From contig CAUYTW010000144.1 of NCBI GenBank assembly GCA_963575715.1, positions 1 through 35,131 of the forward strand: 35,131 nt of DNA, in the 5' to 3' direction. Within the stretch, counting starts at the first letter, position 1. Each line of letters begins with the position of its first letter. Origin of the DNA: Gammaproteobacteria bacterium (GTDB taxonomy: Bacteria > Pseudomonadota > Gammaproteobacteria > CAIRSR01). Made by a program: the position numbers and the translations under genes. The notes under the pieces are model-generated. The model was not told where the DNA came from, ran no database searches, and was given only the letters and a program-made list of their open reading frames with translations. Below are positions 1-35,131 of the stretch, piece by piece.

Positions 1-257
1 CATATAGACTATAATACACTATAATACACATTATGTAATACTAGATTCTATCTCCCTAATTAGGGCGGGTTGATTGACCCGGCCACGCCCTTTCTATTGA
101 CGATTTAGATTAAAAGTGTAACACCTTGCGTACTGTTAAGCAGGCGCACTTGTGTAATCTATATCCCTTTTCAACTACGCAGATGCCGGTCATCTCGGCT
201 TAAAATTAGGTAATTCCTGAATTTCTCTTATTTAATATCCACGGAGATATATCCAGC
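1..257. other. Non-coding leader upstream of the first CheW-like gene
   Basis: No gene is seen here. Bases 1-40 are AT-rich with a short repeated ACTATAATACA-like unit. Around 49-97 there is a small hairpin-like block (CTCCCTAATTAGGG) followed by GGTTGATTGACC. The TGATTGAC tail recurs after hairpins near 2014-2043 and 30788-30832, so this is probably a member of a small dispersed hairpin family. The promoter of the downstream gene should lie between about 150 and 240, but I see no convincing -35/-10 pair. Confidence 0.4.
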
Positions 258-815
258 ATGACCGCCATGCCTCAATCAGTCGCGCATTTTTCCAACGAAA
301 TGGCTGCATCAGCGTCTTTCACTACCGATGAGCAACGACAGCACCTCACCTTTACTTTAGGAAAGGAAACCTTCGCCGTGGGAATTCTGGCAATCAAAGA
401 AATTTTACGCTATGGCGCGCCTACCGAGGTTCCCATGACTCATCCCTGCTTGGTTGGAGTGATTAATCTGCGTGGACGAGTAGTGCCGGTGATTGATCTC
501 GCAGTACGCCTCGGAAGGGAACCTGTGCATGTCGGGCGACGAACCTGTATTGTTATTATCGAAGTGACAAACTGCAATGATTCTGGCGCTTTAGAGATGG
601 GACTGGTCGTAGATACAGTTCGGGCAGTAGTCGATATTCCAACCATTTCTGTAGATCCACCGCCAGCTTTCGGCGTTCGTTTGCACCCCGACTACATGAT
701 TGGCGTCACCCGCCAGGATGGCCTATTCGTAGTCATTCTGGATCTGAACAGAATACTTGCCATGGAAGAATTAGCGGCACTGACGCAAAGCGCGCGAACA
801 AAAAAATACGAATAA
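258..815 (+). CDS. cheW: CheW-like chemotaxis coupling protein
   Basis: A 185-residue protein of the CheW family, which links receptors to the kinase CheA in chemosensory arrays in the cytoplasm. The CheW fold starts near residue 27 with TFTLGKETFAVGI, followed by IKEILRY, then VGVINLRGRVVPVIDLAVRLG, the most recognisable CheW signature, and ends near residue 165 with VVILDLNRIL. About 25 extra residues precede the domain. The ATG has a GGAGA ribosome binding site about 10 bases upstream, which supports this start. It stands alone here, away from the two CheW-type genes at 29007-30509, so the cell has at least three of these proteins. It may serve a different receptor set. Family assignment is secure; pairing with a given CheA is not. 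Confidence 0.9.
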   Translation: MTAMPQSVAHFSNEMAASASFTTDEQRQHLTFTLGKETFAVGILAIKEILRYGAPTEVPMTHPCLVGVINLRGRVVPVIDLAVRLGREPVHVGRRTCIVIIEVTNCNDSGALEMGLVVDTVRAVVDIPTISVDPPPAFGVRLHPDYMIGVTRQDGLFVVILDLNRILAMEELAALTQSARTKKYE

Positions 816-830
816 TCTCTTTTCAAAGAT

Positions 831-865
831 CATCAGTGTCTCTAAGAAACCCCGCCATAAAGGTT
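831..865 (-). repeat. Degenerate relic of the hairpin leader element (HL family)
   Basis: On the minus strand this block reads GGCGGGGTTTCTTAGAG followed by ACACTGATG, which matches the 3' end of the leader elements before the spy-like gene and the kinase gene. The outer stem found in other copies is not preserved and no gene starts here. It is the only copy lying antisense to the nearest gene. Confidence 0.5.
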
Positions 866-930
866 GAGGTAATTGACATTATTGGAAAGTTACAGAAAAT
901 GGCGAGGCACCTTTCAAGGTTGGGGAGTTT

Positions 931-990
931 CACTCTCGGCATTCTGGTTCTCATGGTGTCATCAAGAATCCCACAATTTTATTCGTAGGA
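931..990 (-). repeat. Dispersed repeat C, copy 1
   Basis: A roughly 60-base block, read on the minus strand, that begins with a hairpin (TCCTACGAAT / ATTGTGGGA) and continues TTCTTGATGACACCATGAG and AACCAGAATGCCGAGAGTG. Near-identical blocks occur at 20896-20962 (+), 28944-29002 (-) and 34966-35033 (+). In this copy an ATG within the tail opens a reading frame of about 39 codons (MPRVKLPNLE...) running toward 829, probably without function. Confidence 0.75.
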
Positions 991-1296
991 GTATTATCAA
1001 TTCATCAAATTTCCTTGCTGGTTTGAGACCACCCCCCATCAGGGGGATTATTTAAATTAGACAACGATGCGTAAGCATCGTTATCTTTTTGGTAACCGCC
1101 ATCATTTACGGGAATGCAATCCACCGACCTCAATCTATCGATGGCTTTGTCATTCGACAGATGATATTGGATGTGGATTTAAACTAAAAAGAGCACATAA
1201 ATATTTATGCGATCAAATTAAAGATAATGCAAACTCATCATGGAATGCCCAGCCGGTCGTTGTGGAACGACCGACAAGCATTCAAGGCGCAATAAA
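991..1296. other. Intergenic region with two hairpins
   Basis: No gene is supported. AACGATGC/GCATCGTT with a GTAA loop (1063-1082), followed by TTATCTTTTT, looks like a weak Rho-independent terminator on the plus strand. CGGTCGTT/AACGACCG (1254-1273, loop GTGG) is an eight-base-pair hairpin just past the stop of the lipoprotein gene and may end its transcript, although there is no clear T run. CCCCC/GGGGG around 1030-1045 forms a further short stem. Small open frames across here look like chance. Confidence 0.45.
1063..1090 (+). terminator. Possible Rho-independent terminator
   Basis: The stem AACGATGC with GCATCGTT around a GTAA loop is followed by ATCTTTTT. It lies 250 bases beyond the CheW-like gene and could stop its transcript. 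Between them lies repeat C. There is no direct evidence of use. Confidence 0.45.
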
Positions 1297-1866
1297 CTAC
1301 CTCCGAGGAATAATCTCCGTTTTTTTCGGAGCATAAACAGAATCTGGAAGTTGTTCCGCAGGTAAGACTCTATTTTTGCCATCAGGAGAAATTTGAACTC
1401 GGCATGTCTCATTAGCTCTTAAAATTCTATCCTGGGGGAGTAATTCTTGCACATGGGTCGCTTCTTCTCCATTTTCAAGAATATAAGAATATTCGATCCC
1501 TTTTCGCTCACTTAACTTGTCAGCGGCTTGCGATCCTAGGGCCTGGCCAGCTACTCCGCCACCGATGGCGCCTACTTCGGTTGCTATTGATTTACCCATG
1601 CCTTTGCCAACCATTGATCCCATGGTTGCTCCTAAGACACCACCGGCCACTGTGCCTGCGAATCCTCCAGTTTTTGCGTCAGACTCCGAGCCTCTAATCA
1701 TGACTTCCCTGGCTTCCACAACGCGACAACGCAAAACTTTTTTTGATACACCCACTTCTGAGCTTCTATACATTGATTCACTCAAAACGGGCGTTGAGCA
1801 CCCCGACAAAAGTTGAGCAAATATCAATGTAAGCAGCACGAAAACAATTTTATTGACCATACGCAT
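1297..1866 (-). CDS. Glycine-zipper outer membrane lipoprotein (17 kDa antigen/SlyB-like)
   Basis: A 189-residue lipoprotein. The N-terminus has a charged start, a hydrophobic run and a lipobox LLSGC with the lipidated cysteine at residue 23. A central glycine zipper (about residues 68-112) follows the pattern GGFAGTVAGGVLGATMG and GAIGGGVAGQALGSQAA, as in the Rickettsia 17 kDa antigen and SlyB family. These proteins sit in the outer membrane and the zipper inserts in or spans it. The C-terminal part (YSYILENGEEATHVQ...) resembles the small beta region of that family. The start is ATG with GAGG nine bases upstream. It is divergent from thiL and has no functional link to it that I can see. Its role is probably envelope integrity; the family has no known enzyme activity. 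Confidence 0.85.
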   Translation of the reverse strand: MRMVNKIVFVLLTLIFAQLLSGCSTPVLSESMYRSSEVGVSKKVLRCRVVEAREVMIRGSESDAKTGGFAGTVAGGVLGATMGSMVGKGMGKSIATEVGAIGGGVAGQALGSQAADKLSERKGIEYSYILENGEEATHVQELLPQDRILRANETCRVQISPDGKNRVLPAEQLPDSVYAPKKTEIIPRR

Positions 1867-2174
1867 TTTATAAATCCTCGGTGAGAAAGACCCCGCAATC
1901 GCAAAGCGGGGATAAATCGTTGCCTAATTAAATTGGAGTGTCCAGTTTTGCATGCGTTAAACCGAGAACCGGACGAAACTCGTAAATCATCATACACACC
2001 TTGCGGTGTGGCTTCCCCTCGCCTTTAGCGCGGGGTGATTGACCGTCAATGTTGGAAAGGCTTTACACTAAACGTATCAACCGTTTCCGGTCTTGTAACG
2101 AATAGCGACCGTGCAGAAGACTTGAGGTTGATTGACTCTCCGATATAAATAATCTACCAAAGTGATATTAAACG
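1867..2174. other. Divergent intergenic region filled by repeat A and hairpins
   Basis: This region separates the lipoprotein gene and thiL. It holds a CCCCGC/GCGGGG hairpin (1891-1911), repeat A (about 1933-2127) and, inside that repeat, two further hairpins. The promoters of both flanking genes must lie here but I could not place them with confidence. Confidence 0.5.
1933..2127 (+). repeat. Dispersed repeat A, copy 1, with nested hairpins
   Basis: Shares GTGTCC...AAACCGAGAACCGGAC...ACTCGTA, AATGTTGGAAAGGCTTT, ACCGTTTCCGGTCTT and GACTTGAGG in the same order with 30553-30702. This copy carries about 45 additional bases (about 1985-2035) containing ACACC/GGTGT and CCCC-CGC/GCG-GGGG hairpins and ending TGATTGACC. 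The extra block looks like a smaller hairpin element that moved into repeat A. Confidence 0.7.
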
Positions 2175-3134
2175 ATGCCACTAACGGAATTCGAATTAAT
2201 CTCACGTTATTTTACACGCCCATCCCGACGGACCGACGTAGTTCGGGGTGTTGGTGATGATTGTGCCATAGTACGAGTACCTGCGGGTATGGAGTTAGCG
2301 GTAACCATCGATACTCTTATCAGTGGCGTTCATTTTCCACCGGAAACCGATCCATATGCCATTGGCTGGAAAGTTTTAGCGGTCAGCCTGAGTGACTTGG
2401 CGGCGATGGGAGCGGACCCGGCTTGGGCAACCCTCGCGCTAACCTTGCCAGAAGTAAATGAAGACTGGTTACGAGCCTTTAGCCAGGGGCTATTCGATCT
2501 TGCCAACCAATACAATCTGACATTGATTGGCGGAGATACCACGCGCGGGCCACTCGCCATTACCCTTCAAGCACATGGATTTGTTCCGTTAGGGCAGGCA
2601 TTGGAGCGTAGCGGTGCTCAAGCGGAGGATTTGATTTACGTAACTGGCACCCTAGGCGATGCCACGATTGGATTGGAATTATCTCAAGGGCGATGGTCAA
2701 ATCCCATTATCGCAGCAGATACTGCTTACCTATCGAGTCGTCTCGATTATCCTCAACCCAGGGTGGTAGCGGGTCGCGCCCTGCGCGGTATCGCCAGCGC
2801 TGCGATAGATCTTTCCGATGGCTTGGTGGCGGACCTTGGTCATATTCTTTCGGCCAGCGCGGTAGGTGCAGTAGTTTACCTGGAATGTCTGCCTCTTTCT
2901 CCAGCTCTAAAAAAATTAACCGTTCCTTGGGAAAAAATAGTGGGTGGTGGAGATGACTATGAATTATGTTTTACTCTCCCACCTGAACGACAGGAAGAAT
3001 TAGAGCGAATATCAGCCACCGTTGGTTGCAATTTCACCCTCATCGGCACTATTCGTAAATCTCTAGGAATTAGCTGGTTGGATGCCGGGAATCAAGTGGT
3101 CAACATCAATACTATTGGCTTTCGTCATTTTTAG
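2175..3134 (+). CDS. thiL: Thiamine-monophosphate kinase
   Basis: A 319-residue ThiL. It phosphorylates thiamine monophosphate to thiamine pyrophosphate with ATP, the last step of cofactor synthesis, in the cytoplasm. Typical motifs are present in order: GVGDDCAIV near residue 25, VTIDTLISGVHF near 43, AVSLSDLAAMGA near 69, IGGDTTRG near 118 and the second half with IDLSDGLVADLG near 212 and GGGDDYELCF near 260. The length is normal for the family. In many gammaproteobacteria thiL sits with nusB and pgpA; here it stands alone, convergent with the iron-sulfur protein gene with a 15-base gap. The ribosome binding site upstream of the ATG is weak (AAAGTG). Confidence 0.95.
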   Translation: MPLTEFELISRYFTRPSRRTDVVRGVGDDCAIVRVPAGMELAVTIDTLISGVHFPPETDPYAIGWKVLAVSLSDLAAMGADPAWATLALTLPEVNEDWLRAFSQGLFDLANQYNLTLIGGDTTRGPLAITLQAHGFVPLGQALERSGAQAEDLIYVTGTLGDATIGLELSQGRWSNPIIAADTAYLSSRLDYPQPRVVAGRALRGIASAAIDLSDGLVADLGHILSASAVGAVVYLECLPLSPALKKLTVPWEKIVGGGDDYELCFTLPPERQEELERISATVGCNFTLIGTIRKSLGISWLDAGNQVVNINTIGFRHF

Positions 3135-3149
3135 CTCGAGTCTGCATTT

Positions 3150-4490
3150 TTAAAGTCCGTAAGCCATACGCAACAGAGTCATCGGCGAAACCGGCGATTT
3201 CTTTTCTTCTGACAAATTTTCAATTTGACGCGCAGCCATTGGGCAATCACTGCTGTACCAGTCCGCAGCCAATTTAATTACACGATTAATGAGTGGCTTG
3301 GCAATTTTCAATGAAATCTCATGAAATTCACGTTTAACCGTATAGGTACCATTATGACCCGAGCAACGTTCAATGGCTTCCACCTTGGTGTCTGGGATCA
3401 ATTCGAGACATTCTCGAGTTTTCAGGCCCAAATTCTGCACCCGAAGATGGCAAGGTACATGGTAAGCTACTCTTCCTAATGATTGCTTAAAATCTGTGTT
3501 GAATAAATTATCTTTGTAACGCATCATTAGATATTCAAAGGGATCGAAGAATGCCGCTTGAACTTTAGCCATAATCGGGTCATCAGGAAACATCAACGGT
3601 AATTCTTGCTTGAACATCAGCACGCAGGAAGGTATTGGAGCGACAATATCCCAACCATCATCTACTAGGGCAGCAAGACGAGGGACATTATATTCCTTGG
3701 CGGTAGCTACTCCGATTAAATCACCAAGTTCTAGCCTTGGCATTCCGCAACATTGGCTATTTTCCATGAATCGCACTAAGATTCTGTTGTGTTCGAAGAC
3801 TTTCACCAAATCCTCGCCTACTGTTGGTTCGTTATAATTACCATAACAGGTACCAAACAGGATAACCTTGCCCGTAGTCGTTGTTCCTCGTTGTATTTTA
3901 ATTAAGGCTGATGGACGATGCTTTTTTAGGCGTCGTGCAAGGGTGTCACTATGGTATTCAGGTAAAATGGCATCTGGGTGGATCTCCATCACTGCATCCA
4001 AAACCTTGCGCCCAATGACGGAATGGTTGACAGTATTCACCACAGTGTTTATTACCGGAATACTTGCTAGTTTTCCCACCAAATCGGTACATGTGATGAT
4101 TCGATCCCGCAATCGTGTATTACCTTTACGGAATTTCACCGCCTTGGCGCGCAACATCAGGTGAGGAAAGTCAAGATTGAATGAATGCGGTGGAACATAC
4201 TGGCACTTGGTCTCATAACATACATCGCATAAATAACAGTGATCTACAACTTGCCACTGAATTGCACGATCAAGGCTATCCGCTTCTCCACTTTCGCTAT
4301 CGTCGATGGCATCGAACAGCATTGGAAAAGCATTACACAGGCTAATGCAGCGCCGACAACCATGACAAATATCGAAAACTCGCCCTAATTCGCTGAACAG
4401 ATCTTCTTCGTCATAAAATTCGGATTTATGCCAATCCAGGGGATGACGGGTAGAAGCATTTAGATCATCTTCACGGATTTGATCAGACAT
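3150..4490 (-). CDS. Two-cluster iron-sulfur protein, GlpC/heterodisulfide-reductase type
   Basis: A 446-residue soluble protein. The first part has two cysteine sets for [4Fe-4S] clusters: CHGCRRCISLC (Cys 42, 45, 48, 52) and CYLCDVCYETKC (Cys 85, 88, 91, 96). The second part has cysteine-rich CCG-type segments: FGTCYGNYN, NSQCCGMPRLE, VPCHLRVQNLG, ERCSGHNGTY and SSDCPMAA. This is the layout of GlpC and of the heterodisulfide-reductase-related proteins often found with rubrerythrin. The likely role is electron transfer or a redox reaction with an unknown partner. It is the last gene of the cheA-cheD run (19 bases after cheD), but nothing about the protein suggests chemotaxis. No rubrerythrin gene is nearby. 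Confidence 0.8.
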   Translation of the reverse strand: MSDQIREDDLNASTRHPLDWHKSEFYDEEDLFSELGRVFDICHGCRRCISLCNAFPMLFDAIDDSESGEADSLDRAIQWQVVDHCYLCDVCYETKCQYVPPHSFNLDFPHLMLRAKAVKFRKGNTRLRDRIITCTDLVGKLASIPVINTVVNTVNHSVIGRKVLDAVMEIHPDAILPEYHSDTLARRLKKHRPSALIKIQRGTTTTGKVILFGTCYGNYNEPTVGEDLVKVFEHNRILVRFMENSQCCGMPRLELGDLIGVATAKEYNVPRLAALVDDGWDIVAPIPSCVLMFKQELPLMFPDDPIMAKVQAAFFDPFEYLMMRYKDNLFNTDFKQSLGRVAYHVPCHLRVQNLGLKTRECLELIPDTKVEAIERCSGHNGTYTVKREFHEISLKIAKPLINRVIKLAADWYSSDCPMAARQIENLSEEKKSPVSPMTLLRMAYGL

Positions 4491-4509
4491 CTTTGGATTC
4501 CACCATGAT

Positions 4510-5016
4510 TTAGCCGGACGGCAGGATTATCGACCGATCTTTTCCACGCCGAAGAAAAATCGTTCCGTCCGTCAGATCCAGAATGATTTGACGATGTACT
4601 TTTCCTTCTAGATCTTCATAGGCTATCGAGAAGCCATAATTACGTAGCAAAAAACGACCCGTGGCGGCGTTACGCAGTCCGATATCCACCGACCAGGTTT
4701 GTTCTAGATTAGTAAACATGTTGCCACCACCAAACAAACCTACCCGATAATCCGCCGGACAGGTACGCGCCCGTTTTATGACTTTCAAGAACAGATCCAT
4801 AGCATCGTCGGCGTAGCGTGGATCCGGTAATTGTCCCCGACCTTTGCCAGGATCCTCAGGAAGTAGGTAATGACACATTCCTCCAATATTTAACCCAGGA
4901 TGCCAAAGAGTGATGGAGACACAAGAACCAAGCAAGGTTCTTAATTGTATCTTTCCCTTGCCGAACCAGAGGTCGCCAGGGTACAGATAACGTTCAACGG
5001 TATTTGCATTGGCCAT
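4510..5016 (-). CDS. cheD: Chemoreceptor glutamine deamidase CheD
   Basis: A 168-residue CheD counted from the ATG at 5016. CheD deamidates glutamines of chemoreceptors and, in some species, helps CheC dephosphorylate CheY-P. The catalytic cysteine is in LLGSCVSITLW (Cys 32) and the catalytic histidine is in GGMCHYLLP (His 49), the same 17-residue spacing as in the family. Further family features are YADDAMDLFL and GLFGGGNMF. An in-frame TTG at 5043 would add nine residues (NPGYVYFA...), so the start is uncertain; neither has a clear ribosome binding site. It lies 52 bases after cheA on the same strand and is probably co-transcribed. Confidence 0.9.
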   Translation of the reverse strand: MANANTVERYLYPGDLWFGKGKIQLRTLLGSCVSITLWHPGLNIGGMCHYLLPEDPGKGRGQLPDPRYADDAMDLFLKVIKRARTCPADYRVGLFGGGNMFTNLEQTWSVDIGLRNAATGRFLLRNYGFSIAYEDLEGKVHRQIILDLTDGTIFLRRGKDRSIILPSG

Positions 5017-5068
5017 GGCAAAATAAACATAACCTGGGTTCAAATTAAAAAAAATTAAGACGCGAAAG

Positions 5069-7294
5069 TTACGCCGCCATGGTGATGGTGGTACGCCCCG
5101 CAGCTTGCTGAATTAGCGCTGGGATGTCCAAAATCAATGCCACCTCGCCGCTGCCTAGTATGGTTGCCCCACTGATGCCAGAGAGACGCCGAAATATCTC
5201 TCCCAGGGGTTTGATCACGGTTTGAAACTCACCTAAAAGCTGATCCACCACCAGGCCCGCCTTGCGCCCACCGTATTGGACAACCACGACACTTTGGCGA
5301 ATCTCCGCTCCGTGCGCCTCACTGGTGGCAAAAGCTCGACTTAACCATAATAACGGCAATACTTCGCCACGTAGATTAAGATACCCTCGCCCATGCTGGG
5401 TATCGCTAAAGTCCAGGCACTCAACCACCATGTCTAGGGGCGCGACGTAGAACGCGCCAGCGATGCCGACCAGGAAACCATCGATAATGGCAAGTGTTAG
5501 CGGTAGCCGCACGCGAATTATCGTTCCCACACCTTTTTCGCTCTCGACTTCGATGGTGCCACGGAGTCCATCCACCACGCGGCGTACTACGTCCATGCCC
5601 ACGCCTCGTCCTGACATATCGGTTACCTTTGATGCCGTAGTCAGTCCCGGCTCAAAGATGAACTGAAAAATCTCGGCGTCTGTGGGTTTGGCATCATGAC
5701 TCACCAACCCAGCCTGAATCGCCTTAGCAAGAACCCGATCACTATCAATTCCTTTGCCATCATCGGCAACTTCAATGACGATGCTACCCGAATCGTGATA
5801 GGCATTGAGAGAGAGCATTCCATGAAGGGGCTTGCCGAGCGCGATACGTTCACTGGGACGCTCAATGCCATGGTCAAGACTATTACGCACAAGATGGGTT
5901 AAGGGATCGGCGAGGCGTTCCACCATCGCTTTGTCCAATTCAGTATCAGCGCCATTTACTTCCAGTTTCACTTCTTTGTCCAAATCTCGGGCTATATCGC
6001 GGATCACGCGTTGAAAACGCGAAAAAGTCTCCCCAATTTGGACCATACGCAGACGCAAGGCTACTTCGCGGATTTCTTCCACCAGACGCGATAACGCCGA
6101 AGAAGACTCCATCAAAGCAGCATCGCCCAAACGCTTGGCCATTAGCGCTTGACTCGCGCCGACAACCACTAGTTCACCCACTAAATCGATAAGCCGATCC
6201 AGCTTGGCGGCATCGACACGCACATTGCGCGCCGTGGCTGCAACTTGATCGCGGCGGTTTTGTTGATGATGCAATGCTGCTTCCACCAGCTCGGGTGCAG
6301 CCATGGAATTCTCAACCATGACCTCGCCCATGCGTGGTGGAGTGCCTTCGATGTGTCCTCGTTTAGCCTGGCAACGGAGAGCCTCCTCCAATTCGTAGGT
6401 GGTGAGGGCACCGGTCTTCACCAGCATCTCTCCCAACCGTAGCGTATCGCCATTGGCCATTTCTTCCAGTGTTTGTAGATACTCGCTGATTTTCGCCATG
6501 GGTGGGAGAATCCGAATACTGATTTCATCACGCATGAATTGAAAAGCATCTGCAATTGCCTGTTTGGTCGCTGAAGTCTTGAGGTCTACTTCCAAACCCA
6601 AATAGCACAGCTCAGGGTCGAAAGCATCGGGTTCGGGCAAGAAGTCCCAGATCGCGGTCGCGCTCACAATTTCCCCCTGCGTGGCGAGATAGCGCAGACA
6701 TGACAATGGATCCAGGCCATGACGCAGCACATTAGGCCCGAAACGTACCGATAGATGCCAAGCGTCATTCACAACACAATTTTCATCACGTTCCAGATTG
6801 GCAGCAGCTTCCACCGGAAGCGTCGCTGTTGCTTCTGTTTTAGTTACATCACCTTTAGCAGGAGCGGTGGGAAGTATTTCGGTAACGGATGGCTTTAAGT
6901 AGATATTAAGCTGATTTTTTAGATTCTGTTCCGTGTTGGCGAATTCCATGCCGATGCCGGTATCATTTCCTTTCATGGCCATTTCCACTAATATTCCAAG
7001 GTGGTCCTTGCAATTTAACAGTAACTCCATCAAAGTACGATTAACAACTACTTCACGATTGCGCAGCCGGTCCAACACGCTTTCCACAATGTGAGAAAAA
7101 TTCACCACCGGATCAAATCCAAATATTCCTGCCCCCCCCTTGATGGTATGTACAGTACGGAATAACGCATTAAGAGTTTCCTCATCCTGGGGCCGTTCTT
7201 CAAGAATCAGTAAAGTTTCTTCCATTTGAGCGAGCAATTCAGTGCTTTCACTAAAAAACGTTTGAATCGCCTGCTCCAGGTTCAGTGTATTCAT
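5069..7294 (-). CDS. cheA: Chemotaxis histidine kinase CheA with an extra central domain
   Basis: A 741-residue CheA, which autophosphorylates and passes phosphate to CheY and CheB. Domains in order: an Hpt domain with the phosphorylated histidine in TVHTIKGGAG (His 49); a region near 179-263 like the response-regulator binding domain; two short repeats near 286-345 of the form LGEMLVKTGALTTYELEEAL and MGEVMVENSMAAPELVEAAL; the dimerisation domain from about 359 (VDAAKLDRLIDLVGEL); the ATPase with N box HLVRNSLDHGIE, DDGKGID and SGRGVGMDVV; and a CheW-like C-terminus. The start is the second of two adjacent ATGs: it is six bases after GGAG, as in the other leader copies, and a GTG at 7315 would lie inside the leader hairpin. 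Preceded by the STAS gene, followed by cheD. Confidence 0.93.
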   Translation of the reverse strand: MNTLNLEQAIQTFFSESTELLAQMEETLLILEERPQDEETLNALFRTVHTIKGGAGIFGFDPVVNFSHIVESVLDRLRNREVVVNRTLMELLLNCKDHLGILVEMAMKGNDTGIGMEFANTEQNLKNQLNIYLKPSVTEILPTAPAKGDVTKTEATATLPVEAAANLERDENCVVNDAWHLSVRFGPNVLRHGLDPLSCLRYLATQGEIVSATAIWDFLPEPDAFDPELCYLGLEVDLKTSATKQAIADAFQFMRDEISIRILPPMAKISEYLQTLEEMANGDTLRLGEMLVKTGALTTYELEEALRCQAKRGHIEGTPPRMGEVMVENSMAAPELVEAALHHQQNRRDQVAATARNVRVDAAKLDRLIDLVGELVVVGASQALMAKRLGDAALMESSSALSRLVEEIREVALRLRMVQIGETFSRFQRVIRDIARDLDKEVKLEVNGADTELDKAMVERLADPLTHLVRNSLDHGIERPSERIALGKPLHGMLSLNAYHDSGSIVIEVADDGKGIDSDRVLAKAIQAGLVSHDAKPTDAEIFQFIFEPGLTTASKVTDMSGRGVGMDVVRRVVDGLRGTIEVESEKGVGTIIRVRLPLTLAIIDGFLVGIAGAFYVAPLDMVVECLDFSDTQHGRGYLNLRGEVLPLLWLSRAFATSEAHGAEIRQSVVVVQYGGRKAGLVVDQLLGEFQTVIKPLGEIFRRLSGISGATILGSGEVALILDIPALIQQAAGRTTITMAA

Positions 7295-7425
7295 CATTGT
7301 CTCCGAGATACCCACTGGCTTTAGCAGTGGGGAGGAAAGGAGACGGTTTTAGCGGGAAAAACCGTCAGTTAAAAAAGCCGGTCTTTCCCGACTGTCAGCC
7401 CTTACGAGCTTGATGACACGAGTCT
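7292..7425 (-). promoter_or_regulatory. Hairpin leader element HL-1 (cheA leader)
   Basis: Read on the minus strand, this leader has three hairpins: GTCGG/CCGGC around GAAAGA, GACGGTTTT/AAAACCGTC (7366-7342), and a compound stem in which GUCUCC (7344-7339) pairs with GGAGAC (7304-7299) around the inner CCCACTG/CAGTGGG hairpin (7331-7311). GGAGAC is also the cheA ribosome binding site, so the outer stem would hide it. The 3' arm of the second hairpin shares its last three bases (GUC) with the outer stem, so the two pairings compete. The stop codon of the STAS gene lies within the element. Confidence 0.8.
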
Positions 7426-7754
7426 TGCGACCCGGTTCCTTCTGGGGGAAGCACTTCGGTGGTGCCAAACCAGCTCAACAGTCCATAAAGACCGAGCGTT
7501 TCCCGTACCGCGACGCTCATTCCCGCGATACGCAATGCCACCTGCCGACGAATCGATTCACGATGCAACAGTAGCAGCAACTGTACCCCGCTCGTATCCA
7601 GATCAGATACGCCAGAAAGGTTTAATACTAATTCTCGACTATTCGCCAGCGGCTCTAATAATGGAGCCTTGAGCGCCATCGCGGTATAAATATTCATTTC
7701 TTGTTCAATCTGGAGGGTACAGCGACGTCCCTGCCAGTGGGTATTGATGCTCAT
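7395..7754 (-). CDS. STAS-domain protein (anti-sigma factor antagonist type)
   Basis: A 119-residue single STAS domain, similar to SpoIIAA-type antagonists. The motif SGVSDLDTSGVQLLLLLHRE carries Ser 55 at the position that is phosphorylated in the family. These proteins switch partners by serine phosphorylation; the kinase and phosphatase are not visible here, although a Ser/Thr kinase is encoded in the same run at 9301-11589. Single STAS proteins next to cheA occur in many chemotaxis operons. The ATG is part of a leader element and sits six bases after GGAG. The last dozen residues (GSQDSCHQARKG) are encoded within the next leader element and are probably not part of the fold. Confidence 0.85.
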   Translation of the reverse strand: MSINTHWQGRRCTLQIEQEMNIYTAMALKAPLLEPLANSRELVLNLSGVSDLDTSGVQLLLLLHRESIRRQVALRIAGMSVAVRETLGLYGLLSWFGTTEVLPPEGTGSQDSCHQARKG

Positions 7755-7830
7755 CAGTATCTCCGAAAAACTACAGCCTTCAGGGCGTTGAGGCAGGATT
7801 GGAGACGATTTTAGAAATAACCGTCACGGA
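7752..7830 (-). promoter_or_regulatory. Hairpin leader element HL-2 (STAS gene leader)
   Basis: A shorter copy. GUCUCC (7806-7801) can pair with GGAGAU (7764-7759, with one G-U pair), and upstream GACGGTT/AATCGTC forms a second stem with a G-U pair. GGAGAUACUGAUG supplies the ribosome binding site and start codon of the STAS gene. The inner hairpin is CCT-containing and less regular than in HL-1. Confidence 0.7.
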
Positions 7831-7841
7831 ACACACAACGT

Positions 7842-8504
7842 TCAATTATCCTGGCTATCAGCTCGTAGGGTTGGCCAGGCGGCACGCAAATAGACCATCA
7901 TTGACCACAAAGTCAGGAAAACCGCCAGGTAGAGCAACACCAATCCCAGATCCCAAATCGCAATGCCAAGAATAGGCTCATGATAGAGAAGCAAAACCAG
8001 GGAAATCATTTGCATGGCGGTTTTGAATTTACCGATGCCCGAAACCTTGACCCTGGTTCGCTCTCCTATTCCTGCCATCCACTCACGCAAGGCAGAAATA
8101 GTAATCTCTCTACCGATAATAACGGCGGCAGGCACCGCAACAAACGGGGTGGGGTGATATTCGAGGATAAGCACCAACGCCACGGCCACCATGAGTTTAT
8201 CGGCCACCGGGTCGAGAAAGGCACCGAAAGCTGATACCTGAGCCAAACGCCGAGCCAGGTAACCATCTAGCCAGTCAGTAAGCGCTCCCAGGGTAAATAG
8301 CGCGGATCCAAGGGCATGGGCCTTGGGAAATGGCAAATAATAGACAACCATCAACGCAGGAATAAAGGCGATTCTTATCCATGTCAAAATAATTGGAATA
8401 TTAACCTTGGCACGCATGGTAGACGGTAATCGGGGTTGAATGGCGAACCCTGGCTGTTTCCGTGGTGGCGATATAGTCGTCATCGTAATCACACTTGGTT
8501 CCAC
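7842..8504 (-). CDS. pgsA: CDP-diacylglycerol-glycerol-3-phosphate 3-phosphatidyltransferase
   Basis: A 220-residue membrane enzyme that makes phosphatidylglycerolphosphate, the committed step to phosphatidylglycerol and cardiolipin. The CDP-alcohol phosphotransferase signature is complete: DWLDGYLARRLAQVSAFGAFLDPVADK, seen here as DGYLAR, then G eight residues on, and the two aspartates of FLDPVADK. The first half has NIPIILTWIRIAFIP, the usual N-terminus. Several hydrophobic segments span the inner membrane. The chosen start is a GTG with AAGG about eight bases upstream; in-frame ATGs at 8483 and 8417 are alternatives, and the last would give 191 residues, closer to the usual 180-190. It lies among chemotaxis genes with no evident link to them. 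Confidence 0.92.
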   Translation of the reverse strand: MEPSVITMTTISPPRKQPGFAIQPRLPSTMRAKVNIPIILTWIRIAFIPALMVVYYLPFPKAHALGSALFTLGALTDWLDGYLARRLAQVSAFGAFLDPVADKLMVAVALVLILEYHPTPFVAVPAAVIIGREITISALREWMAGIGERTRVKVSGIGKFKTAMQMISLVLLLYHEPILGIAIWDLGLVLLYLAVFLTLWSMMVYLRAAWPTLRADSQDN

Positions 8505-8779
8505 ACGTTCAACCTTTTGGCATTAGTTACCAACGATTAACTTCCTTATTTATCGCGGCGTTGGTTTTTTATTTTCCGACTTGTCGGACACAGACAGTGA
8601 TCAAGATTTTCGGTAGCTTGACAATTTCTTCCATGCACATAAAAGATACGAAATAACGATCAACCGCATTCTGGCTAATTAGGAATACCGCCCGGAATTC
8701 GTGACCAACGCACTTTAATTGTGCTTAATCCTGGCAACCAGAACAAATTACCCGTGCGAAAATAACTGGCAACCACACG
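8505..8779. other. Intergenic region, nothing recognised
   Basis: Between pgsA and the tnpB relic. There is a short TTCCGACTTGTCGGA hairpin near 8573-8587. I see no gene or clear promoter. Confidence 0.4.
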
Positions 8780-9117
8780 CTAGTATATTTGAAAACGAAT
8801 CACTTGCGCGGATTGCCATTTTTTGTACTTGGGATGTTTTGCAAAAGAATTAGCGAAGGCTTTATCCAGATCGGCAATACTTGCGACAAAACGGTGGCCG
8901 GGACTTTCGTCAACCAGGAATACCTCTCCAATTTTTCAGTCAGGTCAATTCTTAGTGAAAAATCCACACCAATAACACGCTCGTCGATCTCTTGATAGAG
9001 GAAGAAGCGCCAGAAAAGGCACGCATTCCAAACCCAGCGGGCGGCACCGAAAAATTGAGCCAGCAGGAGAAGTTGAATGGCAGCTGGATAAAATCGCAGA
9101 CGATAAGAGCATTCCAT
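8780..9117 (-). pseudogene. tnpB: Truncated and frameshifted tnpB (IS200/IS605 family) relic
   Basis: The first reading frame gives YRLRFYP, LAQFFGAARWVWNACLF and LTEKLERYSWLTKVPATVLSQ, the N-terminal layout of TnpB. Near 8875-8880 the frame shifts by one or two bases, after which the next frame continues ADLDKAFANSFAKHPKYKKW and QVIRFQ, again typical of TnpB. It then stops at 8780. Only about 110 of the usual 350-400 residues remain, so the RuvC nuclease and zinc finger are gone. No tnpA is nearby. TnpB is an RNA-guided nuclease encoded in IS200/IS605 elements. The relic shows that such elements were once active in this genome, which may have left some of the hairpin repeats. Confidence 0.8.
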
Positions 9118-9300
9118 AGCGTTATTTTAACATGCAGTGCCGGTATTGCGATGGCGTTACCGAAATACGGGTACCCGATGCAGCGCGCACCATACGGAAC
9201 GGACGCGGCGGACAATCACCAATATCTGCCCCGAAATCCTCTACTCCGCTACGCAACCGGACGAGGGGTGTCCCTGTCTCGCTGCGATGAACAGGACTTA

Positions 9301-11589
9301 TCATCCCGCGATCAACCGTTGCCACCGCTGGCGCCAATCTTCCTTTACTGGACGAATGAACCACGAGACAGGAATTGTCAAAGATCCCCCATTGGTGTTC
9401 AGAATCATCGTCACGCGCTGAGTACCAACATGGTTATCTAGCGGCTTCAAGGTCAGAGCCAATTTCACCAGGTTACCATCGAAAGCGTAACGATCCAGAG
9501 TCAACCCCCGATCCAGCTCAAGCAGCCGGGCGTTACCGTAAAGATAGCCACGACCGGTATTACGAATCGTTAGGGTTCGCGTGCGTACCATACCCGGAGA
9601 CATCACTCCAAAATTTATGCTATTGGGTTCAGTCACGGGTCGGGGATCCTGTAAAGATGAATCAAGGATATGGAGCACTTCCTCAAGTTTGGCTTCCCAG
9701 GATAAATCAGGAGCAAGTAAGGCATGATCCAGAGGAGTAGGATCGAGTAACCGTCTGGATCCCACCAACCAGGCACGAATCCAGCCTTCCTCAAGCAACA
9801 TTCGTCCGAGTCGGGTATCCTCCGGGGAGCGATCCACCAGCCGCGCCAGTGCTGCGGGTTCAATCACCACAACACCTCGAAATGAAAAGGGCAGCGTCGG
9901 ACAATGGGACCAAAATAAATAGCGGGTTCCCAAAGTTGGCGTTGCTCCGTAGCGGTAGCGCAAATCCCGCACCAAATCGAGTTCCTGCTTCCAACCCGGA
10001 GGCGAGGCAGCACGGAGCCATTCTTCGTAACGTCCATCATAGAGTGGACCGGCACAGGCCACGCTGGCCTCGACGACCCCCAGGCGTGCGACTAAGGCAC
10101 ACCATCCGCCGGGGCGATCCATTCGTACTCCGCCGATCTCCAGGCCGCGTGTTGGATCTAGATTTCTCAGTAGGGCAAAGGCGATCAGTCCGCGTGGGCT
10201 GCCGCGACCAAGCCGTCGCCGCAACTCCCGTAGCCGCTCCAACAGTTCAGGAGTGCGTTCGCCCGCTTTTCTTCCGATTTCGACCCAGGCATCAAGCGAT
10301 TCATCAAGGAAACTGCGTTCCAGAGCATCCTGAAGATCTTGCTCTCTCTCGCTACGCGTTAGTAATACTACTAATTGCCGGAGGTCATAGGCTTGCCATG
10401 TATCCGCCTGAGTTTCCTGCGTATGAGTCAATGAGCGTAGCACCAGGGGTGCGCCGGGATCGAGGAGATAACGCAGCCGGATCACCGCACGCCTGGGGCG
10501 CGTGGCGTATTCCTTTTCCAGGTTTTCAATGCGGTCGGCAAGCGTCGCATCTCCCTGGTCAAAGACCCAGCGGCGAATGTCACCACGGAGTAAGTGGTGA
10601 GCGGCATCAAAAAAATCCAGGGCGGCGGCGAGTTCGCGTGGGATACAGGCTGCTGGCCAACCTGGATAAGGTCGCCGCACACCATTTTCCCCAATGATTA
10701 CTGGTAATAACGGTTCTTCGCCGCGCAGCCATGCCTGAACCTCAGCATAGCCCCAGCGTAGCGTCGGATTATGAATCGTGAGGCCCCGTGCCAGGTGGGC
10801 CAGTGCTGGAGGTAGTCCATCCGGTAGGGAAAGCCGTCCGCGTAAATGAGCGACCAGAATGTCATTGGGTGAGCAGCCCTGGAACGGCGAGTAACCAAGA
10901 AAGGCATGAAGCACGGTAATCCCGAGACTGTAATAATCGCTCTTAGGCCCAACTTCATGGTGGTCAAGCAACTCAGGGGCGGCGAAATCCAGGGTCAGGC
11001 GATCCGCTGAGGTAGTGACCCGCGCTGTGTCACCTAGATCCAGGTAGGAACTGATGCCGAAATCCCCAATCAGCAATTCGTGCCGCGCGGCATCACGAAA
11101 GAACAAATTGGTTGGTTTGATATCGCGGTGGATGATGCCCTGACGGTGACAATATTCTAGGCCCTCGATCACTCCTTCCAAATAGCAGCGCAGGTCTTGC
11201 TCTGGAAGGGGCATGACATTGGCTAGGGTTCCGCCAGCGCAGTATTCCGCAACCTCGTAGAAACGTTCCCTCCATTGGCCAATAGTCAGCAGGCAAAGAA
11301 CATGAGGATGGCGCACACCCTGAAGCTGCGCGATTACTTCCTCCTTTGGACGCGCCTGACAGCGGTAAATCTTTACGGCCACTTCCGTTGCACTGTGTTC
11401 GTCATGGCAGCGAAAAACTTCCGCCTCGCCGCTGATGCTTCCCAATGGCCCTTCCAGCACCCGATAGCGATCTGCGACCAACATTCCGCCCTGGGAAACG
11501 TGGTCATTGGATGAAATTGAAATAGTAGACGGATAACGCGCAGTTACCGCTGCTCCCTCGTGCGAATAGCGGAGGGTGACCGGCGTCAT
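9301..11589 (-). CDS. Large Ser/Thr protein kinase with C-terminal beta-sandwich, in the flagellar gene run
   Basis: A 762-residue protein. The kinase domain spans about residues 41-290 and looks active: a glycine-rich loop region at 47-57, Lys 73 in VAVKIY, HRDIKPTN with Asp 156, DFG at 176-178 and AAPE at 203-206. Residues 300-660 have no domain I can name and hold no membrane segment. The last 100 residues (INFGVMSPGMVRTRTLTIRN...) look like an immunoglobulin-type beta-sandwich. The protein is therefore cytoplasmic. It lies 139 bases after fliH on the same strand, where gammaproteobacteria usually have fliI. Targets are unknown; flagellar proteins or the STAS protein at 7395 are possible. 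The ATG is given by GGAGACACTGATG (11599-11587), the same start motif as in the leader elements. Confidence 0.85.
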   Translation of the reverse strand: MTPVTLRYSHEGAAVTARYPSTISISSNDHVSQGGMLVADRYRVLEGPLGSISGEAEVFRCHDEHSATEVAVKIYRCQARPKEEVIAQLQGVRHPHVLCLLTIGQWRERFYEVAEYCAGGTLANVMPLPEQDLRCYLEGVIEGLEYCHRQGIIHRDIKPTNLFFRDAARHELLIGDFGISSYLDLGDTARVTTSADRLTLDFAAPELLDHHEVGPKSDYYSLGITVLHAFLGYSPFQGCSPNDILVAHLRGRLSLPDGLPPALAHLARGLTIHNPTLRWGYAEVQAWLRGEEPLLPVIIGENGVRRPYPGWPAACIPRELAAALDFFDAAHHLLRGDIRRWVFDQGDATLADRIENLEKEYATRPRRAVIRLRYLLDPGAPLVLRSLTHTQETQADTWQAYDLRQLVVLLTRSEREQDLQDALERSFLDESLDAWVEIGRKAGERTPELLERLRELRRRLGRGSPRGLIAFALLRNLDPTRGLEIGGVRMDRPGGWCALVARLGVVEASVACAGPLYDGRYEEWLRAASPPGWKQELDLVRDLRYRYGATPTLGTRYLFWSHCPTLPFSFRGVVVIEPAALARLVDRSPEDTRLGRMLLEEGWIRAWLVGSRRLLDPTPLDHALLAPDLSWEAKLEEVLHILDSSLQDPRPVTEPNSINFGVMSPGMVRTRTLTIRNTGRGYLYGNARLLELDRGLTLDRYAFDGNLVKLALTLKPLDNHVGTQRVTMILNTNGGSLTIPVSWFIRPVKEDWRQRWQRLIAG

Positions 11590-11599
11590 CAGTGTCTCC

Positions 11600-11728
11600 A
11601 GTGTCTGTCATTCTGCGCGCCGTTGCAGAACGCAGAATCTTTAATGTAGATAGGTTATTCTGCGACTACGTTTCGCTGCGTGCAGAATGATTTAAGTTAT
11701 TTTTCAACTGTGTAACTCCTACCTAACT
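11600..11728 (-). promoter_or_regulatory. Kinase leader: paired hairpins and a dispersed TAGGAGTTA motif
   Basis: Two hairpins stand in tandem: ATTCTGCG/CGCAGAAT (11610-11617 and 11631-11638) and ATTCTGC/GCAGAAT (11657-11663 and 11682-11688). On the minus strand, TAGGAGTTACACAGTTGAAA (11722-11699 region) matches the block TAGGAGTTATGCAGTTGAAA at 28155-28133, so it is a dispersed motif and possibly an end of a mobile element. These sit between the stop of fliH and the start of the kinase gene and may act as attenuator or processing sites. Confidence 0.5.
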
Positions 11729-12832
11729 TCAAAAACCCCTAGATCCCGCAGGGTCGAAAAATTCTTGACTGTCTTCCTTTCCCAGCAAACGAGCAACGAC
11801 ACGATTAATACGGTGTTCAACGGTGGCATCAATCTGGGAAGTATCGGTTTCCACCCGACAGCCACCCCGGGTGATGGTGGCGTCTTCCTCAATGCGTATT
11901 TCGTTCGTACCCTCTTTTTTTCCCAGCGCGACTCGTACCAATGGAACATCATCAGGATGGAGAAAGATGCGTAAATTACGCCGTGCGGTGGGCAGGCTCG
12001 CCAGAGCCTCACGCACCACTGGAATGATTTCACCAGCACCAATCCGTAATTCACGACGCACAATTTGACGCGCTACCGCCACGACTAAGGCGACGAGTTG
12101 TTCCTCGACTTCGGAATCCAGATTCGCCAAAGGTTGATCCAGCAGTGTCAGAAATTGGCCTAATTGGTTAAGCTTGGCTTGTACCTCAGCGTCGCCCTTG
12201 GCCAAACCATCGCGCCGACCTTCCTCGACTCCTTGCGCCAAACCATCGCGCCGACCTTCCTCGATCCCTTGCGCCAAACCATCGCGCCGACCTTCTTCGA
12301 TTCCTTGCGCCAAACCATCGCGCTTGCCGTCCTTAAATCCTTGATCCAAACCAGTACGCCGCCCTTCTTCGATCCCCTGGGCCAGGCCATCGCGTTGGCC
12401 TTGTTCTATCCCCTGCTCCATTCCTTGCTCGATTCCTTGCTTGATTCCCGTTGTCGTCCCTTCCTCGATCCCTTGCTTGAACCCTTCTTCATGACCTTTG
12501 ATTAATCCCTCACGATAGCCTTCCTCTATTCCCTTGGTTATCCCTTCTTGGCGACCACGTTCAAAACCTTCTGCATATGCCTCGCGTGAGATGGTTTCGA
12601 TTGCGTCCACGGTTGGCAGCTTGGCAGCAGGATCAGGCCGCGCCACCGTTTCTTTCTTGCGTCCAGGCTGAATAATCGATTGGGGCTGGGATAACGGCAA
12701 AGCTGTGGCCGGGACAAAAGCTGGTTGCGGTTCTGGAACCTGAGAAGAGGGCCAGAAAGAATCATCCATGACCGGAGGTTTCCAGCGACGGAGGGTCGTG
12801 TCCAGTTCTTCTTTAGCGATCACCCTAGACAT
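11729..12832 (-). CDS. fliH: Flagellar export apparatus protein FliH with expanded glycine repeats
   Basis: A 367-residue FliH, which binds the export ATPase FliI and links it to the rotor and export gate. The N-terminal 80 residues are proline- and glutamine-rich. Residues about 84-206 form a run of G-x-x-x-G repeats (EGFERGRQEGITKG...), known for FliH but far longer here than in E. coli. The repeats end in 12-residue units (GIEEGRRDGLAQ) from a 36-base tandem array. The folded C-terminal part (LVVAVARQIVRRELRIG...) is the FliH/YscL domain. The first ATG overlaps the end of fliG by eight bases, which suggests coupled translation. The partner ATPase FliI is not in this window; the next gene is a protein kinase. 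Confidence 0.9.
   Translation of the reverse strand: MSRVIAKEELDTTLRRWKPPVMDDSFWPSSQVPEPQPAFVPATALPLSQPQSIIQPGRKKETVARPDPAAKLPTVDAIETISREAYAEGFERGRQEGITKGIEEGYREGLIKGHEEGFKQGIEEGTTTGIKQGIEQGMEQGIEQGQRDGLAQGIEEGRRTGLDQGFKDGKRDGLAQGIEEGRRDGLAQGIEEGRRDGLAQGVEEGRRDGLAKGDAEVQAKLNQLGQFLTLLDQPLANLDSEVEEQLVALVVAVARQIVRRELRIGAGEIIPVVREALASLPTARRNLRIFLHPDDVPLVRVALGKKEGTNEIRIEEDATITRGGCRVETDTSQIDATVEHRINRVVARLLGKEDSQEFFDPAGSRGF
12195..12420 (-). repeat. 36-base tandem repeat in fliH
   Basis: About six consecutive 36-base units, each coding 12 residues of the type GIEEGRRDGLAQ. Read on the plus strand, the first three units (starting near 12200) share GCCAAACCATCGCGCCGACC exactly and differ by only a few bases in the rest, showing recent copying; the last three have diverged. 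It is coding sequence and not a CRISPR array, since there are no spacers. Confidence 0.85.
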
Positions 12833-13856
12833 ACTGTTCAGAACCTCCGCTCAGGCTGATTTCACCAGCATCGGCCATGCGCCTGGCTATCGATAAAATT
12901 TCCTTCTGGGCAACTTCTACCTCGGAGATTTTGACCGGTCCCTTGGAATCCAGATCATCCTTAAGCATTTCGGCGGCACGCTTAGACATATTTTTGAAAA
13001 ATTTCTCCTTCATGGCCTCATCGGAACCTTTGATGGCAAGCAACAGGGTTTCTGAGGGAACCTCGCGCAACAATGCCTGGATACCACGATCCTCGACATC
13101 CAGCAGATTCTCGAAGACAAACATGAGATCCTGAATACGTGAGGCCATTTCTGAATCGACCTCGTGAATATTTTCCATAATTTGCGACTCCATGGTCGAG
13201 TCTAAGAAATTAAGAATGCTGGCCGTAGTCTTGATTCCACCAAGACCGGAGGATTTAACTGCGGTCTTACCACTAAATTGTCTCTCCATAATGTCGTTGA
13301 GTTCCTGAAGAGCAATTGGATTAATCCCTTCAAGGGTGGCGATACGCAATAAAATATCAGGACGAACTCGTTCAGGAAGAATAGAAAGTACCTCAGCTGC
13401 CTGGTCGGGTTCCAGATAAGCCAGGACAATTGCAATAATTTGTGGATGTTCGAGGCGAATGACATCAGCCACGGCGCGCGGCTCCATCCATTTCAATGTA
13501 TCCAGGCCCTTGGTGCTGGCTCCCAACAAAATGAGATCGAGGATATTCTTTGCCTTTTCTTCGCCAACCGCCTTGACAATTACGTTACGGATATAACTAT
13601 CCGAATTTACCCCGAGTGCGGTTTGATCTTGTGCGCTGTTGACAAAATCACTTAACACGCTTTGAACCGTTTCCCGAGAAACATGGGGCACACTCGCCAT
13701 GGCAATACCTACTTTCTGGACCTCCTTTGGCCCTAGACCACGCATGACCACTGCGGCATCATCTTCTCCCAGGGCGAGGAGAAGAATTGCAGCCCGCTCA
13801 ACCCCGGAGAGTGCTTTGGATGTTGGAGCCAGGGCAATATCGGTTGATTCAGTCAT
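12825..13856 (-). CDS. fliG: Flagellar rotor/switch protein FliG
   Basis: A 343-residue FliG of normal length. FliG forms the rotor ring between the MS ring (FliF) and FliM, and its C-terminal domain receives torque from the stator. Three domains can be followed: the N-terminal FliF-binding domain (SGVERAAILLLALGEDDAAVVMRGL), the middle domain with RLEHPQIIAIVLAYL at about residue 134 (the EHPQ motif that binds FliM), and the C-terminal domain ending EVEVAQKEILSIARRMADAGEI. The ATG overlaps the stop of a 13-residue upstream reading frame (ATGA), which suggests translational coupling. The end overlaps fliH. Confidence 0.95.
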   Translation of the reverse strand: MTESTDIALAPTSKALSGVERAAILLLALGEDDAAVVMRGLGPKEVQKVGIAMASVPHVSRETVQSVLSDFVNSAQDQTALGVNSDSYIRNVIVKAVGEEKAKNILDLILLGASTKGLDTLKWMEPRAVADVIRLEHPQIIAIVLAYLEPDQAAEVLSILPERVRPDILLRIATLEGINPIALQELNDIMERQFSGKTAVKSSGLGGIKTTASILNFLDSTMESQIMENIHEVDSEMASRIQDLMFVFENLLDVEDRGIQALLREVPSETLLLAIKGSDEAMKEKFFKNMSKRAAEMLKDDLDSKGPVKISEVEVAQKEILSIARRMADAGEISLSGGSEQYV

Positions 13857-13894
13857 CCAGCATTTGCGGCGCGGAAACCTCTGGCTTCAGCCAT
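13853..13894 (-). CDS. Upstream reading frame MAEARGFRAANAG before fliG
   Basis: A 13-codon frame within the leader element. GGAGGA lies 15 bases upstream of its ATG, though GGAGGA is paired to UCCUCC in the local hairpin. The stop TGA overlaps the fliG ATG as ATGA. The same start and first nine residues (MAEARGFRA) are coded in the leader of motB at 32884, where the frame stays open into motB. Shared peptide sequence may simply reflect the repeat's DNA; there is no proof that it is translated. Confidence 0.4.
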   Translation of the reverse strand: MAEARGFRAANAG

Positions 13895-13983
13895 GGGGAG
13901 GAAGCGCCGTCCTCCTTAATTTTTTGACGTTGAAGTGAACAGTTGTTGGTCTTTCACGGCGGTAGCCAGGCCTAGTGACGGAA
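13854..13983 (-). promoter_or_regulatory. Hairpin leader element HL-3 (fliG leader)
   Basis: The second subtype of the family. The outer stem CGGCGC (13909-13904) with GCGCCG (13872-13867) encloses the inner TGGC/GCCA hairpin (13893-13882). A competing hairpin pairs GGAGGA (13915-13910) with UCCUCC (13902-13897) and uses CGGCGC as its loop, so both cannot form at once. GAAAGACC and a block like GCCTAGTGACGG (13981 region) match the 5' parts of HL-1, HL-5 and HL-6. It fills the gap between the disordered-protein gene and fliG. Confidence 0.75.
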
Positions 13984-14012
13984 AAAACTGTTGGCTTTTA
14001 CCGTGGGATGAT

Positions 14013-14810
14013 TTATGGACTATTTACCCACAAATTGAGTAAATCGGAGGCTACTTTTGGTTCTTCCTTAATTAGATAACGAATATATTTCATGTATAAA
14101 TTATACTCTGGAGATGGTTCTTCCTTTTTTAAGTTTGGAAAAATATCGGCAATTTTATTTTTTGCAAGAGCAGCATTTTTGCCATCATTAGAATTTTCCG
14201 TCGTGACGGATGAAGTGACTGGTGAAATTGCATTTCGAGAGGCATTTTCCAACGAGCCGCCAGGTAAAATGGTTTTTTCAGTGCCTTCATCCAGCGCAGC
14301 AGGTTTAGGTAAGGAAGAATCATGTCCTGGTGGCGGAAGAGCAGCAATTTCTGTTTTATTAGGGTCTGAGGATGATTTTATTGTAGCAATTTCAGTTTTA
14401 TTATTCTTTTCCTGGGCAATTATTGTTGCAGAAGCAGCCATTTTTTCATTTTCCGCTGTTGTGCCGGATTTCTGAGAAACAGCAGTAACTGATTTTAGCT
14501 TTTCATTCGCTGACAATGGCTTTACTTTGGGCGCGGATGGGTTCAATCTTTCGGTTTTAGACAATAATCGTTGTGGAGCAATAGCAGCCATTTGATTAGA
14601 CAAGCCACTATCTCCTCTTCTGTTTGGAGAAACTCCAAACGGATTATTTTTTTCCGTCCTGGAAACTTGATTAGTTGAAAAAAAAGAACTTGTTTTGTTG
14701 CTTGCCGTCTTGGCGTTCAACTTTTCAGGAATTGAATTTCCGGAAGAAAACAAGTCTGTTTTTTTTTCGGGCGCAATAACCGATTTTTTTTGCTCGTGCA
14801 TAATCATCAA
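14013..14810 (-). CDS. Disordered protein with a FliF-like FliG-binding tail
   Basis: A 265-residue protein placed between fliF and fliG. Residues 1-230 are rich in Ser, Thr, Asn, Lys and Ala with no membrane segment and no recognisable fold, so this part is probably disordered; a short repeat NKTEIA occurs twice near residues 137-155. The last 23 residues contain IRYLIKEEPKVASDLLNLWV (243-262), which matches IRYLIREEPKMVSEILKDWI at 660-679 of FliF in this window. In FliF that C-terminal segment is the one that binds the N-terminal domain of FliG. The DNA is also similar here (14052-14084 compared with 14958-14990), so it probably arose by copying the end of fliF. I infer that it binds FliG. 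It is not a gene I can name. Confidence 0.8.
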   Translation of the reverse strand: MMIMHEQKKSVIAPEKKTDLFSSGNSIPEKLNAKTASNKTSSFFSTNQVSRTEKNNPFGVSPNRRGDSGLSNQMAAIAPQRLLSKTERLNPSAPKVKPLSANEKLKSVTAVSQKSGTTAENEKMAASATIIAQEKNNKTEIATIKSSSDPNKTEIAALPPPGHDSSLPKPAALDEGTEKTILPGGSLENASRNAISPVTSSVTTENSNDGKNAALAKNKIADIFPNLKKEEPSPEYNLYMKYIRYLIKEEPKVASDLLNLWVNSP

Positions 14811-14876
14811 TCAATTATGAAGGTGGACGCCTGACGAAACAAGAATCACAGCTACTATTATTAAAATATTAAAAAA

Positions 14877-16967
14877 TTAAGCCCCTTTCTTGGCGTTTGG
14901 ATTGTTCTTGTGATTTGGATTATCGGAAAGGATCCAGTCCTTGAGGATCTCGGATACCATTTTTGGTTCTTCCCTGATTAAGTACCGAATATGCTCTAGG
15001 GAGTCATCGTAATCATTTTTCTTATTAACTAGCCACGGTGGAAGCTCCGACTCATGACTGGGCGATGAGAGCGTCAAGTGATCTTCTGGTGGCCGTCCGC
15101 TTTCTTCTTCTGCGCCTTCCCCAGCGGGTCTGAGTTCACGGGTATCATATTCTTCTTCCTCTTCTTCTTCCTCATCGTCTTCTTCTCCATCCTGTTTTGC
15201 TGCTTTTTTCGCTTCTGTCCCTGAGTGTTCCAGGCCCGATGCCTCATCTGACGACGCATTCTCGGCTGACGAAGTTTTTTGCAGTGCTTCCAGTTCTTTT
15301 GCTTTTTCCTGCCTGGATTCTTCTTCCAATTCCAGATCTTCCTCGCCGATCATGTGGCGCATTACTGGGCGCACCACACCTAGGATTATTACCAGGATTA
15401 GCAGAGCTGCGAGTCCTTGTCGAAATAGCTCAATAGCCCAAGGTTGACGCCACAAGGGCAGCTCTTCAGTAGCCGAAGGTTCTTTTTCGAAATCGGGCAT
15501 GAAGGCCAAATTCACCACGCTGATGGCATCGCCACGCTGTGCGTCATAGCCCACCGCCTCGCGCACTAAGGCGCGAATACGTTCCATTTCTTCAGGAGAA
15601 CGAGATATTCGCAGGGGTGGATTAGTCCCGGGGCGAAAAGCATCATCAACTGCCACGGCAGCACTGATCCGACGTATTTGTCCAATCGGGCTGCGTGTAT
15701 GACTAATGGTGCGATCTACTTCGTAATTACGAGTCGCATGACGTTTGTTGGTAACTAAGCCGCCTGTTCCTATGCCTTGGGTGGCGACATTGCCTTTGCC
15801 GGCATCCGGTGGAGCACCTCCATTATTGAGCGCCTCGGGGACGGTCCCGGCTGCGGGCGGTTGGTTGGATAACGCCCCCGGAATACCCATCTCGTTTACT
15901 CCACGGCTTTGCTCATCTACGGTTTGTTCACTACGAAGCGATGGCTGGTCAGGATTGTAAACCTCACGGGTCTGCTCGGTATCACTGAAATCCATATCAA
16001 CGGTAACCTGGGCACGGATACCATTTATCCCCGCCAGCGGGGCGAGCATGTGTTCGATGCGTCTAATATAGGAATCTTCCACCCGATGAACGTGCTCAAA
16101 CTGCGCCTTGGTCAGGTCCATTTCCCGGGAAAAACTATCCTGTCGTGTCAACAATTCACCAGTTTGGTCGACCACAGTGACTCGGTTCGGTTCCAGTTGA
16201 GGAATGCTAGAAGCCACCAAGTGGACAATGGCTTCAACCTGGTTGCGATCTAAGTAACGCCCTGGGTGCATTTGTAGCATTACTGAAGCGCTGGGCTTTT
16301 CGCGGTCGCGCACAAATACCGATGGACGAGGGAGCGCAAGATGAACGCGAGCACTCTGGACGGCTGCCATGGTAAGAATGGAGTGAGCCAGTTCCCCCTC
16401 CAGAGCGCGTTGATAACGCGCTCCCTCCATGAATTGACTGGTGCCAAACGGAGATTGGTTATCAAGAATTTCAAAGCCACCTATCGGAGGAGTCTTGGGC
16501 AGACCCATGCCAGCAAGCCGAATACGTGTTGCATGAATTTCGCCCGCAGGCACAGTGAGGGCACCAGTAATGGGATCGATACGATAAGGAATATTATTTT
16601 TTTGCAGAGCTTCCACAATCTGAGCGGTATCGGTTTCCGCGAGTCCGCCGAAAAGAATTTGGTAGGGAGGCGGTTCCTTCCGCGACCACAGAATGATCAC
16701 GACAATAAAAGCCACGGCAGCGGCCAGACCCACCATCACGCCAACCTGATGCAGGCTAGGGAGCGCATTGAAACGTTCCAGGAAACGCGCCGCCAAAGGC
16801 AAACGGTTCGTCAACGTTTCAGAAATCATGCCAGGAACCATTGCAGTGCCCGCACTCCCGGGGGTATTTCCCGGTTGGATCGTGCTTGCGGAAATGGCTG
16901 TACCCGGTGTGGCTCCATTGCCGGCCAGACTGGTTCCCGCACGGTTGGTAAGTTCAGTGGCGGCCAT
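14877..16967 (-). CDS. fliF: Flagellar MS-ring protein FliF
   Basis: A 696-residue FliF, longer than E. coli FliF (552) because of an N-terminal Gly/Thr-rich stretch of about 60 residues and a long acidic linker near the C-terminus. Two membrane segments frame the periplasmic ring domains: VGVMVGLAAAVAFIVVIILW near residues 77-96 and ALLILVIILGVV near 535. Family motifs include YQILFGGLAETDTAQIVEAL, LPRPSVFVRDREKPSASVML and the conserved VTVDMDFSDTEQTREVYNP. After the second membrane segment the cytoplasmic tail holds EEDDEEEEEEEEYD and ends with the FliG-binding helix (660-679). It follows fliE by 25 bases and precedes the disordered-protein gene by 66. Confidence 0.95.
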   Translation of the reverse strand: MAATELTNRAGTSLAGNGATPGTAISASTIQPGNTPGSAGTAMVPGMISETLTNRLPLAARFLERFNALPSLHQVGVMVGLAAAVAFIVVIILWSRKEPPPYQILFGGLAETDTAQIVEALQKNNIPYRIDPITGALTVPAGEIHATRIRLAGMGLPKTPPIGGFEILDNQSPFGTSQFMEGARYQRALEGELAHSILTMAAVQSARVHLALPRPSVFVRDREKPSASVMLQMHPGRYLDRNQVEAIVHLVASSIPQLEPNRVTVVDQTGELLTRQDSFSREMDLTKAQFEHVHRVEDSYIRRIEHMLAPLAGINGIRAQVTVDMDFSDTEQTREVYNPDQPSLRSEQTVDEQSRGVNEMGIPGALSNQPPAAGTVPEALNNGGAPPDAGKGNVATQGIGTGGLVTNKRHATRNYEVDRTISHTRSPIGQIRRISAAVAVDDAFRPGTNPPLRISRSPEEMERIRALVREAVGYDAQRGDAISVVNLAFMPDFEKEPSATEELPLWRQPWAIELFRQGLAALLILVIILGVVRPVMRHMIGEEDLELEEESRQEKAKELEALQKTSSAENASSDEASGLEHSGTEAKKAAKQDGEEDDEEEEEEEEYDTRELRPAGEGAEEESGRPPEDHLTLSSPSHESELPPWLVNKKNDYDDSLEHIRYLIREEPKMVSEILKDWILSDNPNHKNNPNAKKGA

Positions 16968-16992
16968 GTAAAAATACTCTCAGAATAGATCG

Positions 16993-17325
16993 TTACACTT
17001 GCATGCTCATAATTTCTTGGTAGGCACTCACAAGCTTGTTGCGTACCTGAGTCATGGCCTGGAAAGAAATGTTCGCCTTTTGGCCAGCCACCATCACTTC
17101 GGGAAGATCGACACCAACCGCTCCGCGTTCAAAATCGGCAGAAAGCTTGGCAGAGTTTTGTTGAAGTTGATTGACCGCATCAATGGATTGGCGTAACAGA
17201 CTGGAAAAATTAGGAGGAGCAACCTCCGGTATAGGGGGAGCCGCCGGAGTCGGGGCACGACCCTGGGCCAGGGTCGCAGCGGCACGCATTTGTACAAGCA
17301 AGCCGTTGATATCGGTAGTATTCAT
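16993..17325 (-). CDS. fliE: Flagellar hook-basal body protein FliE
   Basis: A 110-residue FliE, which joins the MS ring to the rod. The C-terminal half is typical: FSSLLRQSIDAVNQLQ, then VDLPEVMVAGQKANISFQAMTQVRNKLVSAYQEIM, seen here as DLPEVMVA, KANISFQAMTQVRNK and YQEIM. I chose the ATG at 17325 because GGAG lies eight bases upstream; a TTG at 17346 is in frame but poorer. It is the first gene of the fliEFGH run and has a sigma-54-type promoter upstream, as in other gammaproteobacteria where FleQ activates fliE. Confidence 0.93.
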   Translation of the reverse strand: MNTTDINGLLVQMRAAATLAQGRAPTPAAPPIPEVAPPNFSSLLRQSIDAVNQLQQNSAKLSADFERGAVGVDLPEVMVAGQKANISFQAMTQVRNKLVSAYQEIMSMQV

Positions 17326-17421
17326 CGGATCGCGCTCCGTATTCAATAATATTGAAAGTATTACAATACCAAAAGGACGCGCTTACGCGTGTTAGCGAAA
17401 TGGTCGCGTTTACGACCTTAT

Positions 17422-17438
17422 AAGCAAATTTCGTTCCT
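17422..17438 (-). promoter_or_regulatory. Sigma-54-type promoter of fliE
   Basis: Read on the minus strand, AGGAACGAAATTTGCTT has the GG and GC dinucleotides exactly ten bases apart and matches most of the sigma-54 consensus (TGGCACG-N4-TTGC). It lies about 100 bases upstream of the fliE start, just after the end of fleQ. FleQ is a sigma-54 activator, so the pair makes sense. Confidence 0.65.
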
Positions 17439-17491
17439 GTTTAATATATGTTGTAATCAATCAATTATTTATTGTAATGACACGGATTGCG

Positions 17492-19012
17492 TCAAAAAGA
17501 TGACTCATCAATCTGACGATGCAGGCCATATTTCCGACATTTTTCCACTAACGTGGTGCGTCGCATTTTAAGGAAGTTAGCGGCATGGGCCACTACGCCG
17601 TCATTGCGTTCCAACGCCTGACGAATAAGACTTGATTCTAGGTTATTTAACAGTGTCTTGAGATCAATACCTTCCTCGGGTATTTCGGGGATGAGATTCG
17701 TCAACGGATCGTCGATCACTGCCTGGGTAAGGACCACGCGTTCTGTCTGACCTAGTGTTTCCGTGATGACAGGGACAGCAGGAAGAGATGGTTCAACATT
17801 GCCACGATACTTTAACGGCAGATCATGGACATCGACCAAGCTATAGGGATAAAGGATGGTTAGCCGCTCTACCAAATTAGACAGTTCGCGGACATTACCC
17901 GGCCAGGAATGACGGGCCAACACGCCCTTAGCGGCTTCTGTGAAGCGTATTGAGCCACGCTTTTCAGCTTCGAGACGGGCGACGATCTCATCAATGAGCA
18001 GAGGAATGTCCTCTGGGCGCTCGCGTAAAGGAGGGACTTCGATGGGAAAAACGTTGAGCCGATAGTAAAGATCATCTCGAAACTGCCCAACGCTGATCAG
18101 ACTTTCCAGGTTGCGGTGAGTGGCTGCGATGATACGGACATCTGCTTGGAGGGTTTTGGTGCCGCCAACGCGCTCGAAACAACGTTCTTGCAGCACGCGC
18201 AGGAGTTTAACTTGCATGGTCAAACTCATGTCGCCAATTTCGTCTAGGAACAAAGTACCGCCTTCGGCCAGCTCAAAACGGCCAGGCCGGGCGCTAATTG
18301 CCCCAGTAAAGGCCCCCTTCTCGTGACCAAAAAGTTCACTTTCCAGAAGATCGGCGGGAATGGCCCCGCAATTGACGGGAACGAACGGACCTTGGCGACG
18401 GTTCGAGTTATCGTGAAGGTTGCGTGCTACTACCTCCTTGCCGGTACCTGATTCGCCCAAAATAAGCACCGAGGTGCCAGTGCCCGCTACTTGCCGCATT
18501 AGCTCACGAATAGAACGTAAAGCGGGACTCGTACCGACCATCCGCCGCAAGGCCAGGCTGGATGGGCGTTGGGTATTGCTCCGACGCTGACTTTCACGAT
18601 GAAGGCGCGCATTTTGCAATGCATTGGTAAGCTGTTGAAAACGTACTGGATATTCCAGCTTACTTAATACTGAAGCATTCACATCGCGTCCGAGGGAGAC
18701 TTCCTCTCCCAGCCCCATTACCAAGACCACAGGCAATGATGGATCACGGACCCGAATTTGACGTAACCCTTCTGCGCGTGGCAAATCGCAGTGACCAAGA
18801 AGCACTGCCTCAAGTTCCTCGAACGCGGAAAGATTGTTCAAAGCCTCTTTGATATCCTTGGCGAGCAGTGCCTGGTAATCGATGAACTCGATGACCGCTT
18901 TTAACTCCTGACGTCGCCCAGCATCGGTCTCGATGATTAAAACGGATTTGCCAGACCCGATGGCGCTGGACTTGTCGGATTTAGGCTTATTGTGCATGAA
19001 TTTATCGGGCAT
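17492..19012 (-). CDS. fleQ: Sigma-54-dependent flagellar master regulator FleQ
   Basis: A 506-residue regulator. The N-terminal domain ([14 protein letters not shown]..., about 25-130) is receiver-like but lacks a clear phosphorylation aspartate, as in Pseudomonas FleQ. The AAA+ domain has Walker A GESGTGKE, the sigma-54 contact loop GAFTGA, and Walker [11 protein letters not shown]. The C-terminal helix-turn-helix ([22 protein letters not shown]) closely follows FleQ. I prefer the ATG at 19012, with GGAG eight bases upstream; an upstream ATG at 19051 is possible. It lies directly upstream of fliE and probably activates it. In Pseudomonas FleQ responds to c-di-GMP; whether this one does cannot be read here. 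Confidence 0.92.
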
Positions 19013-19051
19013 GACGTTGCTCCGTGATTGTTTAGAACCCGCGAACTCCAT

Positions 19052-19971
19052 CCGCTGAAGAGGAAATCTGTCGCTGTTCCCGATAGAGATGCAAATGCCC
19101 AGCCAAGATTTTGTCGTTCATTAAAGTATTATACGTCAAGGTGTTGAACCAAAGATGAATCGATTGTCAAAAAGTCGTAAAAAATAATTGTAGATTAAAT
19201 TTATTAACAATTAAAATTAGTCAACTAATTTTTAGTTTACTTAATCGTAAGAATGCAACTATTGTTTCGAAAACGCAATGGTATGTATCATAAAAACAAC
19301 AAATTATATGATAATAGATATAAATGAAATTTTATTATTATTTTATCAACGGTTATGCGCACCCTTCCGTTTGTTGTCTTTTTGTAAAAATCAATACATC
19401 TTACAAAAATACAACTTTTGTTATTTAACCCAAGTTGACACCTAATTTGTGGTGGCAAGGTTTTCGCTACAACGCCCGCAGTGGAATGCGGCTTCAAGGG
19501 TATAGAGGGCAATTTTGGTTATTTAATAAAGCTAATTTCCACAATGACAGAAACCGTAAACATATTTTGATTATAATAATTAATTAGCGGTCGACGGCAG
19601 ATTTTGGTTGTCCGTCTTGCGTCGATGCGTTGCGATTTTGAGGGCGTCGCGCTACCATTACTTTTGGGGTAGGGTATGCGATTCTGTAAAGAAAACTCGA
19701 AAGAGCAGATAAAATCCGCCGGGCAATGTCGACCGATTAAGTCGTTACGGGCAATAGGTCCGAACGTTTGGAAGACGATAACACTAAGCACCGATTGTAA
19801 TACCACAATTGAAATGTGGGCGTCCGATGAATCGCAAACTACCCAATGCGCAGTAGGTCATCATGGATGACGACCGATAAGCATACGGTGCGGACTCCAA
19901 CCAACACTATAAAGGCAGCGTTTCCTCCCTTAAGACCTTAGAGATTGAGGAATTTCCACGCTGAAAATTCT
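19052..19971. other. Long non-coding region between fleQ and ilvE
   Basis: Bases 19130-19440 are very AT-rich, with no gene. From 19450 to 19945 the composition is more mixed and includes AAGGTTTTCGCTACAACG and CCGCA/TGCGG hairpin sequences near 19458-19495 that loosely resemble repeat D. Small open frames at 19519-19806 and 19676-19870 do not look like known proteins. Promoters of fleQ and ilvE must lie here. I do not recognise any RNA gene. Confidence 0.4.
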
Positions 19972-20895
19972 ATGAACATGGCTGATCGCGATGGTTTTAT
20001 TTGGCTAGATGGAGAGATGATTCCTTGGCGTGAGGCAAGGATTCATGTGTTGACCCATTCTCTACATTACGGAATGGGGGTGTTTGAGGGTGTACGTGCT
20101 TATGAAACCGAAAAGGGCACTGCTATCTTTCGTTTAGTGGACCACACGGATCGACTCTTTCGGTCGGCTCATATTTTGGCGATGAACATCCCTTATTCAC
20201 GTTCGACATTAATCGATGCTCAAAAAGCTGTGGTGCGCGCAAATGGTCTGAAGTCAGGTTATATCCGTCCGTTGTGTTTTTATGGTTCAGAAGGCATGGG
20301 ACTACGCGCCGACAACTTGCGTGTTCATGCGATGGTGGCAGCCTGGGAATGGGGAGCATACCTGGGTAAAGAAGGAATCGAGAGTGGCATTCGAGTACAT
20401 ACGTCTTCCTTTACCCGGCACCACGTCAATGTCAGCATGTGCAAAGCCAAGGCCACCGGACACTATATCAACTCGATGTTAGCCTTGCGCGAGGCGATTT
20501 CCTGCGGTTGCGAGGAAGCGTTATTATTGGACGTGAATGGATTCGTTGCCGAAGGGAGCGGCGAAAATATCTTCATCGTGCGTAATGGCGTCCTTTATAC
20601 CCCTGAATTAACTTCAGCTTTAGAGGGAATTACTCGTGATACGGTAATTCGCCTTGCCCATGACGCTAATTTTACCGTTCATGAACGACGTATCACCCGC
20701 GACGAGGTTTATGTAGCGGATGAAGCATTTTTTACGGGTACTGCCGCCGAAGTCACTCCAATTCGAGAATTGGATGGACGAGAAATTGGCTGTCATCGTG
20801 GTCGTGGCCCCATCACCGAACATCTTCAGTCATTGTACTTTGATCAAGTTCATGGACGGCGCGAGCCTTATTCGGAATGGCTTACTTTAGTTTGA
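19972..20895 (+). CDS. ilvE: Branched-chain amino acid aminotransferase
   Basis: A 307-residue PLP enzyme of fold type IV that transfers the amino group between glutamate and the keto acids of leucine, isoleucine and valine. The start MNMADRDGFIWLDGE matches the Pseudomonas-type N-terminus, so I take the ATG at 19972 and not the upstream TTG. Family motifs: THSLHYGMGVFEGVRAY near residue 30, RPLCFYGS near 98, NVSMCKAKATGHYINSMLALREA with the PLP lysine near 160, EGSGENIFIVRNG near 195, and EALEGITRDTVI-like ALEGITRDTVIRL. GTAAEVTPI is also present. Length is the family's usual. It shares no operon with neighbours in the window. Confidence 0.95.
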   Translation: MNMADRDGFIWLDGEMIPWREARIHVLTHSLHYGMGVFEGVRAYETEKGTAIFRLVDHTDRLFRSAHILAMNIPYSRSTLIDAQKAVVRANGLKSGYIRPLCFYGSEGMGLRADNLRVHAMVAAWEWGAYLGKEGIESGIRVHTSSFTRHHVNVSMCKAKATGHYINSMLALREAISCGCEEALLLDVNGFVAEGSGENIFIVRNGVLYTPELTSALEGITRDTVIRLAHDANFTVHERRITRDEVYVADEAFFTGTAAEVTPIRELDGREIGCHRGRGPITEHLQSLYFDQVHGRREPYSEWLTLV

Positions 20896-20962
20896 CACTC
20901 CCACGAATAAATTGGTGGAGATTCTTGATGACACCATGAATTCCAGTTAAGAATGATGTTTG
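20896..20962 (+). repeat. Dispersed repeat C, copy 2
   Basis: Starts directly after the stop of ilvE with CTCCCACGAATAAATTGG, then ATTCTTGATGACACCATGAA and a degenerate tail. It is the forward form of the block at 931-990 and 28944-29002. A possible hairpin at its start may double as the ilvE terminator. Confidence 0.75.
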
Positions 20963-21126
20963 ACATCTACCTGGGAAGGCTCAACCGAAATGGAGGTCAT
21001 ATCAAGCAACTTTGGTCAGTGTCAGTGGCTCTACTACGCTCGGTAATGTTACCGTCCGTAGATACTTGGCTGCCGACGGTGATGATGCACCGGAACCATT
21101 TAATTCAAGGCTGCCATAGCTTTTAA
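20953..21126 (+). other. Possible small reading frame linked to repeat C (57 codons)
   Basis: Begins in the repeat C tail (MMFDIYLGRLNRNGGHIKQ...) and ends at TAA 21126. The similar frame at 28770-28955, next to repeat C copy 3, begins MPRVTLYDDLKKRTRFKGHIKQ. The two share a 16-base identity, GGTCATATCAAGCAAC (20995-21010 and 28904-28889), and the similar blocks CTACTACGCTCG and CCACTACGTTCC. So repeat C is part of a longer unit of about 230 bases. Protein similarity beyond GHIKQ is poor. Whether it is translated is unknown. Confidence 0.35.
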
Positions 21127-21180
21127 ACATGCACAAGGTTTTACGCCCGAGACTTCACCGGGCAACCGCATACCTTAACT
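21127..21180 (+). repeat. Dispersed repeat D, copy 1
   Basis: AAGGTTTTACGCCCGAGACT then CACCGGGCAACCGCATACCT. It aligns with 30843-30898 (AAGGTTTTATTCCGCAAAGA, CTTACGGAAACCGCATACTT). The central arms differ but both pair: GCCCG/CGGGC here, TTCCG/CGGAA there. This shows that the hairpin is kept. Confidence 0.55.
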
Positions 21181-21404
21181 TGTTAAAGAGCATTAAAATT
21201 TTAACATCAATGCAGCGCATGACGAAAATCAAAAAATATTTGAACGCGATTCATCCTGCCCGGCTAAACCCAGTGACTCTCTCGCTATTTTACTGTAAAA
21301 TTTATTATAATTTATAATTCATTGAATTATTAAATAAATTCACAATCGATGGTGAAAGACTTCACCGAAGTAAGCAATTCAATTACTATTTAAGAGCTGG
21401 AATA

Positions 21405-21488
21405 AAACCGGTATTTTAACGACGGTTGCAAAAATCGTCTCCTTTCATCCCTACGGCTAAAGCCGGAAATTTTTCGGAGATCTAGATG
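21405..21488 (+). promoter_or_regulatory. Hairpin leader element HL-4 (zf-CHCC gene leader)
   Basis: Plus-strand copy. GACGGTT/AATCGTC makes the second hairpin; GUCUCC (21437-21442) pairs with GGAGAU (21476-21481, one G-U) around the inner CGGCTAAAGCCG hairpin. GGAGATCTAGATG provides the ribosome binding site and start codon of the next gene. Its presence on the other strand in the same sense relative to its gene argues for a function or insertion preference tied to gene starts. Confidence 0.75.
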
Positions 21489-21707
21489 CTCAAGATCCAT
21501 ACTACCCATTCGACTCCTTCCCGTGCGTCCACTGTGGCTAACGCGGAACTTCTATGTAACGTTACTCGCGCTGATCTTCCCCTTCACTGTCCAATGCCGG
21601 GTACCACCTCGTGGAATTCTCATCCTCGCGTGTACCTGTCATTCGATGGACAGGAACGAACGAATTGTCCTTATTGTGGAACGGAGTATGTTCTTTCCAA
21701 GGACTAA
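21486..21707 (+). CDS. Small zinc-binding protein of the zf-CHCC family
   Basis: A 73-residue protein. The C-terminal 45 residues carry the zf-CHCC signature: LPLHCPMPGTTSWNSHPRVY, then FDGQERTNCPYCGTEY with two cysteines in CPYC, plus the earlier Cys and His of CPMP and SHPRV as zinc ligands. This family is related to the small zinc subunit of mitochondrial complex I (NDUFS6), but in gammaproteobacteria it usually occurs as a stand-alone protein near ilvE or waaF-type genes, and its role is not settled. The start lies in the leader element. Confidence 0.88.
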   Translation: MLKIHTTHSTPSRASTVANAELLCNVTRADLPLHCPMPGTTSWNSHPRVYLSFDGQERTNCPYCGTEYVLSKD

Positions 21708-21954
21708 TTGTACCGTTAGTCCGCTGGCGCTATTACATGGTTAACAGAGCACGGCGGTTAGCGTTACCGCTCATTCCACTTCCGGTACAGAAATCACGTT
21801 TGCATTGGAATTTTCGCAATTCTTGCTGGAAGGCGTGTGCAAGTGTCTTAATTAACAAGTCGAATTGCCGAATAACTAGATTCTACGTTGATTTTCGTTA
21901 ATGCTGCATATGATTACCGGTCAAAATGCCTATCAACGGAGAGCGAATTATTAG
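21708..21954. other. Short intergenic region
   Basis: Between the zf-CHCC gene and the SPFH gene. I see no gene. At 21925-21945 it holds GCCTATCAACGGAGAGCGAA, which also serves as the ribosome binding region of the SPFH gene and is nearly repeated at 23413-23433. Confidence 0.4.
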
Positions 21955-22941
21955 ATGAATATGTTTAATATGATGTTTGAAGCAGGATTTATGCAAAAAA
22001 ATACCTTTCAATATAAAAATATTTTTATAATTTGGATAATTATTTTAACGGCTGTTATTATCTTAAACGCCTCGTGGTATAAAGTTGAACAAACCGAGCG
22101 CGCCAATGTAAGACGCTTTGGTGTAGCTCAATATCTTAAACCTCTTCAGCCAGGTTTTTATTTGAAAATACCTTTTATAGATGTCGTTGATAAAATTCAA
22201 ATATCTTTAACTACGCTGCATATTCCACTTTTTGAAGTAACTACCATCGATAATCAAAAAATTACTATTGAAGAAAATTTCAATTACACTATTCCGGAAG
22301 AAAATATCTATCATGTGATGTATGAAATTGGACGCGCTGGAAATGCTGATATTGATAGTCAAGTCATTCCTGTAGTTAAAGATCGCACGGCTAGAGTTTT
22401 TGCCAGTCAAAATATGGCAAATATCAATGCCACTCGTCCCGCTATTCAAAATGAAATTGAAAGGATTGTGTCGCAATCAGTAGAAAGTCTTTTCGGGATT
22501 CAACCTCATAGTTTACAAATAGCCGGAATAATTCCATCTGCTGCGTTTATGGCGTCCAATGAAGCGGCAGTTAAGGCAAAAAATGAAGCCGTAGCAGCAG
22601 AAAACACTAAAAGAACCAGACAATTTGAAGCTGATCAAATTGTCATCAAAGCTAAAGGTGATGCCGATTCAGCAATTGAAGCAGCACGAGGACGTTCGCA
22701 ATCAATTTTATTGGAAGCGCAAGCTAATAAAACCAAACAGATTTTAGAGGGTGAAGGATTAGAATCACGCTTGACTGCAGAAATAAAACCATTTGGTTCA
22801 ACAGATAAATATATTGAATACTTAAAAGCTAAAGTTTTATTAAACTGGAACGGACAACAACCACAGGTCATTGCCGGATCCGGTAGTTCAACAAACTTGA
22901 TTCTTCCTATACCTGGTAATAATGTTGTTAATACTAAATAA
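21955..22941 (+). CDS. SPFH/band-7 (prohibitin-like) membrane protein
   Basis: A 328-residue protein with one N-terminal membrane segment (IFIIWIIILTAVIILNASW, about 24-42) followed by an SPFH domain: YKVEQTERANVRRFGVAQYL, LQPGFYLKIPFIDVVDKI, then a charged helix rich in Ala, Glu and Lys (AAVKAKNEAVAAENTKRTRQ) that should form a coiled coil, and a Pro/Asn-rich tail. Such proteins form large rings at the inner membrane and often govern membrane proteases (HflK/HflC). There is no hflX/hflB context, so I do not assign a specific name. The ATG has GGAGAG about 12 bases upstream. The DNA is clearly richer in A+T than its neighbours. Confidence 0.85.
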   Translation: MNMFNMMFEAGFMQKNTFQYKNIFIIWIIILTAVIILNASWYKVEQTERANVRRFGVAQYLKPLQPGFYLKIPFIDVVDKIQISLTTLHIPLFEVTTIDNQKITIEENFNYTIPEENIYHVMYEIGRAGNADIDSQVIPVVKDRTARVFASQNMANINATRPAIQNEIERIVSQSVESLFGIQPHSLQIAGIIPSAAFMASNEAAVKAKNEAVAAENTKRTRQFEADQIVIKAKGDADSAIEAARGRSQSILLEAQANKTKQILEGEGLESRLTAEIKPFGSTDKYIEYLKAKVLLNWNGQQPQVIAGSGSSTNLILPIPGNNVVNTK

Positions 22942-22973
22942 TTATTTGTTTAATTAAGGAGCTCCTGATATTT

Positions 22974-23411
22974 ATGACTAATAAATTAGCGACTAAACGA
23001 TTTTTAATCGCAATTGGACTTGGTGGATTATTCGGATTGTTATGTGTTTCTTTAGCCGCTTATCATCAACCGGAAATTGCTAATCTATTTAATCCATTAT
23101 TTTGGACCATTTTTAGCGATCGCGTTTTAATTGGCATAATGGTAGCAGGAGCCGGGGTTTTTACTGTGGATCCATTACTTGGATGGCATTATCTTCCTTG
23201 TTTACGTGGTAGCTGGATAGGAATTTTAGTATCGGTTCCTCTGGCCGCAGGCTCGATGACTAGCCCTCCACCGTCGAATATGTCTCACTGGATGATCTTT
23301 GGCATTACTCTATTGGCTGGCGCAATTTATGGCGCAATTATTGACGTTACTACAACTCGTATCGCCGGTCAGGGTAAAATATTAATAGAAGACTCTAGTT
23401 GCAGGCTGTAA
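22974..23411 (+). CDS. Small integral membrane protein of unknown function
   Basis: A 145-residue protein with about four hydrophobic segments (FLIAIGLGGLFGLLCVSLAA, VLIGIMVAGAGVF, LRGSWIGILVSVPLAAG and MIFGITLLAGAIYGAII). No domain is recognised. It follows the SPFH gene by 32 bases, with AAGGAGCTCC about 12 bases ahead of the ATG, and probably forms an operon with it. It could be a membrane partner of the SPFH ring, which is only inferred from position. Confidence 0.75.
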   Translation: MTNKLATKRFLIAIGLGGLFGLLCVSLAAYHQPEIANLFNPLFWTIFSDRVLIGIMVAGAGVFTVDPLLGWHYLPCLRGSWIGILVSVPLAAGSMTSPPPSNMSHWMIFGITLLAGAIYGAIIDVTTTRIAGQGKILIEDSSCRL

Positions 23412-23496
23412 AGCCTATCAACAGAGAGCGAAACGTTATAGATAACTTTGCACAAGTTTTTAGAAAGTAGTTACAACTGACTGGGGTGGGTGACAA

Positions 23497-24504
23497 TTAT
23501 TTCACCGTGCAGCCGTGAGGTTGTAAGTCCCAGGGTTGAATTGACGCTTGCAGGCCAAGGCGCTCGAACAAGGCGCGGTCGTGATCGGGAGCGACATTGG
23601 AAGTTGTGAGCAAGCGTTCACCGTGGAATATTGAATTAGCCCCAGCAAGAAAACTTAATGCCTGCGCCTCATCGTTCATTTGTTCACGCCCAGCGGACAA
23701 GCGCACCAAGGATGTGGGCATCATGATGCGAGTCACGGCGATGGTTCTAATTATTTCGAAGGAATCGAGAGGTGCGACCTGACTCAAGGGCGTTCCCTCC
23801 ATTCGCACCAGGAGATTAATAGGAACACTTTCTGGATGTATGGGAAGATTTGCAAGCTGTACCAGCAACGATGCCCGCTCCTCGCGGTTTTCTCCTAGTC
23901 CAATGATCCCGCCGCAGCACACACGAATTCCCTGAGCACGAATACGGGCAAGCGTATCCAGGCGATCTTGGTAGGTTCGGGTGGTGACGATCCGACCATA
24001 AAATTCTGGTGCGGTATCCAAATTGTGATTGTAATAATCAAGCCCGGCTTCCTTGAGTTGTTGCGCCTGATCAGCATCCAGCATCCCCAGAGTGACACAG
24101 GTCTCCAATCCCAATGCCTTCACTCCCTGGATCATTGCAAGCACCGGCTCAAGGTCGCGCGGTCGTGGTGAACGCCAAGCGGCCCCCATGCAGAAGCGAG
24201 TGGCGCCACTGTCACGTGCCCGACGCGCAGCCGCCAACACTTCATCAAGTGGCATCAACCGTTCACGAACAAGATTAGCATCATAATGGGCACTCTGAGC
24301 GCAATAGGCGCAGTCCTCGGGACAACCACCTTTCTTGATGTTAAGCAACATGCTTATTTGTATCAAGTTGGGGTCGTGAAAGGTGCGATGGACAGTCTGT
24401 GCGCGGTGGATCAAGTCGCAAAGAGGCAGGGCAAGCAAAATTCCGACTTCACTTCGGGTCCAGTCGTGACGGTGAGTATTCTGCGTGGTGACGTGCTCGG
24501 TCAT
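23497..24504 (-). CDS. bioB: Biotin synthase
   Basis: A 335-residue radical SAM enzyme that inserts sulfur into dethiobiotin, the last step of biotin synthesis. The cluster motif [11 protein letters not shown] (CxxxCxxC) is at about residues 61-68, and [29 protein letters not shown] and [10 protein letters not shown] are typical. I use the ATG at 24504; an upstream TTG at 24531 would add nine residues that the family lacks. It is only 23 bases after the FecR gene stop, so it is probably on the same transcript as the secretion genes, an unusual setting: other bio genes are absent here. Confidence 0.95.
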
Positions 24505-24527
24505 GTTAAAATTTAAGATTGTGCTTT

Positions 24528-25316
24528 TCAATGTACTTCACAACTACCACCACTTACCCCACTCTTACCTGAGCCACTTGATCCATTTCCAGTATTTGTC
24601 TTACTGGTGAAAGTCGGTGGCGGAGTGAATTTTGCTCCTGGATCGGCGGGTAAAATGACTGGCTTTGAATTTTCGCTTGGGACATAGCCAAATTGTCCGG
24701 CATTAAGTTCCTGACTACCCAGGGCATTGCTCACCACCACTGTGCCCTTGCTGACATCTACATGCAATCCATCCGGTATTCCATGCCCACAAGATCCTCC
24801 TTGACAGTTATTAGCTCCAAAAATGGTACCGCGAATGCCAATGGTAGCCGAAGCAGCAGTAATTCTATATTTATCACGATTGGCACTATGCTTTCCAATG
24901 AATCCAGTGATTGCCCTCAAACCCCCTTTAAGAAGGTTAAAGAACGCATTGCTTTTTTCTGGATTTTTATCATCGTAATGAAAATTTTCAACCTTAAATT
25001 GAGTATTGGGACGCAGCGTCACTTCGCCATTATCTACAAATTTGATACGTGCATAAGTATTATCCGCAGTAATTAAAGTATCGCCCGAGTTTATTTCGGA
25101 ACGTGGGGCAAGTATCTTTTTTACTCCATTATCGGTAGTGGCGAGTAATGGACCATTGAGGTGAGTGACCGTACCTACTTCCGTTGCATGCGCTAATCCC
25201 GTAGCTCCAAAATAAAAAACAAAATACATTATGGCAATGATTTGTATCACGATTCTGATTATGGATTGATTAATGGTTACAGCGGTGATTCCATCTGCAA
25301 GAGTAAATCTTAACAT
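24528..25316 (-). CDS. Exported FecR-domain protein
   Basis: A 262-residue protein with a hydrophobic N-terminal segment ([19 protein letters not shown], residues 19-37), with ATGLAHA as a possible signal peptidase site. The FecR domain follows: [49 protein letters not shown], and [17 protein letters not shown]. This periplasmic FecR type lacks the cytoplasmic anti-sigma part and usually accompanies secretion or adhesin systems. The tail is Gly/Ser-rich with two cysteines. Its ATG overlaps the stop of the TpsB gene (TAATG), so they are tightly coupled. It could be a passenger or accessory of the TpsB channel; no classic TpsA is near. Confidence 0.82.
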
Positions 25317-26911
25317 TAGAAATTTACTCCTACTTGAAAATGCAAGAAACGGTCATCCTTCTGTTGTGTTCCTCCCGATTTTAATACTTGCGCGCCATTC
25401 ATCTCCAAATTTAAGGTTTTACCTATTGTCAGGCGCAGACCAATGCCAGCACTACCAATGGATACACCTCCATTTCCCTGGCTGTACCCCCAACCATGGT
25501 CAAGAAAAACAAGCAGGCGACAATTGCTTCCCAGAATTCCCGCACAAAGCTCTGGCGTATAAGATTCCAGATTAATAAAACGTCCACGATCAGTAGCTAC
25601 ATCACGTTCTGGAAAACCACGAACTGCGTTAGATCCCGCTAGACCAATTTGCTCTCCCGGAATTAGTGCTTCATGAGTATATTGACCACTTAATATTCCT
25701 CGCAGCAGCCAATTCGACGGCAGCGTGTAATTTAGATTAGCGGTGTAACGCACTCCTGAATAATCCGCAGAAGCATCCGTCGTGGGGCGAGTAATCCGAA
25801 TGGCGGTAAGAAAATCATTGTCACCACCATGAGCGCCAGCGGGAACATTATGAAAGGCGATGATTGAGAAAGCGGCGGTGAGTGTTGGTAGAGTCCAGGT
25901 TCCTGTATAGCCAAAACTTAATGGCAGAACAGTCACAGGATGAACCACTTCAATATTTCCGGGCAATTGAATACCTTGATAGTATCGATAATCTATACCA
26001 TAACTCAGCCGGTGAAGATAATCATCCTTTCGTCCCAAGTCTTGATTATAGCGCACGCCAAAAACTGAACCGCGGCCTGTAATGGGAGAACCATTGATCG
26101 AACCAGAATCAACGTCGGAATAGCCGCCAAATAAATCAATTGAGTCTCCAAATTGATAAACGGGAATATGATAGCCAATTCCATAAATACTTACGCCAGG
26201 GCCATCAGAAGATGTTGTGTATTGAAGATTAAGAATCTGATCTAGGTTAGCGATGTTAGCGTGTTGAAAAGAAATGCCGTAATGAGCGCGACCACTTTGC
26301 GGCGTCCCAGTGTTATCCAGGCTCAAGCCAATTCGCCATGGCTTCTCATCTTGCACCTTGATCCGCGCATCTACCAAATCATCTTTTTCGGTGGCTTGCA
26401 TTTCCAGGGTAAGTTTCTTGGCAGGATTTTCATTGGCGGCACGTAAACTTGCCGAAAGGTCGTTAAGGTTAGGAGGCTCACCTTCATGTAAATTTGGAAG
26501 GCTCGCGCGCAAATTTTCAGTATTGAAATAACGATTACCCTCTATCTGAACCTCATGAATGCGTGCCTCAATTATAGCTAGACGAACCACGCCACTAGCT
26601 AATTCTTGTTCTGGTAGATAAACCTGAGTGGCAGTATAGCCTCGACTATGATAAGTAGACTCTAGGGCTTCCAGGGCATGTTGGACATCACTAAAATCAC
26701 GAGAGGATCCAGCATAGGGCGCGAGAAGTGATTCCAATTCAATGTTGGACAATAAAGAGTTGCCCTCTACTTGAAAACGAGTGATATCAAAACGCACTAC
26801 GTCGGGATTTGACTTAGCAGCTACTGATTCCACTTCTTCTTGGGCAATAGAAAGCGGTATTTCAGCACGGAAGATCAAAATAAAGAATAGAATGTATATG
26901 CAGGTTTTCAT
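25316..26911 (-). CDS. TpsB-type outer membrane transporter (ShlB/FhaC family)
   Basis: A 531-residue two-partner secretion channel. A signal peptide-like N-terminus precedes two POTRA domains (FDITRFQVEGNSLLSNIELE near 38, and IHEVQIEGNRYFNTENLRAS near 136), then a beta-barrel. The family's loop-6 motif is seen as NAVRGFPERDVATDRG near residue 439. The protein ends in Phe (FQVGVNF), the usual outer membrane signal for the BAM machinery. It translocates an exoprotein across the outer membrane. A TpsA partner would be a large haemagglutinin-like gene, but none is in the window; the coupled FecR protein is its only visible partner. Confidence 0.9.
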   Translation of the reverse strand: MKTCIYILFFILIFRAEIPLSIAQEEVESVAAKSNPDVVRFDITRFQVEGNSLLSNIELESLLAPYAGSSRDFSDVQHALEALESTYHSRGYTATQVYLPEQELASGVVRLAIIEARIHEVQIEGNRYFNTENLRASLPNLHEGEPPNLNDLSASLRAANENPAKKLTLEMQATEKDDLVDARIKVQDEKPWRIGLSLDNTGTPQSGRAHYGISFQHANIANLDQILNLQYTTSSDGPGVSIYGIGYHIPVYQFGDSIDLFGGYSDVDSGSINGSPITGRGSVFGVRYNQDLGRKDDYLHRLSYGIDYRYYQGIQLPGNIEVVHPVTVLPLSFGYTGTWTLPTLTAAFSIIAFHNVPAGAHGGDNDFLTAIRITRPTTDASADYSGVRYTANLNYTLPSNWLLRGILSGQYTHEALIPGEQIGLAGSNAVRGFPERDVATDRGRFINLESYTPELCAGILGSNCRLLVFLDHGWGYSQGNGGVSIGSAGIGLRLTIGKTLNLEMNGAQVLKSGGTQQKDDRFLHFQVGVNF

Positions 26912-27004
26912 GAATTTCCTAAAACAATCCGTTGCCGAACCTAACTAACACACTTGATGAGTAAGCAAATTAAATTATTAAACATGATATATTAAAAATT
27001 TTCA
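26912..27004. other. AT-rich promoter region of the TpsB gene
   Basis: No gene. The stretch is AT-rich and should carry the TpsB promoter on the minus strand; no clear -35/-10 pair. Confidence 0.35.
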
Positions 27005-27040
27005 TTTAAACCGACACTATCCTGCAAGTGTCGGTTTAAA
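27005..27040 (-). terminator. Strong hairpin terminator after the spy-like gene
   Basis: TTTAAACCGACACT (27005-27018) and AGTGTCGGTTTAAA (27027-27040) form a perfect 14-base-pair stem with an eight-base loop, only ten bases past the stop of the spy-like gene. On the minus strand AAATTTTTAA follows, so it works as a Rho-independent terminator. Confidence 0.8.
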
Positions 27041-27049
27041 TTTCAAAAA

Positions 27050-27598
27050 TTACTCAACCAATTCATTCTTCTTTTTGGCGCGATCCTCTTTATCCTCTAG
27101 TTGTTTACGCTGCTCCGGCGTAAGTATTTGATAAATTTTATTATGCATGGTAGTAACCATTAAAGTCATTTCCGCGATTGTACGCATATTACTTTCCACT
27201 AATTCTTTCGCTTTAGTTTCGTCATATTGATCTGAGAGAACTAAATTATGCAGCATCAAATGTCCCTTTTTAATTTCCTTACGTTTTTCGCGTAGTGCAG
27301 GTTCTTGAGAATGAACTAATTCATATATTTTGTCGTTTTGCGTTTCGGTCAATTTTATTCCACGAAGAAAAGGAGGAAATTGACCGCTAAACATACCAAT
27401 ACCACCCATGCCCATCATCGGACCCATCATTGGATTCATGCCAGGCTTACCGTGTTTCCCATTCATCATTTTGCAATGAGCCGGATCGCCATCCGGCTCC
27501 GGATCTGCGTTGGTAATTGATGGAATTCCCAAAGTAATGGTTCCTGCGATCAGTAATGGCGTAACGAAATGTTTGAAATTTTGCATAGTATTTTTCAT
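27050..27598 (-). CDS. Spy/CpxP-like periplasmic protein
   Basis: A 182-residue exported protein with a signal peptide (LLIAGTITLGIPSITNA). A Met/Gly/Pro-rich segment follows (GMNPMMGPMMGMGGIGMF, near 54-70), then a helical domain with two LTxxQ motifs: LTETQNDKIYELV near 84 and LTPEQRKQLE near 159. Spy and CpxP are envelope stress chaperones or stress sensors with these motifs. The Met-rich stretch suggests possible copper or other metal binding, which is inference. The start codon is supplied by a leader element (GGAGACACTGATG). Confidence 0.82.
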   Translation of the reverse strand: MKNTMQNFKHFVTPLLIAGTITLGIPSITNADPEPDGDPAHCKMMNGKHGKPGMNPMMGPMMGMGGIGMFSGQFPPFLRGIKLTETQNDKIYELVHSQEPALREKRKEIKKGHLMLHNLVLSDQYDETKAKELVESNMRTIAEMTLMVTTMHNKIYQILTPEQRKQLEDKEDRAKKKNELVE

Positions 27599-27721
27599 CA
27601 GTGTCTCCGAGAAACCTCACCTTTTTAGGGCGGGTAGAAAAGAAGATGGTTTTGCAACCGTTCAGTAAAAATGCCGGTCTTTTCCGGCTGTCAGTCTTTA
27701 ACGGAACTGGTGATGGAAAAC
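27596..27721 (-). promoter_or_regulatory. Hairpin leader element HL-5 (spy-like gene leader)
   Basis: Minus strand. A clear first hairpin, GCCGG/CCGGC around AAAAGA; a weaker second stem (GGTT/AACC); and an outer stem in which AUCUUC (27647-27642) can pair with GGAGAC (27608-27603) with one mismatch and one G-U. GGAGACACTGATG gives the ribosome binding site and start codon. The 5' part has the ACTGGTGATGG block seen in HL-3 and HL-6. Confidence 0.75.
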
Positions 27722-28216
27722 CTTTAACGGTTATCGCTCCCCTCGCTAATGTTGCAACGCAACTTTGCAAGTGTTTCAAATTTCATAGATAAACGTACTC
27801 ATTATGATAATTCACTGCTTCAAACTTTATATGTATTCATAATATATATGTTTAGATATATTTTAATCTATTACAAACTACTTAATCGCACCTCCTTAGC
27901 ATGAATACCAGGCTCTCTCGCACAATTCTGATGATTGACTTAAATGCGAATTCAGAGTTAAGGTTGGACCTTATATATCTTGTGGTTCTATATCAATAAA
28001 AATTATATCTATATTAGAAAAGACACTATTTCAAAGATTTTAGAAATTACGCAATTGAACTTTAATTATTTGATTTCGCTAAAAAGCCAATAAAGGTTCA
28101 TCTTTTGCTACCGATTGAAAATGTTGAACCTATTTTTTCAACTGCATAACTCCTAAGATTTAGCAAATTAAGCTCTGAATTCGCACGTAAGGTCCAATTA
28201 ATTTTAGTGAGTGAAG
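27722..28216. other. AT-rich non-coding segment with inverted 13-base ends
   Basis: No gene is seen. TGCGAATTCAGAG occurs at 27945-27957 and, inverted, at 28173-28185, bounding 241 bases of AT-rich DNA. TTGGACCTTA (27964-27973) and its reverse complement TAAGGTCCAA (28188-28197) lie nearby. At 28133-28155 a TTTTTTCAACTGCATAACTC block matches one at 11699-11722. The segment may be a relic of a small mobile element. Confidence 0.45.
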
Positions 28217-28675
28217 TCAGGCCTGTTCGTTTTTTGCGCGATGTAATGCCGCGATTAGTTCCGCTTCGCCTCTGGATAAACCAAAAGTATTTACCAGTTG
28301 TTCCACATTCGCGCCCTGGTGGGCAAGACGAATAGCTGCGCCATAAGAAGTTTCGCCAGGATCGCCGGTATGAAGCTGTTCATCTTGGCGACGGGTAATT
28401 TGGCGGAGGCGTTGTTCCATGGCTTCCAGACGACCTTCAATAGTGCGCGTGTACTTTTCCATGCGTTTTTCCAAATGTCGTTCTCGAACCTGATCGCGCT
28501 CCAACGCGTCGGCCTGGCAAGCCGAGAGTACCGCTATGTCACCTTGTAAAACCCGCAAATAGGTTTCAACTTCCCGGGAGTGGTTAATGGCACGGCGGAC
28601 AGTCAGCCACAAAAAAGCTCCCCCAGCTAGGGACAGAATGGTAACGCATAGGGTAATTAACCACAAAAGAAACAC
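28217..28675 (-). CDS. DUF2802 protein of the motCD/cheW cluster
   Basis: A 152-residue protein. One N-terminal membrane segment (LLWLITLCVTILSLAGGAFL), a coiled-coil region (about 40-95, RERHLEKRMEKYTRTIEGRL), and the C-terminal DUF2802 signature YGAAIRLAHQGANVEQLV with FGLSRGEAELIAALH. In Pseudomonas this protein is encoded just after the two cheW genes, as here. Its role is not established. The start is GTG with a weak ribosome binding site. Downstream there is an AT-rich non-coding stretch. Confidence 0.85.
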   Translation of the reverse strand: MFLLWLITLCVTILSLAGGAFLWLTVRRAINHSREVETYLRVLQGDIAVLSACQADALERDQVRERHLEKRMEKYTRTIEGRLEAMEQRLRQITRRQDEQLHTGDPGETSYGAAIRLAHQGANVEQLVNTFGLSRGEAELIAALHRAKNEQA

Positions 28676-28769
28676 GAGCTATCTTTAACGGAAGGTTGAG
28701 TTATAAAAATTAGCAAGAAGTCCCACGGTTTTAACCGTAGATGAATCGCATACAAATCATTTTTGATTT

Positions 28770-28955
28770 TCAATCATAAGCTACCGTCATGCCAGAATTT
28801 GGATGCTCTTTAAATATGCGGCTGCCTAGAGAAGTCCCAGGCGTACTATTTTGCGTGGAACGTAGTGGAGTCATCGACCCTAACCCAGGTTGCTTGATAT
28901 GACCCTTGAATCGAGTGCGTTTTTTAAGGTCGTCGTAGAGTGTTACTCTCGGCAT
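28770..28955 (-). other. Possible small reading frame linked to repeat C (61 codons)
   Basis: Begins in the tail of repeat C (MPRVTLYDDLKKRTRFKGHIKQ...) and runs to 28770. A related frame lies after repeat C copy 2 at 20953-21126. I do not recognise the protein; it is basic and polar, without a membrane segment. It could be a remnant of the gene once carried by the repeat. Confidence 0.35.
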
Positions 28956-29002
28956 TCTGATTCTCGTGGCATCATCAGGTATCCAACGAATTGATTCGTA
29001 GA
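28944..29002 (-). repeat. Dispersed repeat C, copy 3
   Basis: Minus-strand block CTACGAATCAATTCGTTGGA followed by CTGATGATGCCACGAGAATC and AGAATGCCGAGAGT, matching copies 1 and 2. It begins four bases after the cheW stop codon. Confidence 0.75.
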
Positions 29003-29006
29003 AATG

Positions 29007-29483
29007 TCAAATCCCACCGACTTCTGACCACTCATCGTCGCTTAAGAGCTTGTTTAGATCGACAAGGATCAGTAGGACATCGCCGCGACTCGATACTCCC
29101 AGAATATAACGAGAAGTCTCCTCGTTACCAACGTTGGGCGCAGTCTCAATCTCGGAAGCGCGCAGATCCACCACTTCAGCCACACTATCCACCAAGATGC
29201 CGACTACCTGCTTTTCAGCTTCGATAATAACAATGCGCGAAGCATCATCCGGTTCGCGCTGGGCTAAATTAAAGCGCCGCCGCGCGTCGATGACAGTCAC
29301 AACATTGCCCCGCAGATTAATGATACCCAAAACATAATCCGGAGAGCCGGGAACCGGAGCAATTTCGGTTACTCGCAAAACTTCCTGTACCTGCATTACA
29401 TTAATTCCATAAGCTTCGTTATCCAGACGAAAAGTAACCCAGCGTAAGATGGGATCCTTGGCAGTCTCGGTGGTGGTATTCAT
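29007..29483 (-). CDS. cheW: Chemotaxis coupling protein CheW
   Basis: A 158-residue CheW consisting of almost nothing but the domain. WVTFRLDNEAYGINVMQVQEV opens the fold (residues 15-35), VLGIINLRGNVVTVIDARRRF is the core signature (near 62), and RYILGVSSRGDVLLILVDLNKLL closes it. It couples receptors to CheA. AAGGAG lies about 10 bases before the ATG and overlaps the end of a 32-codon upstream frame. It is followed by DUF2802 and preceded by the longer CheW-like gene, the order known from Pseudomonas. Confidence 0.94.
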   Translation of the reverse strand: MNTTTETAKDPILRWVTFRLDNEAYGINVMQVQEVLRVTEIAPVPGSPDYVLGIINLRGNVVTVIDARRRFNLAQREPDDASRIVIIEAEKQVVGILVDSVAEVVDLRASEIETAPNVGNEETSRYILGVSSRGDVLLILVDLNKLLSDDEWSEVGGI

Positions 29484-29490
29484 TTGTTAT

Positions 29491-29586
29491 TTAACTCCTT
29501 GAAAAATAAACCTTTGTGGATGAATTTACAGCAAATATACTTTTACAAAAATTAGCGAGAAAACCTAATAAGCAGGGAGTTTTCAT
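29491..29586 (-). CDS. Upstream reading frame in the cheW leader (31 codons)
   Basis: Begins at the ATG of the leader element motif GGGGACAATGATG (second ATG; six bases after GGGG) and reads MKTPCLLGFLANFCKSIF..., stopping with TAA at 29493-29491. The stop overlaps the AAGGAGTTAA ribosome binding site of cheW and lies seven bases before its ATG. It is well placed for translational coupling. It may instead be what remains after the element was inserted upstream of an existing cheW. Confidence 0.35.
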   Translation of the reverse strand: MKTPCLLGFLANFCKSIFAVNSSTKVYFSRS

Positions 29587-29712
29587 CATTGTCCCCGAGA
29601 TACCTCTAGCTTTAGCCATAGAACAAGGGGGGGGACGATTTTAGTGGGAAAAACCGTCAGTCAAAAAATTGGTCTTTCCCGGCTGTCAGCCCTTATGGGC
29701 CTGGTGACGTAA
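29584..29712 (-). promoter_or_regulatory. Hairpin leader element HL-6 (cheW leader)
   Basis: Minus strand. The outer stem is GUCCCC (29636-29631) with GGGGAC (29596-29591): both arms differ from HL-1 at matching positions, a compensatory change. Inside lies the TATGGCTAAAGCTAGAG hairpin. The second hairpin pairs GACGGTTTT with AAAATCGTC. The initiation motif is followed by a short upstream frame, not by cheW itself, whose start is 101 bases further on. Confidence 0.8.
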
Positions 29713-29738
29713 GCCTTCGGGGCGAACTCCAAAAAGTG

Positions 29739-30509
29739 TCAATCCTCCAGGCGTCCTGCCTTCAATAGCCGTACCAGTGAGGGAACCTCCAAGAGCGCGC
29801 AAAGACGTTCCTTAACAGTACCCGCGAGCCAGGGTCGCCGTCCACGTTCTCCACGCCAGCGCACCTCGTCGGGCTTCAGGGAAACTACCTGATCGACACT
29901 ATCGCAAGCAAGGCCGAACCGTCCGCCACCCAGTACGACTAGATAGCGTGGATTAGAGCGACTGCGCGTTGCCTCCAGGAGGTTTTCGGGAACAAACAGT
30001 TCAATGCTGTCGATCACGATAAGGTTCGCGTCACGATGGCGGATAACCCCTAAACCCCAAGGAGGAAGACCGGGAACGGCCACAAGCCTTTCTGGGTAAC
30101 GTAAAATGCCGTTAAGTTCGACCAGGGGTACCGCGACGGTAAGACCCGCAACCTGGAATAGTAATGTTTGAAACGGCTCGGAGGGGATCGAAACAGAGGG
30201 TATTTGAACTGATGCCGGCGCTGGCGTCTGAATGGTGGTCGGTATTGGAGCAGCCGTCGATTTTGTCTTTATCTCTGGTTCGGCACGTAATTCGAGATCG
30301 CGGGAGCGGATGGGCACTGCGACTGCGCCTCCAGTGGCATCCACCGGCACTGGAATCGCAACGCGGGACAACGCATTCGTCGCGGCAGGAACGCTAAGTG
30401 CGCGGTCGGAAGCAACCTCGGCGGTTGGCGGCGTCTCCCGCAGCAAGGCATCCAGATACAGTCCTAGCGCCTGTTCGGGATTGGCAAGGTCCAGCAGTAC
30501 GGTAGCCAT
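29739..30509 (-). CDS. Long CheW-like protein with a Pro/Ala-rich N-terminus
   Basis: A 256-residue protein. Residues 1-100 are low in complexity (Ala, Pro, Thr, Val), starting MATVLLDLANPEQALGLYLDALL, a conserved-looking helix. The C-terminal 150 residues form a CheW domain: FQTLLFQVAGLTVAVPLVELNGIL, PPWGLGVIRHRDANLIVID and RYLVVLGGGRFGLACDSVDQVV. It corresponds to the first of the two cheW-type genes between parA and DUF2802 in Pseudomonas, thought to join chemoreceptor arrays with the pole-organising ParA. The ATG has AGGAG about nine bases upstream. It precedes cheW by 255 bases, filled mainly by HL-6. Confidence 0.85.
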   Translation of the reverse strand: MATVLLDLANPEQALGLYLDALLRETPPTAEVASDRALSVPAATNALSRVAIPVPVDATGGAVAVPIRSRDLELRAEPEIKTKSTAAPIPTTIQTPAPASVQIPSVSIPSEPFQTLLFQVAGLTVAVPLVELNGILRYPERLVAVPGLPPWGLGVIRHRDANLIVIDSIELFVPENLLEATRSRSNPRYLVVLGGGRFGLACDSVDQVVSLKPDEVRWRGERGRRPWLAGTVKERLCALLEVPSLVRLLKAGRLED

Positions 30510-30552
30510 TATCCCACTCCTAAATCTTTCCGACTTTGTACTCTAAATGATA

Positions 30553-30702
30553 ATTGAATGGGTGTCCGATTTTTAATGCGATAAGCCGAGAACCGGACAA
30601 ACTCGTAGATCCTCTTCGCCAATGTTGGAAAGGCTTTTTACACTGAACGCACCGACCGTTTCCGGTCTTTTAACGCACAGCGACAGAGCAGGGGACTTGA
30701 GG
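30553..30702 (+). repeat. Dispersed repeat A, copy 2
   Basis: Matches 1933-2127 in blocks: GTGTCC, AGCCGAGAACCGGACAAACT, CGCCAATGTTGGAAAGGC, CCGTTTCCGGTCTT and GACTTGAGG. It lacks the nested hairpins of copy 1, so it is closer to the original unit. Confidence 0.7.
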
Positions 30703-30787
30703 AGCATCCCAGGGTGTCATGACCCAACCAACGTAGTGGAGTAACATTCCACTGAGGCTAATCAACCAGTTACCCTTGCAAGTCACC

Positions 30788-30832
30788 CCACAAGCCCCTC
30801 GATCCCGAAGGGTCGAGGGGGTGATTGACTTT
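30788..30832 (+). repeat. Hairpin with TGATTGAC tail
   Basis: CCCCTCG and CGAGGGG pair around ATCCCGAAGGGT, itself a short inner stem (CCC/GGG), followed by GGTGATTGAC. Similar hairpin-plus-tail units are found in repeat A copy 1 (2014-2043) and near 49-97. Confidence 0.6.
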
Positions 30833-30842
30833 TCAATACCCG

Positions 30843-30898
30843 AAAGGTTTTATTCCGCAAAGAATTGCTTACGGAAACCGCATACTTTATCCAATAAC
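30843..30898 (+). repeat. Dispersed repeat D, copy 2
   Basis: AAGGTTTTATTCCGCAAAGA then CTTACGGAAACCGCATACTT. See copy 1 at 21127-21180: the outside sequence is shared, and the stem arms change together. Confidence 0.55.
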
Positions 30899-31014
30899 AA
30901 CAAATTAATTATATCTGCAAAATTTCAGTAATGTCAAACTGTTGGCTATTTTTGAACTACTACATTAATGTAGAATTTATTACTAACTGTAAGTAATGAT
31001 TAACAAATCAGATA

Positions 31015-31872
31015 CTATACGTGAGCCCTCTTTGTCGAGGGAGAAAAATTTTCGGTTCGTGGCCGCGCTGTGCCATGAATTGTTTCAAGGACATTAAAAA
31101 GTTCCCGATACGCGGCTGCCCCAGGACTGGGCCGTGTCATATGGCTTAACACCCCGCCTGCCGGACCCATTTCTCGCAGCTGGGTATCCACCGGAATCAC
31201 GCCTTCCCATACCCGTCCGGGAATTTCACCAAGCGGTACGGACGGACCGAGTGGATTCGAAGATCGCAAAGTTTCAAGGGTGTCTCGAGAAATACGGGTC
31301 CGTCGGTCATAAAAGGTCGGGACCACAAGGCATGGTAATGGCGGACGTCGAGTGCGATTAAGCATTGACAGGGTACGTGTCATTCGTTCTAGGCCGTGCA
31401 GTGCTAGGGGTTCGGTTTGAACCGGCACAATTAAATAGTCAGCCGCCGCCAGTGCATTAATCATCAACACTCCAAGCATTGGCGGACAATCCACTAAAAC
31501 TCGATCATAACGCCCCAGGCTACTTGCCAAGGCTCGGGCCAGAACCAGGCCCATTCCTTCACGGACACTGAGCTGGCGGTCCAGGGTTGCCAGGGCGGTG
31601 GTGGCCGGCAGCAAGGACAATCCGGTTGTGCCCGTCGGACGAGCCAAGTTAGCTGGTAATACGTTTCCATTGGCGGCGGCTTGAAACAGTGTATAGGAAC
31701 TCGGATGCAGATTTTCTGTCTCAAGCCCAAAATAAGCACTGAGTGATCCATGGGGGTCAAAATCTACAAGAAGGACAGCCTCGCCACGATCCACCGCCCA
31801 AGCGGCGAGCATAACCGCCGTTGTCGTCTTTCCCACTCCACCCTTTTGATTGGCTACGGTCCAAACGATCAT
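31015..31872 (-). CDS. ParA/Soj-family ATPase of the motility cluster
   Basis: A 285-residue ParA-type ATPase. The deviant Walker A is at the very N-terminus (VANQKGGVGKTTTAVMLAAWA), followed by VLLVDFDPHGSLSAYFG, VLVDCPPMLGVLMINAL and VPVQTEPLALHGLERM. I chose the ATG at 31872 because GAGG lies a few bases upstream and the family begins right before the Walker A; a longer frame up to 32025 overlaps motB. In this cluster ParA proteins position chemoreceptor arrays or flagella at the pole (as ParC in Vibrio). It follows motB by 43 bases. Confidence 0.9.
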   Translation of the reverse strand: MIVWTVANQKGGVGKTTTAVMLAAWAVDRGEAVLLVDFDPHGSLSAYFGLETENLHPSSYTLFQAAANGNVLPANLARPTGTTGLSLLPATTALATLDRQLSVREGMGLVLARALASSLGRYDRVLVDCPPMLGVLMINALAAADYLIVPVQTEPLALHGLERMTRTLSMLNRTRRPPLPCLVVPTFYDRRTRISRDTLETLRSSNPLGPSVPLGEIPGRVWEGVIPVDTQLREMGPAGGVLSHMTRPSPGAAAYRELFNVLETIHGTARPRTENFSPSTKRAHV

Positions 31873-31915
31873 CAATTCCTCGACTCGGTTAATTCGTTTT
31901 TCCGCCTGACGTGAT

Positions 31916-32845
31916 TCAGGGCTGATCGGAATGCGCGGCAAGGATATGCAATACCACCCTGCGGTTTTTGTTGCGTCCCTCGGGTGTCGAATTATCAGCC
32001 ATGGGACGGTGTTCTCCATACCCAACTGCCGACATCCGTTCGGGATTTACACCAAGTTTATTGAATAAATGAACCACGCTCGCCGCACGCCCTGCCGATA
32101 ATTCCCAATTTGATGGATAACTAACAGAACTGATTGGTTTATCATCAGTGAATCCACCTACCTGGATCGAATTTGGAAAATTTTTTAAAATTTCAGCTAA
32201 ATCAGTCAGGATTGGTAACGCATTTCGCTCCAGGGAAGTGCTCCCACTCGGAAAGAGGATGCTTGTCTTGATTTCGACTTCCAGCCAAAGTTTATCCCGT
32301 CGCACGCCGATGAGATCTTTTTTGATGAAATCCGCGAGGCTCTTCTCAATCTTATCGGAGATAAGGTTGAGATCCTGTTGGTCGGCGGTTTCATTTTCAT
32401 TCTGGATGATTTTTGGAATCCTGGATAACTCAGGTTTTTCTTCTCCGATCTGAATCGGTTTTATGCTTCTCGGCACTGAATGAAAAGCGGCACCCATGGA
32501 ATTAAAAAGCACCTGATACTTTCCTTCGTTCACGGACGAGATAGCGTACATCACTACGAAAAAAGCGAACAGCAAAGTGATGAAGTCCGCGTATGAGACT
32601 AACCAGCGTTCATGATTTTCGTGCTCTTCGGCGTGTTTCTTGCGGCGTGTAGTAGAGTGAGACGCTTTCCCAGAGGCGTGTGGTCCGCCACGATTGGTAA
32701 TCACCTTCACTCCCGCCAATGGTGGGGTAACCGATTTTGGATCCGTGGTGCTGGCTTGCGTCTGCAATCTGAATTCCTCGGGCGATATTTCCGGGCGTTC
32801 GCGGTTTTCAGGTTCGCCAAGGCGTTCAGGGATTTCTTCATTCAT
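31916..32845 (-). CDS. motB: Flagellar stator protein MotB (MotD type)
   Basis: A 309-residue stator subunit. A charged cytoplasmic N-terminus leads to one membrane segment ERWLVSYADFITLLFAFFVV, in which the Asp of SYADF is the proton-binding residue. The OmpA-like peptidoglycan domain follows (SILFPSGSTSLERNALPILT, VGGFTDDKPIS, NWELSAGRAASVV, AVGYGEHRPMADN). With MotA it conducts ions and anchors to the cell wall. The start is set to the ATG at 32845: an in-frame ATG at 32884 lies within the leader hairpin and would add MAEARGFRAEFRL. If that frame is used, the repeat's peptide becomes the MotB N-terminus. Confidence 0.92.
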   Translation of the reverse strand: MNEEIPERLGEPENRERPEISPEEFRLQTQASTTDPKSVTPPLAGVKVITNRGGPHASGKASHSTTRRKKHAEEHENHERWLVSYADFITLLFAFFVVMYAISSVNEGKYQVLFNSMGAAFHSVPRSIKPIQIGEEKPELSRIPKIIQNENETADQQDLNLISDKIEKSLADFIKKDLIGVRRDKLWLEVEIKTSILFPSGSTSLERNALPILTDLAEILKNFPNSIQVGGFTDDKPISSVSYPSNWELSAGRAASVVHLFNKLGVNPERMSAVGYGEHRPMADNSTPEGRNKNRRVVLHILAAHSDQP

Positions 32846-32856
32846 TAATCGAAATT

Positions 32857-32953
32857 CGGCACGAAAACCTCTGGCTTCAGCCATGATGAGGAAGCGCCGT
32901 CCTCCTGTTGTTTTGACTTTGAAATGAAAAGTTGCCAGTCTGTCCCGGCGGTG
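32857..32953 (-). promoter_or_regulatory. Hairpin leader element HL-7 (motB leader)
   Basis: Second subtype, close to HL-3. CGGCGC (32899-32894) pairs with GUGCCG (32862-32857) using one G-U pair. A competing hairpin pairs GAGGA (32904-32900) with UCCUC (32892-32888). GCCGG/CTGGC around GACAGA forms the first hairpin. The ATG at 32884 opens MAEARGFRA in frame with motB. The element fills the gap between motA and motB, which normally touch. Confidence 0.75.
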
Positions 32954-32960
32954 AGGTAAT

Positions 32961-33704
32961 TTATTCTATGATGTACCCCATCAATTTAATCTCTATTACC
33001 CGGAGATTAGTACCTTCGGCGATTCCGATCAGCCCCTCAACGACCATCTGACGGGCTTCGGTCTGGGTCCGAACCACAGATTTGAGTTTATTGGCGATGG
33101 GCAGGAAGAGCAAATTCGCGCAGCCCACACCGTAAATGGTAGCTACGAAGGAGGTGGCGATTCCAGGGCCTAGCGTGCCTGGATTGGCTAAATTGTTCAT
33201 CACATGAATGAGTCCTAGCACCGCGCCAAGGATTCCGATTGTTGGACTGTAGCCCCCCATGCTTTCAAACACTTTCGCGGCACGCAAGTCACGTTCCTCG
33301 CGAAGATCCATGTCGAGTTCCAATATTGAGCGGATCAACCCAGGTTCTACGCCATCGACCAGGAGTTGCAAGCCTTTTTTAACAAAAGGATCCCGCTCGG
33401 AATCAGAGGCATTCTCAAGACCCAACAGACCGCCCTTGCGGACGGCGGCACCCCATTTCATCAACATTGCCACCATAGCCCGTTGTGGACCTGGCGGAGA
33501 ACGAAAAATCCAAGGAAGCAAATGGAGGGAATGGATGAATACCGCCAGGGGAGACTGGAGCATCACCGCTCCACTGGTGCCACCAAGCACAATAAAAGCT
33601 GCGGGAAGGTTGACCAGGGTACTAAGATGCCCGCCTTCTAGGATTTGTCCTACCAGGATACCGCCGATTCCCAACAAGAGTCCCGCGATAGTCAAGGTAT
33701 CCAT
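32961..33704 (-). CDS. motA: Flagellar stator protein MotA (MotC type)
   Basis: A 247-residue stator subunit with four membrane segments (TIAGLLLGIGGILVGQIL; NLPAAFIVLGGTSGAVML; GGYSPTIGILGAVLGLIHVM; ATSFVATIYGVGCANLLFLP). The cytoplasmic loop between segments two and three carries charged residues (LELDMDLREERDLRAAKVFE) that contact FliG. It pairs with the MotB-type protein to form the ion channel. The closest relatives by order are motC/motD of Pseudomonas, which act with a second stator motA/motB; whether a second set exists here is unknown. Seven bases after the cheB stop. Confidence 0.93.
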   Translation of the reverse strand: MDTLTIAGLLLGIGGILVGQILEGGHLSTLVNLPAAFIVLGGTSGAVMLQSPLAVFIHSLHLLPWIFRSPPGPQRAMVAMLMKWGAAVRKGGLLGLENASDSERDPFVKKGLQLLVDGVEPGLIRSILELDMDLREERDLRAAKVFESMGGYSPTIGILGAVLGLIHVMNNLANPGTLGPGIATSFVATIYGVGCANLLFLPIANKLKSVVRTQTEARQMVVEGLIGIAEGTNLRVIEIKLMGYIIE

Positions 33705-33711
33705 GCGCTGA

Positions 33712-34779
33712 CTACCTTAAAGTACCCGCGACCAGGGCGGGGCCAATTTCTGACAGCGACAACACCTGATCCGCGAGTCCCGCTTCGATAACCGCCATGG
33801 GCATCCCATAAACCACGCAAGTTGCTTCATTTTGAACCCAAATCGTAGAATTTCCCTGTTTCAGCAGCCGTGCGCCCTCCCGACCGTCGGCACCCATCCC
33901 GGTTAGGATCAGTGCTAATACTTGACCTGGAAAAGCCCGCGAGGCAGAAGCGAGGGTTACGTCGATACACGGCCGGTAGTGTAGGCCAGGATCCGATTCT
34001 CGCACCAAAACTTTTATTCCATGTTCGTCAAGAATCATCTGTTTGCCGCCTGGAGCGAGCAAGGCCGCGCCGCGCGTAAGAGGATCGCCATTTTGAGCTT
34101 CGCTCACTCGCACCTGGCAAAGTTGGTCCAGGCGCGCAGCGAAGGTTGGAGTAAAGGTCGCGGGCATGTGCTGTACCAATAACAACGGTAATGGAAAGGA
34201 AGCCGGTAGCCGGGCCAAAATCTCTTGCAGAGCCAATGGACCTCCGGTGGAAGCGCCAATAACCACCAGTCGATAATCATGACGAAGACGCAGCAAGGTT
34301 GAAGTTGAATATAACGAGGCCAGAACTGGTGTTGGGACGGCTTTTTGTAGGAAAAATTGCCCGGCCGTTTGCTGCCGGATCCCGCGCATTGCAAGCAAAT
34401 ACACCCTTTGCTGGAGTTCAGTCAATGCCCGTTCGCGTTCATCGGCAATGTCTTCGAATCGTTTAGGCAGAAAATCCATTGCTCCGGCGTCCAGAGCATC
34501 AAGAGTTGCCTTGGCTCCCTCGCTGGTCAATGAAGAAAACATCAAAATTGGAGTAGGATGGCGGCGCATAATTTCCCGTACCGCCGCGATTCCATCCATC
34601 ACGGGCATTTCCACGTCCATGGTTACTACGTCTGGCCGTAAGGCAAGCACCTGGTCCACCGCCTCGCGTCCATTACTGGCGCTTCCCACTACTCGAATCA
34701 AGGGATCGGCGATAAGAATTTCGGTGAGACGTCGCCGAAAAAAACCGGAGTCGTCCACCACCAGGACCCTTGCGGGCAT
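33712..34779 (-). CDS. cheB: Chemotaxis response regulator methylesterase CheB
   Basis: A 355-residue CheB that removes methyl groups from receptors and so resets adaptation. The receiver domain has VVDDSGFFRRRL and the phosphorylated aspartate in TMDVEMPVMDG (Asp 55). The C-terminal esterase has its triad at Ser 177 (GASTGG), His 204 (LVQHMPATF) and Asp 298 (TGMGADG). AAGGAG stands nine bases before the ATG. It is first of the minus-strand run cheB-motA-motB-parA-CheW-like-cheW-DUF2802. In Pseudomonas cheA directly precedes cheB; here cheA lies elsewhere (5069-7294). Confidence 0.95.
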   Translation of the reverse strand: MPARVLVVDDSGFFRRRLTEILIADPLIRVVGSASNGREAVDQVLALRPDVVTMDVEMPVMDGIAAVREIMRRHPTPILMFSSLTSEGAKATLDALDAGAMDFLPKRFEDIADERERALTELQQRVYLLAMRGIRQQTAGQFFLQKAVPTPVLASLYSTSTLLRLRHDYRLVVIGASTGGPLALQEILARLPASFPLPLLLVQHMPATFTPTFAARLDQLCQVRVSEAQNGDPLTRGAALLAPGGKQMILDEHGIKVLVRESDPGLHYRPCIDVTLASASRAFPGQVLALILTGMGADGREGARLLKQGNSTIWVQNEATCVVYGMPMAVIEAGLADQVLSLSEIGPALVAGTLR

Positions 34780-34965
34780 AATTCGATCTCCTTGCTTATA
34801 GGTTGATTTCAGATTTCAATCCTAATAAATGAGCCTTGCTTACCCGTAGCAATCCCTAATAGCTTGTATAAAAACCACCATACTGTACTTCTTTAATAAT
34901 TTTAATCTCTATTCGGATCTACTTTAATTATTTTTTAGCCAATAAGATGATTATTGCTTTTTGAC
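34780..34965. other. Upstream region of cheB
   Basis: No gene. AT-rich, and presumably holds the cheB promoter on the minus strand. No sigma-54 or sigma-28 motif was found. Confidence 0.35.
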
Positions 34966-35033
34966 AATCCCACGAATAAATTCGTAGGATTTTTAATAAC
35001 CTCAACAAGAAACAGAATGCTGGAGTAAAAGTG
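34966..35033 (+). repeat. Dispersed repeat C, copy 4
   Basis: Begins TCCCACGAAT / ATTCGTAGGA, a near-perfect hairpin, then a diverged tail ending CAGAATGCTGGAGTAAAAGT. It is the most diverged copy; the frame opened in copies 1 and 3 is closed here (ATGCTGGAGTAA). Confidence 0.65.
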
Positions 35034-35056
35034 ACACTGCATAAAAATCACCAGAT

Positions 35057-35131
35057 GCCCGCGAGAGAGCCACCCTGGCTTTAGCCGGGCAGGGAGGAAA
35101 GCGGGCGGTTTTCAGAATTAGGAGCCGGTCT
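35057..35131 (-). repeat. Hairpin leader element HL-8, cut by the window end
   Basis: Minus strand: AGACCGGC, then CTGAAAACC, GCCCGC (35106-35101), TTTCCTCCC, the GGCTAAAGCC hairpin, TCTC and GCGGGC (35062-35057). The outer arms GCCCGC and GCGGGC differ from HL-1 at several places but still pair fully. The ribosome binding site is thereby lost, and no gene starts here; cheB begins about 280 bases downstream in the same sense. Confidence 0.75.

Follow-up and report, generated by a model that had tools for sequence, protein, structure and literature searches.

Gene arrangement at the fliF-fliG junction

The window, i.e. the whole analysed stretch of 35,131 nucleotides from a gammaproteobacterial genome, contains a flagellar gene cluster in the order fliE-fliF-orphan-fliG-fliH. 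The orphan is an open reading frame for a disordered protein, which the earlier note had placed between fliF and fliG at positions 14013-14810 of the minus strand and which was indeed found there. It comprises 265 residues when read from a TTG codon and 262 residues when read from the ATG at position 14801. The ATG is the likely start, because the resulting N-terminus MHEQKK... is in register with those of the relatives (MSDQKK..., MPDPKK..., MFFRKK...). The coordinates of all features are listed in Table 1.

Table 1. Positions of the orphan genes and of neighbouring features. Entries with the prefix L refer to loci of related genomes, all others to the window.
Feature	Position	Strand	Remarks
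fliE	16993..17346	-	start of the local flagellar cluster
fliF	14877..16967	-	696 aa; sole FliF of the window's genome
Acidic cytoplasmic linker of FliF	15009..15359	-	117 aa, net charge -26; between second transmembrane helix and tail
FliG-docking tail of FliF	14919..15017	-	profile match, E 7.7e-19
Orphan gene (fliF-fliG slot)	14013..14801	-	likely CDS beginning with ATG; longer ORF begins with TTG at 14810
FliF-type FliG-docking tail of orphan	14016..14111	-	PEYNLYMKYIRYLIKEEPKVASDLLNLWVNSP; profile match, outgroup HMM, shuffles, AF2 helix-kink-helix
Orphan-fliG spacer	13857..14012	-	156 nt
fliG	12825..13856	-	sole FliG of the window's genome; presumed partner of orphan
FliG_N domain in fliG	13509-13811	-
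fliH	11729..12832	-	downstream of fliG
Orphan of G001	L050:9861-10715		284 aa; tail LEHLRHLLKTEPKVITELLKHWI
Orphan of G002	L051:9822-10226	minus	134 aa; tail VAYLRKLIQEDPKLIASLLKKWI
Orphan of G003	L052:3493-4005	minus	170 aa; tail TDYLRQLIKDDPKLLSSIIKNWI

The spacer RNA that precedes fliG has no unusually stable fold (z -1). Directly before fliG lies a 13-codon leader frame (MAEARGFRAANAG; 13853-13920, minus strand), whose TGA overlaps the fliG ATG; it comes with a strong AAGGAGG ribosome site, which forms a small hairpin by pairing with CCTCC. No such leader was seen in the relatives. The FliH protein of the window contains a run of near-identical repeats (GLAQGIEEGRRD), which also matches Yae1_N. 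In the region downstream of fliH (5069-11589, minus strand), no fliI or fliJ follows, whereas G002 appears to have them at this place; encoded here are a 762-aa Ser/Thr kinase, a phosphatidyltransferase, a STAS protein, a CheA-like kinase, and CheD.

Conservation within the family and absence elsewhere

The family was sampled with four genomes of two genera: the window's genome (G000) and G001 belong to one genus, G002 and G003 to the other. All four code for a disordered, basic protein of 134-284 residues with a FliF-type tail in the slot between fliF and fliG. The stop codon of the orphan gene overlaps the start of fliG by 8 bp in G001 and G002 and by 4 bp in G003; in the window's genome this overlap has been lost and a gap of 156 nt is found instead. 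In G001, fliF and the orphan gene are separated by an inserted gene for an HD-domain protein (HD_5; L050:8427-9473).

According to the earlier note, a gene decayed or absent in all related genomes would be a mere duplication remnant. It is kept in four of four genomes, in the same slot and with an intact tail; judged from this comparison, the orphan is not a product of local decay. Furthermore, FliF, FliG and FlhA are present as single copies in each family genome, along with an FlhF and flagellins, and it is therefore likely that the members have a working flagellum. As the first three proteins occur only once per genome, the N-terminal domain of FliG (FliG_N) is the only evident candidate partner of the orphan tail.

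At the fliF-fliG junctions of about 100 other Gammaproteobacteria (relatives and 78 named genome loci), no orphan gene was found: the two genes are separated by a few tens of bases or overlap, and one junction outside the family measures about 120 nt. A tail profile was run on genomes of the class (369) and of the phylum (398), with matches listed to E 1.5e-5 and E <= 1e-4, respectively. Outside the family, the matches listed comprised FliF-length frames, three stubs and one broken FliF, and nothing else. The short tail-bearing frames outside the family are stubs at contig starts (G093:C14, G066:C154, G724:C6) and the broken FliF of G044. The latter appears to be split, with its N-terminal half at a contig edge (L048 = G044:C13) and its C-terminal half inside G044:C7:1-906. 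Within this sample, the orphan gene thus appears to be restricted to one family. In a phrase search of open-access papers, no description of a gene between fliF and fliG was found, and no known family was found for the protein. The orphan is real and conserved, an accessory protein that has apparently not been described before.

The C-terminus of the orphan is a FliF-type tail

The agreement of 12 out of 20 residues that the earlier note had claimed for the last helices of the orphan and of FliF could be reproduced. In a 23-residue core, 12 of 23 amino acids and 46 of 69 nucleotides are identical between the orphan tail and the FliF tail of the same genome. The ungapped BLOSUM62 score of the two cores is 76, and the best score among 20,000 shuffles of the ORF is 42. 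The orphan tail matches the tail profile with E 2.4e-14, a value to be read with the fact that this profile itself includes the orphan tail. An HMM was derived exclusively from 35 FliF tails of lineages outside the family and applied to all 990 ORFs of the four family loci. The four FliF proteins and the four orphans took the first eight ranks; two of the orphan tails had weak scores of 4.8 and 3.7 bits (E>1). A PDB search with the single tail sequence yielded chance helical matches only; with the tail profile, Vibrio-type FliF entries were found. Thus the FliG-docking tail, a feature of FliF, is present in the orphan by sequence, and on these comparisons it is a genuine FliF-type tail.

The similarity at the DNA level, which had also been claimed, holds for the window's genome. 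It does not indicate a fresh duplication, because it is old: besides the 46 of 69 positions given above, only 36-41 of 69 nucleotides are identical between orphan and FliF tails within the other three genomes. For the pooled orphan tails, pS is 0.74, i.e. silent sites are near saturation, and pN is 0.33; the pooled FliF tails have a pS of 0.91 and a pN of 0.10. Given the resulting pN/pS ratios of 0.45 versus 0.11, the orphan tail is, by this measure, under purifying selection and evolves faster than the FliF tail. The fast drift and the loss of the fliG overlap in the window's genome would be compatible with a non-functional leftover of a duplicated fliF 3' end. We regard such a remnant as highly improbable, as an open frame of 134-284 codons and the tail have been kept in four genomes whose silent sites are nearly saturated.

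The chain preceding the tail

The four orphans are free of hydrophobic segments, their composition is of the disordered type, and their net charge is +8 to +20. With regard to secretion through the flagellar export gate, the observation was confined to the disordered N-terminus. None contains a transmembrane helix, of which FliF has two (the highest mean hydropathy over 19 residues is 0.13-0.49), and none has a significant match of any kind in Pfam, NCBIfam, or PHROG, the periplasmic ring-building domains PF01514 and PF08345 of the FliF family (YscJ_FliF / TIGR00206) included. Nor was there a family match to the features of FlhF, namely the SRP-type GTPase domain and the FliG-interaction domain (FID). 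Outside the tail, the chains cannot be reliably aligned across genera.

The FliF linkers of the window's genus are 117 and 101 residues long with net charges of -26 and -30, which makes them the longest and most acidic of those compared; those of the other genus are unremarkable (64 and 59 residues, -12 and -9). The two genomes with the unusually long linkers are also those whose orphans are longest, and we suggest that the basic orphan chain might pair with the acidic linker. Such packing would suit a standing rotor component that permanently fills FliG_N sites devoid of a FliF tail, allowing FliG to outnumber FliF in the C ring, so that the FliF-mimicking helix sets the FliF:FliG stoichiometry or fills the symmetry mismatch between MS and C ring. 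The orphan drifts outside its tail but preserves the tail itself, and FliF and FliG may depart from a 1:1 ratio: 33:34 has been proposed for Salmonella (PMC11087270). However, Salmonella needs no filler, and the link between charge and length is drawn from four genomes of two genera; we consider this role unlikely.

The motif [SN][KR][TVI]E occurs four and five times in the two orphans of the window's genus, compared to 0.05-0.09 copies expected; in the G001 orphan, the copies are spaced at multiples of 17 residues. Together with the conserved MxxxKK start shared by the N-termini across genomes, these repeats could argue for a tether, in which the disordered chain would bring a further factor to FliG, e.g. 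a polar, export or regulatory protein. There is a precedent for the tethering of FliG in FlhF (PMC11236974), which is encoded in all four family genomes. The motif is, however, missing in both orphans of the other genus (G002, G003), and the chain is otherwise not conserved in sequence. A tethering function would accordingly rank among the less probable roles.

Structure prediction

In the window's genome, the orphan, the spacer and FliG_N share one reading frame, which allowed for their folding by AF2 as a read-through chain. The input alignment consisted of FliG_N relatives; a longer second chain also carried the FliF tail in a competition design. An alignment that included tail fragments was dropped, because the fragments were misplaced onto FliG. 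All helices formed in both read-through chains, and both tails were predicted as two helices with a kink, as seen for the FliF tail in solved complexes. The mean pLDDT was about 80 for the orphan tail and somewhat lower for the FliF tail; the pTM values of the chains were low (0.33 and 0.40). Structural matches to the modelled FliG_N were 5tdy, 5wuj and C-ring structures of Salmonella; these alignments spanned FliG_N only, and the output contained no contacts.

Proposed role of the orphan in FliG assembly

Co-folding of the FliF tail with FliG_N is established (PMC6079021), and complexes of the two have been solved (PDB 5tdy, 5wuj). In V. cholerae, FliG is reduced when FliF is missing, i.e. 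its stability depends on FliF (PMC7064773). An additional FliF-type tail thus has an obvious client. By homology to these FliF tails, the orphan tail probably binds FliG_N in the pocket of the FliF tail.

Three known systems come closest. With the C-terminal tail of FliF (5tdy, 5wuj), the orphan shares the helix-kink-helix, the P...W[IV] core and the position directly before fliG; in contrast to FliF, it has neither ring-building domains nor transmembrane segments, and its chain is disordered and basic, whereas the FliF linker is anchored and acidic. The FlhF FID resembles it in that a separate protein holds and stabilises FliG before C-ring assembly. However, the FID lies at the N-terminus of FlhF as a small folded domain, has FliG MC as its main target and leaves FliF binding free (PMC11236974), whereas the orphan carries a FliF-like helix at its C-terminus and a true FlhF is encoded elsewhere in each family genome. 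SwrB from Bacillus subtilis is likewise a lineage-specific accessory factor at the FliF/FliG assembly step; it is a membrane protein, requires FliF, acts without FliG or FliM, and has no reported FliF-like tail (PMC4526659). What is new is that a soluble, disordered chain carries an already known docking helix.

The earlier note had offered competition with FliF, holding of FliG, capping of rotor sites, and tethering as possible functions. Among these, we favour holding with subsequent hand-over, or capping, on the grounds of the translational coupling to fliG and the apparently weaker, faster-evolving tail. The orphan would be a soluble, intrinsically disordered accessory protein whose C-terminal helix pair, a paralogue of the FliF tail, docks into FliG_N. 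It would be made immediately before FliG, coupled to it in three of four genomes, such that nascent FliG_N could co-fold with the orphan, either ahead of FliF or in parallel with it. In this way FliG may be stabilised and prevented from forming rings too early or at the wrong site, until the MS ring takes it over through its FliF tails; FliG sites left unfilled may stay capped by the orphan. A FliG holdase with hand-over to FliF gives the best fit to synthesis just before FliG, to the coupling, and to a tail apparently weaker than that of FliF. Several points stand against it: the weak outgroup-HMM scores of two orphan tails, the loss of the fliG overlap in the window's genome, the other flagellated Gammaproteobacteria examined, which manage without an orphan, and the AF2 chains, which had low pTM and gave no readable docking. 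We therefore propose the holdase function tentatively, at slightly less than even probability.

The same binding helix as in FliF would also allow the orphan to act as a competitor that titrates FliG from FliF, thus limiting the number of flagella or delaying the checkpoint between MS ring and rotor; in polar flagellates, the FliF-FliG complex is such a checkpoint, which is sensed by flagellar two-component systems (PMC7064773). Coupled expression with its own target in one cluster would, however, be a poor design for a brake, and no promoter-like site of the orphan's own was found in the window. This makes a competitor very unlikely.

Implications for rotor assembly

Through the joint of FliF tail and FliG_N, the torque of the motor reaches the rod, and the same joint serves as a template for the assembly of the rotor. 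If one lineage keeps a second copy of this joint by selection, and in free form, this would offer a natural handle on the control of FliG mis-assembly. Furthermore, the orphan bears on the question of whether the ratio of FliF to FliG must be 1:1, a point where current ring structures disagree.
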